Part shown: positions 1 through 44,725 of the stretch, piece after piece
Layout: each line of letters opens with the position of its first letter
How positions within the stretch are numbered: position 1 is the first letter of the stretch
Virus record (IMG/VR): IMGVR_UViG_3300031825_000396
Location: 1 to 44,725 of that record
Origin: a virus
Direction: 5' to 3' (one strand)
DNA length: 44,725 nucleotides
Notes under the pieces: model-generated
The model's input: the letters and a program-made list of their open reading frames with translations, nothing else
What the model was told of the DNA's origin: nothing
Database searches by the model: none
Position numbers and translations under genes: made by a program

Positions 1-222
1 ATGCCCAACAAAGACATTCACGTGGTGCCAGCCGGGACCGAATGGGCCGTGGTGATACCTGGTGAAGACGAGCGCACCATGTTCGCCACCCAGGAAGAGG
101 CGATCGCTGACGCCACTGAGCGCGCCCGGCGTAACAAGGTCGAACTGCTCATTCACGGCCGCGACGGTCAGATCCGTGAGCGAAATTCCTTCGGCCATGA
201 TCCGCGCAACATCAAGGGCTAA
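1..222 (+). CDS. DUF2188 family protein
   Basis: Small 73-residue protein of the DUF2188 type: an N-terminal strand with HVVP, a tryptophan-containing strand (EWAVV), a run ending in a helix (TQEEAIADATERAR), then a strand and a positively charged tail containing HGRDGQI and a terminal NxFG-type motif. Family members of this length are usually complete. The ATG is the first base of the window, so a slightly longer upstream start cannot be excluded. It lies 5 nt before the ligase-domain gene on the same strand and probably shares its transcript. Biochemical role is unknown. The call is by overall pattern, not by any catalytic residue. Confidence 0.75.
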   Translation: MPNKDIHVVPAGTEWAVVIPGEDERTMFATQEEAIADATERARRNKVELLIHGRDGQIRERNSFGHDPRNIKG

Positions 223-227
223 ACGCC

Positions 228-857
228 ATGCCGCGCGGCACCCCCGCGCCGACTCTGGATCAGCTATCTCCCATGCTGCTGGTCGAGCGCAAGGCCATAC
301 CGCGCGAGGCCGGCTGGCTCTACGAGATCAAGTTCGATGGGTACCGCGTCTTGGCCAGTACCGGGTCCACGGCCCGGCTGAAGAGCCGCGGCGGGATTGA
401 CGCAACGAGCTGGTTTCCCGAGGTTGCGGCCGCCGTCGCCGACATGCCGGGCGGCACAATCCTGGACGGCGAGGTCTGCGTGTTGGACGAGATGGGCCGC
501 AGCGATTTCGACCGCTTGCACGCCCGGGCGCGGCGCAAGCGCTGGTATGAGGGCGCCGACCTGGTCGTCTACTGCGTGTTCGACGTGCTGGTCGACAAGG
601 GAAAGGACGTGCGTGCGGCGACGCTGGAGAAGCGAAAGGCGTCGCTGGCCCGGCTGCTGCGGACACATTCAGACCGCGTGCTACACGTAACGGGCGTGGA
701 TGATGGTCGCTGGCTATATCAGTCGGCGATCGACCTGCAGCTGGAGGGCGTGGTGGGCAAGCGCCATGGCTCGCCATACCAGGATGGTGTCCGTTCTTCA
801 GACTGGATCAAGGTCAAGCGTCCCGGCGCCGTGCCGCCAGAGCGGTTCAAGCGGTGA
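228..857 (+). CDS. ATP-dependent DNA ligase adenylation domain (LigD-like), no OB-fold
   Basis: 209 residues. The N-terminal block EIKFDGYR places the nucleotidyl-accepting lysine at about residue 35 (motif I). A later DGEVCVLD strand matches motif III, EGVVGKR matches motif IV, and WIKVKRP matches motif V. This is the nucleotidyltransferase core of LigD/LigC-type ligases, which adenylate themselves and seal nicks. Full ligases carry an OB-fold of roughly 100 residues after motif V. Here the protein ends about 12 residues after it, so it is either a minimal ligase domain or a truncated LigD remnant. The stop overlaps the next gene's GTG start (GTGA), showing translational coupling. It may belong to the host rather than the prophage. 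Confidence 0.8.
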   Translation: MPRGTPAPTLDQLSPMLLVERKAIPREAGWLYEIKFDGYRVLASTGSTARLKSRGGIDATSWFPEVAAAVADMPGGTILDGEVCVLDEMGRSDFDRLHARARRKRWYEGADLVVYCVFDVLVDKGKDVRAATLEKRKASLARLLRTHSDRVLHVTGVDDGRWLYQSAIDLQLEGVVGKRHGSPYQDGVRSSDWIKVKRPGAVPPERFKR

Positions 858-1081
858 CGACCTCAAGCCACATCTGGTTCACAGGAAGACGCCAACAGGT
901 CTCTTTGACGGTAGAGGCAGCTCACGGACAATTCGAAAGCAAGGAGGACGCGTTCTTCGCAAGAGCAGTCCAGGCCAGCCGCATGACGTTGCGCTATATG
1001 GATACGGAGAGTTCCTACCTGCCTGAGCGCGTTTTCAATACGACGCTCGGTCAACATGATGTGGCTGTCACGGCGTATTGA
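854..1081 (+). CDS. Hypothetical protein coupled to the ligase-domain gene
   Basis: 75-residue protein I do not recognise. It starts at a GTG that overlaps the ligase-domain stop by four bases (GTGA). This arrangement, plus a Rho-independent terminator about 150 nt downstream, supports it as the last gene of the three-gene operon. The sequence has an N-terminal strand-rich part (HIWFTG, VSLTVEA) then FESKEDAFFARAVQAS, which resembles the strand-helix layout of DUF2188-like small proteins. No membrane segment or signal peptide is apparent. Confidence 0.55.
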   Translation: MTTSSHIWFTGRRQQVSLTVEAAHGQFESKEDAFFARAVQASRMTLRYMDTESSYLPERVFNTTLGQHDVAVTAY

Positions 1082-1234
1082 TTTTGGATTCACTTTTTCG
1101 CCCAGTCGAAACCCTGTCGAGTCAAATAATAGGCGAAGTCCAGATCGGACACCCATTCGGGCGATGCGCGGTCTTTCTACACATGCCATTCTCTGCCCTG
1201 CCGGGAAACCGGCGACTACTTCCTAAATCGTTGA

Positions 1235-1263
1235 GCCACGGCCCTAAGGTCCGTGGCTTTTTT
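1235..1263 (+). terminator. Rho-independent terminator
   Basis: A 7-bp perfect stem, GCCACGG (1235-1241) with CCGTGGC (1251-1257) around a 9-nt loop, is followed directly by six T. It ends the 1-1081 operon. The 287-bp stretch 1082-1368 that holds it shows no convincing gene. The AT-richer end just before 1369 may contain the acyltransferase promoter, but I could not pick a good -35/-10 pair. Confidence 0.85.
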
Positions 1264-1368
1264 CTTTGGTCCTACCTTCGTAGGGTATTCCTGAGCATCA
1301 CAAGGCGCCTTTGAATGTGTCATTTTTAGTACACTGCCGCGCGAAGCAGATACAAAAATGACAAAAAG

Positions 1369-2511
1369 ATGTCGACCACACAAAAATTAGATTCGGTACA
1401 GGCGCTGCGCGGGATCGCAGCGATGTCTGTTTTCATATTTCACATGCGTTTCCAGTTCCCGACCGGGGTCCCGGACATCGACGAGTCGGTGTGGAATGTG
1501 GTGATGAAGGGATTTTTGGGCGTGGATATCTTCTTCGTGATCAGCGGCTTCATCCTCGCCTGGGTGGGCGTGCTGTCCCGAAGCAACGGACCTGTGTCAC
1601 CGATCGAGTTTGGCATCAAGCGTGCGTTCCGCGTAGTACCAGCCTTCTGGGCAAGCATGGCGGTCATCGCATATGTCCTCGGCCGCAGCGCAACAGACAG
1701 CGACCTGCTGAAAATGCTGGCCTTTTATCCGCTTGGCAACCTTCCGGCCCCTTTCTACTCGGAAATGCTGAACGAGGTAGGTTGGACGCTTAATTACGAG
1801 ATGGCGTTCTATGCGATCTTTTGTGCCTGCCTGGTGTTTGGGCGATTCGCGCTGGCAGCCGTATCTATCGCGCTGGCTGGCCTCGTGCTGCTGGCCCCAC
1901 TGGCGTACGGCCTTGTGCCCTCGATTAATCCGAACGTCAGCGTGATCCCCTTCAACAATCTGTATGCTCGGCTCGCGACGAACCCGCTGATGCTCGAATT
2001 TCTGGTGGGGATAGGGTGTGCGTGGGTCTATGCCAAATACCGAGACAGGGTTTCCGGTGGTTTCTCGCTCGGGCTGATGGGGATAGGCGCCTTCTTCCTC
2101 GGGCTAGCATACGTGACCAGTGACCAGAAGCTGTCACTGCTGTCGGCGGCCCTGCCGACCGGTGTACTGCTGGTGGGCGCTCTGTTCGCCGAGCACCATG
2201 GCCGGCTGAGAATTCCGCGCGTGGCGATCTGGCTGGGTGACATTTCCTTCGCGCTGTACCTCACGCATTGGACGCTGGAGCGCGTCGCCGTCAAGTACTT
2301 CCCTCACCCGCTTGGCATTGCCGGTGAATGGGGACGTATGCTGGTATTAACCGCTGCGGGCCTGGTCATTGCGCATTTCTGGAAGCGGTACATCGAAGAT
2401 CCGACCGCCGCATGGGGAACTTCGCTCGCCAAGGTACTCAGGCGCCGCCGGGCAAGCACGCCGGCAATGGACGTCGATACGCCCACCCCTGGCCCTGCAC
2501 TCAAGGTCTAA
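1369..2511 (+). CDS. Acyltransferase 3 family membrane protein (OafA/YrhL-like)
   Basis: 380 residues, typical of acyltransferase-3 proteins that O-acylate surface glycans such as O-antigen or exopolysaccharide. Diagnostic features are the N-terminal DSVQALRGIAAMSVFIFH block, with the RG and the conserved histidine in the first membrane helix. These are followed by GFLGVDIFFVISGF and about ten hydrophobic segments, ending with a charged tail rich in arginine and proline. The local sequence is visibly more AT-rich than the phage body. Its 3' end overlaps the Rz stop by 11 nt in convergent orientation, and it has no operon partner. That fits a cargo or lysogenic-conversion gene at the phage edge. 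A host gene captured at the boundary is the alternative. Confidence 0.85.
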   Translation: MSTTQKLDSVQALRGIAAMSVFIFHMRFQFPTGVPDIDESVWNVVMKGFLGVDIFFVISGFILAWVGVLSRSNGPVSPIEFGIKRAFRVVPAFWASMAVIAYVLGRSATDSDLLKMLAFYPLGNLPAPFYSEMLNEVGWTLNYEMAFYAIFCACLVFGRFALAAVSIALAGLVLLAPLAYGLVPSINPNVSVIPFNNLYARLATNPLMLEFLVGIGCAWVYAKYRDRVSGGFSLGLMGIGAFFLGLAYVTSDQKLSLLSAALPTGVLLVGALFAEHHGRLRIPRVAIWLGDISFALYLTHWTLERVAVKYFPHPLGIAGEWGRMLVLTAAGLVIAHFWKRYIEDPTAAWGTSLAKVLRRRRASTPAMDVDTPTPGPALKV

Positions 2512-3007
2512 GGCTCAGCGTGTCATAGCTGCGTTCGCAGGCAAGGCCTGCGACGCGGGCGGCGTCAAGGTCTTCAGCCAAGCTTCCCGCTCGCTCGTCA
2601 GCGCGCCTGAACAACTCGGCGAGCAGGGTGTCCGGAGGGCTGGCTGGCGCGCTTGGGCTGGCAGAGGCGGAATTCGAGCCGGCTCGACTGGCGGCAAGTA
2701 GTTCGGCAACTCGCACGCGCAGCCGCTCAGCAGCGTCGCCAGCAGCACGAGCATCCCTGCGGGTTTTGTCCAGATCCTTCGTTGCGGCATTTGCAATCTC
2801 CGTTTGTGCCGTAGTGCGGCGTTGTTCCTCGGCTCTAGCCCGGTCAGCGGCCTTCACCTGATCGACTGCAGCAGAGAGCGCCACCTTTGTGCGCTCTGTA
2901 GCGTAGATCGCCTCGTCGTGGGCCGACTGCTGCCACCGACCGCCCATGTAGGCAAGCACCAGGCCAAGAAGCGCGCCCAACCAGACACGTGGATCAAGAA
3001 GGCTCAT
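2501..3007 (-). CDS. Rz-like i-spanin (DUF2514 type)
   Basis: 168 residues from the ATG at 3007. An N-terminal signal-anchor segment (about residues 8-22, VWLGALLGLVLAYMGG) is followed by a long charged, alanine-rich coiled-coil periplasmic domain. This is the layout of the inner-membrane spanin subunit, which links to an outer-membrane lipoprotein and disrupts the outer membrane at lysis. It is the last gene of the leftward lysis cassette; its start overlaps the end of the upstream membrane-protein gene. A longer reading upstream of 3007 would lie inside that gene and is unlikely. It carries the Rz1 gene nested in another frame. Confidence 0.85.
   Translation of the reverse strand: MSLLDPRVWLGALLGLVLAYMGGRWQQSAHDEAIYATERTKVALSAAVDQVKAADRARAEEQRRTTAQTEIANAATKDLDKTRRDARAAGDAAERLRVRVAELLAASRAGSNSASASPSAPASPPDTLLAELFRRADERAGSLAEDLDAARVAGLACERSYDTLSLRP
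2515..2790 (-). CDS. Rz1-like o-spanin lipoprotein nested inside Rz
   Basis: 91 residues in a different frame, wholly within the Rz gene. It has a lipoprotein signal peptide with lipobox LLSGC (acceptor cysteine at residue 24) and then a proline-rich stretch (LPPVEPARIPPLP), the hallmark of the outer-membrane spanin. The ATG at 2790 has a GGAG Shine-Dalgarno 7 nt upstream; a TTG six bases earlier is the alternative. Together with Rz it would form the periplasm-spanning complex needed for the last step of lysis. The C-terminal 40 residues are less typical and may be shaped by the Rz frame. Confidence 0.85.
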   Translation of the reverse strand: MPQRRIWTKPAGMLVLLATLLSGCACELPNYLPPVEPARIPPLPAQARQPALRTPCSPSCSGALTSEREAWLKTLTPPASQALPANAAMTR

Positions 3008-3257
3008 GGGAGCTCCAGTAATGACGCAGCTCAAGCCGCCAGACGCCCCACAACACCCCCATGGCGACTGCAATATTCAGCGCCACCTCGGGGTCGCTAT
3101 GGCACGCCCAAGGTGACACCATGTTCCCGAAGGCCGCGAAATTGACAAGCAAGAGGATCAGCGCGCCGCCGGTGCGATTCGGTACTTTCTGCGTGAGCAC
3201 GGCCCAGATTGAGCCGGCGAAGATGATGGCGTTCGCCACCAGGTTGATGGTCTGCAT
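2994..3257 (-). CDS. Small three-helix membrane protein, holin candidate
   Basis: 87 residues with three hydrophobic segments: about 5-20 (VANAIIFAGSIWAVL), 31-47 (GALILLLVNFAAFGNMV) and 58-75 (VALNIAVAMGVLWGVW). It ends with a short polar tail. Phage lysis cassettes often carry two such proteins, a holin plus an accessory holin or antiholin; which one this is cannot be told from sequence. It begins one base after the end of the upstream membrane protein gene and overlaps the start of Rz by 14 nt. Confidence 0.75.
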   Translation of the reverse strand: MQTINLVANAIIFAGSIWAVLTQKVPNRTGGALILLLVNFAAFGNMVSPWACHSDPEVALNIAVAMGVLWGVWRLELRHYWSSHEPS

Positions 3258-3258
3258 C

Positions 3259-3564
3259 TCAGCTCCCAGTGAGGTGGCGCCGGAAAGCTGTCATCCATTC
3301 GGGGATCTGTTGCATCCCGTTGTTGATGATGGCCAACCCGAACACCGCGGAGGCGGCCACCGCAAGCATGTGGGTATAGCTGCCTGGGACCAGGCTGAAT
3401 CTCTCCACCGCCGCGCCGCCAACCAGGCAGCCGACGCCCATACTCCCCAGAAAGGAGACGCCACGCTGCCACCAGTTCCCCGGAATGAACTTCAATGCGA
3501 TGGCCGAGCCGAACACCGCGGCTCCGCTGACCTTCGCTACTACGATCGCTTCTTCATTCATCAT
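3259..3564 (-). CDS. Phage holin candidate
   Basis: 101 residues. A short N-terminal charged stretch (MMNEEA) precedes hydrophobic segments around 7-27, 34-54 and 65-83, ending with a basic tail (FRRHLTGS). Size, membrane topology and its place directly after the endolysin gene, whose stop overlaps its start (TGATG), make it the likely holin. Holins form membrane lesions that release the endolysin at a set time. Two ATGs in tandem (3564 and 3561) offer alternative starts, loosely reminiscent of dual-start holins, though the second lacks an intervening charged residue. Confidence 0.75.
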   Translation of the reverse strand: MMNEEAIVVAKVSGAAVFGSAIALKFIPGNWWQRGVSFLGSMGVGCLVGGAAVERFSLVPGSYTHMLAVAASAVFGLAIINNGMQQIPEWMTAFRRHLTGS

Positions 3565-4058
3565 CAGACCCCGTTGTCTACCCCGCCGTGCAGCAGGTAT
3601 TGAGCCCTAAGGGCTTCGAACTTTTGCTCGTGCTGGCCATATCCGGCGCCTGGCAGGCTGGCCCAGATCCTTCGACATTTGGAGATGGCGGTTGCAAGGC
3701 GGCCTGCCTCGACGTCCGGGATAGCGCCACATTCTCGGATCTGCTGGACGGCGATGGCGTCCTGCGCGGCCGGCCCGAAGTCAGTCAGCCGAAGCTGCCG
3801 TTTGTATGGGTCGTACCAGCGTGAGAGCAGTTGGTAGCGCCCCGCCGCGGTACTCCAGTCGCTGATACGCGGGATGTAGACGCGTTGGCGTGGGTGGTCA
3901 GCGTAGCTCGTGAATTGGCCACCCCCTACGATCACGTCATACCCATGATCTAGCGTGCGCTGCACTCCGTTATCGGTGCCTTCGCTGAATGCGAGCATGT
4001 CGAGGAAGCCGGCCATGTTTTGGCCGCCTGGTAGCTTTTCTGGCTCTGTGAACGGCAT
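3564..4058 (-). CDS. Endolysin, lambda R-like lytic transglycosylase (GH104)
   Basis: 164 residues, colinear with lambda gpR. FLDMLAFSEGTDNG carries the catalytic glutamate at residue 26. Other matching blocks are HGYDVIVGG, YADHPR, TAAGRYQLLSRW, QDAIAVQQI and IWASLPGAGYGQ. The enzyme cleaves the glycan strands of peptidoglycan with formation of anhydro ends. It has no signal peptide, so export depends on the holin. The ATG at 4058 is chosen because upstream codons run through a terminator hairpin. It heads the lysis cassette just downstream of that terminator. Confidence 0.93.
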   Translation of the reverse strand: MPFTEPEKLPGGQNMAGFLDMLAFSEGTDNGVQRTLDHGYDVIVGGGQFTSYADHPRQRVYIPRISDWSTAAGRYQLLSRWYDPYKRQLRLTDFGPAAQDAIAVQQIRECGAIPDVEAGRLATAISKCRRIWASLPGAGYGQHEQKFEALRAQYLLHGGVDNGV

Positions 4059-4071
4059 AGCAATCCCAAAG

Positions 4072-4095
4072 AAAAATGCCCGCTCGTGGCGGGCA
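4072..4095 (-). terminator. Terminator/attenuator between tail and lysis genes
   Basis: On the minus strand TGCCCGC and GCGGGCA form a 7-bp perfect stem with a 5-nt loop, followed by five T. It sits between the tail fibre assembly gene (ends 4121) and the endolysin start (4058), with the T run ending 13 nt before the ATG. It should lower expression of the lysis genes relative to virion genes unless late transcription is antiterminated. Confidence 0.85.
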
Positions 4096-4120
4096 ATGAG
4101 ATGGATAACGCGAGTAGCCG

Positions 4121-4603
4121 TTATGCAGGCGCGACCGGCCACGCTGGCGATGCCAGCGTAAGGTCGAGTCGGTTCACCGCGACCCGATACTGTTTCCAGG
4201 CGAGCAGCTGAGCACGCTCTTCGTCGGTGGCCACGTCAAGGTCGACCGCATCCTGTAGCGGTGCGATTCGAGTGCCTGCCATTGTCAGTTGCACATCGCG
4301 ATACGCCCTGTTGGTGGCCAAAATTTCCACTGGGCTTCGCGCTGGCGGGACGTACGGCGCAAAAACGCCATCAGAGTACGTGTCGCCCACGTTGACGCTC
4401 GCCACAGTCGTAACGTCCACGAGGGTAGCGACCACGTCCGGAGTAAATCGCTTTGCGATGGGAACCTCATCTCCAGCCTTGAATGTCGGCCAGCCATCAG
4501 GGGGATTCTCAGGATCAGGAGCTGGCGCCGAATCCACGTCGTACGCCATCGGCAAAATGATCTCAGCGACGCGCCCGGCGTCGATTCGAGCGAATGTCTT
4601 CAT
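4121..4603 (-). CDS. Tail fibre assembly protein (chaperone-like)
   Basis: 160 residues. The C-terminal block [16 protein letters not shown] followed by PAWPVAP is characteristic of phage tail fibre assembly proteins, which fold or trimerise the fibre. The N-terminal half is strand-rich and resembles the fibre-linked variable domain seen in many such proteins. It lies 9 nt downstream of the tail fibre gene in the same operon, the usual order. The protein is not expected in the mature virion. Confidence 0.85.
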
Positions 4604-4612
4604 GTCTGTCCC

Positions 4613-5566
4613 TTATGCGTATTCGTAAACAATCACCACACCGTCGCCGCCCTTACCCCCTGCCTGAGCTGCCGCGCTGATACCAGTACAGGCACCACCA
4701 GCACCGCCGCCATATGAGGTCGCGCTTTGGCCCGCCCCAGTAGCGTTCACTGCCGTCGCCCCAGGGCCAAATGGTGTATCACCTCCTACCCCGGAAATGA
4801 AGTCACCAAGGCCGATCGTGTAGCCGTTGCCACCATCCTTGCCTCGGCTGCGAACGATGTTTCCATTGGCCGGCTGCGACGCCCCGCCACCGGGAAGCGA
4901 AATGCTGGGAGGCGCAAAGGCCCCACGCCCGTTACTTCCGAAGCCACCATTGCAAGACAGGAGTGCCCCGAATGAAGTTGTACCTCCAGTTCCACCAGTA
5001 CCTGCCACTGCCGCGCCAGCAGAACCGCCTACGCCTACAGTCACCGCCACACCGGAAAACCCAGAGGTGATCCTCGATCGGATATAAGCGCCTGCACCAC
5101 CACCACCCGTCACGGAAATCGTGCCCGAACCGGTGGCACTCGTCCCACCGCTACCCCCGCCACCCCCGACCTGCTCGACGATGATTGACGTGGTGTCAGA
5201 TCGCGGATTGAAAACGGTAGCGCCCGTGGTGTTGAACGCCCCGCCATCTACGGAGACCTGCTGCACGCCAGCCACGATCGAATACACCGTAACCCGCAGC
5301 AGGCGGCCTGGGTTGGCCTTCTTCAGGTTCGCCAGCAGCGTGGCAGTCGTACCGTCATCGATCGAGTCCTGGCCGGTCTGGTCAGAAATGAACTGGGCCA
5401 ACACGGCGGCCATGATGCTGGACTGCCGCCAGGCTTTGTTCAGCTGCGCCGACTGCGCGACGCCCGAGGTAAAGCCAGCCGTGCGCGCTCCCAGTGCCGC
5501 CCAGGCGGCCTGCGTCAATACGTTCGCACCGGCGCCCCCGCCGAACACGAGAAAGTCGTTTGCCAT
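4613..5566 (-). CDS. Glycine-rich tail fibre / receptor-binding protein
   Basis: 317 residues. The N-terminal 100 or so (MANDFLVFGGGAGANVLTQ, then LNKAWRQSSIMAAVLAQFI) is the conserved virion-attachment part of short tail fibres. From about residue 130 on the protein is dominated by glycine-rich runs such as VGGGGGSGG, GTGGTGG and GGGAGG. It ends in GGKGGDGVVIVYEYA, a common terminus of glycine-rich fibre tips. The layout recalls the polyglycine-sandwich adhesins that bind the host receptor. It is the most distal structural gene and is followed by its assembly protein. Confidence 0.85.
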   Translation of the reverse strand: MANDFLVFGGGAGANVLTQAAWAALGARTAGFTSGVAQSAQLNKAWRQSSIMAAVLAQFISDQTGQDSIDDGTTATLLANLKKANPGRLLRVTVYSIVAGVQQVSVDGGAFNTTGATVFNPRSDTTSIIVEQVGGGGGSGGTSATGSGTISVTGGGGAGAYIRSRITSGFSGVAVTVGVGGSAGAAVAGTGGTGGTTSFGALLSCNGGFGSNGRGAFAPPSISLPGGGASQPANGNIVRSRGKDGGNGYTIGLGDFISGVGGDTPFGPGATAVNATGAGQSATSYGGGAGGACTGISAAAQAGGKGGDGVVIVYEYA

Positions 5567-5575
5567 TGATGGTCC

Positions 5576-6238
5576 TTACAGAGGTGTGCCCCAAGCGCCA
5601 ACATCGAAGCCGGCGATGAGATCGTTTTGAACGTCGAATCCGAAAATGGCCGAGTCATCGATCGATGTGACGATCGTGTAATTGACGCCGACGCCTTCCG
5701 GCTTGAGCGGGATGATTCCGTTGCCCAGCAGCGCGAGGAACACGGCAGACGGGATGCTTCCCGCGACGCCAATGGTCATCGTCATGTCCTGGTTGTCCTG
5801 GATGAAGACGAAGGTGCCGCCGCCGAAGATGGAGTCCAGGATGGCTTTCGATGATCCGAGGGTGCCGTCCCAGTGGTTCGCGCCGATCTTGGCCCGGATC
5901 ACAAGGCGGTAGGTGTCGTCATCCAGGCGCGTCAGGCCGGTATCCGGATCGAATGGACCTTTCCAGTTGCCCTGATCGAAGCCCAAGCCTGCCGTATCGA
6001 ACGAGAAGTAGACATTGGTCAGCGGCACCGGCACGGTGCGCGAGATTCCAACCCACAACCCGACGTCGTCGAGCTGCACGTCTACTGCCGTGTCCAGGTC
6101 GAACTTCGCGGGCATGCCGCCGAGCGCGTTCTGCAGGTCCACCATCGGCTGTGCCAGTGCCTGTACCACCGCCATGAAGTTCGGCTGCTGGTTGTGCTCG
6201 CTTGTGACGAGATCCGTGTACGTAGCGATGTCCGCCAT
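5576..6238 (-). CDS. Baseplate protein, DUF2612 family
   Basis: 220 residues with the DUF2612 pattern: a helical N-terminus, LGGMPAKFDLDTAVDVQLDDVG, then WVGISRTV, YRLVIRAKIGANHWDGT and a C-terminal PLKPEGVGVNY block. In contractile phages this family follows the gpJ-type wedge protein and takes the place of P2 gpI, linking the wedge to the fibres. The order here (J-like, DUF2612, fibre) agrees. Confidence 0.85.
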   Translation of the reverse strand: MADIATYTDLVTSEHNQQPNFMAVVQALAQPMVDLQNALGGMPAKFDLDTAVDVQLDDVGLWVGISRTVPVPLTNVYFSFDTAGLGFDQGNWKGPFDPDTGLTRLDDDTYRLVIRAKIGANHWDGTLGSSKAILDSIFGGGTFVFIQDNQDMTMTIGVAGSIPSAVFLALLGNGIIPLKPEGVGVNYTIVTSIDDSAIFGFDVQNDLIAGFDVGAWGTPL

Positions 6239-6239
6239 A

Positions 6240-7421
6240 TCACGTCACCGTCAGGGTTACCGCGGCTGGCGTGCATGAGGCCACCTGGTTGAACGCCAGC
6301 GCCACATCGGGCACGCCAGCACCGCCTGGTCCGGTCAGCGCCAGAGCCGTCAACTTGAACGCAGTACCGCCGCCGACGCCGTTGGCTGCCGTGATCGCGT
6401 CCGCCCATTCGACACTGCCGGACAGGCCACCGCCGATAGCCACGGCATTGATGTAGTCCGAAATGGCTTGCTTGATGGCGTCGCCGATGGCCGATGTGTA
6501 TCCGGTCAGAGCCCTGATGGTCGCGGCGACCGTCAAGTTGGCGGTAGCCGGCCGGTAGAACCGGATCGTGATCGGCCGCCCGTAGACATCGAGCACCACA
6601 ATCGCAGTCGTGCCGAAAGTGCCAGAGCCAGGGGTCTTCTTGGCCGCGATGGCTTGCGCAATCGCTGTAGAGTCGCCCCCTTCGACCACCAGCGAGATCG
6701 AATGCGGCGGAATTCCGTTCGCATCCGTCGTGTTTGTGTCGTTCTCGTAGGCCGCCAGCCGCGTGACGCCGGGGATGTTCGACACGGCGCCAATGATCCC
6801 GTCGAGCACCGTGAGCGACGGCAGCGCGGTTGAAACCGTCTGCCGCTGGCGCAGAGTTGCATCCTTCTCGACAGGCGCGCCCTCTGCAGCATCGGATGGG
6901 TTGGTGACCGTCTGCCATCCAAGGGTCGGCGTGGCGATCTGGTTGATGGTGCCGGCCGCCGCCGAGATTGCACCGAGTGTCTGGCACGTCGCGGTCACGG
7001 TGATCTGACCTTCCGGCGGAATGGTGATCGACGCCGGCAGCGCCCACTTGTTGCCGTTCGTGTCCTTCGCGATACCGTTGTTGATCGGCCGGCCTGCCTG
7101 CCCGACGACGATCAGATCGGCGCTTGAGAACGATGCTGCCTTTCTGGCAATGCCGTTGATCTTCACGTTGCTGGACAGTGCATCATCCTGCGCCGTGGCC
7201 GGGCTGAACGACCGGTAGATCGAGATCGCCACAGCGTTTGCATCGTTGATCGCCGAAGCGAAGACCGCAAGCAGCTGGCCGTCTTGGCTGTCCGCCTCCA
7301 GGTAGACGTCCGGCCCGTAGATCGCTCGGTACTGGTTTTGCAGGTATTCCAGCACTTCGGCGTACGTCGGCGCCGTGATGCCGCTAGCATCGATCGTCGG
7401 TGCGGTGGTGGTGATCGCCAT
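6240..7421 (-). CDS. Baseplate wedge protein, gpJ/gp47-like
   Basis: 393 residues of the baseplate J family. The N-terminal helical segment has YLQNQYRAIYGPDVYLEADSQDGQ in pieces typical of the family. A middle strand-rich core follows with ASFSSADLIVVGQAGRPINNG and GQITVTATCQTLG, and the C-terminal region includes VRQRQ-like repeats around DATLRQRQ. It forms the hexagonal wedge ring that contracts with the sheath. The stop overlaps nothing, but the start abuts the gp25-like gene stop (shared base 7421), so translation is probably coupled. Confidence 0.88.
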   Translation of the reverse strand: MAITTTAPTIDASGITAPTYAEVLEYLQNQYRAIYGPDVYLEADSQDGQLLAVFASAINDANAVAISIYRSFSPATAQDDALSSNVKINGIARKAASFSSADLIVVGQAGRPINNGIAKDTNGNKWALPASITIPPEGQITVTATCQTLGAISAAAGTINQIATPTLGWQTVTNPSDAAEGAPVEKDATLRQRQTVSTALPSLTVLDGIIGAVSNIPGVTRLAAYENDTNTTDANGIPPHSISLVVEGGDSTAIAQAIAAKKTPGSGTFGTTAIVVLDVYGRPITIRFYRPATANLTVAATIRALTGYTSAIGDAIKQAISDYINAVAIGGGLSGSVEWADAITAANGVGGGTAFKLTALALTGPGGAGVPDVALAFNQVASCTPAAVTLTVT

Positions 7422-7774
7422 TACAGAATCGCCTCAACTGTTGTGGGGCCGTAGATAGTGCTGATGGTTACGGTGACGCTCAGCGCCCGCTTCTCAGTGT
7501 CGACCGTGCTGGAGTACTCAGTGATCTGCAGCACGCCCTGCGTGCCCAAGATGCGCTGGCGGATCGCCGCGTCGTAGGTGCCGTTGGTGTACTTGCCCAG
7601 AACTTCCGTGCCCCAGGGTGTGCCCTCGATCTTGTCGAGGAACCATTCCCCGCGCAGTAGGCGCAGCCGGGTGAGCACGGCCTGGCCGACTGCCTCCGGG
7701 GAGTCCTTGTAGAAGTCGGCCTGCTGCCCACCGAAGACGTAGTCGCCAGTGGCTGAGAGCTTTCGGTACCGCAT
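7421..7774 (-). CDS. Baseplate wedge subunit, gp25/gpW-like
   Basis: 117 residues. AVGQAVLTRLRLLRGEWFLD is the helix of the family with an acidic/arginine motif; further on come GTPWGTEVLG and RQRILGTQGVLQIT. Proteins of this type sit at the centre of the wedge and nucleate sheath assembly. It lies directly before the gpJ-like gene, the standard order in contractile systems. The length fits the family. Confidence 0.82.
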   Translation of the reverse strand: MRYRKLSATGDYVFGGQQADFYKDSPEAVGQAVLTRLRLLRGEWFLDKIEGTPWGTEVLGKYTNGTYDAAIRQRILGTQGVLQITEYSSTVDTEKRALSVTVTISTIYGPTTVEAIL

Positions 7775-7782
7775 GGGAATCC

Positions 7783-8538
7783 TCAGTTGACGTTGCCGCT
7801 GTTGCCGCTGCCAGGCTGGACGCCGCTGTGGGTATGCGTGTCGTCCACACGTTTGCCGTTCGCCAGGATCTGGCCAATCACGTTCAGCACACCGTTAAAA
7901 ACTGCAGCCGCGCCGCTGGCCGCGCTGCCGACCATGCCGCCAACAAAGGTCAGCAGGCCCGTGATCGTCACGGCCGCCGAGAACGTCGAAAGCGGCGCGA
8001 CCACGTCGAAGCCACCGGGCGCCACGATCTTGACCTTCTGCAGCGTCGGATTCATCTCGACATAGGTCGTGCCGCTTTCGGATCGAAGCTGCGTCGCAGT
8101 CGTGCTGACGTTTGGCAGAGCACGAGGCTTCGAGCGGAAGCCGAGCAGCACGAACCCATCGGAAAGGTCATGCATGCGCACCTCGACCTGTTCCTGTATG
8201 CCGCCCGACTGCCACCATGCATCGATGCACCGATTGGCGAAAACCACCAGGCACTCGTCGCCCGGGGCGACGGGAAATGTCAGCGTACAATTGCCTCCGG
8301 ATGGGAACTGCACAGGGCAATCGACCAGCATCGGCAGTTGTGTACTCACGATGGAGCCGTCCTGCTGCCTGACGAGCACCTTGATTGCCGGCTGCACCGC
8401 GCAGGTCAGAGGAAAATCGCCGCCGCCCGAGAACGACTGAATGATCCCGGGCAAGGCAGTCCACAGCCCCGCGCGCATCCCATCCAATGCTTCCCGTAGC
8501 GCAGTCTCGGGGTCGCCAATTCGTTCTCGTCTATCCAC
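7783..8538 (-). CDS. Membrane-puncturing spike, Gp138 family
   Basis: 251 residues. The N-terminal OB-like domain (DFPLTCAVQPAIKVL, FPSGGNCTLTFPVAPGDECLVVF) matches Gp138-type spikes. A triple-helix-like repetitive region follows, ending in DDTHTHSGVQPGSG. The HxH pair (about H235/H237) is the metal-binding tip motif of tail spikes. The protein would form the trimeric needle that pierces the outer membrane. The start is a GTG at 8538, with its weak AAGG ribosome site inside the divergent gene that begins at 8540. Confidence 0.88.
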   Translation of the reverse strand: MDRRERIGDPETALREALDGMRAGLWTALPGIIQSFSGGGDFPLTCAVQPAIKVLVRQQDGSIVSTQLPMLVDCPVQFPSGGNCTLTFPVAPGDECLVVFANRCIDAWWQSGGIQEQVEVRMHDLSDGFVLLGFRSKPRALPNVSTTATQLRSESGTTYVEMNPTLQKVKIVAPGGFDVVAPLSTFSAAVTITGLLTFVGGMVGSAASGAAAVFNGVLNVIGQILANGKRVDDTHTHSGVQPGSGNSGNVN

Positions 8539-8539
8539 T

Positions 8540-9136
8540 ATGAAACCTTTTCTTGCGTTGCTGGCCGTCGGCGTGGTGGTTGCCGGACAAGCTCATGGTC
8601 AAGGCTCGTATCCCAAGGCACAGATCGACCAGCTAGAACGGTTGAATGACAAGTGCCGTGGCGGAAGTGGCGACGATCCGAACACCCAGAAGGCTTGCGA
8701 TCAGCGCGACGCGGTCTATAGCAAGCTCGAGAAGTCTGGGTGGTGCTACGGAGGGCCTGGCGATGCTGGATATCAGCGTTCATGGAAGCGCTGCCCGGTT
8801 TCGGCCCCGCCTGAGGAAGTCGTCGACGAGGCCTATGTCTACCCGTTCGCCGGGATGGCAGTCGGGGCAACAGTGAACAACCAGTTTCCAACCATTCTCT
8901 ACCTGCACAAGAAGTGCGAGCTGCCGCTGGTGCACGCCAAGGACATGCGAGCCTATGCGTCCTATCGCGGCGTCTGGGATATCGGCTGCTGGGGCAAGGA
9001 TATCGACGGCAACGCGATCATCGTGGTCCCACAGATGGGCACACAATCTATGTCGCTCAGCGTTTTGCCTCTGGCAGACGTCCAGGCGAATCGCACCACT
9101 ATGACCATTAAGGCGCTGCCCACATACGGGCGCTAG
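8540..9136 (+). CDS. Secreted cysteine-containing protein, reversed inside the baseplate cluster
   Basis: 198 residues on the strand opposite to every neighbour from 2.5 to 29.5 kb. It has a clear signal peptide (MKPFLALLAVGVVVAGQAHG, cleaved near residue 20) and then LNDKCRGGSGDDPNTQKACDQRD and GWCYGG, a cysteine motif I have seen in short exported proteins of beta- and gamma-proteobacteria. The function is unknown. It starts one base after the divergent spike start codon and its stop overlaps the hub gene stop by 4 nt, so it fills the gap exactly. No Shine-Dalgarno is visible at the ATG, which argues for weak translation or an own promoter within the spike gene. A lysogen-expressed accessory (moron) gene is the best inference. 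Confidence 0.8.
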   Translation: MKPFLALLAVGVVVAGQAHGQGSYPKAQIDQLERLNDKCRGGSGDDPNTQKACDQRDAVYSKLEKSGWCYGGPGDAGYQRSWKRCPVSAPPEEVVDEAYVYPFAGMAVGATVNNQFPTILYLHKKCELPLVHAKDMRAYASYRGVWDIGCWGKDIDGNAIIVVPQMGTQSMSLSVLPLADVQANRTTMTIKALPTYGR

Positions 9137-10428
9137 CCGAACCGCTTGATCACGTTGTCCGGCGGCACATCGCCCCGATTGATGAATTGCTTCGGCAGCA
9201 CCGTCGCATCGGCTGCCAAACAGATCACATCCGTGTAGTACTCGTTGCCCCGGGTGTCGCCTGAATGGTCAGCGGTCATCACGTAGTAGAAGCCGTCGTC
9301 CTGCAGCTTCGCCTGGTGCTGTATCAGCTCGTTCTGGGCACCCTGCCCGACGTTCAGACTGTACTCATACCGCTGCACGCTCGCGTTGTCGATCTTGATG
9401 AGCTGGCTGATCTTCACGTTCGGGTTCAGCAGCATCTTGATGGTGATGCCGTTCTGGGTCTGCTCGGGTAGCCCAACCATGCCCGTTTCGGCGGTGATCA
9501 CCGGGATCTCGCCCGGCATGTATGACGTCTCGGGGACCATGATCGCCTTGCCGTCCTGGATGCTCCAGACTGTCTGGGTCGTCTTGGCGGCGGACCGCAT
9601 GAAGTCACGGGCCATCCCAAACATGACCTTGCCGCGCGGCAGGACCTTCAGAGCCTCGGCAGATTGGTCCGGCGCATCGGCCGCCGCGTTCATGTCGCGG
9701 AGCATGGCAAGCGCACTGTCGTACGCGGGCTTGTCGTTGAACTGGATGTTCCGCAGCATCACACCCGCCGCGTCGATCTTTGCCTTCGCCTGCCGGTAGA
9801 AAGCCAGCGCACCCGCCTGGTCGCCGGCAGCCGCGGCAGCGTCGCCTTGTGCTTCCAGGTCGAGACCTTCAGCCAAGGTGTTCTTGGCCTCCTTTGTGTC
9901 GTCGTCCAATATCTTTTTGGTGCGATCCACCTCGGCCTGCTGGCGGGCTATGTCCTCGGCCGTCGGGCGCGGGGTGCTTTGCCCCCACGGGGTGTAGCCC
10001 AGCGTCACGCCATACTTGACCATCTCCCGCGTGCAGACGTCGACCTGGTCGGCCACGGTCGAGCCGGCCGCGAGCGTCGTGTTCACCACCGCGAAGTTGT
10101 ACGCCGAATCGCCGTCCGCTGCCGTGATGTCCAGATACGTGTCCGTCTGGCTTTCCCGACCCCGCCGCACCTGTTTGATGGTGCCGTCGAAGATGATGCC
10201 GAAGTTGCCTTCGTAGCCGCCTTGCACCACCAGTCGCGTGAACTCTTTCTCGATCCGTTGCCTGGTGGTCTCGGAGACGTTGTACACCCGCACACGGGCA
10301 GAGTTCGGCGTCTGCAGGTCGCCGCGACTGATCCTGAACACGCACCGCAGTTCCGACAGTTCGGTCGCGGCACCGCCGGACTGGCCGACCAAGATGGAGA
10401 CCTTCCGGCCGTACTGTTTCGTGCCCAT
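9133..10428 (-). CDS. Baseplate hub protein (gp27/gpD-like) with inserted helical region
   Basis: 431 residues. The N-terminus (QYGRKVSILVG, ELRCVFRISRGDLQTPNSARVRVYN in part) and the C-terminal PGEIPVITAETGMVGLPEQT and YYVMTADHSGDTRGNEYYT blocks fit hub proteins of Pam3/AP22-like contractile tails. Between about residues 150 and 268 there is a helical, alanine- and charge-rich insertion that is not part of the usual hub folds. The gene abuts the baseplate plug gene (stop/start at 10428) and precedes the spike, apart from the reversed gene. Confidence 0.78.
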   Translation of the reverse strand: MGTKQYGRKVSILVGQSGGAATELSELRCVFRISRGDLQTPNSARVRVYNVSETTRQRIEKEFTRLVVQGGYEGNFGIIFDGTIKQVRRGRESQTDTYLDITAADGDSAYNFAVVNTTLAAGSTVADQVDVCTREMVKYGVTLGYTPWGQSTPRPTAEDIARQQAEVDRTKKILDDDTKEAKNTLAEGLDLEAQGDAAAAAGDQAGALAFYRQAKAKIDAAGVMLRNIQFNDKPAYDSALAMLRDMNAAADAPDQSAEALKVLPRGKVMFGMARDFMRSAAKTTQTVWSIQDGKAIMVPETSYMPGEIPVITAETGMVGLPEQTQNGITIKMLLNPNVKISQLIKIDNASVQRYEYSLNVGQGAQNELIQHQAKLQDDGFYYVMTADHSGDTRGNEYYTDVICLAADATVLPKQFINRGDVPPDNVIKRFG

Positions 10429-10745
10429 CAGTCCGTCACCCAGAATACGTGTGACCCGATGCCCAGGTCTTCAAACGTCGGTACATCGTCGGGTTCGGCC
10501 GCACCCTGCACCCAGAGCCGCCCACCGAAGCCCAAATGCCGATACTGCCCAAGCAAGTCCACGCCGGTCACCAGCGGGATGCCGCTCACAATCGGCTCGT
10601 TGGTCGTGTCGGCGATGTCCAGCACCCAGCCGGCGCCGCCGGCCGCGCGGTACTGAAGGGTCATGCGGTAATCCACGCCGCTGAGCGTCACGGTGAACCG
10701 TTGTGGATCCGGCGTGAGTGGGATTTCGTAAAAGGTGGGCATCAC
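10428..10745 (-). CDS. Baseplate plug protein (Pam3 gp18-like)
   Basis: 105 residues, strand-rich, with FYEIPLTPDPQRFTVTLSGV at the N-terminus, TLQYRAAGGAGWVLDI, and PIVSGIPLVTGVDLLGQY. This is the pattern of the small plug-like baseplate proteins found between the Dit-like and hub genes of small contractile phages. It overlaps the Dit-like gene by 4 nt and touches the hub gene start, so the three are translationally coupled. Confidence 0.75.
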   Translation of the reverse strand: MMPTFYEIPLTPDPQRFTVTLSGVDYRMTLQYRAAGGAGWVLDIADTTNEPIVSGIPLVTGVDLLGQYRHLGFGGRLWVQGAAEPDDVPTFEDLGIGSHVFWVTD

Positions 10746-11320
10746 ATGCTCGTCGGTGGCACTGACCCGCCTGGCGCCGGCGTGGCCGGCGTCGCGGCCT
10801 TCGTCCCTGTGTTCTGGGTCTCTGCCGTCGCCTGAGGGGAAGCCTGACTTTCCTTCGGCGGCAGCCTTGTCGCCTGCGTCTGCACGATCCTGATCTGCTT
10901 CAGCGTAGCCGTGACGCTCAACGCCTCACCGGTCTTCTGGTCCTTCACCACCCGCAGCGACTTGAACAGCATGTCGCGGTACATGCGCATCGACGTGACA
11001 ACGTCGAAGGGCTGACGCGTCTCCTGCAGCGCCAGCAGCTGCGAGTACACCGTGCTGATGTAGTCGGCGGACGGCAGGCCGCCCCCGGTGAAGATCGACT
11101 CCAGCGTGCCGATCAGCGCGGACAGGTCGGCGTTCGACCAGCCACACTGGATCGTCACCTCGGGCTGCAGCTTGAACGCGTGATCGTTGATCTGAGCGCC
11201 CTTCTCGACCGGATGCTCGGTAATCTGCAGCTCGTCCTGGTGGGCCTCCTCAAACGTGCAGCCGATCTTCACCGGGCCGATGGTCTTCGGCACCAGGGTG
11301 ATGATATCGAGGAAGCTCAC
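10742..11320 (-). CDS. Baseplate protein, Dit/DUF6046-like
   Basis: 192 residues. The N-terminal domain (GPVKIGCTFEEAHQDELQIT, FKLQPEVTIQCGWSN) is strand-rich like the N-terminal part of distal tail proteins. RMYRDMLFKSLRVV and TATLKQIRIVQTQ are typical internal strands. The last 40 residues are a low-complexity proline/threonine/glutamine tail. It lies immediately after the tape measure gene, with a 4-nt overlap, which is the usual place for the protein that caps the tube and starts the baseplate. Confidence 0.75.
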   Translation of the reverse strand: MSFLDIITLVPKTIGPVKIGCTFEEAHQDELQITEHPVEKGAQINDHAFKLQPEVTIQCGWSNADLSALIGTLESIFTGGGLPSADYISTVYSQLLALQETRQPFDVVTSMRMYRDMLFKSLRVVKDQKTGEALSVTATLKQIRIVQTQATRLPPKESQASPQATAETQNTGTKAATPATPAPGGSVPPTSM

Positions 11321-13026
11321 GAGATTGCCCCTTGCATGTTGCGCACGATTTCGTCGTTCACCTGGCGCTGGCCGTCGTTGACCGCCCGGCCGGCCGCCGC
11401 CGGGTCAGATACGCCATACAGGTTGATGGTCGTTTCCTGCTTCAGATCGACCGCGGCGGAACCACGGCGCGCGGCTTCCAGATCAGCCTGAGCCGGCCGC
11501 TCGTAGTACCGCGACACGATCTCGCCCGCCTGTTGGGCGTTCTGCGCGGCGCGTAGCAGCTGGCCGGCGCGCTGCTCAGCGCCCTGCGTCAACTCGTGGT
11601 TCACGAACTGCAGTTGCTCCATCAGGGACGAATCCCGGATGTCCTTGCCGGCCCACGCCTTGAAATTCGCCTGACGGTCGGGGTGCCATTGCGCGACGCC
11701 ATAGGCTCGCCCGTTGTCGCCGACCGCCCGGTGGTTCAGGCCGGCGCCGCTCTCGCGCTGAAGGTTGGCCACAATCCCCACGGCCTGGTCATGCGTCCAG
11801 CCCATGCGCTGGAAGAAAGACACCGCATCGCCGCCAGCGCTGCCCGATCCGGTGGGCTGGCCGGCCGCCGCGCGCCGGCGAGCCAGCTCGGCATCCTCGC
11901 CATTGTTCAGGCCTCCGCTGTGAAACATCAGCGCAGCCGCGCCGCCGATCCGGGCCGCCCACGGCAGGAAGCGAGCCAGCCAGCCGGCGCCCGCACCAGC
12001 AGCAGCCCCGGCGCCGGCGGCACCGCCAGCACCAGCCGCGCCGCCGGCCGCAGCTGCCGCCGCATTGGCCGCGCCCAGAGCGCGCACCGCCGCGACCATC
12101 TTCCAGATGCCGCTGACGATCTTGAACCCGCCCAGCGCACTGAATGCGCCGACCAGCAGCATGATCTTCGTGGACCAGCCGTCGGTGGCCTTGTCCAACT
12201 CAATGAACTGGTCGGAGAGCCACGACAGCGGTGGCCCGAGAGCCGCCACCGCCGTCAGGATGGCGCTAGCAATGTCCGCGACGCGCTGCGCAATCTCGCC
12301 CGAATGGTCCTCGAACCACTTCTGGAACCGTGCGAGCTGCGGCCCGACCTTGCGCAGCAGCGCGCCCTCCACCTTGATGGCAAAGTTCTCGAACGTGGTG
12401 CCCAGGCCGCGCAGGGCCACCATGAACGCGTGGGCGTCTTCGGCTGCCTTGTCCAACCCGTTGCGCCGGGACATCTCCCGATACTGCTGCATGAACTTGG
12501 CGAAATCGCCATCACGCATCGCCAGCAGCAGGTTCTCGTCGATGCCGAGGATGTTGCCGTACTGGCTGGCCAGGTACGTCGGGCGCTTGGCCAGTTCGGC
12601 GCCGAGGTCGGACAGGATGTCGACCGTGTCGCGCAGCTCGCCGTTGGCGTTGCGCGTCTGCACGCCCAGCGTGGCCAGGTAGCCCTCGCCGGCCGGGTTG
12701 TTGCGCAGGAACTTGGCCAGGCTCTCGACCGCACCGAAGGCCGTCTCGGTCGAGATGCCCATATTGCGGGCGGCGAAGTCGAACGCCTTCAGGCTGGTGG
12801 CCGCCGCGCCCGTGCGCTTCGAGACGAAGTACAGATTCTCGAGCTTCGACGCCAACGCGGACACGCCGACGCTGACGGCCAGAGCCGATGCCGAGATGGT
12901 CGTCACCAGTTGCTTGACGCCCTTGGTAGCCCGCTCGACGCCGTCGGAGAACTTCTTCAGGCCCTTCTCGTCGACCTTGAAGCCCAAGGCGACGAGGAAT
13001 TCACGGATGACGGTGCTTTGGGCCAT
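11317..13026 (-). CDS. Tail tape measure protein with C-terminal lysozyme-like domain
   Basis: 569 residues. The N-terminal two thirds have helices and hydrophobic stretches typical of tape measure proteins that set tail length and pass into the host envelope. An alanine/glycine low-complexity hinge follows (about 332-365). Residues about 400-490 (SFFQRMGWTHDQAVGIVANL, RESGAGLN, YGVAQWH) form a phage tail lysozyme domain with its glutamate in QRESG, presumed to open peptidoglycan during injection. At 569 residues it implies a short contractile tail. The start at 13026 lies inside the frameshifted chaperone extension. Confidence 0.88.
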   Translation of the reverse strand: MAQSTVIREFLVALGFKVDEKGLKKFSDGVERATKGVKQLVTTISASALAVSVGVSALASKLENLYFVSKRTGAAATSLKAFDFAARNMGISTETAFGAVESLAKFLRNNPAGEGYLATLGVQTRNANGELRDTVDILSDLGAELAKRPTYLASQYGNILGIDENLLLAMRDGDFAKFMQQYREMSRRNGLDKAAEDAHAFMVALRGLGTTFENFAIKVEGALLRKVGPQLARFQKWFEDHSGEIAQRVADIASAILTAVAALGPPLSWLSDQFIELDKATDGWSTKIMLLVGAFSALGGFKIVSGIWKMVAAVRALGAANAAAAAAGGAAGAGGAAGAGAAAGAGAGWLARFLPWAARIGGAAALMFHSGGLNNGEDAELARRRAAAGQPTGSGSAGGDAVSFFQRMGWTHDQAVGIVANLQRESGAGLNHRAVGDNGRAYGVAQWHPDRQANFKAWAGKDIRDSSLMEQLQFVNHELTQGAEQRAGQLLRAAQNAQQAGEIVSRYYERPAQADLEAARRGSAAVDLKQETTINLYGVSDPAAAGRAVNDGQRQVNDEIVRNMQGAIS

Positions 13027-13677
13027 TGCTCTGCTGTTCCAAGATGCGGCGCGCGGCCGCCAGGTTGTCGGCTTCCATCGTTAGGAAGTCGTTCATCAGC
13101 GCGATGTCTTCCAGGCCGAGCGTCCCGTCCAGCAGCGACTCGTACTTGCACATCTGGGCCTTCACAGGCGCGAGCAAATATTCCTCGCCACCAGGCAGGT
13201 GCTTCAGCCAGCCGGTGCTGCCGATTCCGGGCTGCTCGCTTGGCTTGTAAGCAGCCCTTGAATAAAAGGGCCGAGGTTGGCCACGATGACCTGCACCACG
13301 AGGGGCAGGATCACGGCCATGTCCATGTCCTGGAACATGAGCGTCTTCTGCCCAGGGGACACCACGGAAGCCCAACCAGTCTCCTGCCGGCGCTGCACGG
13401 CGGTCAGGCAGTTGTCCATGACGTAATCGGCGTCCGCATCGTTCATGGCAGCAAGCGCATCAGCGAACGGCTGCAGTGCCTCGCCGAAGCCGTCCAGGTC
13501 GCCGGTGAGCGCGCCGATTGCGCCGGCAGCGCCGCCGCTCGTCTTCGCCAGCTTCACGAAGACCGGGATCAGCGGCGGGATGATCGGGGCGATGCGGCGC
13601 GACACATGGAACTGTTGCTTTGCGGTCAGCCGCCCGATCGAGTAGGCGTTGCCGCCGAGTTGAATCTCACGTGTCAT
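13001..13677 (-). CDS. Tail assembly chaperone GT-type fusion made by -1 frameshift
   Basis: Two frames joined by a programmed slip. The zero-frame protein (see the separate entry) runs from 13677. At CCCTTTT (13270 down to 13264) the ribosome can shift back one base, after which the second frame reads on to 13001. The result is a 225-residue fusion: 138 residues from frame 0 plus 87 from frame -1 (YSRAAYKPSEQ, then WLKHLPGGEEYLLAPV). The extension has no plausible start of its own upstream of its conserved part. This equals lambda gpG/gpGT and similar chaperone pairs that load the tape measure protein. The fusion's end overlaps the tape measure start, as in other tailed phages. Confidence 0.85.
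13204..13677 (-). CDS. Tail assembly chaperone, unshifted (G-type)
   Basis: 157 residues from the ATG at 13677, the unshifted product of the chaperone gene. It contains ITREIQLGG-like strand start (MTREIQLGGNAYSIGRL), a helical middle (ISRRIAPIIPPLIPVF-like) and a hydrophobic stretch near the end (VILPLVVQVIVANL). In tailed phages the short form is made in large excess over the shifted fusion, and both coat the tape measure during tube assembly. It follows the tube gene in the standard order tube, chaperone, tape measure. An upstream in-frame start would overlap the tube gene and is less likely. Confidence 0.82.
   Translation of the reverse strand: MTREIQLGGNAYSIGRLTAKQQFHVSRRIAPIIPPLIPVFVKLAKTSGGAAGAIGALTGDLDGFGEALQPFADALAAMNDADADYVMDNCLTAVQRRQETGWASVVSPGQKTLMFQDMDMAVILPLVVQVIVANLGPFIQGLLTSQASSPESAAPAG
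13229..13270 (-). promoter_or_regulatory. Programmed -1 ribosomal frameshift signal
   Basis: On the minus strand the heptamer C CCT TTT (13270-13264) is a canonical X XXY YYZ slippery site in the chaperone's zero frame. After a 6-nt spacer (ATTCAA) comes an 8-bp perfect stem, GGGCTGCT (13257-13250) with AGCAGCCC (13236-13229), around a 13-nt loop. Site, spacing and stem are as expected for a -1 stimulator. Confidence 0.88.
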
Positions 13678-13679
13678 GG

Positions 13680-14126
13680 TCAGTACGTTCCCAGCATGCC
13701 TTCGATGCGGCCGGCGTCGAACACCCATTCGACTGTGCCGCCTTCGGTGGCGTAGGTCAGATCCGGCACCTTCTTGAAGGCGCAGAAGATGCCAGCAATG
13801 GCGTCACCCGCGACCGACTGGGTCACGGTGATGACGTTCTTCCCCCAGAGGCGACTGTCGATCTTCTGCGCGTTGTACAGCGCCATCAGTGTCCGGTTGA
13901 TCGGCGCGGTCTTCAGGTACCGCAGCGTGATCTGGCCCGAGCTATCCGCGCGCAGGCTGTGCTGCACGCTGCCGTCCGACCCCACCGCCATGGCGTTTTT
14001 GTCGTTCGCCATGGCAACGGTGATGCCTTCTTCAGCCGTGGCCTCGCCGTAGCCGAGCGAGAACGAGCCGCCCGGCCCGGTAATGGACGCCTGGACATCG
14101 ATAAACGAATAGGTGCCGCCTTGCAT
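13680..14126 (-). CDS. Tail tube protein, DUF3277
   Basis: 148 residues matching DUF3277: GGTYSFIDVQASITGPGGS at the N-terminus, then SLRADSSGQITLRYLKTAP and VITVTQSVAGDAIAGIFCAF. Members are the tube (inner tail) proteins of a group of contractile phages related to KPP10 and AP22. Placement right after the sheath gene supports this. It forms the rigid channel through which DNA passes. Confidence 0.88.
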   Translation of the reverse strand: MQGGTYSFIDVQASITGPGGSFSLGYGEATAEEGITVAMANDKNAMAVGSDGSVQHSLRADSSGQITLRYLKTAPINRTLMALYNAQKIDSRLWGKNVITVTQSVAGDAIAGIFCAFKKVPDLTYATEGGTVEWVFDAGRIEGMLGTY

Positions 14127-14141
14127 GGTCTCTTTCCCCTA

Positions 14142-15623
14142 TCAGCGGTTCACGTTGACCAGGATGTCAACGGTATGGATGGCGCCGGCTTCCTTCGCCG
14201 CGACCTGGAACGCCACGGACTTGCGCGCCTCGCGGTCTGCTTGCGACTGCAGCGCGATCGGCGGCACGTAGACGTAATAGCCCTTGGCCAGCGTATCGCC
14301 CTGCTTCAGCGCACCGAATCCGCCAGAGTTCCAGACGCCGGGGGCCAGATAGCCGTTGTTCACGGCTGCGGCGCATGCTGCCTCGATCGTGGTGCCGATC
14401 AGGGCATTGCCCGCGTCGGTCTGCGGAACCTTCGTCAGGCTCTGATACAACAGGTTGTACACGTCGGTCTGGATGCGATTGCGGAACCAAATCGAGTTGT
14501 AGACCGAGTCGATGTAGATGCCGCTAGGCGTCACACCGTACTGCACGATGGCCGTGTCGTTGTCGTACTCCACGAACACGTTGCCCCGCTTGTCCTGCAA
14601 CACGTTGGCTTGGCTGCTCGACAGGGTCTCCGGCACGATGCCCGGCTCCTGCTTGTGCATCAGGGTGATTGTCGTGTTGTTGCCGTTGAAATTGGTCGTC
14701 AGCAGACGGCCGAAGAGCGATGCCGCGGCATACGGGCTCGTGCTCGAGTACTGAGCGAACGAGTATTTGTAGCCCTTCGCCTTGAAGCGCGACAGCAGAT
14801 CGGTGGTCGCGGTGCCGTCCAGCGCCTGCGGTTCCTGCGTCGTCGCGCCGTAGATGTGGCGCTGATCCGCCTCGATCAGGTCGGCCACGGCCACGTGCTG
14901 GTCGTTCGTCAGCGACGTGTCGGCGAACTGGATGCCCAGGAACTTGTTCGCAAAACGGTCCAGGAAGACATTCACGCACGCGTCCGGGGCCTCGGCCAAG
15001 ATGCCGTCGACCGGTACCGAGGCCAGCCCGCTGGTCATGCCCAGCATGGCCGAGATGTCGGTGCCAGAGCCCGTCGGCGTGGCATAGCTGACCTTTGAGC
15101 TGGTGCCTGTGGTCGGCGAGGCGATCACGAACTGCGTGCCGTTCCAGACGCAAGTGGCGCCGGCCAGTGCGGTCTGGATGATCGTGGCCACACCGTTCAG
15201 GTTCGTCACGCCCGAGAAGTCCATCGCCGACACGGTCTTCACGGTCGCGTCGATCGTGACCTTGAACGAGCCGGCCGTGACCGCCTTCCACACCGTGATG
15301 TCCTTCTGAGCGGCGGACAGCGCTGCGCCGCGCAGCGAGCCGGCCGTGGCGGTCTTCGCCCAGCGGCCGATGTTGAGCTGAGACGGCTGGGGCGTCTGCT
15401 GGAAGTACAGCAGCGCGGCCAGGTATTCCGGCGCCGTGTTGCCGAATTCGCTGCCCACGGCGTCGATGGTGCCGTACGAGCGCATGCGTTCGTTGGTGTC
15501 GATCACCGGCGAAGCGCCCAGGATCACCTCATTGTTGAGGTTGGCGCCCTGGGCCGCTAGCGGCGACATGTTGATGGAGACGTTGATCAGCCGCGATACC
15601 GGCAGTCCGTTGGACATGGTCAT
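14142..15623 (-). CDS. Contractile tail sheath protein, DUF3383
   Basis: 493 residues of the DUF3383 family, the sheath-like protein of small contractile phages. Seen are [20 protein letters not shown] at the start, [24 protein letters not shown] in parts, a middle insertion domain with [20 protein letters not shown], and a C-terminal core with [20 protein letters not shown]. The C-terminal block is the conserved sheath fold. The protein surrounds the tube and contracts to drive it into the cell. Its presence is the strongest single sign that this is a myovirus. Confidence 0.9.
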
Positions 15624-15626
15624 CCT

Positions 15627-16217
15627 CTACTGGTGAATGTTGGTCGTCGCGACCACCGGCGGCACCGAGTCGGTGGTGCTCTGCACTTCGGCGGACAACA
15701 GGTTGAGGACCGGATAGGTCCGGATGATCTTGCGGCGCAGGGTCAGCGTCAGGTCGTATCGCCGATTCCACTGCTGGTTGATGAGCGCCGGCGCGGCTTG
15801 GATATCGCTCGCGCGGACAAACTTCATGCCATTCAGCGCCAACTTCTCGCCGTTCTGGGGGATGGACATGCCGTCGGCCAGGAGCTGGGCATATCCCTTC
15901 GCGGCCGGGCCGTAGAACGAGCACAGCAGGTCGATCTCCTGGTGCCGGATGTAGTCGTCGCTGCCGTCGCCTTCCCCGTCGTGCTGGATAGCCGGACCTG
16001 CGTCGTTCGCCTGCCGGCTGATACCGATGGCACCCCAGTTCTCCGACGGCTCGGGCTGCTTCGGTACCGTGGCCTGCCAGCGCGGCCGCACCATGGAGCC
16101 CGGCAGCCCCGTCACGCCTGCCACCAGTTCCTGCAGCAGATCGTCGAGCGCGTCGTCTTCGGCCGGCACCGGCGCCGTCGGCGCAAGGTAGCCGCCGGTG
16201 GCGCTGGTGTTTGCCAT
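15627..16217 (-). CDS. Neck/tail terminator-like protein
   Basis: 196 residues. After a flexible N-terminus comes VRPRWQATVPKQPEPSENW, then HQEIDLLCSFYGPAAKGYAQ, LALNGMKFVRASDIQAAP and RRYDLTLTLRRKI. This is the LIC_12616-like pattern of neck proteins that close the tail tube beneath the connector. The gene lies between the head-completion genes and the sheath gene, the position expected for a tail terminator. Confidence 0.72.
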   Translation of the reverse strand: MANTSATGGYLAPTAPVPAEDDALDDLLQELVAGVTGLPGSMVRPRWQATVPKQPEPSENWGAIGISRQANDAGPAIQHDGEGDGSDDYIRHQEIDLLCSFYGPAAKGYAQLLADGMSIPQNGEKLALNGMKFVRASDIQAAPALINQQWNRRYDLTLTLRRKIIRTYPVLNLLSAEVQSTTDSVPPVVATTNIHQ

Positions 16218-16220
16218 GGA

Positions 16221-16592
16221 TTACCCCGAAAACGGTTTCAGATCACAGGCGGCAGCCACGAAGCCACGCCCGAAATGGCTGTAGTCATTGACACTGACCA
16301 CGGTATAGGTACGGCCCTGCCAGACGACCTCGTCGGCATCCTGCCCCGGGCTGCCGTCCTTCAGCCGGAACGGGGTGTGCAGCGTGATCGATCCGGTGAT
16401 CAGACTGCCATCCGAGCCGCGCTGCAGGATGTCGCCCTTGTCGCTGGTGACTACTGCGGCAAACAGCGCAGCCGTGGACGCGTTCTGGGCGCGGCCGTGC
16501 ACGTCGACTGTCTGCGCCATCCGATTGCACACCAGACCAGTGTCCATGAAATCGGGATCGAGCAGGACGTCGACGACGTCAAGTTGTGCCAT
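16221..16592 (-). CDS. Head-tail joining protein candidate
   Basis: 123 residues, mostly strands: DVVDVLLDPDFMDTGLVCNR, SLITGSITLHTPFRL, WQGRTYTVVSVNDYSHFGRGF, AAACDLKPF. Short proteins with the TYTVVSVNDYS-type strand followed by FVAA are common between the gp10-like and neck genes of this phage group and are taken as head-tail joining proteins. It begins 3 nt after the gp10-like gene ends. Function is inferred from position. Confidence 0.65.
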   Translation of the reverse strand: MAQLDVVDVLLDPDFMDTGLVCNRMAQTVDVHGRAQNASTAALFAAVVTSDKGDILQRGSDGSLITGSITLHTPFRLKDGSPGQDADEVVWQGRTYTVVSVNDYSHFGRGFVAAACDLKPFSG

Positions 16593-16595
16593 GGG

Positions 16596-17132
16596 CTATT
16601 TCCGCTTTCGGATTACGTACGTGATCGCATTGCGCAGCTGACCGGTATCGATCAGCGGCTTGGCGAGTTCGGTGCTGGGCTGCTGGCCGGCTGCACGCGC
16701 CGCCATTTCCTCTTTCGCCCCCTGCCTGCCGCGCCGCGCACGCTTGCGCAGCGTCGCCTCGCTCAGCGCCGGACCGATACCGCTGTTGATGCGGGCGCGT
16801 ACGGACGACTGCGCGACCTGGCCGGCTATGGCCATACGCCGCCGGGCGCCGTCAATGTCGCCGTCGAGCGCGGCTTCCACGCCCTTCTGCAGCTGCGGCA
16901 GGGTCTTCGGCTGTGCGGCGGCCACGCCCGGGACAAGAAACGGCCGCGCCGGCAGGTTGATCTCCGGCGCCCCGTTCTCCTGTATGTATCCGATCTCGGC
17001 ATTGCTCAGCGGCGCGCCCTCGTCCTTGCGCCCAGCGGTGCTGTCAGGAATGCCGACCAGCACCTGCTTATCGACCAATCCATTGATCGACTGCAGGACG
17101 TCCTTCAAGCGGTCCGTCTTGATGAAGCCCAT
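16596..17132 (-). CDS. HK97 gp10-like head-completion/tail-completion protein
   Basis: 178 residues. VLVGIPDSTAGRKDEGAPLS, NAEIGYIQENGAPE and INLPARPFLVPGV give the pattern of phage virion proteins in which a short motif (IPxRPF) precedes long helices. The C-terminus has LIDTGQLRNAITYVIRKR, also typical (DTGxLxxSI). Such proteins join the connector to the tail. It lies between the DUF4054 adaptor and a small joining protein. Confidence 0.78.
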   Translation of the reverse strand: MGFIKTDRLKDVLQSINGLVDKQVLVGIPDSTAGRKDEGAPLSNAEIGYIQENGAPEINLPARPFLVPGVAAAQPKTLPQLQKGVEAALDGDIDGARRRMAIAGQVAQSSVRARINSGIGPALSEATLRKRARRGRQGAKEEMAARAAGQQPSTELAKPLIDTGQLRNAITYVIRKRK

Positions 17133-17160
17133 GGGGAGATCTCCCGATGGGCTGAGGCGG

Positions 17161-17544
17161 CTAAAGCTGCATGCCGCCTGCGCCCATCATTCTGGCGAGA
17201 GTGAGGAACCGGATACCGTAGGTCGTCAGATTCCACATACCGGCGTCGTCAATGGTCGCCGCGCCCGTGTCGTAGCTGGCACTGACCTTGTCGACTGCCT
17301 TGGAAGAGAGGGGGCCGGTGACCTGGCCCGGTGTGCCGCCGACGGCGGCGGTGGCCTCGTCGCGCGCGCCCAGCACGAGGTGGTGCGCGGTACAAAGTTC
17401 GACGCCCTGATCCGTCAGGACACCCCAGCGGCACGGATTGACGAGCGACACCGAGACCGTCAGCCAGAACTGCACTGTCGCGTCCGGATACTTCGTCTCG
17501 TCGTCGAACTCTGGAAAATCCTGTCGGAACTGTTCAGGTGTCAT
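17161..17544 (-). CDS. Head-tail adaptor, DUF4054
   Basis: 127 residues. FRQDFPEFDDETKYPDATVQ at the N-terminus is the family signature (F..FPEF...). It is followed by a helix with LCTAHHLVLGARDEAT, GPLSSKAVDKVSASYD, and the C-terminal YGIRFLTLARMMGAGG. DUF4054 proteins are the first ring of the neck under the portal. It lies after the coiled-coil head protein gene and before the gp10-like gene. Confidence 0.85.
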   Translation of the reverse strand: MTPEQFRQDFPEFDDETKYPDATVQFWLTVSVSLVNPCRWGVLTDQGVELCTAHHLVLGARDEATAAVGGTPGQVTGPLSSKAVDKVSASYDTGAATIDDAGMWNLTTYGIRFLTLARMMGAGGMQL

Positions 17545-17584
17545 AGGTGTTTGGCTGATGCCCCTCGCGAGGCATCATACCCCC

Positions 17585-17995
17585 TTACTTCTTGCCGGTC
17601 TGCTTGGCGGCCGCGTCAGCTGCCTTCTCGCGTTCGGCAATGGCCACCTCTCGGGTGTCCAGCGCTTCGGCCCGGGCGTTCAGGTCGGTTTCGCGCTGGT
17701 CAGCTGCCTTCTCGCGGTCGGCGACCGTGCCGGCGCGCAGGTCGAGGGCGCCCTGAAGCTCCTTCAACTCTTTGGCCTTGCCTTCCAGGAATTCGGCGGC
17801 GGAATCCAGTGCCGCGCGCTGCTCGGCCAGCTCCGCATCCGCTTCGAGGCTGGCCGGCGGCGCGTCGCCGGTGTGTGCCTTGACGAACCAGTGCTTGGCG
17901 ATGTCCTCGGACACTTGGTGGTTGCCCACCGGAAACTCGCGTTTCTGGCCGCCGTGGCGCAGGTTGAACGCCTTCTTGACGTAGATGGTCGGCAT
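17585..17995 (-). CDS. Hypothetical head-region protein with coiled coil
   Basis: 136 residues. The N-terminal 35 (MPTIYVKKAFNLRHGGQ, FPVGNHQVSEDIAKHWFV) form a small strand domain seen in phage proteins encoded between the major capsid and the neck genes. From about residue 50 to the end it is an uninterrupted, highly charged heptad-like helix (AELAEQRAALDSAAEFL, LDTREVAIAEREKAAD). I do not know its function. It starts 12 nt after the capsid gene ends. A hairpin without a T run follows it, before the DUF4054 gene. Confidence 0.7.
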   Translation of the reverse strand: MPTIYVKKAFNLRHGGQKREFPVGNHQVSEDIAKHWFVKAHTGDAPPASLEADAELAEQRAALDSAAEFLEGKAKELKELQGALDLRAGTVADREKAADQRETDLNARAEALDTREVAIAEREKAADAAAKQTGKK

Positions 17996-18007
17996 CTCGT
18001 TCTCCCC

Positions 18008-19045
18008 TTACACGCCGTCGCGGTAAGCAACGGTTTCCGGATAGACCACTTCCACCACGCCCAACCGGCCGAAGTAGGTGGTGATCTGGTTGATGCCGCG
18101 ATACTCGAGCGGCGTGCGTTGCAGCGGGACCATGGGGAACCGGATGCGGTTCTTGTCCTTGGTGTACGCCACCATGCGGTTGGCGCCGGCGGCGCCGCGC
18201 CCGGTCAGCCACTTCGACGGGAAGATCTCCAGCGGACGCCCGTTCAGACCGTTGGCGATGCTGTTCTCCCGCAGGTAGTTCAGCACGCTGATGTTGCCGG
18301 CATCGCTCACCTTGCGCTGCACCAAGCGGGACCAGTTGGTCGGGTCCAGCAGGATGCGCCCCGGGCATACCGCGTATGCCGCAGCACTCCAAGCGCTGTC
18401 CAGCAGCTCGTTCACATCGTCGAGCATCTGGTCCGGCGTGGCCGTTGCCCAATTGCCCGTATCGGCGTTCGACACGTTCGTCACGGCCGTGTTGTTGACC
18501 AGCCCCGTCACGCCCAGCACGGAATCGCCGATGTAGACCTGCTCGTCGGTGTCCATGTTGTGCTTGAGCTGCATGGCTTCGAACTTCTGCTGGTCAACCG
18601 GGCGGCCCAGCTGCTGAGCCGCCATCAGTTCAGGCAGCGTCCACCCCAGTTCGATGCCCCAGAGAGTCAGCGGGTTCGGAGTCTTGCCGATGTCCAGGCC
18701 GATACCCTGGATCGCGGTCGTTTCCTTGCTGATCCAGTTCTTGCCCGCCGGCGACGGGCCGCCCGCAGCAGCAAACGACGAATTGGTGAACGAGGAAACA
18801 TCGTCAGTGATCGCCACGTCCTCGCGCAGATCGATATCACGCGACCAGGTGACCGACGCCAGCGGCATGTGCAGCGTCTGGTCAAGGCGTTCCAGCTCGC
18901 CGACCAGGAACACACCGGTGCTGTCGATCGTGCGGGCATCGAACGTCATCAGGGCGTCGCGGGTGCGCGCACGGATGATGCCGGGGGCGTTGACCATGGC
19001 GATCGCAGCCGCCGCAGCCATGCGCGGAAGGATGATTTTGCTCAT
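18008..19045 (-). CDS. Major capsid protein, DUF2184
   Basis: 345 residues from the ATG at 19045, which has an AGGGG ribosome site at good distance; longer upstream readings overlap the cement gene. Family blocks seen are FLVGELERLDQTLHMPLASV, TRDIDL-type strand VTWSRDIDLRED, IELGWTLPELMAAQ, NMDTDEQVYIGDS, and a C-terminal YFGRLGVVEVVYPETVAYRDG. DUF2184 proteins have the HK97 fold and build the capsid shell. The gene sits between the cement protein and the neck genes. Confidence 0.9.
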   Translation of the reverse strand: MSKIILPRMAAAAAIAMVNAPGIIRARTRDALMTFDARTIDSTGVFLVGELERLDQTLHMPLASVTWSRDIDLREDVAITDDVSSFTNSSFAAAGGPSPAGKNWISKETTAIQGIGLDIGKTPNPLTLWGIELGWTLPELMAAQQLGRPVDQQKFEAMQLKHNMDTDEQVYIGDSVLGVTGLVNNTAVTNVSNADTGNWATATPDQMLDDVNELLDSAWSAAAYAVCPGRILLDPTNWSRLVQRKVSDAGNISVLNYLRENSIANGLNGRPLEIFPSKWLTGRGAAGANRMVAYTKDKNRIRFPMVPLQRTPLEYRGINQITTYFGRLGVVEVVYPETVAYRDGV

Positions 19046-19058
19046 TCTGGGTGACCCC

Positions 19059-19553
19059 TTAGATGTTGTACGCGATCTCGACGTTGCCATTGGCATCGCC
19101 AGCGTTGGTGAAGATGGCGCCGGGGATGGCGATGGTATTGGTGCTGTCAGCAGCAGCCTCGATGCCGCCGATCGGCTTGCCGGCAGCTGCAGCAGCCACG
19201 CGCACGTAGACCGGGCCGTTCAGAGCCGGCGTGCCGGCGTTGTTCCTCACCGTCATGTAGCCGCGGCGCATGACATCGCCGATGCCACCGGCGGGCGGCG
19301 TGGCGGTGCCCAGCGGGTCGGAAGATGCGCCGCCGGTGGTCGGATAAGGACGCACCAGCAGGCCGTATGCGGCGGTTGCCGCGTCGCCCGCGCCCAGCGG
19401 CACAAGCTTGCCACCGACGATCTTGCCGAACAGCCCATAGCCGGCGAACGGCGAAGCAGCATTCAGCGCGATCGCCTCGACGGTCGAAGCCGAGCGGCGC
19501 GAGATATCCCCGGGAATGCCCGAGGCCATGCGGAACAGGATTGCGTTGCCCAT
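19059..19553 (-). CDS. Capsid cement/decoration protein, Gp24-like
   Basis: 164 residues. PGDISRRSASTVEAIALN, PFAGYGLFGKIV, AAYGLLVRPYPTTGG, VMRRGYMTVRNNAGTP and NGPVYVRV follow the structural cement protein family. Its members sit on the capsid surface and stiffen the shell. It lies between the protease/scaffold gene and the major capsid gene, the usual place. Confidence 0.85.
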   Translation of the reverse strand: MGNAILFRMASGIPGDISRRSASTVEAIALNAASPFAGYGLFGKIVGGKLVPLGAGDAATAAYGLLVRPYPTTGGASSDPLGTATPPAGGIGDVMRRGYMTVRNNAGTPALNGPVYVRVAAAAAGKPIGGIEAAADSTNTIAIPGAIFTNAGDANGNVEIAYNI

Positions 19554-19569
19554 ATCGGGACTCCCTTGG

Positions 19570-20895
19570 TTATTGGCCGGCCTGCTTGGCCCAGAATTCG
19601 GCGTTGCGCTTGTTCATCTCGGCAATGCTGCCCGCCTTACCGAAATCCTTGGTTCTGGTCGCGCTGTCATGTGCACGGCCGTTGTTCTGCGCCTTGATCA
19701 GCTCGCTGCCGCCCATGAAGGCAGCGTGCACGAGCGCAGCGGGCAGCTTCTCGAAGTCGGCCTTGTGGCCGCCGAGGAAGGGGCTGATTGCCGCCTTACC
19801 CGCGTCCGTGCCGTAGGCGGTGTCGAGTGCCTTGCGCTGGCACTTGCACAGCGCGGCAGCGCGGTCCTTCGTGGAGGTCGCCGCATCGAACGTCGGCAGC
19901 TTGATGCCCGGGGCCAGGATCTCCGCGCGTGACGGGATGCTGGCCGCCGAATCGCCGGTGTACAGCTCGACTTCCGATTGATTCAGCATCGGTGCCGTCT
20001 CGGCCTGCGTCAGGTCGCCGTCGTCGCCGGTTTTCTTCTTGTCCGGGTCGTCCTCGTCCTCGTCGTCGGTCTTTTCCTTGTCCGAGTCCTTGGCCTTGCG
20101 CTTGCCCAGCGCGGCGATGGCCGCGTCCTGAGCGTCCATGCGTTTCAGGATCTTGGTCAGCAGCTGGGACGTGGCGTCGCCGGTCCTGCTGCCCTTTTCG
20201 CCCTTGTCGTCATCCTCGTCGTCGGGCTCCTCGTCCATGGCCTCGGCTTCCTTGGCCAATTCCTCGGCGCCCTCGGCGTCCTTTGCCATGAACGCCGCGC
20301 GGATGCGGTCGGCGAACTTACGCTTGCCTTTGGGCTTGCTGTCTTTGGTCTTCATGTCTTCGGGTTCCTTATCGCCAATGGCGCAGCGCGGGCCGCAACG
20401 GCCGCGCTCAACCAGGGCTACGTGGTTGACAACGATGTTCCGCTGTTCCCCGCGGCCGGGTGATACCTGGATGTAGTCAGCTTCGTAGCCTAGGCTGACT
20501 TCCTCGATGTGCTCGTCCTGCACGGCCTTGATGGCGTCCGGATGCTTGATCAGCAGGTCGGCAACCAACAGGTCATCGGCCCGGCCGGTGCCGCGGCGCG
20601 GGTTGAGCATCACGCCCTGCGTCAGCGCTGCGTAGTTGGAGGGCTGCACGAAGTCGTCGGGGTGATCGAGCGTCGCGTCTTTGCCCATGCAACTGGCCAT
20701 CGTCTCTGCCCGGAACACCTCTTCCGGTGTGCGGCTAATGCGGATCAGGCCGTCAGGCCCAGGCTCGACGGGTACCTCGCCCGGGCCGTACAGCATCTCG
20801 CCGGTGCGCGCCACGGGCACTTCCTCGCACAGCAGGAAGCCCTCAGGTGTCAGCGACCGTTTCGGGCCCAGCTTCTGTACGGTGTAGAAGCGCAT
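19570..20895 (-). CDS. Prohead protease DUF2213 fused to scaffold region
   Basis: 441 residues. The N-terminal 175 carry the DUF2213 protease: ATLDHPDDFVQP (likely catalytic His78), EEVSLGYEADY (likely Ser134) and NHVALVERGRCGPRC. Residues about 175-300 are extremely charged (DEEPDDEDDDKGEKG and similar), with lysine/aspartate runs and a coiled-coil stretch (LLTKILKRMDAQDAAI). This is the pattern of a self-encoded scaffold. The last 100 residues (GGHKADFEKLPAALVHAAF) are also conserved in such proteins. The protease probably digests the scaffold part during capsid maturation. Confidence 0.85.
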   Translation of the reverse strand: MRFYTVQKLGPKRSLTPEGFLLCEEVPVARTGEMLYGPGEVPVEPGPDGLIRISRTPEEVFRAETMASCMGKDATLDHPDDFVQPSNYAALTQGVMLNPRRGTGRADDLLVADLLIKHPDAIKAVQDEHIEEVSLGYEADYIQVSPGRGEQRNIVVNHVALVERGRCGPRCAIGDKEPEDMKTKDSKPKGKRKFADRIRAAFMAKDAEGAEELAKEAEAMDEEPDDEDDDKGEKGSRTGDATSQLLTKILKRMDAQDAAIAALGKRKAKDSDKEKTDDEDEDDPDKKKTGDDGDLTQAETAPMLNQSEVELYTGDSAASIPSRAEILAPGIKLPTFDAATSTKDRAAALCKCQRKALDTAYGTDAGKAAISPFLGGHKADFEKLPAALVHAAFMGGSELIKAQNNGRAHDSATRTKDFGKAGSIAEMNKRNAEFWAKQAGQ

Positions 20896-20896
20896 G

Positions 20897-21652
20897 TCAG
20901 TCCTCTGGAATTACAGGTTCGGGGTAACAGCGGCAGCCGTAGATGCATCCTGCGTGCGCCCGGCGCCCGGTTCGCTTATCCGCGATGGGCGGATCGTCCC
21001 AGCGAACGAACTTCCCTTCGAGTTCGCGGTGGTCCTCACGGACGTCACCATCGCCGGACGTCCGCCAGAAGTACCCCGGCGAGCCGACATGCAGCGCCCG
21101 CGCCTCTGTCAGCGTCGAGGCGGTGCGCGCCACTTCCGTCCGGGCAATCAGGTCGGCGCGGCTCTTGGCGACGTCGCCCGATGCCTGGATCGCCTTCGAG
21201 ATCTCCGACGCCCTGGTGCTGTCCTCGATGCCCTCGATGGTCAGCTTGTGCACGCGCTTGGCCGCATCAAGCGGGATGGACTTGATCAGCGTCACCTGCT
21301 CGCCCATCAGGGCCTGCATGGCAGCGCCGGTCGGCGCCGTCCGGATCTCCTGCCGCAGCGCGCGAGACAGGTCGGCCGAGTACTGCATCCAGGCCTTTTC
21401 GTCCCGCCGGTTCACCTCGGTCAGCATCTCGGCCGCGGCTCGCTCGGCCCACGGCGTCAGCGCCTCGGCGTACCGCTGCAGCAGCTGCTCAATCGTCGGC
21501 AGGATGCCGGGATCGCCAGGCGGAAAGCCATTGACCAACACGCCCACCTGCTGCGCGACCTGTCGGAGCTGCGTCCGATACACCCTTTCCGGTCCGCTTG
21601 TTCTTACCGGATTGCGCCGGCGCTTCCGGTCCGTTGTTCGGGTCATCAACAT
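20897..21652 (-). CDS. Mu F-like head morphogenesis protein
   Basis: 251 residues from the ATG at 21652. The C-terminal SPP1 gp7/Mu gpF domain is clear: RADLIARTEVARTAS, GYFWRTSGDGDVREDH, then GCIYGCRCYPEPV with its cysteine pair. The N-terminal helical part is less conserved. These minor head proteins associate with the portal and enter the capsid in few copies. The start overlaps the portal gene's 3' end by over 150 nt. Upstream in-frame readings are basic, unconvincing translations of portal codons, so even the chosen start is uncertain. Confidence 0.82.
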   Translation of the reverse strand: MLMTRTTDRKRRRNPVRTSGPERVYRTQLRQVAQQVGVLVNGFPPGDPGILPTIEQLLQRYAEALTPWAERAAAEMLTEVNRRDEKAWMQYSADLSRALRQEIRTAPTGAAMQALMGEQVTLIKSIPLDAAKRVHKLTIEGIEDSTRASEISKAIQASGDVAKSRADLIARTEVARTASTLTEARALHVGSPGYFWRTSGDGDVREDHRELEGKFVRWDDPPIADKRTGRRAHAGCIYGCRCYPEPVIPED

Positions 21653-23057
21653 CAGGCAGTTCCATTTCAGGCACCGGGGGCGGCTCGTTCTCCGCGTCCT
21701 TGATCGCATCGTCCGTGATGCTGGTGAACACCCCGGTGCTGTGGCTCGACTGGCGCAGTTCCTTCATGGCCGTCGGCTTGTCGACCAGGTCCGCGTCGTA
21801 GGCCTGCGTCACGGCCTCGGTCACCGTCTTGGCGTTCTGCGCCTTCTCGGTGTCGGACAGCTGCCACAGCGACGTGAAGCCGTAAGCGAAGCCTTCCGGC
21901 GGCGGCTTCCCAAGCTCCGACCGGACCACCACGTCATACAGCCGCGTGACGGGCGCGCGCAGCTTCCGTTCCTGCTGCTGCTTCGTGTTGTCGTAGTACG
22001 TCCGCAGGTCCGATTCGCCGGTGCTGTTCAGGCCGGCCGGCGACTGGCCGAACAGGCGCACCAGCGGGATGCCCAGGGCGCCAGACAACTGCTGGCCGAA
22101 CTGCATCAGGACGCTGTCCAACCCGGAGAACTGGTAGGTATCTGTCTGCAGCTCGTCTGCCGCGTCGATTAGGGTCAGCCCCTCATTCGACTGGTACCGG
22201 CGGATGAAGTCGACGTTCTTCACCAGCGCTTCCATCGCCGGGCCGCCCATGGCGATGATCTCGCGCAGCTTGTCGACCTTGTACGTGCGCAGATGGGCCT
22301 TGTAGACCAGCTGGGCGGCGCCGATGGTGGTGCTATCGAACGCCACAAGCCGGTCAATCAACCGCTCGATGACCGACTGCCCCCAAAGGTTCTCGGCGAT
22401 CTTTTGCCAGTACGGCAGGTCCACGCCGTCGATGCGCAGCACCCGGCTGTAGTGGATCCGCTGGCGCTTCAGCGCCATGCTGTCCGCCACCACATCGTAG
22501 TAGCGCGGCTGGCCCATGTCCGGGCCCATCTCGGTGACCAGGTCCTCGAGCGACGGCTGCACCAACCAGCGGTCCAGCACGTACAGGCCCTTGAACTGAT
22601 CCTTGCCAATGCTTTCCAGCCGCAGTGGTGTGGCCGGGTTCTGCCCGTCGATCAACATCACCGCCAGCGCGCCGCCATAGAGCCGCGCCCACTTGATCGT
22701 GTCGTTCAGGCGGTCCCAAAGGCCCATCCGCTCGAAGGCGGCATTCAGCTTGTTCTGGTCGGACGGGTCAAGCTCCGCATCGATCTCGGTGCCCGCGCGC
22801 GTCATGTCGTCAGCAACCACGTCGACGGCCTGGCCAACGATCCAGCTCGACCGGTACATGGCCTCCAGCTGCACGCGGTTGCGCGAGATGAAGTCGAAGC
22901 CGTAGCTGAACTGCGACGCCTGATTGTTGGTGCCTAGGCCCAGGCGGGCCTCGAAGTTCTGGAAGCTGTCGCCGGTCATCCAGCGCTTGGCATTGGCGGA
23001 CGCAGCCACCTCGGCTCGGTGCGCACGGATCTGCGCTTTGCGTTGGTTACGGTTCAT
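21489..23057 (-). CDS. Portal protein, DUF1073
   Basis: 522 residues of the DUF1073 (HI1409-type) portal family. [86 protein letters not shown] and [20 protein letters not shown] are the family's conserved blocks. The protein forms the twelve-fold vertex ring for packaging and tail attachment. It overlaps the terminase end by 4 nt. Some databases label this family after the anti-CBASS protein Acb1; nothing here shows the Acb1 nuclease, and the position is that of a portal. Confidence 0.9.
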
Positions 23058-24604
23058 TGCTGTCCGAGTTTGGTCCAGATGTCCAGCGACCGGCCGCCGG
23101 CCAGCATGTCATTGATCGCATCCACCATCGGATCGATCTGGTCATCGTGTGCGTGCGTGTCGTCAGGCGTGAAGGCGTCGCATTCCTGCGTGAAATCGCT
23201 CACCCACGCGGCCGCCTCGGGAATCATCACTAGGCCGGCGTCGATGTAGCTGACCACGTCCATGACGCGCACCAGCTTGTCGCGGTGCCGCTCGATCCCC
23301 TCGACAGGGATAGTCCCCGACGCCTGGATGTCCTGGATCAGGCCGGTGCCGCTGGCCTTGTCCTCGACGCGCATCTTCACGAGCGCCGCGCCGAAGTGGA
23401 AGTCATACGGCAGGTGCTTGTTCCAGAAGTCGATGGCCTTCTGCCGCAGCTCGGGCGCCGGCCACTTGCCCCGGATCTGGTCCAGCAGGTAGATGCGGCC
23501 GTTCTTCCCGTGCCCCCAGCACTGCAGGACGCTGTAATCGTTCCGCTCGGCGGTCTTCTGTGCCGTGTCGGCATAGATGACGCGCTTGTGCAGCTCGGGC
23601 GCCACCGTGTACCGCCCGAAGTTGGCGCTGCGGATGATGCCGCCGCCCAACGGGCTGGGGCGCTGCATGTACTGCCCACTGAACACATACCGGTCAGCCT
23701 TCTCGCTGGCCAGCAGGTCGTCAAGCGGTTCCTTGTAGGGCCAGTAGCTGAACCGACCGTCCTCGTCCTTCTCACCCAGCTCGACCAGCGCGCGCACACG
23801 CTCGGGTAGCTGTTCGACGTACTCGTCGGTGATCAGCGCCGGGATCTCGATGAATTCCCAGTCGCCCGGCACCTTGCCGGCCTTGATGAAGCCTGTCGGG
23901 TCTTCCTCGGCCAGCCGCTGCATGATCACGATGATCGGCGTGTCCGGGTTGGCCTTCCGGCTCTTCACCGTGGACAGCAGCTTGCGGTTCGCCTTGTCGC
24001 GGTTCGGCTTGCTGTACGCGTCCTCGACCTTCAGCGGGTCGTCGATGATGATGGCGCCCTGCCATCCCTCGGTCATGTGGCCCGCGCGGAAGCCGGTGAT
24101 CTGGCCGCCCAGCGACACCGCGTACACGCCGCCGGCCTTCTTGCCGTCGGCGATGACGTTCCAGCGCTTCTTGGACTTCGCGTCCGGCGCGATGGTCAGC
24201 GGCCACAGCGCCTGGAACTCGTCCGACTGGACAATCTCGCGCGCCGTCTCGCTGTTCAGCAGCGCCAGATCATCCGAGTACGAGATGTGCAGGAACCGCG
24301 CGCGCGGGTTCACTGCCAGCCCCCGGGCGATCAGGTTGATCGCCACCAGCTCGGTTTTCGACGAGCCCGGCGGGACGTTGATGACGACGTTCTTCAGCTC
24401 GCCATCGATGACGCGCTGCACCGTGTCCGCGATCAGCACGTGGTGCCAGTTGACGCGGAACTTGATGCCCTGCCGGTGCTTGAAGAAATACCGGCTGAAA
24501 AACAGGTGATCTCGCTCGCACTTCGCCTTCAGGACGGCGCGCTCGACAGACGGATCAATACTCGTCTTCGAGTTTCGCGACAGCGGCTGCGACCTGTTTT
24601 TCAT
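23054..24604 (-). CDS. Terminase large subunit
   Basis: 516 residues. The ATPase domain has Walker [10 protein letters not shown] (about 76-84) and Walker B AIIIDDP (about 184-190). The C-terminal nuclease domain has [10 protein letters not shown] and the downstream acidic residues near [19 protein letters not shown] in the Walker A is typical of this terminase group. The enzyme cuts and pumps phage DNA into the prohead. The ATG at 24604 lies 50 nt inside the small-subunit gene. Confidence 0.92.
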
Positions 24605-24974
24605 CGACGACGGTGGTTCGTTGTTCGACCGGCCCGCCGTCTTCCCCTGTCAGCTCGATGCGCTTCGGCGTTTCCTTCCAGCCGGCCTGCGTCTTCATCC
24701 AGAAGATGGCCGCAGTGACTGCGCCCTTGCCCGTGCCGGTGGCTTGCTTGAACAAGGCCTGCGCCACCAGGGCGTTTGTCTTGTCCTTCGCCGTATCCAG
24801 CTCGGCGCGGAAATGGACCCGCAGCGTCTTGGGCGTCATCGCCTTGCCCGTTTGTGGATTCACGATGCAGCTGGCGATGTACTCGTGGGGTGCACCGAAC
24901 CCGGCCAGCGAGCTAACCAGCCTGCGGTCCTCCGCAGTCGGCTCGAAAGGTTTGCGTCCCGCCATGGGTATCAC
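24555..24974 (-). CDS. Terminase small subunit
   Basis: 139 residues. [20 protein letters not shown] then EYIASCIV and [15 protein letters not shown] form the helix-turn-helix of small terminase proteins that recognise the packaging site. A further helical part ([17 protein letters not shown]) follows. The GTG at 24974 overlaps the preceding methylase stop (GTGA). An ATG at 24965 three codons on is an equally good start. The gene directly precedes and overlaps the large subunit gene. Confidence 0.88.
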
Positions 24975-26350
24975 TCGTCAGGTTCGGGGAACAGATCGTC
25001 CGCCAGCACCACGTCACCGGACGCCGCCACGGCGCGCTTCCAATCGCCCTTCACGAACACCAGTACGTTCTGGTGCACCTTGCCCAGCTTCCGGCTGGCC
25101 GCGAACTGCTTGCCCGCGCGGATGGGCGCGCTGCCCAGCGCGGTCAGCAGGATGGCTTCGTTGTACAGCCGCATGCCGGCATCGATGAACGCGTTGATCG
25201 TGTCCGACACGAAATTCCGATACGGGCCGGTGCCGCGCTTCTCGCGCACGTCGCCGACGACGAAGCAGGCGAATCGGTCACGCTTCAGCAGGCTGACGGC
25301 GCCGACGATCACCTCGCGGTAGGCCTCCATGAAGGCGGGATAGTCCATCGTGGACAGGTCCGCCGGGTCATCCGAATACCGTTCCAGGTCCGCATACGGC
25401 GGGCACGAGAACAGGAAGTCGGCCTCGACATCGGGCAGCCGCCGCGCGATCTGCCGGCTGTCGCCCACGTGCCAGGCTGGCGCGGGGTCTTCGGTCTGCA
25501 CCAGGTGGAGCTGGCCGCGATTGGCCTCGATCTGCTCAGCGCGCAACTCCATGCCCACATATGTGCGCCCGAGGCGCGCCGCGACAACGCCGCGCACGCT
25601 GCCCCCGGCGAACGGGTCAAGCACCAGGCCGCCGGCCGGGCAGAACCACCGATAGGCCAGCTCGCACAGCACCGGGTCGAAGATGCTGGTGCGATGCTGC
25701 GGCGCGGCGCCCTGCTCGGCCTTCTGGTGGTCAGACGCCGACGCATAGGCCGGCGCGTCGCGGCCCAGCTCGGACTGGATGCCCAGCCCCAACCATGCAG
25801 CCTTGCGTTCCTGCCACGCCGCGTCGCGTGCGTTGAGCGTGCTGAAGGGCGGCACCATGAACTGCTCGGCCAGCGACCGGCGCGCGGTGCCCGGGGCTGG
25901 CCCGGGCGCGTCCAGCAGGTCGCCCAACCCGTCCGGGGTGAAACCGATCACGGTCAGATCGAAATCAGCTTCTCGCAGATCAACCAGCTCGGCGGCCAGC
26001 AGGTCGACATCCCAGCCTGCGTTTTCGGCCAGCTTGTTGTCCGCGAGGATGTATGCGCGGCGCTCGTCCACCGACAGGTGCGACAGGTCAACCGTGGGCA
26101 CTTGGCCCGGGACCGGGCAGTTGGCGATGGTCTCGCCGCCCGCCCACATCTGCGTGGCCGCTTCCAGCCGGCCATGGCCTGCCAGCAGCTCGTCGCCGGC
26201 GGTCAGCGCCGGATTGGTCCAGCCGAATCTGCGCAGCGACGCCTTGATCTGCTCGACCTGCGCGGCACTGTGCGTCCGTGCATTGCGCTCATAGCGGATC
26301 AGCTCGTCGGCCGCGCGGTAGCGGATTGTGAGCTGATCGGCCTTTTTCAT
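24971..26350 (-). CDS. ParB-like nuclease domain fused to DNA methyltransferase
   Basis: 459 residues from the ATG at 26350. Residues about 8-100 are a ParB/Srx-like domain (RNARTHSAAQVEQIKASL, then LLAGHGRLEAA). The methyltransferase part has SAM-binding DPFAGGS at 245-251 and catalytic SCPPYAD at 315-321, thus an amino (N6-A or N4-C) methylase with motif I before IV. Such fusions occur in many phages near the terminase and may modify phage DNA against restriction. It is the first gene of the late operon, about 150 nt downstream of the late promoter. Upstream in-frame codons cross the terminator and are not coding. Confidence 0.88.
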   Translation of the reverse strand: MKKADQLTIRYRAADELIRYERNARTHSAAQVEQIKASLRRFGWTNPALTAGDELLAGHGRLEAATQMWAGGETIANCPVPGQVPTVDLSHLSVDERRAYILADNKLAENAGWDVDLLAAELVDLREADFDLTVIGFTPDGLGDLLDAPGPAPGTARRSLAEQFMVPPFSTLNARDAAWQERKAAWLGLGIQSELGRDAPAYASASDHQKAEQGAAPQHRTSIFDPVLCELAYRWFCPAGGLVLDPFAGGSVRGVVAARLGRTYVGMELRAEQIEANRGQLHLVQTEDPAPAWHVGDSRQIARRLPDVEADFLFSCPPYADLERYSDDPADLSTMDYPAFMEAYREVIVGAVSLLKRDRFACFVVGDVREKRGTGPYRNFVSDTINAFIDAGMRLYNEAILLTALGSAPIRAGKQFAASRKLGKVHQNVLVFVKGDWKRAVAASGDVVLADDLFPEPDE

Positions 26351-26378
26351 ACGCGGTAAAAATGCACGGGCGGGGAAT

Positions 26379-26396
26379 AAAAACGCCCGGAACGGG
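26379..26396 (-). terminator. Possible second, weak terminator in the late leader
   Basis: Minus strand CCCG TTC CGGG (4 bp, G-C only) is followed by CG and five T. The stem is short, so termination would be weak. It lies between the strong terminator at 26468-26489 and the first late gene. Together they would form a tandem block. Confidence 0.35.
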
Positions 26397-26467
26397 TTAG
26401 CGGGCCAAGCCACCTGGGAGGGTGGAAGGAGACAAGCAGGACGGAGGCGAGTAGGCGCCAGAAATGC

Positions 26468-26489
26468 AAAAAGCCCGCTTGCGCGGGCT
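26468..26489 (-). terminator. Strong terminator just downstream of the late promoter (tR'-like)
   Basis: Minus strand AGCCCGC and GCGGGCT form a 7-bp perfect stem with a 4-nt loop, followed by a run of T (A at 26468-26472 on the plus strand). It lies about 30 nt after the predicted start of the late transcript and before any late gene, as lambda tR' does. Confidence 0.88.
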
Positions 26490-26524
26490 CTGGACGTAAT
26501 TCGGAGGTGTATCGAATTGACGCG

Positions 26525-26553
26525 ATTCTTGTGCATGATTTGCACAATGTCAA
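26525..26553 (-). promoter_or_regulatory. Late promoter (pR'-like) with an inverted repeat in its spacer
   Basis: Minus strand -35 TTGACA (26553-26548) matches consensus fully, the spacer is 17 bp, and -10 AAGAAT (26530-26525) matches four of six. The spacer holds a perfect 7-bp inverted repeat, TTGTGCA/TGCACAA with 5-nt centre (26529-26547), an obvious protein-binding site. The -35 overlaps the stop codon of the Q-like gene. Confidence 0.8.
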
Positions 26554-27149
26554 GCGACCTCTTCAATTTTGACCATTTCGGCGGCCTTCAGGCGGATGTC
26601 GATGGCGGTCCAGGCCACCGCCTCAAGGCCGGGCGCAGCCATCAATCCCCGCTTCCTCTCGCCCTCGATCCAGAGCTTCAGCTTGGCGTTCTGCGCGCTG
26701 ACCGTGTTGCGGTGCGCGCCGCAGTCCTCGGCGATCTGCTGCAGGTCCACACGGACGCCGAAAATCTTCTCCAAGATGGACCGTCGCACGCGGTAGTGTG
26801 AGAACGAGCCGGCCAGCTGCTGCATGGCGCGCTGGGTCAGCCAGACGATGGCCGCTTCCCATTCGGGGTTCGGGCGCCGGGCGGCGCAGCATGGCCGACC
26901 GCAGTCGCATATGACGTCGCGCGGCGCACAGCGAGCGGTCAGCACCGCCTGGTGCAACTCGGGCAGCATGCTGAGCTCGAGACGGACCATGCCGGCCTGC
27001 GCGGCGCCGTCGACGCCTACCAACCCCTTCCCCGAGCCGATGGCAGGCGTCATGGCCTTGTTCATGGCCGATGCCTGGTACTGCTGGCCCGAGTAGTTGA
27101 ACGCGAACACCAGCGCCGCGTGCGAGCTGTCGAAAAGGCGTTCTTCCAT
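26550..27149 (-). CDS. Q-like late antiterminator candidate
   Basis: 199 residues. The ATG at 27149 has GGGGA eight nt upstream; an earlier ATG at 27173 is possible but has a poor site. The middle holds a cysteine cluster (CAPRDVICDCGRPCC), which could bind zinc. The C-terminal half (VRVDLQQIAEDCGAHRNTVS) is a helix-turn-helix of the sigma-region-4 or Q type. The weight of evidence is position: it is the last gene before a strong promoter followed at once by a terminator, which is the lambda Q arrangement. I cannot assign it to a named antiterminator family, so another DNA-binding regulator remains possible. Confidence 0.6.
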   Translation of the reverse strand: MEERLFDSSHAALVFAFNYSGQQYQASAMNKAMTPAIGSGKGLVGVDGAAQAGMVRLELSMLPELHQAVLTARCAPRDVICDCGRPCCAARRPNPEWEAAIVWLTQRAMQQLAGSFSHYRVRRSILEKIFGVRVDLQQIAEDCGAHRNTVSAQNAKLKLWIEGERKRGLMAAPGLEAVAWTAIDIRLKAAEMVKIEEVA

Positions 27150-27177
27150 CGTGTTTTCCCCGGTCACATTCATTCCT

Positions 27178-27648
27178 TCACGCCGCCTGTAGCGGCAACT
27201 GTTCCACGCTGACCTGCACGCATGGGGACGTGCTGTAGCGCTTGCTGATGCGGTATTCCACTGCCTGGGCATCGTCGAGCCAGACGATGCCGTTCATGCC
27301 GTCCTTCACGGCCTTGAGCACGTTGTCGGCGTCCGGCTTCTTCGTTGCCGCCACGAGACCCGCTGCGGCGTCGCGCTGGCGCTTCTTGGACCAGCTGCCC
27401 GGGATCTGCAGGTTGATGTCCAGCCACAGCTCGACCGGGCCCTCTATGGGCGGCAGCCCCGCCATGGCCTGCGTGGCGAAGAGCTTCACCAGGTTCTCGT
27501 AGGTGGCGGTCTTCTCGGGCGTGTAGGTCCGGACGAAGCTGCCCTGCCGCGCGAACTTGGGCCGGCCCTTTGCCACCGGCTGGCCCGGGATGGCGAATGC
27601 CACCCGGCGCAGCGACCGCGATTCGTCGAAGAGCTGGTTCGTCGTCAT
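27178..27648 (-). CDS. rusA: RusA-type Holliday junction resolvase
   Basis: 156 residues. IPGQPVAKGRPKFARQG is the typical N-terminal strand with basic residues, and KKPDADNVLKAVKDGMNG then DDAQ carries the metal-binding aspartates (D106, D108, D116, D125/126). RusA enzymes cut Holliday junctions symmetrically. In lambdoid phages they sit in the replication region as here, ahead of Q. The start overlaps the stop of the DUF1376 gene by 4 nt (ATGA). Confidence 0.92.
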   Translation of the reverse strand: MTTNQLFDESRSLRRVAFAIPGQPVAKGRPKFARQGSFVRTYTPEKTATYENLVKLFATQAMAGLPPIEGPVELWLDINLQIPGSWSKKRQRDAAAGLVAATKKPDADNVLKAVKDGMNGIVWLDDAQAVEYRISKRYSTSPCVQVSVEQLPLQAA

Positions 27649-28673
27649 GCCACCACCTGCCCCGGCGCCACGCCGTACATGAGCCGGTACACGCGCTCGA
27701 ACTCCCCCGGGTTCATCCGCTCGGCTTTGCTGACCTCGCGCTCCATGAGCCGCTGGTCTCCCGACACGGCGATGACGCGCAGCCGGAACCAGATCGCGTG
27801 CTCGTCCGGGTCGCGCTGGACGCCCAGCTCTTCCGCCTTGGCCTGAACGCCTTCCGCCGTGGCATCCCAGTCGGTCCCCGGCGTCGTGCCGCCCTTCTGC
27901 TCGGCAATGGCCTCGTCGAGGAACATCTCGAGGAAGCCCGGGTTGACCGGCGACGTGTCCCTGTCGGCGTCCCTACGCGCGCACGCGAGGGCATGAGCCC
28001 GGAGCAACGCCGGCACGCCGATGCAACGATCTGCAATCCGGAGCAACGCCTCGTGCGCGCGCGAGGACAGCCGCAACGCCCTGCCCTTCTCGGCCTCGAG
28101 CTGCACCAGCAGGTCGCCCATCGCGTCAGCAGAAAGCGGCGGCGGCGCGGAGTTATCCACAGCGCCTACCCCGTGTGAAGTACCTACGCCGCTTGAAGTA
28201 GGTATGGTGTTATGTGACTGTGACTGTGACGGTCTATCGTTTTGCCATGGCTCTGACGATGGATCTGCCATCCCATTTGCTATGCCATTTGCCATAGCAT
28301 TTGCCACCTCTTTGTCATCCGGTTTGCCACCATCTTTGCCCCAACGCTTGGCAGCGCCTTGCTTCCCTGCCTCGCGCCGTTTGTTACTGATCAGGCCGGC
28401 CCGCTCGCGTTCCTGCTCGGCTCGCTTCTGCACCAGGCGGCCGTCGACAGGCGTGAACAGAGCCCGGATCTTCGGCGCGTGCTTGCGCCACTGCGACACG
28501 GAAAGCTTGGCGATCGTGGCCAGCTCTTCATCGTCGTCGAGTGGCGGCCCGTTGCGCCAGTAGTCCATCAGGATCAGCAGGTAGGCGCCGTGCTGCTCTG
28601 TGGTCAACCGAGAGGTGTCGGCCAGGTAGTCGCCGATGTAGAGCGGCATCCAGGTGTCGTTCTTCTTACTCAT
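27645..28673 (-). CDS. DUF1376 replication protein (YdaU/O-like)
   Basis: 342 residues from the ATG at 28673. The N-terminus DTWMPLYIGDYLADTSRLT, then GAYLLILMDYWRNG, is the DUF1376 winged-helix domain found in phage replication initiators. The C-terminal half is helical (LVQLEAEKGRALRLSSRA), with a linker rich in short repeats (ANAMANGIANGMA). It takes the position of lambda O/P between CII-like and RusA genes. The start overlaps the stop of a 27-codon gene upstream (ATGA). No helicase-loader partner is visible. Confidence 0.88.
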   Translation of the reverse strand: MSKKNDTWMPLYIGDYLADTSRLTTEQHGAYLLILMDYWRNGPPLDDDEELATIAKLSVSQWRKHAPKIRALFTPVDGRLVQKRAEQERERAGLISNKRREAGKQGAAKRWGKDGGKPDDKEVANAMANGIANGMADPSSEPWQNDRPSQSQSHNTIPTSSGVGTSHGVGAVDNSAPPPLSADAMGDLLVQLEAEKGRALRLSSRAHEALLRIADRCIGVPALLRAHALACARRDADRDTSPVNPGFLEMFLDEAIAEQKGGTTPGTDWDATAEGVQAKAEELGVQRDPDEHAIWFRLRVIAVSGDQRLMEREVSKAERMNPGEFERVYRLMYGVAPGQVVA

Positions 28674-28753
28674 CTCAGCAACCCCCACAACACTGAGCCC
28701 ACCACCAACAGGAACATCCACACGGCAACGCTGAGGGTGATCACCTCGTCCAT
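28670..28753 (-). CDS. 27-residue membrane peptide between cII-like and DUF1376 genes
   Basis: A 27-codon gene with ATG at 28753 overlapping the CII-like stop (TGATG) and stop overlapping the DUF1376 start (ATGA). The product starts MDEV and is then one hydrophobic helix (VAVWMFLLVVGSVLWGLL) ending in arginine. Overlaps on both sides and the full-length hydrophobic helix argue for a real tiny membrane protein or a coupling leader. The function is unknown. Confidence 0.6.
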   Translation of the reverse strand: MDEVITLSVAVWMFLLVVGSVLWGLLR

Positions 28754-29019
28754 CACGCCACCTCCAGTCCCTTCCGGGCGAGCGTGCGCAGCGCCTGGTA
28801 TTCGTCGCGGGGCAGGCAAACCATGCTGTCATCGCCGGGCGCGACGACATCCAGCTCGAGCACTTCGAACAGCGTGCAGAACTCGGCGAAGCTCAGGCGG
28901 TGCCCGCTGTTGTTCAGGAAGCGCGAGAAGTTCGTCGCTTCGACGCCGATGCGCTCGGCCACCTTCTTCTGCGTGAGCGGAGCAACGCGGTTCAAGACCA
29001 TCGATTCCAAGCTAGGCAT
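28753..29019 (-). CDS. CII-like transcriptional activator
   Basis: 88 residues from the ATG at 29019, preceded by GGAG at 7 nt. SLESMVLNRVAPLTQKKVAE, then IGVEATNFSRFLNNSG and FAEFCTLFEVLELDVVAPGD, are colinear with lambda CII, including the helix-turn-helix with a Q/S-type recognition helix. CII proteins activate the promoters for repressor establishment and integrase. Its position after the Cro-like gene and before the replication gene is that of cII. Sequence identity to lambda CII looks low, so the call rests on pattern and place. Confidence 0.75.
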   Translation of the reverse strand: MPSLESMVLNRVAPLTQKKVAERIGVEATNFSRFLNNSGHRLSFAEFCTLFEVLELDVVAPGDDSMVCLPRDEYQALRTLARKGLEVA

Positions 29020-29215
29020 GCGATGCTCCAATGTGCTCGATCGATTCCATAGGATTGACCCCAACGAAACAACGAAGCCGGGCGCCACGGCGGCCGGCCA
29101 GAATGAAATGGAAAACGGGTGCTACTACCTGATGCCGGGCGGCATGGCGGCGAGATTCGCGCGGGGCAAGGCCCCAGCGCGGAACAACAGAAAGCGACTG
29201 CGCGCGACGCAGCAT
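29012..29215 (-). CDS. Doubtful small arginine-rich protein between cro and cII
   Basis: A 67-codon reading with an ATG at 29215 and a GGGGG stretch just upstream; it ends 8 nt inside the CII-like gene. The product is rich in arginine (MLRRAQ, PRESRRHAARH, AGRRGARLR) and has no recognised domain. It is the only candidate in the 260-bp cro-cII interval, which in lambda holds nutR and tR1 and no gene. Such a reading can arise by chance in GC-rich DNA. Confidence 0.3.
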   Translation of the reverse strand: MLRRAQSLSVVPRWGLAPRESRRHAARHQVVAPVFHFILAGRRGARLRCFVGVNPMESIEHIGASHA

Positions 29216-29254
29216 GGTCATACCCCCGGTCGGACCGCCATGGGTCCGTTCAAC

Positions 29255-29274
29255 AAAGCGCGGACACCCCGCGC
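29255..29274 (-). terminator. Possible tR1-like terminator after cro
   Basis: Minus strand GCGCGG/CCGCGC, 6-bp stem with 5-nt loop, followed only by TTTG. It begins about 5 nt after the Cro-like stop. The T run is poor, so this may be a Rho-type or no terminator at all. Confidence 0.35.
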
Positions 29275-29279
29275 GTCCT

Positions 29280-29504
29280 TCAATGACCGCCAGACGCCCT
29301 CACGAAAGCCCAGTCGACCTTGTCGTTCAACTCTTCGCAGGTGACCGAACCATTGGTGATGCGCTCGATCACCGGACAATGTTCAGCGGCCACAGGCCGC
29401 TTTCCGGAAAGCCACTGATAAACGAGTCCTTGAGACACCCCGAGCTGCTTTGCAAATGCAGCTTGGCTGGTCTTCGTCGTACTGAGGTAGTCGGCGAGGT
29501 TCAT
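29280..29504 (-). CDS. Cro-like repressor (YdaS type)
   Basis: 74 residues from the ATG at 29504. MNLADYLSTTKTSQAAFAKQ, then LGVSQGLVYQWLSGKRPV, is a compact helix-turn-helix of the YdaS/Cro group. It is the first gene leftward from a strong promoter (TTGACA-16-TAGTAT) and is divergent from the CI-type repressor. That makes it the Cro analogue, which should shut off the repressor promoter during lytic growth. A longer in-frame TTG start at 29531 would lie nearly on the transcript start and is less likely. Confidence 0.85.
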   Translation of the reverse strand: MNLADYLSTTKTSQAAFAKQLGVSQGLVYQWLSGKRPVAAEHCPVIERITNGSVTCEELNDKVDWAFVRASGGH

Positions 29505-29531
29505 GGGTAGTTGGCGGATTTCACACCCCAA

Positions 29532-29559
29532 ATACTAGCGCGGCTCTTATAAATGTCAA
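29532..29559 (-). promoter_or_regulatory. Leftward lytic promoter (pR-like) for cro
   Basis: Minus strand -35 TTGACA (29559-29554), 16-bp spacer, -10 TAGTAT (29537-29532). The first operator covers the -10 and part of the spacer; the second starts within the -35. Transcription should start near 29525 and reach the Cro-like ATG at 29504. Confidence 0.85.
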
Positions 29560-29597
29560 TAGCTATGCTCGTTGCTAAAGAAAATAGCATTGCTACA
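29534..29597. promoter_or_regulatory. Operator cluster OR-like: three 15-bp sites
   Basis: Three copies of a 6-3-6 dyad: ACTAGCGCGGCTCTT (29534-29548), AATAGCTATGCTCGT (29558-29572) and AATAGCATTGCTACA (29583-29597). Start-to-start distances are 24 and 25 bp. They cover the cro promoter and the repressor's promoter. The consensus AATAGCnnnGCTATT is taken from all six sites in this region. Confidence 0.85.
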
Positions 29598-29599
29598 CT
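29572..29599 (+). promoter_or_regulatory. Repressor promoter (pRM-like), apparently leaderless
   Basis: -35 TTGCTA (29572-29577), 16-bp spacer, -10 TACACT (29594-29599). The expected start point is at or within a base or two of the repressor ATG (29607), and there is no Shine-Dalgarno. The third operator overlaps the spacer and -10. Confidence 0.78.
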
Positions 29600-29606
29600 C
29601 GCGCGC

Positions 29607-30611
29607 ATGTCGCGACCTAGCAAAACCCTCGAACCCTGGCAACTCGAAGACGCAGAACGTCTGAAGGCGCTCTATGAAGCGCGCAAAGGCAAGATGAGTC
29701 AGGAGGAGTTTGGCAACCGATTCGAGATCGGCAGCCAGGGCATGGTTTGGCAGTACCTGAACGCTCGACGAGCCTTGAACATCAAGGCGGCAAGCGGATT
29801 TGCTCGCGGTCTGGGCGTGTCGGTGGACGCCTTCAGCCCAAGGCTTGCGGAAGAAATACGGCTGGCGTCCAGCCAGATCGCCCAGCCACTTCCCGTCGTG
29901 CAGCCCGGCTCGGAACTCGGAAAGACGCCGTCCGACCGGATACAGTTGGTCATGGCAGAGCAGCACGTTGACGTGGTCGGGCTGGCGGAGCTGCTTGGCG
30001 TCGAAACGGCCGTCGTCCGCTCGTGGCTTGAACCTGGCGCACCCAAGCCGGGCCTGCACCACGTCGTGAAATTGCAAGAGGCATACGGCTACAGCCCGAA
30101 GTGGCTCATGAACGGCCAGGGTGATCCCAAGCTCGGCAGCGCGATAGAGCCCGAACTGGACGAGCCCACCCTTCCATTCGACACCTTCCCAATTCCCCAG
30201 GACGCGTTCCGCAAGATTCCGGTAAGAGGCATGGCGCAGTTAGGAGACAACGGCCACTTCGTGGACGTCGAATATCCAGTTGGCCACGGCGATGGCTACG
30301 TGTTCTTTCCCACGAAGGACCCAGACGCCTACGCGCTGCGCTGCAATGGCGAGTCCATGCGGCCACGGGTAAAGCACAACGAATTCGTTGTCGTTGAACC
30401 CAACACGCAGATTCAAAACGGCGACGAGGTGCTGGTGAAGGCTCTGGACGGACGGGTTATGGTGAAGGAACTAGCCTATGTCCGCGACGGTACCGTGCAC
30501 CTGTCCTCGGTGAACGAGCGCCACGGCATGCTTCGGATACCGCAAGACCAGATCGAGCGCATGCACTTCGTGTGCGGCATCGTGAAGCGCTCCGCGTGGC
30601 GTCCCGATTGA
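29607..30611 (+). CDS. CI-type phage repressor, S24 peptidase-like C-terminus
   Basis: 334 residues from the ATG at 29607. Residues about 30-75 (KMSQEEFGNRFEIGSQGMVW, YLNARRALN) are a helix-turn-helix DNA-binding domain. A second HTH-like segment at about 112-170 (IQLVMAEQHVDVVGLAELLG) resembles the same fold again. The C-terminal LexA/S24 domain has the serine in NGESMRP (S250) and the lysine in VMVKEL (K287). The region where LexA-type cleavage occurs reads RGMAQLGDNG and has no plain Ala-Gly pair. It should bind the flanking operator clusters and hold the lysogenic state. A terminator follows. Confidence 0.9.
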   Translation: MSRPSKTLEPWQLEDAERLKALYEARKGKMSQEEFGNRFEIGSQGMVWQYLNARRALNIKAASGFARGLGVSVDAFSPRLAEEIRLASSQIAQPLPVVQPGSELGKTPSDRIQLVMAEQHVDVVGLAELLGVETAVVRSWLEPGAPKPGLHHVVKLQEAYGYSPKWLMNGQGDPKLGSAIEPELDEPTLPFDTFPIPQDAFRKIPVRGMAQLGDNGHFVDVEYPVGHGDGYVFFPTKDPDAYALRCNGESMRPRVKHNEFVVVEPNTQIQNGDEVLVKALDGRVMVKELAYVRDGTVHLSSVNERHGMLRIPQDQIERMHFVCGIVKRSAWRPD

Positions 30612-30632
30612 AATAGCTGAGACACAAGACGG

Positions 30633-30658
30633 AAACCGCCTGCTGGGCGGTTTTTTTT
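30633..30658 (+). terminator. Repressor terminator
   Basis: AAACCGCC (30633-30640) pairs with GGCGGTTT over a 5-nt loop, followed by a run of eight T in total. It ends the repressor transcript 22 nt after the stop codon and isolates it from the rightward early promoter. Confidence 0.92.
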
Positions 30659-30674
30659 CGCCCGCAGCTATCGA

Positions 30675-30749
30675 AATAGCACAGCTATTAGAATAAACAA
30701 TGACAATATAATAGCGCAGCTCTTGATTGCATCTAAGAGCACGGCTATT
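30675..30749. promoter_or_regulatory. Operator cluster OL-like: three 15-bp sites
   Basis: AATAGCACAGCTATT (30675-30689, a perfect 6-bp dyad), AATAGCGCAGCTCTT (30710-30724) and AAGAGCACGGCTATT (30735-30749). Start-to-start distances are 35 and 25 bp. The last two overlap the rightward early promoter. They are the same motif as the cluster 1.1 kb away on the other side of the repressor gene. Confidence 0.87.
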
Positions 30750-30751
30750 AT
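30723..30751 (+). promoter_or_regulatory. Rightward early promoter (pL-like)
   Basis: -35 TTGATT (30723-30728), 17-bp spacer, -10 TATTAT (30746-30751). A perfect TATAAT also occurs at 30707-30712, but without a credible -35. The promoter would start transcription near 30758, ahead of the gene at 30797. Confidence 0.72.
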
Positions 30752-30796
30752 TTCTCCACGCCGCTGACGTTCGCAGCGGTTCGCTGGAGACAGACG

Positions 30797-31084
30797 ATGC
30801 CAAATGCCATTCCCCTTGCTGCCGCGTACCAGCATGCGCACGACGCGCAGCAGCGCGCCGCCGGCGGCCAGGTGGTTTCCATCCGCACTCTGGTGCGCGA
30901 GACGGTGACCCGGATCCACGGCCGCGACCATTTCGAGTTCCGCGGCACCACCGAGGATTCGGTCTACGAGGCCGCGCTCGACCGCAAGAACTCCCTCGAC
31001 ATCTACCGCTCACCGGCCATCGCCTACCGCTACTGGGAAGGCGACGAGTACGTGGTGATGGTCCGTTGCTTCGGCCTGGACTGA
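30797..31084 (+). CDS. First early rightward gene, hypothetical
   Basis: 95 residues, unrecognised. GGAG lies 7 nt before the ATG. The sequence has a helical N-terminus (IPLAAAYQHAHDAQQRAAGG) and then VVSIRTLVRETVTRI, ending in strands (SPAIAYRYWEGDEYVVMVRC). It sits where lambda has N, but shows no arginine-rich RNA-binding motif at the N-terminus, so I do not call it an N analogue. The next gene starts 9 nt after its stop. Confidence 0.65.
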   Translation: MPNAIPLAAAYQHAHDAQQRAAGGQVVSIRTLVRETVTRIHGRDHFEFRGTTEDSVYEAALDRKNSLDIYRSPAIAYRYWEGDEYVVMVRCFGLD

Positions 31085-31093
31085 GGGCGCGCC

Positions 31094-31552
31094 ATGCAGA
31101 CACGCATCTACCTCATCACCCATTCCGATGGCTGCTGGCTCAAGGCCGAATACACCGTTGACCATGTCGAGGCCACTCGGCTGGCCCGCGCGGACTATGG
31201 CGATGACGTGACCGTCCAACCGGTGTCCGATACAGACGCCGCGGCTATCAAGCTGGCTCGCATGAAGACCGCCATGGGCCTCGGTCCGTGGGAGGCCTGC
31301 GGCAACCTGATCCGCACACAGCGCGAGGCCGACGGCAGCGGTGGCTTCCTGATCGCAGAGGTGCCTGTGAACACCGGCGAAACCTCCGTGAAGGCGACGG
31401 CCATGGCTGCCGCACCTGAGATGTATGCGGCCCTCTTTGCGATCGTCTGGGAACTGACGGAAGTTCCGTCTTCGCGCGACAGCTACTTGCCGCCACCGCT
31501 GGTCCAGAAGGCCAAGACCGCGATGGCCAAGGCCATGGGAGAGCAATCGTGA
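31094..31552 (+). CDS. Hypothetical early protein
   Basis: 152 residues. The N-terminal half (TRIYLITHSDGCWLKAEYTV, ARADYGDDVTVQPVSD) is strand-rich. The second half (NLIRTQREADGSGGFLIAEV, then AMAAAPEMYAALFAIVWEL) carries a short segment found in many unrelated small phage proteins that look like single-stranded-DNA or host-protein binders of unknown role. Its stop overlaps the GTG start of the next tiny gene (GTGA). Confidence 0.65.
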   Translation: MQTRIYLITHSDGCWLKAEYTVDHVEATRLARADYGDDVTVQPVSDTDAAAIKLARMKTAMGLGPWEACGNLIRTQREADGSGGFLIAEVPVNTGETSVKATAMAAAPEMYAALFAIVWELTEVPSSRDSYLPPPLVQKAKTAMAKAMGEQS

Positions 31553-31644
31553 ACCGCGACTTCTTCCTGACCGCACTGCTGATCTGCACGGCCCCGCCGC
31601 TGGTGGTGCTGGTCGCAACCCTCGTCACCCGGGGATGGCAATGA
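31549..31644 (+). CDS. 31-residue membrane peptide
   Basis: GTG start at 31549 overlaps the previous stop (GTGA); its own stop overlaps the next ATG (ATGA). After MNRDFF the product is a single hydrophobic helix (LTALLICTAPPLVVLVATLV), ending TRGWQ. Coupled starts on both sides and a clean membrane helix support a real tiny gene. The function is unknown. Confidence 0.6.
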   Translation: MNRDFFLTALLICTAPPLVVLVATLVTRGWQ

Positions 31645-31796
31645 AGCGCCGTCCGACCACCCGCCGCGCGATCGTCGAGCTGCTGGCCCTCTGGGTCGGC
31701 ACCACCCTCGCCATGGCGGCCGTGTTTGCCGTCTACCACCTGGCCAGCGCCGAGCCGAGCCAGCCTGCATCCACCACGTCCCGGAGCGCCACGTGA
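31641..31796 (+). CDS. 51-residue membrane protein
   Basis: ATG at 31641 within ATGA of the previous gene; its stop overlaps the next GTG. A basic N-terminus (MKRRPTTRRAIVE) is followed by one membrane helix (LLALWVGTTLAMAAVFAV) and a polar serine/threonine-rich tail. By the positive-inside rule the tail would face the periplasm. The function is unknown. Confidence 0.6.
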   Translation: MKRRPTTRRAIVELLALWVGTTLAMAAVFAVYHLASAEPSQPASTTSRSAT

Positions 31797-31906
31797 ATCC
31801 CGAAATCACCTGGGAGGCCTGGCTGCGCGCGCAACGCGCCGCTGGCTTCCGCCCCACCGGCCGCTGGCTCGCCAGCGGTGAACCTGAACTGATCCGCATC
31901 CACTGA
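31793..31906 (+). CDS. 37-residue soluble peptide
   Basis: GTG start at 31793 overlapping the stop of the previous gene (GTGA), stop at 31904-31906, 10 nt before the nuclease gene. The product (MNPEITWEAWLRAQR, then FRPTGRWLAS) has tryptophan and arginine but no membrane helix. It resembles the small peptides often encoded before exonuclease/RecT genes in beta-proteobacterial phages, without known role. Confidence 0.5.
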   Translation: MNPEITWEAWLRAQRAAGFRPTGRWLASGEPELIRIH

Positions 31907-31916
31907 GGCCACGCCC

Positions 31917-32711
31917 ATGAACATCGTCACCATCCGTGCCAGTTCGCTGGCCGAACTCTTCGACTGCCCGGCGCGCTGGGAAGCGAAGCACATCCTGGGC
32001 ATGCGCATGCCCTCGGGTGCGGCCGCGCATCTGGGCACCGCCGTCCACGCCAGCACCGGGCTGTTCGACCAGGCCACGCTCGACGGCGCGCCCATCACCG
32101 CCGACGACGCCGCCGGCGCGCTCGTCGACACGATCCGCGACAAGAACGCCGAGGTCGACTGGGACGAGACCAATCCGGCGGATGCCGAACGCATCGGCCT
32201 GGCGCTGCACGCTCGCTACTGCGTCGACATCGCCCCGCGCCAGCACTACATCGGCGTCGAGATTGCCTGCGATCGTCTGGAGATCCCCGAACTGGGCCTT
32301 GCGCTGACTGGCACCACGGACCGCGTGCGCACCACGACTGATGGCGCAGGCATCAGCGACTTGAAGACCGGCGGGCGGGCTGTGGGCGCCGATGGCGTCG
32401 CCGTCACCGCCGGGCACGGCCCGCAGCTGGGCGTTTATGAGCTGCTGGCCGAACACGCCTTGGGCATCCCCATCAGCGCGCCGGCGCAGATCGTCGGCCT
32501 GAACACCGGCAAGACGGCAGCAGCGCAGCGCGTTGGCGTGGGCGAGATCGCCTCCCCGCGCGCGGCGCTGCTGGGCACCGAAGAACAGCCGGGCCTGCTG
32601 CAGCACGCTTCCCGCCTCATCCATTCCGGCGCCTTCTACGGCAACGGCAAGTCGGTCCTGTGCTCGCCGAAGTACTGCCCGCGCCACGTCACCTGCCCCT
32701 ACAAGTCCTGA
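31917..32711 (+). CDS. PD-(D/E)XK exonuclease with Fe-S cysteines (Cas4/AddB-like)
   Basis: 264 residues. The N-terminal SLAELFDCPARW carries C17. GTAVHAS (about 40-46) is the helix with the nuclease histidine, TGTTDRV holds D135, and ISDLKTG holds D148 and K150 of the PD-(D/E)XK site. Three cysteines at the end (C249, C254, C260) plus C17 form the four-cysteine iron-sulfur staple of Cas4 and AddB nucleases. It is immediately followed by the RecT-like gene, so it probably resects DNA ends for single-strand annealing, as lambda Exo does with Beta. GAGG lies before the ATG. Confidence 0.85.
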   Translation: MNIVTIRASSLAELFDCPARWEAKHILGMRMPSGAAAHLGTAVHASTGLFDQATLDGAPITADDAAGALVDTIRDKNAEVDWDETNPADAERIGLALHARYCVDIAPRQHYIGVEIACDRLEIPELGLALTGTTDRVRTTTDGAGISDLKTGGRAVGADGVAVTAGHGPQLGVYELLAEHALGIPISAPAQIVGLNTGKTAAAQRVGVGEIASPRAALLGTEEQPGLLQHASRLIHSGAFYGNGKSVLCSPKYCPRHVTCPYKS

Positions 32712-32715
32712 CCAC

Positions 32716-32743
32716 AAATTTCGAAATTTCGAAACTTCGAGAG
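32716..32743 (+). repeat. Three TTCGAA-type repeats at 8-bp period before recT
   Basis: TTCGAA at 32720-32725, TTCGAA at 32728-32733 and TTCGAG at 32736-32741 lie in an AT-rich island. The first belongs to a perfect 14-bp palindrome, AAATTTCGAAATTT (32716-32729). It fills the gap between the nuclease stop and the RecT start and could be an operator, a binding array or a translation control element. Confidence 0.7.
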
Positions 32744-32752
32744 ATAACCGCT

Positions 32753-33931
32753 ATGTCCGCAACCGCCACCCTTGAACAAATGCGCGCGCCCGCCGTGCGC
32801 GAAGCCGCCCCTGCACCCGTCGTCACGATGGGCTTCGGCAGCCTGCAGTCCTTCGAACTGATGCAGCGCGCCGCCAACCTGCTCGCATCGTCCACCCTCG
32901 TGCCGGCGGCGTACCGCAAGGTGATCGAGAAGCTGGACAAGTACGGCAACGTGAAGGAATCGCGCGAGAACCCCAACGCGCTGGCCAACGCCGTCGTCGC
33001 GCTGAACATGGCGCAGCGCATGGGCGCAGATCCCCTGATGGTGATGCAGAACCTGTACATCGTCGAAGGCCGGCCGTCCTGGTCGTCGCAGTGGATCATC
33101 GCCGCGATCAACGGCAGCGGCCGATTCTCGCCGCTGCGCTTCGATATCAAGGTGCTGGGTAAGAAGAATGTCGAGCGCACCGAAGCGGTCTGGGAAGGCG
33201 GCAACCGCACCAGTGTCACGAAGAAGGTCGACATCCTCGACAAGGTCTGCATCGCCTGGGCCATCGAGAAGGAAACCGGCGAGCGCCTGGAATCGCCGGC
33301 CGTGTCGATCGAGATGGCCGTGAAGGAAGGCTGGTACACGAAGAACGGCAGCAAGTGGCAGACCATGGACGAGGTCATGTTGCGGTACCGTACGGCCAGC
33401 TTCTTCGGCAAGCTCTACGCCCCCGAGCTGCTGATGGGCCTGCAGACCGTCGAGGAAGCGCAGGACATCATCGACCTGAACCCGGACGGCTCGTACTCGG
33501 TGGCCAGCGCCTCGGTCAACGAACTGCGCGGCGCAGCACGTACTGCTGCGGCCCAGCCCGCCGAGGTGGTCGAGCGTCCGGAGGAAGCCGCCGAGCAGCA
33601 GCCGACGGGCGACACGCAGCCGGCCGCCGATGCAGACAACGACGTTGGCCGGCAAGCCGACCTGATTCCGGACGACGAAGATCACCAGCAGCAAGACGAC
33701 CGTGCCCCGCTCAGCTTCAAAGACGTGAATCGCGAGCTGCTGCAGGCGCAGACCGTCGAAGACCTGGACTTCGCTCGCAGCCAGATCAAGCAAGTGGTAG
33801 GCGAAGCGGAACAGGCCACGCTGCACCAAGTCGCCTCGCGCCGCATGCGCGAACTGACGGCGCCGGCAGAGGACGCCGCGCCGGCCCAGCAGACCGCCCG
33901 CCGCCAGCGCGCCCCCATCAACGCCGACTAA
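32753..33931 (+). CDS. RecT-like single-strand annealing protein
   Basis: 392 residues from the ATG at 32753. Residues about 25-240 follow the RecT family: LMQRAANLLASSTLVPAAYR, NALANAVVALNMAQRMGADP, LMVMQNLYIVEGRPSWSSQW and MDEVMLRYRTASFFGKLYAP. The last 130 are acidic and glutamine-rich (EDHQQQDDRAPLSF), probably a flexible tail with a helical end. RecT anneals complementary strands for recombination, paired here with the preceding nuclease. The upstream in-frame extension overlaps the nuclease gene and crosses the TTCGAA repeats, so is not used. Confidence 0.9.
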   Translation: MSATATLEQMRAPAVREAAPAPVVTMGFGSLQSFELMQRAANLLASSTLVPAAYRKVIEKLDKYGNVKESRENPNALANAVVALNMAQRMGADPLMVMQNLYIVEGRPSWSSQWIIAAINGSGRFSPLRFDIKVLGKKNVERTEAVWEGGNRTSVTKKVDILDKVCIAWAIEKETGERLESPAVSIEMAVKEGWYTKNGSKWQTMDEVMLRYRTASFFGKLYAPELLMGLQTVEEAQDIIDLNPDGSYSVASASVNELRGAARTAAAQPAEVVERPEEAAEQQPTGDTQPAADADNDVGRQADLIPDDEDHQQQDDRAPLSFKDVNRELLQAQTVEDLDFARSQIKQVVGEAEQATLHQVASRRMRELTAPAEDAAPAQQTARRQRAPINAD

Positions 33932-33952
33932 TACACCCGTGAGAGAGGACTG

Positions 33953-34017
33953 CCCGCGCGGACGGCTGTAGCGCGGGAGGAAGAACAGCGCCGCGCCGCC
34001 GAATGCTGAGGCGCGGC
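33953..34017 (+). other. Two strong tandem hairpins in the recT-FtsK-gamma gap
   Basis: CCCGCGC (33953-33959) pairs with GCGCGGG (33971-33977), and GCCGCGCC (33990-33997) with GGCGCGGC (34010-34017). No T run follows either. The 118-bp gap has no convincing gene. They may stabilise the RNA, separate expression of the flanking genes, or belong to a small RNA. Confidence 0.55.
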
Positions 34018-34049
34018 CCGAATGCAGACACGCACACTAGGACACCGAA

Positions 34050-34934
34050 ATGAGCCAATCGCCCGAATTCAAAGCCACGATGAACATGACCGCCAACACT
34101 CTCGGCAAGGACCTGCTGTCCGCCCTGGTGCTGGAAATGAAGATGCTGCCCGACACGTGGGTCAAGCTGTCGCAGAAGAAGCAGGACGACATCATCGACC
34201 GGCTGCGCAAGCGCGTCGATGCCTCGGTAAGGATGGCAGTCCACCTCATCTCTGCAAACGGCCGGACAGTCCTTCAGGGCGATCTCGACAAGGTGACGAT
34301 CCACAACGGCACGCAGGCCACGGTCAAGTTCGGCAAGGCCGCGCCGGGGTTGCTGGAACTGGCGGCGGCGCAGGGCCAGGCCGTGCTGCTCGTGGTCAGC
34401 GGCGACCCGGAGACCTTCACCGGCGGGATGGACGAGGTCCGCGGCGAATCGGACCAGCGCGGCCTCAACCTCGGCGGCGAGTACACCGACGACGATGGCA
34501 AAGGCATGCCGGGCGCCGACGCGCAGGCGGATGACGGCGTTGTCGACGTCGATGCCAAGACCGTCGCTATCGAGCACCAGCCACTGCAGGAAGAGCTGGA
34601 TGCGTCCTACGAGGAAGGCTACAAGGCCGCGTCGGACGGCAAGCCGGAGAGCGACTGCCCGATTGTGGCCGGCCCCCTGTGCATCGAATGGGTGAAGGGC
34701 TGGAAGGATTGGCACGACGAGCACCCCGAAGAGGATCCGATCTACGCCGATGTCGAGGCATTCGTCATCGCGAAACAGCGCGTCTCCATCACCCAGATCC
34801 AGCGCCACTTCACGATCGGCTACAACCGCGCCGCGCGTCTGGTCGAGCGCCTGGAAGCCAAGGGCGTCATCAGCGCGGCTGACGCGGACGGCCAGCGCAA
34901 GGTCCTGAAGAGCACCGAAGACCAGGAAGGGTAA
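34050..34934 (+). CDS. RMF-like and FtsK-gamma domain fusion protein
   Basis: 294 residues. The N-terminal 120 (TLGKDLLSALVLEMKMLPDT, LSQKKQDDIIDRLRKRV) form a conserved phage domain of unknown role. An acidic linker follows. Residues about 187-222 (YEEGYKAASDGKPESDCPIV, then EWVKGWKDW) match ribosome modulation factor. Residues 229-286 (DPIYADVEAFVIAKQRVSIT, QRHFTIGYNRAARLVERLEA) are the winged-helix gamma domain of FtsK, which reads KOPS sites. There is no ATPase motor, so this is not a DNA translocase. It probably binds DNA or marks replicated DNA; AGGA lies 7 nt before the ATG. Confidence 0.85.
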   Translation: MSQSPEFKATMNMTANTLGKDLLSALVLEMKMLPDTWVKLSQKKQDDIIDRLRKRVDASVRMAVHLISANGRTVLQGDLDKVTIHNGTQATVKFGKAAPGLLELAAAQGQAVLLVVSGDPETFTGGMDEVRGESDQRGLNLGGEYTDDDGKGMPGADAQADDGVVDVDAKTVAIEHQPLQEELDASYEEGYKAASDGKPESDCPIVAGPLCIEWVKGWKDWHDEHPEEDPIYADVEAFVIAKQRVSITQIQRHFTIGYNRAARLVERLEAKGVISAADADGQRKVLKSTEDQEG

Positions 34935-34940
34935 GCAGCC

Positions 34941-36683
34941 ATGAAGATCACCGCCATCCACGCCCGCAACTTCCTCGGCCTTCGGGCAGCCGACATCATC
35001 CCCGCCACGCCGGTGTCGCTGATCTGCGGCCCGAACGGCGCAGGCAAGTCCAGCCTGCAGGAAGCCGTGCGCATGGCCCTGACCGGCGAGAGCGTACGCG
35101 TGGGCCTGAAGAAGGAATACGGCCAGCTGCTACACGATGGCACCGAGTCGGGTTCGATCGTGGTGTCAGCCGGCCCCCAAGCGAACAGCATCGCCCTGCC
35201 CTCGGGCAAGCTGACCGCCGGGCTGCAGGCTGACCCGCGCCTGCCGTATGTGCTGGATGCCCAGCGCTTCGCCCGCCTGGAGGTCAAAGAGCGCCGCGCG
35301 TTCCTGTTCGACCTGATGGGACTCAAGCTCGGTACCGACCTGGTGCGCGAGCGTCTGGTGGCGCGCGGCTGCCACCCCAAGAAGATCGAGGCGGTGCTGC
35401 CACTGGTGCGCGCCGGCTTCGACGCCGCGGCGAAGGAAGCCCAGACCAAGGCCACGGCGGCCAAGGGCGCATGGCGCGCCATCACTGGCGAGACCTATGG
35501 GTCAGTGAAGGCCGGGGACTGGAAGGCTTCGGTGCCGGCGGGCGCGCCCGCCCCCGAAGACGTGAACGCAACGATCTCGGAGCTGCAGGCCGACATCGCC
35601 GAGGCGTCGACCGAAGCCGGCGACATGCAGCGCCAGCTGGGCGAGATGGACGCCGCCGCGCGCCAGCGCGCCGCCCGCGACACGAAGATCTGCGAGCTGG
35701 CCGACAAGGCGGCCGGCCTGGCCAAGGCCCAGGAATCCGTCGACCGCGCGCAAGCCGAGCGCGATGCCTTCCTGCCCAAGGTCGAAGCCATGCGTGCGGC
35801 GGCCGGCGGCAAGGTGGCCGGCATGCCGTGCACCTGCCCCGAATGCGGCGTGCTGCTGCAATACCTCGCCGGCCAGCTGGCCCTGCGCGAGCAGACGAAG
35901 GCCGACCCGGAAGCGGCCGGCCGCCTGCCCGAATACGAACGAAGCCTGACCGTGCTGGAAAACGCGCTGAAGAGCCGAACCGCCGAGCGCGATGCCGCGA
36001 AGGCCGCGGCCACGCAGCTCGACCTGCTGCGTAAGGACGCCGCGGCCGATGCCGGCGACGAGGATGCAGAGCTGCGGAAGACCGTCGAGGCTCAACTGGC
36101 CAACCTGCAGGCAGCCATCGCCGCGACCGGCAAAGAGCTGGAAGACGTGCGCGCATGCCATCGCGCCGCCGCGCAGGCGGCAGAGCAGACCACGCAGGCC
36201 GCGCAGCACCACGCCGACGTCGTGGCATGGGAAGCCCTCGCCGAGGCACTGGGCCCGAGCGGCATCCCCGCCGAGCTGCTGGCCGAGGCGCTGGGCCCGA
36301 TCAACGAGCGCCTGGCGGCCATGGCCAACCTGTCGGAATGGGCACGCATCGGGATCGAGGCGGACATGTCCATCACCGCCGACGGCGGTCGGCCGTACGC
36401 CCTGCTGTCCGAGTCCGAGAAGTGGCGCGCCGACGCGGTGATCGCCGAGGCCATCACGCATCTGACGGGCCTGCGCCTGCTGGTGCTGGACCGTGCTGAC
36501 GTCCTGATCGGCGCCGAGCGCGACCGGCTGTTCTGGTGGCTCGACGACCTGGCCGCAGACGGCGCGATCGACACCGCGCTGGTGTTCATGAGCCTGAAGG
36601 CACCCCCGGCCGCCCTGCCGGACGCCATCACGCCGTTCTGGATCGAAGACCACGAGGTCGGAACGGTACGGGAGGCAGCATGA
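34941..36683 (+). CDS. SMC/RecF-like ATPase with CxxC hook
   Basis: 580 residues. Walker A is GPNGAGKS (30-37) after the RecF-like MKITAIHARNFLGLR start. Long coiled-coil regions surround a CTCPEC motif (C297, C299, C302) near the midpoint, like the Rad50 zinc hook. Towards the end LLSESEKWRADAVIAEA is a signature-type motif and LRLLVLDRAD a Walker B. Such ATPases clamp DNA ends. It follows the RMF/FtsK-gamma gene by 6 nt with GAAGG before its ATG, so the two are probably used together. No SbcD-like nuclease partner is seen, except possibly the nuclease at 31917. Confidence 0.85.
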   Translation: MKITAIHARNFLGLRAADIIPATPVSLICGPNGAGKSSLQEAVRMALTGESVRVGLKKEYGQLLHDGTESGSIVVSAGPQANSIALPSGKLTAGLQADPRLPYVLDAQRFARLEVKERRAFLFDLMGLKLGTDLVRERLVARGCHPKKIEAVLPLVRAGFDAAAKEAQTKATAAKGAWRAITGETYGSVKAGDWKASVPAGAPAPEDVNATISELQADIAEASTEAGDMQRQLGEMDAAARQRAARDTKICELADKAAGLAKAQESVDRAQAERDAFLPKVEAMRAAAGGKVAGMPCTCPECGVLLQYLAGQLALREQTKADPEAAGRLPEYERSLTVLENALKSRTAERDAAKAAATQLDLLRKDAAADAGDEDAELRKTVEAQLANLQAAIAATGKELEDVRACHRAAAQAAEQTTQAAQHHADVVAWEALAEALGPSGIPAELLAEALGPINERLAAMANLSEWARIGIEADMSITADGGRPYALLSESEKWRADAVIAEAITHLTGLRLLVLDRADVLIGAERDRLFWWLDDLAADGAIDTALVFMSLKAPPAALPDAITPFWIEDHEVGTVREAA

Positions 36684-36883
36684 ACACCCAACCGCAACGC
36701 CGGATCATCCGGCTGCCCGAAGTCTGCGAGCGCGTGGGCCTGGGCAAGACGGCCATCTACGGCCGCATCAAGGACCACACGTTCCCCTCGCCGATCAAGC
36801 TCGGCCGCGCCAGCGGCTGGGTCGAGGAAGAGGTGCAGCAGTGGGTCGACGAGCAGATCGAAGCCTCGCGCGGGAAGCACTGA
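36680..36883 (+). CDS. AlpA-like DNA-binding protein
   Basis: 67 residues from the ATG at 36680, overlapping the ATPase stop (ATGA) and preceded by GGAGG. RRIIRLPEVCERVGLGKTAI, YGRIKDHTFPSPIKLG, GWVEEEVQQWVDEQI is the AlpA winged-helix-like pattern. AlpA proteins regulate prophage excision and integrase genes and often act as excisionases. It could be the recombination directionality factor for the P4-type integrase at the window's right end, which is inference only. Confidence 0.85.
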   Translation: MNTQPQRRIIRLPEVCERVGLGKTAIYGRIKDHTFPSPIKLGRASGWVEEEVQQWVDEQIEASRGKH

Positions 36884-37017
36884 TGTCCACCACCGTCGCA
36901 CTGGGCATTACCGTCGTCGCAGCCATCGCCTACATCGCCGCGAGCGTGTGGGCGGCACGCCGCCAAGCCAGGTGGATGGCTGAGATGGAAGAAGAATTCA
37001 AGAACGGGAAGAGATGA
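36883..37017 (+). CDS. 44-residue single-helix membrane protein
   Basis: ATG at 36883 shares a base with the AlpA-like stop, and its TGA overlaps the next gene's ATG (ATGA). The product has one membrane helix (VALGITVVAAIAYIAASVWA) followed by a charged tail (RRQARWMAEMEEEFKNGKR). The overlaps and the clean helix support it. It is of unknown function, like the other tiny membrane proteins of this operon. Confidence 0.6.
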   Translation: MSTTVALGITVVAAIAYIAASVWAARRQARWMAEMEEEFKNGKR

Positions 37018-37721
37018 TGACCATGAACCTTGATGCGCTCGAGCGGGCTGCCGTGGCCGGCACGATGAAATGGCGTGACGCCCATGCGCTCGTCTCTTTG
37101 GCACGCCAGTTGCTGCGACTGCGCACCGTCGCGCGCGACTTTTATAACTCCACCGTCGCCAATCCCGAGCTGCGCCTGTCCGCAAGCAACAAGAAGGTTC
37201 GCGACGAAGCTTTGCGTGCGGGAGAACGCCTGCGTGAGAGCCTCGAAGCTACAGCGCCGGGCATCCCGACTTCGAAGTGTGCGACGTGCAACGACCACGG
37301 GATGGTCGGCGGCCCGAGCTACTACTCGCCAGACGAGGGAGGCGTACCGTGCCCGGTTTGCGCCGCCCTCACGCCATTGCAGACCGCCGCCACGCGTGAC
37401 GTGCTGGCCGAGCGTCAGCGCCAAATCAGCGCCGAAGGCTGGACGCCGGAGCACGACGACGAGCACATACCGGGCACGCTTTCGCAGGCAGCCGGATGCT
37501 ATGTCGAATGGAATGCTTGGGAAGCCGAATATCAGCGCGACGGTGCTATCCCAGTCAACTGGCCGTGGGCTGCCGAGTGGTGGAAGCCGAAGGACGAGCG
37601 TCGCAATCTGGTCCGGGCCGGCGCCCTGATCCTCGCCGAGATCGAGCGGCTTGATCGTGCGGCGAATAAATCCGTAATCGCCGCAAATTCTGCGGTGAAT
37701 AGCAGGGAGGCCGGCCAATGA
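37014..37721 (+). CDS. Hypothetical phage protein with zinc-ribbon-like centre
   Basis: 235 residues. The N-terminal 85 are helical. CATCNDHG and CPVCAA (two CxxC pairs, 34 residues apart) suggest a metal site. The C-terminal half (VLAERQRQISAEGWTPEHDD, then GCYVEWNA and WPWAAEWWKPKDERRNLVRA) is a domain common in phage early proteins, in which charged and tryptophan residues are conserved. The role is unknown. Its stop overlaps the methyltransferase start by 4 nt (ATGA), so the pair is coupled. Confidence 0.75.
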   Translation: MMTMNLDALERAAVAGTMKWRDAHALVSLARQLLRLRTVARDFYNSTVANPELRLSASNKKVRDEALRAGERLRESLEATAPGIPTSKCATCNDHGMVGGPSYYSPDEGGVPCPVCAALTPLQTAATRDVLAERQRQISAEGWTPEHDDEHIPGTLSQAAGCYVEWNAWEAEYQRDGAIPVNWPWAAEWWKPKDERRNLVRAGALILAEIERLDRAANKSVIAANSAVNSREAGQ

Positions 37722-39502
37722 TCCGCCGCGAATATCGTACCTTCGGCTTCTGCTGCGGCCTCGGCGGAGGCGCCAAGGGCTTCAAGAAGGCCGCCTCGCA
37801 GGTTGGCAACATGGTCGCCACCTGGCGCTGCATCGGCGGCATCGATGTCGACCCGGCCGCCGCGCGCGACTTCGAGACGCTGGTGGGCGTGCCGTGCACG
37901 GTCATGGATCTGTTCACCCGCGAGCAGTACACCGCATTCCATGGCGCCGAGCCGCCCGCCGGCTGGCGCGAGGCCACGCCGAACGACATCGTGCGCGCCG
38001 CCAGCCACGAGCGGCCCCACTGCGTGTTCATTTCCAGCCCGTGCAAGGGCGCATCCGGCCTGCTGTCGGAGACCCTGAGCCGCACGCCGAAGTATCAGGC
38101 GCTGAACGAGCTGACGCTGCGCTGCGTCTGGCTGATGTGCGAGGCGTGGAAGGATGACCCGGTCGAGCTGATCGTCTTCGAGAACGTGCCGCGTCTGGCC
38201 ACGCGCGGCCGGCACCTGCTCGACCAGATTGCCCAGATCCTGCGGCACTACGGCTACGCGGTGAACGAGACGACGCACGACTGCGGCGAGCTGGGCGGGC
38301 TGGCCCAGAGCCGCAAACGCTTCCTCCTGGTGGCGCGGCACATGGAAAAGGTGCCGGCCTTCCTGTACGAGCCCGAGCTGCGGCGCCTGCAGGGCGTCGG
38401 CACCGTGCTCGGCAGGATGCCCCACCCGGGCGATCCCGCCGGCGGGCCGATGCACCGTGTCCCGTCGCTCCAGTGGAAGACGTGGGTGCGGCTGGCGTTC
38501 GTGGAGGCCGGCAGCGACTGGCGCAGCCTGAACAAGCTGGCCGTCGAGAATGGTCACCTGCGCGACTACCTGATCATCCCCGAGCGGCGCAACGGATATC
38601 TGGGCGCGCTGGACTGGGAAGAGCATGTCGGCGCCGTCGCCGGCGAGTCGCTTCCCAGCAATGGCGCGTTCTCCGTGGCGGATCCGCGTCACGCGGTCGG
38701 CGCGGCGCAGTACCAGCAGTATGGGGTTCTCCGCTGGGGCGAAGCGTCAGGCGCCATCACGGCCGGAACGAATCCCGGCCAAGGCACCTTCAGCGTGGCC
38801 GACCCGCGCCACGCCGGCCCGGCCAAGCACAACAACGAATTCCGCATCGTTCCATGGGACCAGGCCGCCGGCGCCGTTACGAGTGCCCACGGCACCGGCC
38901 AGTGCGTACAGGATCCACGGCGCGCCGGCCCGACCTTCGGCAAGTATGCCGTGACGCCCTTCGACGCGCCGACGGGGACGGTGATCAGCGGCAGCACGAC
39001 CGGCCAGGGAGCATTCGCCGTTGCGGACCCGCGCACCAGCATGCGGCGCGAGCGCGGCGACGCCTACCTGACCGGCGGCCACTATGGCGTGGTCGCGTGG
39101 GACCAGTCGAGCGGCGCCGTGTCAGCAGCTGCCGGCCACGACAACGGCCGGTGGTCGGTGGCGGATCCGCGCATGCCGGCGCCGAATGACAAGCTGGTGG
39201 CGATCATCCGCGCCCTGGACGGCACGTGGCACCGCCCGTTCACCACGCTCGAGCTGGCCGCGCTGCAGTCCCTGATCGAGCCGGAGGAATACCTGGAGCT
39301 GGACGGGCTGAGTGATCAGGCCTGGCGCGAGCGCATCGGCAACGCCGTGCCGCCGGACGCTGCGCGCGCGATTGCGGAGGTGATGGGCACCACGCTGCTT
39401 CTGGCCGAGACCGGCGAGACGTTCTCGCTGTCGGCTACCCCCGTGTGGGTGCAGCCCGTGGCAGTAGCACTGTCGGTGGCACAGCCAACGGAGGCAGCGT
39501 GA
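37718..39502 (+). CDS. DNA (cytosine-5) methyltransferase with repeat-built recognition region
   Basis: 594 residues. Motif I is FGFCCGLGGG (9-18), motif IV is SSPCKG with catalytic C109 (PCK instead of the usual PCQ), motif VI is FENV (154-157), motif VIII is QSRKRF (197-202) and motif X is GNAVPP (541-546). Between VIII and X, residues about 296-486 hold five related units of 37-46 residues, each with (V/Q)(A)DPR and a Y..V.W....GAV strand pair. This is the position of the target-recognition domain. It methylates phage DNA, presumably against restriction. GGAGG precedes the ATG. Confidence 0.9.
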   Translation: MIRREYRTFGFCCGLGGGAKGFKKAASQVGNMVATWRCIGGIDVDPAAARDFETLVGVPCTVMDLFTREQYTAFHGAEPPAGWREATPNDIVRAASHERPHCVFISSPCKGASGLLSETLSRTPKYQALNELTLRCVWLMCEAWKDDPVELIVFENVPRLATRGRHLLDQIAQILRHYGYAVNETTHDCGELGGLAQSRKRFLLVARHMEKVPAFLYEPELRRLQGVGTVLGRMPHPGDPAGGPMHRVPSLQWKTWVRLAFVEAGSDWRSLNKLAVENGHLRDYLIIPERRNGYLGALDWEEHVGAVAGESLPSNGAFSVADPRHAVGAAQYQQYGVLRWGEASGAITAGTNPGQGTFSVADPRHAGPAKHNNEFRIVPWDQAAGAVTSAHGTGQCVQDPRRAGPTFGKYAVTPFDAPTGTVISGSTTGQGAFAVADPRTSMRRERGDAYLTGGHYGVVAWDQSSGAVSAAAGHDNGRWSVADPRMPAPNDKLVAIIRALDGTWHRPFTTLELAALQSLIEPEEYLELDGLSDQAWRERIGNAVPPDAARAIAEVMGTTLLLAETGETFSLSATPVWVQPVAVALSVAQPTEAA

Positions 39503-39504
39503 AC

Positions 39505-39831
39505 CTAACCTTTCATCGCAGTCGGAGTAATACCGGCCGCACGAATAATCGCGCCCATCATCTGTTGACTTGGCATGGCTATACCAAGGACCAGGCGACG
39601 CAAAAAATCGTCATCAATGCCTGTCTCCGTTGCCATCTCAGCAACACCGTACTCCAAAGCGATCTTGCCGAAGACGAAGCTGATCAAGTGTTCGTCGCCA
39701 GTTCCGAACGCAACGGCTACGTACGCGCCCCAGCGGTCTTCCCGCGTAGGCAGCTCGTCAGCCGCCTGGATCGCCTTGCTGACACGCGGCTCGTCAAGAA
39801 TCTTTGGAAGGATGGCAGAAAGGTTGTTCAT
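39505..39831 (-). CDS. Small HTH protein, HigA/antidote-like
   Basis: 108 residues on the minus strand from the ATG at 39831, with GGAG nine nt before it. The end (KIALEYGVAEMATETGIDDD, FLRRLVLGIAMPSQQMMGAI) has the look of the helix-turn-helix of addiction-module antidotes, but no toxin gene lies next to it. Its stop is separated by 2 nt from that of the convergent C5 methyltransferase. It is divergent from the second methyltransferase over a 65-bp gap and could regulate either. Confidence 0.6.
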   Translation of the reverse strand: MNNLSAILPKILDEPRVSKAIQAADELPTREDRWGAYVAVAFGTGDEHLISFVFGKIALEYGVAEMATETGIDDDFLRRLVLGIAMPSQQMMGAIIRAAGITPTAMKG

Positions 39832-39896
39832 GGCTGGGGTCTCCGGTGTAACCACCTTATATCGGCGGCTTGGGCGGGTTTTGTAGAGGTGGCCCT

Positions 39897-40952
39897 ATGA
39901 TCGACCATTGCTACCAAGGCGACTGCCGGGCCGTCATGCGCGACCTGATCGCGGCCGGCGTGCGCGTGCAGTGCATCGTCACCAGCCCGCCGTACTGGGG
40001 CCTGCGTGACTACGGCCACCCGGGCCAGCTTGGGCAAGAGCCGACGCTGGGCAAGTTCCTGACCAACATGGTCGAGGTGTTCGATCTGTGCCGCGAGCTG
40101 CTGGCGGATGACGGCACGCTGTGGCTGAACATGGGCGACAGCTATGCCAGCAGCGGCGGCCCCACGGGTCCAATGACAGGCGCTCAGTTCATCAACCGTC
40201 AGCGAGGGAAGGCGGCGATCTGCTTGCAAAATCGCCAAGCCGGGAGGGAAGCCGGGCTGAAGCCGAAAGATCTTGTTGGTCAGCCGTGGCGCCTAGCCTT
40301 CGCATTGCAGGATGCGGGCTACTACCTGCGCCAGGACATCGTGTGGCACAAGCCCAACCCGATGCCGGAAAGCGTGCGTGATCGCTGCACGAAGGCGCAC
40401 GAGTACTTGTTCCTGCTGACGAAGAACGAGAAGTACTTCTACGACTTCGCCGCCATGCAGGAGCCAGTCAGCGGCGGCGCGCACGCGCGGGGATCCGGCG
40501 TCAACCCGAAAGCAGTCGTGCCGGCCGGTTGGGACACGTCGGCCGGCGGCCACCGTGCGCTGACCGGGCGCTACGCTGGTACCGGTGTCGGCTTCGGCCG
40601 CGGCTACGACAAGGTGGTGAAGCCGCGCGCGAAGCAGAATGCCTCATTCAGCGCAGCCGTGAAGGACCTGGTGGACACCCGCAATCGCCGCAGCGTGTGG
40701 ACTATTCCAACTCAGTCCTTCGACGGCGCGCATTTCGCCACCTTTCCCGAGGCGCTGGTCGAGCCGTGCATCCTCGCCGGCAGCCGGCCCGGCGACATCG
40801 TCTTCGACCCTTTCATGGGCTCCGGCACGGTGGCCAGCGTCGCCCAGCGGCTCGGCCGCCGGTGGCTCGGTGCCGAACTGAATCCCGACTACATCGCGCT
40901 CCAGGCGGCACGGACGCGGCAGCATGGGCTGATGCTGGAGACTTCGCCATGA
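39897..40952 (+). CDS. Beta-class amino DNA methyltransferase
   Basis: 351 residues from the ATG at 39897, with AGAGGTGG just upstream; an earlier TTG is disfavoured. The catalytic motif TSPPYWGLRDYG (29-40) comes before SAM-binding FDPFMGSGT near the C-terminus, so order IV then I, the beta class. SPPY occurs in N4-cytosine and some N6-adenine enzymes. VWTIPTQSFDGAHFATFPEA is another family block. It lacks an obvious restriction partner. It is one of three methyltransferases of this phage. Confidence 0.9.
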   Translation: MIDHCYQGDCRAVMRDLIAAGVRVQCIVTSPPYWGLRDYGHPGQLGQEPTLGKFLTNMVEVFDLCRELLADDGTLWLNMGDSYASSGGPTGPMTGAQFINRQRGKAAICLQNRQAGREAGLKPKDLVGQPWRLAFALQDAGYYLRQDIVWHKPNPMPESVRDRCTKAHEYLFLLTKNEKYFYDFAAMQEPVSGGAHARGSGVNPKAVVPAGWDTSAGGHRALTGRYAGTGVGFGRGYDKVVKPRAKQNASFSAAVKDLVDTRNRRSVWTIPTQSFDGAHFATFPEALVEPCILAGSRPGDIVFDPFMGSGTVASVAQRLGRRWLGAELNPDYIALQAARTRQHGLMLETSP

Positions 40953-40954
40953 AC

Positions 40955-41170
40955 TCAGTTCTCTACCTCATGCCACCCAGCGAAGCTATCGTTCTTATCG
41001 TTCTCGTATGTCCATTTCGTCCCGCACGTCGAGCAGGTGAAAGACGTCTTGATGATGGCGGCTTGCCCGAATGGACGGATCTTCTCACTGCCGGTTTCAA
41101 CAAGGGCATCGTGACCCCGCTCCCCCCGCCGGTCGGGGACGATCGAAAAACACGCATAGCACTTTGCCAT
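40955..41170 (-). CDS. Zinc-ribbon-like small protein
   Basis: 71 residues on the minus strand. CYAC at residues 4-7 and CSTC at about 46-49 form two CxxC knuckles about 40 apart, followed by GTKWTYENDKN. GGAG lies about 6 nt before its ATG. The stop is 2 nt from the convergent methyltransferase stop. The role is unknown; small zinc ribbons of this size are frequent in phage early regions. Confidence 0.7.
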   Translation of the reverse strand: MAKCYACFSIVPDRRGERGHDALVETGSEKIRPFGQAAIIKTSFTCSTCGTKWTYENDKNDSFAGWHEVEN

Positions 41171-41202
41171 GGCCGTCTCCTAAAAACTGAAGCGATCCTA
41201 GC

Positions 41203-41778
41203 ATGACCAAAGAACGCCCCATCCTCTTCTCCGGCGCCATGGTGCGCGCCATCCTGGACGGCCGGAAGACGCAGACGCGGCGGGTGATGAGCGAGCGTCA
41301 CCGCTACCACTTCATCGAAGCCAGCGGCGATCTGGCGCTCTGCCCCTACGGCCAACCTGGTGATCGCCTGTGGGTGCGCGAGGCTATCCGGTTGGTGCCC
41401 GATCAGGAGCCCGACGATGGCACCGGTCGCGTGCTCTCTGTCTACAACGCAGACGGCGCGCTCACCATGGCCGATGCGTGGCCGTGGAAGCGCAGCTACC
41501 TGCCGCCCATGCACTGCCCGCGCGGCCTGTCGCGCATCGACCTCGAAGTCACCGGCGCGCGGGTCGAGCGGCTGAACGATTGCAGCGACGCGGACGCAGT
41601 CGCCGAGGGCATCGCCCCGGAACTGGACGGCTGGACGGACTACAGCAATCCGAGTTGCCAGATGTGCCAGAACCCAGTGGACTCCTACCGCACGCTGTGG
41701 GACAGCATCAACGGCGCCGGCGCGTGGGAGGCGAACCCGTGGGTGTGGGTGGTGGAGTTCAGGAGGGCTGCGCCGTGA
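41203..41778 (+). CDS. ASCH-domain-like phage protein
   Basis: 191 residues. RPILFSGAMVRAILDGRKTQ, TRRVM at the N-terminus, then YGQPGDRLWVREAIRLVPD and, at the end, WDSINGAGAWEANPWVWVVE, are the blocks of phage proteins with an ASCH-type fold. The family is linked by inference to RNA or modified-base binding. It is widespread in prophages near DNA-modification genes, as here. It is divergent from the zinc-ribbon gene over 32 bp. Confidence 0.8.
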   Translation: MTKERPILFSGAMVRAILDGRKTQTRRVMSERHRYHFIEASGDLALCPYGQPGDRLWVREAIRLVPDQEPDDGTGRVLSVYNADGALTMADAWPWKRSYLPPMHCPRGLSRIDLEVTGARVERLNDCSDADAVAEGIAPELDGWTDYSNPSCQMCQNPVDSYRTLWDSINGAGAWEANPWVWVVEFRRAAP

Positions 41779-41780
41779 CC

Positions 41781-42053
41781 TCAGCCCAACTCCAGCAGTA
41801 CGTCGATCGCCAGCTGGCCATAGTGGATAGCCGCCTGCTCAGCAGCCTCACGGGTGAAGTAGTCGCTGAGGTCGTTCCCGGGGCTGTAATCCAAGTCGGT
41901 GTCATGCTCGGCGGTGTACCGAATTGCGACGACATAGCCCCATTTCCGACCCGGCGGCGGCTCCGTGCGCCCCAGTTCCCCAATTTCAAAGGCAATGGCA
42001 TGGACGTACATGCCGCGATACGGCTCAGCGATCCGACGCAGCTTTTCGCTCAT
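41781..42053 (-). CDS. Hypothetical small protein
   Basis: 90 residues on the minus strand. Two in-frame ATGs exist (42059 and 42053); the second is preferred because GGGGA lies 8 nt before it but abuts the first. The protein has a basic start (MSEKLRRIAEPYRGMYVHA), strands (WGYVVAIRYTAEHDTDLDY) and a helical end (REAAEQAAIHYGQLAIDVLL). I do not recognise it. Its stop is 2 nt from that of the convergent ASCH-like gene. Confidence 0.65.
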   Translation of the reverse strand: MSEKLRRIAEPYRGMYVHAIAFEIGELGRTEPPPGRKWGYVVAIRYTAEHDTDLDYSPGNDLSDYFTREAAEQAAIHYGQLAIDVLLELG

Positions 42054-42085
42054 AGCCATTCCCCATTTGTTCTAGGAATCCTAAC

Positions 42086-43108
42086 ATGAGCAAGAATAGC
42101 AAAATCGAGTGGACCGACCACACCTTCAACCCGTGGGAAGGTTGCCAGAAGGTCGGCCCGGGCTGCGACCACTGCTACGCCGAGACGCGTAACGCGCGCT
42201 TCGGCGGTGGCGTGGCCGTGAACTGGGGCCCGGGAGCGCCGCGCCGGCGGACGAGCGACGCGAACTGGCGGAAGCCGCTGGCCTGGAATGCCCGGCATGC
42301 CGAGTTCTTCGCCGAGCACGGCCGGCGGCAGCGGGTGTTCTGCGCCTCGCTGGCGGACGTCTTTGACAACGCAGTCAGCGCGCAATGGCGCTTTGACCTG
42401 CTCCGTCTGATCGCCGACACGCCGAACTTGGACTGGCTGCTGCTGACAAAGCGGATCGGCAATGCGGCAGAGATGCTTGAGCAGGCGATGCGGGCGCTCA
42501 CGCACGGCCGCGAGGGCTGGCGGGAAAACTACCTGCCGAATGTCTGGATCGGCGCCACGATCGTCAACCAGGCCGAGGCCGGCCGCGACATCCCAAAGCT
42601 CCTGGCCACGCCGGCGGCGGTGCGCTTCCTGAGCATGGAGCCGCTGCTCGGGCCGGTGGATCTGTCGGCCGTCACGTTCACGGCCAGCCCCGGCTACTTC
42701 GGCGATGCGCTGGGCTGGCACCACCAGCCCCATTGCAGCCGTGATCAACGGTATCCGGCCATCGATTGGGTGATTGTCGGCGGCGAGAGCGGATCGGGCG
42801 CGCGGCCGATGCACCCGCAGTGGGCCCGGAGTCTGCGCGACCAGTGCGCGGCGGCCGGCGTGCCGTTCCTATTCAAGCAGCACGGAGAATGGGCACCTGG
42901 ATCTGGAGACTTCGGCGCCGGCCGGCACGAAACCTCGGCGGTCGCTCGAGACGGCCGCGTGGTGGCTGGCGGATACGAAGCCAAGGCCTACCCGGCTGGC
43001 GCGAGCAGCGCCGACGGCTGGGCCATGGTTCAGCGCGCGGGCAAGAAGGCCACCGGCCGCCTGCTCGACGGCCAGCAGCACGATGGATTCCCGGAGGTCA
43101 CCCCCTGA
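42086..43108 (+). CDS. DUF5131 (phage Gp37/Gp68) three-cysteine protein
   Basis: 340 residues. KIEWTDHTFNPWEGCQKVG, then CDHCYAE, holds the three conserved cysteines C20, C27 and C30 (C-x6-C-x2-C). Further family blocks are VFCASLADVFDN, LDWLLLTKRIGN, NVWIGATIVNQAEA, FLSMEPLLGPVDL and IDWVIVGGESGSGARPMHP. The family is related to the radical-SAM type barrels and is common in phages, with unknown reaction. I recall that it often neighbours the TcmP 'three-Cys-motif partner' protein; no such gene is in this window. AGGA lies before the ATG. Confidence 0.9.
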   Translation: MSKNSKIEWTDHTFNPWEGCQKVGPGCDHCYAETRNARFGGGVAVNWGPGAPRRRTSDANWRKPLAWNARHAEFFAEHGRRQRVFCASLADVFDNAVSAQWRFDLLRLIADTPNLDWLLLTKRIGNAAEMLEQAMRALTHGREGWRENYLPNVWIGATIVNQAEAGRDIPKLLATPAAVRFLSMEPLLGPVDLSAVTFTASPGYFGDALGWHHQPHCSRDQRYPAIDWVIVGGESGSGARPMHPQWARSLRDQCAAAGVPFLFKQHGEWAPGSGDFGAGRHETSAVARDGRVVAGGYEAKAYPAGASSADGWAMVQRAGKKATGRLLDGQQHDGFPEVTP

Positions 43109-43121
43109 AGAACTTGACGGG

Positions 43122-43511
43122 TTAAAGGCCGTCCGGGATTGGCCGGGCCAAGCCACCGACGCCGAACCACTCCCGCACGACAGAGATCTGCGTATCGCCC
43201 AGCATCCGGAAATGAGTAACGGCCTCCATTACGGTTGCCTTCCAGGATGCGTAGCCCACCTTCTGAAACTTCTCACGCCAGAGGTGCTCGACCGCATGCT
43301 CCAGCGCGCGGAGCTCTGCGAACGCTAGCTCGGCACGCTGCAGGATTCCGCTATCGAAAGCCACTCTCAGGTTGGCAATGTCATCGATTACCTTGTACGC
43401 CACTTCAGCCCTTCGCTTCACCTCATCAGCAAACCATTTGACGTAACCGGGATCTTCGGGCTCGCCATCGATTGCACGCTGAATGTCAAATACTCGATTC
43501 GCCTCGCTCAT
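43122..43511 (-). CDS. Hypothetical protein coupled to the integrase gene
   Basis: 129 residues on the minus strand, mostly helical (YVKWFADEVKRRAEVAYKVI, AELAFAELRALEHAVEHLW). I see no known domain. The ATG at 43511 overlaps the integrase stop by 4 nt, so both come from one message. It could be an integration accessory factor or an unrelated lysogenic gene; position alone suggests the former. Its 3' end faces the DUF5131 gene across 13 nt. Confidence 0.65.
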   Translation of the reverse strand: MSEANRVFDIQRAIDGEPEDPGYVKWFADEVKRRAEVAYKVIDDIANLRVAFDSGILQRAELAFAELRALEHAVEHLWREKFQKVGYASWKATVMEAVTHFRMLGDTQISVVREWFGVGGLARPIPDGL

Positions 43512-44725
43512 TTCTTGTCTCCAGGGATTAATCTTAGCTTACCCACATGATCCGCCCACGCCTGCATCATCTGCCGCCGCTCGGTTAAGTACTGTGCATG
43601 GTTGTACGCCGCGCGAACTTTGTTGCGCTCGACGTGCGCGAGCTGGCGCTCGATGACGTCCGGTCGGAACCCCATCTCGTTCAGCGCCGTTGAGGCCAGG
43701 CCACGGAAACCGTGCCCGGTCATGCGCGAGTGGTACCCCATGCGGTACAGCGCATACAGCATCGTGTTGTTGCTGATGTGCCCAGTCTTGCCGCGCGGGC
43801 TGTAGAAAAGGTAGGTCCGGTGGCCGGTAATCTCGCGCAGCTCCCGCAGCACGGCGAGCGCCTGCGTGGACAGCGGCACCACGTGCGGGTCGCGCATCTT
43901 CATGCGCTCAGCCGGAATCAGCCATTCGGCCTTCTTCTCGTCAATCTCGTCCCACTGAGCCTGGATCATTTCCGTGGTGCGCACGAACGTCAACGTCATG
44001 AGCTGCAGCGCCAGGCGCGTCACCTTGTCGCCTTCGTAGCCATCGATGTCGCGTAGCAGCTTCGGCAGTTCGGACAGCGGCACGCGCGCCTGGTGCTGGA
44101 CAGGCGCCTGCTTCAGCACGACCTCGCTGTCAATGTCGGTGGCCGGGTTGCGATCGCACAGGCCATAGACGATGCCGTACTGGAACACCGCCCGCATGCG
44201 CTGCAGGATGCGCTTTGTGGTGTCGCGCACGCCGCGGGCCTCGATGACCTTCAGCAGGTCGAGGATGGCCGGTGCGCGGATCTCGGAGATGGGCGAGCTG
44301 CCCAGCACGGGAAAGACGTCGTTCACGAGCGAGGCCAAGACCTTGCCGGCGTAGACGTCGTTCCAGCTTTCCTTCTGGGTAGCATGCCAGTCACGGGCCA
44401 CCGCCTCGAAGGAGTTGCCGGCGGCGATCTTTGCCGCGCGCCGCTGGTCCTGTTTGACCGCGCCCGGATCCTTCCCGTCGGCGACATGCGACCTGGCCGT
44501 ATCGCGCTGCGCGCGCGCCTGGGCCAGCGTCACGCCGGGGTAGGTGCCGAAGCCGAGTCGATTCTCGGCGCCCGACGGCCGGACGTATTTGAAGCGCCAG
44601 AGCTTTCGCCCATCGGTCATGACCTCCAAATAGAGGCCACCACCGTCGAATAGCTTATAGGCACGCTCGCGCGGCTTGGCGTTGCGGATCTTGGTGTCGG
44701 TGAGAGGTTCGACCGTACGGGGCAT
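43508..44725 (-). CDS. int: P4-type tyrosine integrase
   Basis: 405 residues. The N-terminal LTDTKIRNAKPRERAYKLFD, then GGGLYLEVMTDG, is the DUF4102 arm-binding domain of P4-like integrases. The catalytic domain shows R249 (FVRTTEM), the HxxR box H338/R341 (GHGFRG), H364 (QLAHVE) and the tyrosine in AAYNHAQYL (374 or 379). It integrates and excises the element at an att site, often the 3' end of a tRNA gene. The start codon is the last base triplet of the window, so a longer upstream start is not excluded and the att site should be just beyond. Confidence 0.93.
   Translation of the reverse strand: MPRTVEPLTDTKIRNAKPRERAYKLFDGGGLYLEVMTDGRKLWRFKYVRPSGAENRLGFGTYPGVTLAQARAQRDTARSHVADGKDPGAVKQDQRRAAKIAAGNSFEAVARDWHATQKESWNDVYAGKVLASLVNDVFPVLGSSPISEIRAPAILDLLKVIEARGVRDTTKRILQRMRAVFQYGIVYGLCDRNPATDIDSEVVLKQAPVQHQARVPLSELPKLLRDIDGYEGDKVTRLALQLMTLTFVRTTEMIQAQWDEIDEKKAEWLIPAERMKMRDPHVVPLSTQALAVLRELREITGHRTYLFYSPRGKTGHISNNTMLYALYRMGYHSRMTGHGFRGLASTALNEMGFRPDVIERQLAHVERNKVRAAYNHAQYLTERRQMMQAWADHVGKLRLIPGDKK

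Follow-up and report, generated by a model that had tools for sequence, protein, structure and literature searches.

A probable lambda-type immunity region in a temperate myovirus, with six predicted repressor operators and an apparently exchangeable DNA-reading head

The stretch of DNA analysed here (hereafter, the window) is an IMG/VR virus record of 44,725 bases with a GC content of 64.5%. It encodes a repressor whose gene is flanked by two groups of three short dyads: a left group in the gap that separates it from a divergent cro gene, and a right group at the head of a recombination arm (Table 1). Genes for a tail sheath (PHROG 205, E=1e-117) and for a baseplate wedge and hub confirm the myovirus virion proposed in an initial annotation of this DNA, and tape measure, portal, and terminase genes also support this identity. 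Myovirus virions with lambda-like control regions are probably not unusual, so the description of the phage as an unusual mosaic seems overstated. The host is probably Cupriavidus, judging from the closest relatives of the repressor, the nearest of which (84%) occurs in C. yeoncheonensis.

Table 1. Positions of predicted features in and around the immunity region of the window
Feature	Position	Strand	Remarks
CII-like activator	28753..29016	-	PHROG 725 E=5e-15; Pfam Phage_CII E=1e-5
cro (YdaS/P22-Cro family)	29280..29504	-	Pfam YdaS_toxin E=1e-20, P22_Cro E=1e-5; matches Cro structures in PDB
PR, TTGACA-16-TAGTAT	29532..29559	-	drives cro leftward; promoter scan
Left operator O1 (OR1-like), ACTAGCGCGGCTCTT	29534..29548		overlaps PR -10; position fixed in 10/10 class A loci
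Left operator O2 (OR2-like), AATAGCTATGCTCGT	29558..29572		meets PR -35; just upstream of inferred PRM -35
PRM (inferred), TTGCTA-16-TACACT	29572..29599	+	by eye; element conserved in relatives
Left operator O3 (OR3-like), AATAGCATTGCTACA	29583..29597		within inferred PRM spacer/-10; near-identical in relatives
Repressor, 334 aa, HTH1-HTH2-S24	29607..30611	+	
Repressor HTH1 (residues 1-84)	29607..29858	+	lambda-CI-type N-terminal domain; proposed operator reader
Repressor HTH2 (residues ~107-172)	29925..30122	+	second five-helix HTH; PHROG 2328; AF2 pLDDT ~85
Repressor S24 peptidase-like C-terminal domain	30216..30608	+	Pfam Peptidase_S24 E=1e-15
Intrinsic terminator (tIMM-like), AAACCGCC-TGCTG-GGCGGTTT then T run	30633..30658	+	after repressor; by eye
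Right operator O3 (OL3-like)	30675..30689		perfect dyad
Right operator O2 (OL2-like)	30710..30724		meets PL -35
PL, TTGATT-17-TATTAT	30723..30751	+	drives recombination arm; promoter scan
Right operator O1 (OL1-like)	30735..30749		overlaps PL -10
Exonuclease + RecT-like annealing protein	31917..33931	+	PL operon; PHROG 69, PHROG 561

All six dyads start where the initial annotation had placed them, and the copy in right O3 is indeed perfect. A search of the window for AATAGCnnnGCTATT with at most two mismatches finds exactly these six matches and no others; in 100 dinucleotide shuffles, the mean was 0.52 and the maximum 3. When three mismatches are allowed, 14 matches appear versus 5.7 expected, and the eight extra ones are scattered over the window. 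Neighboring dyads are 24 and 25 bp apart in the left group and 35 and 25 bp apart in the right, so the two groups are not perfectly symmetrical. The left dyads start 73, 49, and 24 bp ahead of the repressor ATG (29607), and the right ones start 67, 102, and 127 bp after its last sense codon (30608). A DNA-level search of the gap between cro and the repressor against phage records gave no match.

An unbiased consensus scan for promoters across positions 29440 to 30820 returned two sites only, PR and PL, versus 0.6 expected. Each straddles an operator pair, with its -35 element meeting O2 and its -10 element overlapping O1. The left trio covers the divergent starts of cro (29504, minus strand) and the repressor (29607, plus strand), and the right trio covers a rightward promoter, both as originally suggested; the right boundary first assigned to the region, 30751, is the last base of the PL -10 hexamer. 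The putative PRM has a weak -35 element and is absent from the scan output. Only 7 nt separate its -10 hexamer from the repressor start codon, so a leaderless transcript is predicted, like those of lambda cI and paaR2 (PMC8630535). Between the repressor gene and the right trio lies a GC hairpin followed by a T run, in the same place as the annotated tIMM of HK620. A terminator scan omitted this hairpin, which probably reflects a scan rule that lets the stem run on into the T run.

The genes on both sides largely bear out the lambda-like arrangement that had been proposed. The leftward arm, described as cro-cII-replication-Q, contains the YdaS/P22-Cro-type cro, the CII-like gene, a primosomal protein, and RusA. 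The assignment of Q was not confirmed, in that the gene concerned (26550-27158, minus strand) matches no family in Pfam, PHROGs, or NCBIfam. This gene, which sits at the Q position, encodes 202 aa with a zinc-finger-like CDCGRPCC motif. On the other side, where recombination genes had been claimed, an exonuclease, RecT, and an SbcC-like protein are encoded behind PL. Taken with the OR-like and OL-like trios, these arms form a normal lambda layout; the "mirror image" originally noted is merely a matter of which strand was deposited.

The repressor has two HTH domains in tandem, a feature that the initial annotation missed and that sets the protein apart from lambda CI. HTH1 resembles the lambda CI DNA-binding domain in sequence (phmmer E=6e-11) and in predicted fold (Foldseek to 1lmb, TMt 0.90). 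Residues 107 to 334 are similar to the ordinary S24 repressors with a single HTH that other phages encode, and the HTH2-S24 part also occurs alone, as proteins of 221 to 223 aa in Burkholderiaceae. The protein therefore consists of a lambda-CI-type head placed ahead of a complete HTH-S24 body. Alignment predicts a catalytic pair, Ser250/Lys287, and a scissile bond between Leu212 and Gly213 (window positions 30231-30245 for residues 209-213). This Leu-Gly (in MAQLGDNG) is at the expected cut site, 37 residues before Ser250, and is invariant in 17/17 aligned sequences. Since the bond is Leu-Gly and not Ala-Gly, SOS-induced self-cleavage is uncertain. AlphaFold2 models both HTHs confidently and the S24 half poorly, the alignment being shallow, and we base no structural claim on the latter. 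A search of open-access literature turned up no relevant account of prophage repressors with tandem or extra HTHs, although such accounts may exist elsewhere.

Close relatives of the repressor came from viral contigs and Cupriavidus genomes, and 398 sampled genomes from the same family supplied more. Ten distinct Burkholderiaceae-type loci, which we call class A, share the first head of the window: the window itself, L009, L010, L011, L012, L013, L019, L023, L290, and L307. The motif search in relatives that the initial annotation had suggested found all six sites kept in every one of the ten, so its reading withstands one refutation that it had named, absence of the motif from close relatives. 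The left trio occupies invariant positions in all ten, and the spacing of the right trio is 34 to 36 and 25 bp throughout. The distance from the repressor to the start of the right trio varies widely, being 64, 67, 67, 680, 861, 973, 1,515, 2,810, 2,901, and 2,992 bp. By inspection, the inserts in the large gaps appear to consist of short genes for membrane proteins, lipoprotein-like products, and other unrelated proteins. Such variable cargo, 0.7 to 3 kb long, lies between the repressor and the right operators in L009, L010, L011, L013, L019, L023, and L290. The corresponding position in lambda holds rexAB, and this cargo region is a likely place for superinfection-exclusion or defense genes. 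Among lambdoid phages there are precedents for an OL-OR distance that varies, as do the genes it spans.

The outer right operator of classes A and B (see below for class B) lies 34 to 36 bp from the middle one (30675-30749 in the window; end+62 to +120 in L022), which is about one helical turn beyond the 24 to 25 bp of other neighbors. The right spacing in class D (L005) is 20 bp and lambda-like.

We also scanned viral contigs by using spaced AGCnnnGCT trios alone, with no protein query. Each of two scans returned at least 120 stretches, and among the matches listed, 181 of 235 distinct loci encode an HTH1 or Cro homologue, with the trio mostly 59 to 89 bp upstream of the repressor start. Most repressors beside the listed trios have 230 to 270 aa and are not long enough to hold S24 and a pair of HTHs. 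These short HTH1-type proteins, found from the operator side, tie the AGC operator independently to the lambda-type head. The AGCnnnGCT operator family is widespread, its trios turning up very commonly among viral contigs (for example, L191, L200, L227 and L192, L204, L213).

Other relatives carry an extra HTH ahead of a window-type head, and thus have three HTHs before S24 (L005-L008, L014-L018, L022). Their first heads are of three unrelated types, and each type is paired with a distinct operator trio and a distinct Cro. AGC trios are absent around the repressors of these three-HTH relatives, and their dyads are GTTACCnnnnnGGTAAC (class B), TAGACnnnnnGTCTA-like (class C), and AATAGCnnnnnGCTATT (class D). 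In each class, three sites precede the repressor and further copies follow it, much as in the window; the sites of class C, as well as some of the third sites, are weak. Classes A, C, and D have a Cro whose recognition helix is similar to the one in the first head (SQG, TKG, and YxSQI, respectively). The wider family supplies more heads with more operators on related bodies (classes E to I). For L285 and L289, a search for right-hand operator copies found none. Some classes share half-sites, TAAAC in E and F and AATAGC in D and A, with spacing that differs within each pair. At L005 positions 3643-3708, for example, the class D dyad AATAGCnnnnnGCTATT has the half-site of the window with a centre 2 bp wider, beside an unrelated head.

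Differing combinations of head and body separate the contributions of the domains. L271 keeps the head of the window (84%) and its operator on a different HTH2 (37%) and S24 (63%). L022 keeps HTH1, HTH2, and S24 (81, 80, and 92%) beneath an unrelated head and has a different operator. The head of L022 recurs in L285 (76%) on a different body, together with the same left operator type. Over 30 loci (435 pairs), identity of the first HTH is 58 to 100% in same-operator pairs and 14 to 38% in different-operator pairs (AUC 1.0), where the operator classes were named after viewing the loci, not blind, and several loci are related, so that the pairs are not independent. S24 identity predicts the operator less well (AUC 0.72): 43 different-operator pairs are at least 85% identical there, and bodies up to 97% identical accompany unrelated operators. 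Left out of this comparison were L269/L270, L279, and L288 (no clear motif) and the single-HTH loci L272, L275, and L286. L269 and L270 have two HTHs, a class C-like first head with a degenerate recognition region (GPQITQYLAGQ), and no recognizable upstream trio; they are perhaps decayed or domesticated.

Since operator type tracks the first HTH and not the body, the DNA-reading head appears, from these comparisons, to be an exchangeable and sometimes stacked module, as if a phage took on a new immunity type by exchanging its head or adding another in front. A more specific scenario, which we advance tentatively and consider rather unlikely, is that immunity switches by gain or swap of an N-terminal head together with the cro-OR block and OL, and that old heads persist and may bind their old operators. 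The buried lambda-type HTH1 retains its recognition helix in the triple-head proteins of L005, L006, L008, L017, and L022. If such a buried HTH1 did bind the old operators, a lysogen would be immune to two phage types together.

The sites, promoters, geometry, conservation, domain homology, and operator-head correlation are established at the level of sequence. The six repeats very probably serve as the sites at which the repressor binds in an on/off switch of ordinary lambda type, carried by a prophage. We are highly confident that the region governs immunity in a temperate myovirus and follows the lambda plan on the opposite strand, with the six dyads bound by HTH1 of the repressor. From this arrangement we infer binding, autoregulation, Cro competition, and looping. 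The lambda-CI-type HTH1 would be the part of the repressor that reads all six AGCnnnGCT dyads, and across the family the most N-terminal HTH would set operator specificity. At the left trio, binding would shut off PR, and with it cro, CII, and replication, and would probably control the repressor's own leaderless PRM transcript as well. At the right trio, it would shut off PL and the recombination genes. Competition from the YdaS-type Cro is to be expected at these sites. Dimers are probably linked through the C-terminal domain, which may also hold the two trios together in a loop of about 1.1 kb.

Looping, which the initial annotation had raised, is plausible. It has been measured at 0.6 to 2.3 kb for related repressors; lambda CI, HK022 CI (about 700 bp natural separation), and phiKO2 CB (about 630 bp) all loop, and full OL/OR gives about 16% looping at 20 kb (PMC8053113). 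Given these measurements, 1.1 kb is a comfortable separation. Helical phasing of the OL-OR distance was not found among seven central-operator distances (Rayleigh p 0.17 to 0.92, depending on the assumed period), so these distances speak neither for nor against looping. The repressor might also bind both trios as two separate repression points without ever looping, an alternative that we judge less probable and still substantial. It would fit the wide range of right-group distances, which run from 64 to 2,992 bp past the repressor stop and favor no helical phase, and the 933W repressor reportedly lacks cooperativity at adjacent sites (PMC3317979). However, none of the ten class A loci has lost the three-plus-three layout, and the repressors of lambda, HK022, and phiKO2 all loop (PMC8053113).

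Other readings concern what occupies the dyads. HTH2 could read the operators instead of HTH1, or both HTHs could contact DNA jointly, given that HTH2 is a confidently modelled HTH and that HTH2-S24 exists alone as a Burkholderiaceae repressor. This is quite improbable: L271 retains the operator with a diverged HTH2, L022 has another operator despite its conserved HTH2 and S24, and HTH1-type proteins too short for three domains adjoin the same operators. By eye, the left gap of class A shows no conserved block besides the promoters and the three dyads, and no separate candidate operator for HTH2. Cro is also a plausible reader, since its recognition helix (SQGLVYQWL) is like that of HTH1 (SQGMVWQYL). 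That the dyads are used solely by Cro or some other regulator, while the repressor acts at different sites, is nevertheless very improbable, because operator class tracks the first HTH of the repressor perfectly in the 30 loci. Finally, local AT richness alone might produce repeats in the gap, but we rejected this explanation as having a negligible chance of being right, because six dyads were observed versus 0.52 expected and they are conserved across diverged loci.

If the dyads are operators for HTH1, the lambda plan, with operator geometry nearly identical to that of lambda, now extends to a Burkholderiaceae myovirus. One body family under at least nine heads, each with its own operator, makes specificity visible as a detachable module. 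Immunity-group jumping, in which repressor, cro, OR, and distant OL all change, is a long-standing question that becomes testable by domain swaps. The natural OL-OR series, 1.15 to 4.08 kb between central operators, likewise offers a means of testing how looping constrains phage evolution.

Among known systems, the window shares with lambda the three-plus-three operators, the PR/PRM/PL layout, the CI-type N-terminal domain, and the CII and recombination arms. Distances from operator centres to the repressor ATG are 66, 42, and 17 bp in the window and 66, 42, and 19 bp for cI in the annotated lambda record. In contrast with lambda, the window has 15-bp AGCnnnGCT operators, a YdaS-type Cro, and no rex-like genes. 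Its OL spacing is 25 and 35 bp, versus 24 and 20 bp in lambda, the difference residing in right O3-O2. The O1-O1 distance is 1,201 bp in the window and, according to their annotations, 2,407 bp in lambda, 1,334 bp in HK620, and 2,097 bp in mEp332. Lambda CI has one HTH before S24 and an Ala-Gly scissile bond, whereas the window repressor has two HTHs and Leu-Gly, with the Ser/Lys dyad present. Of the annotated phage homologues of HTH1, the repressors of HK620 and other HK/mEp lambdoid phages are the nearest, at about 48% identity. HK620 is alike in operator geometry, tIMM, and O1-O1 distance, and differs in its AAATACCnnnGGTATTT-type operator and single HTH. In the PaaR2-YdaS-YdaT switch of CP-933P from E. 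coli O157:H7, repressor and YdaS footprints overlap and the system is bistable (PMC8630535). That switch has a YdaS-family Cro, a leaderless repressor, and PRM/PR/PL, as predicted here (PMC8630535), but its operator is of the GTTTAGTAA type, and PaaR2 and YdaT stand where the window has HTH-HTH-S24 and a CII-like protein. HK022 CI and phiKO2 CB also hold divergent operons through OL and OR flanking the repressor gene, at the shorter separations given above, where looping has been measured (PMC8053113). In the Pseudomonas phages phita81A, 5371, and D14C, the same AGCnnnGCT trio lies upstream of an annotated 268-aa HTH1-type cI; there, the 35/25 spacing is at the repressor side, and the cI has the length of a single-head protein.
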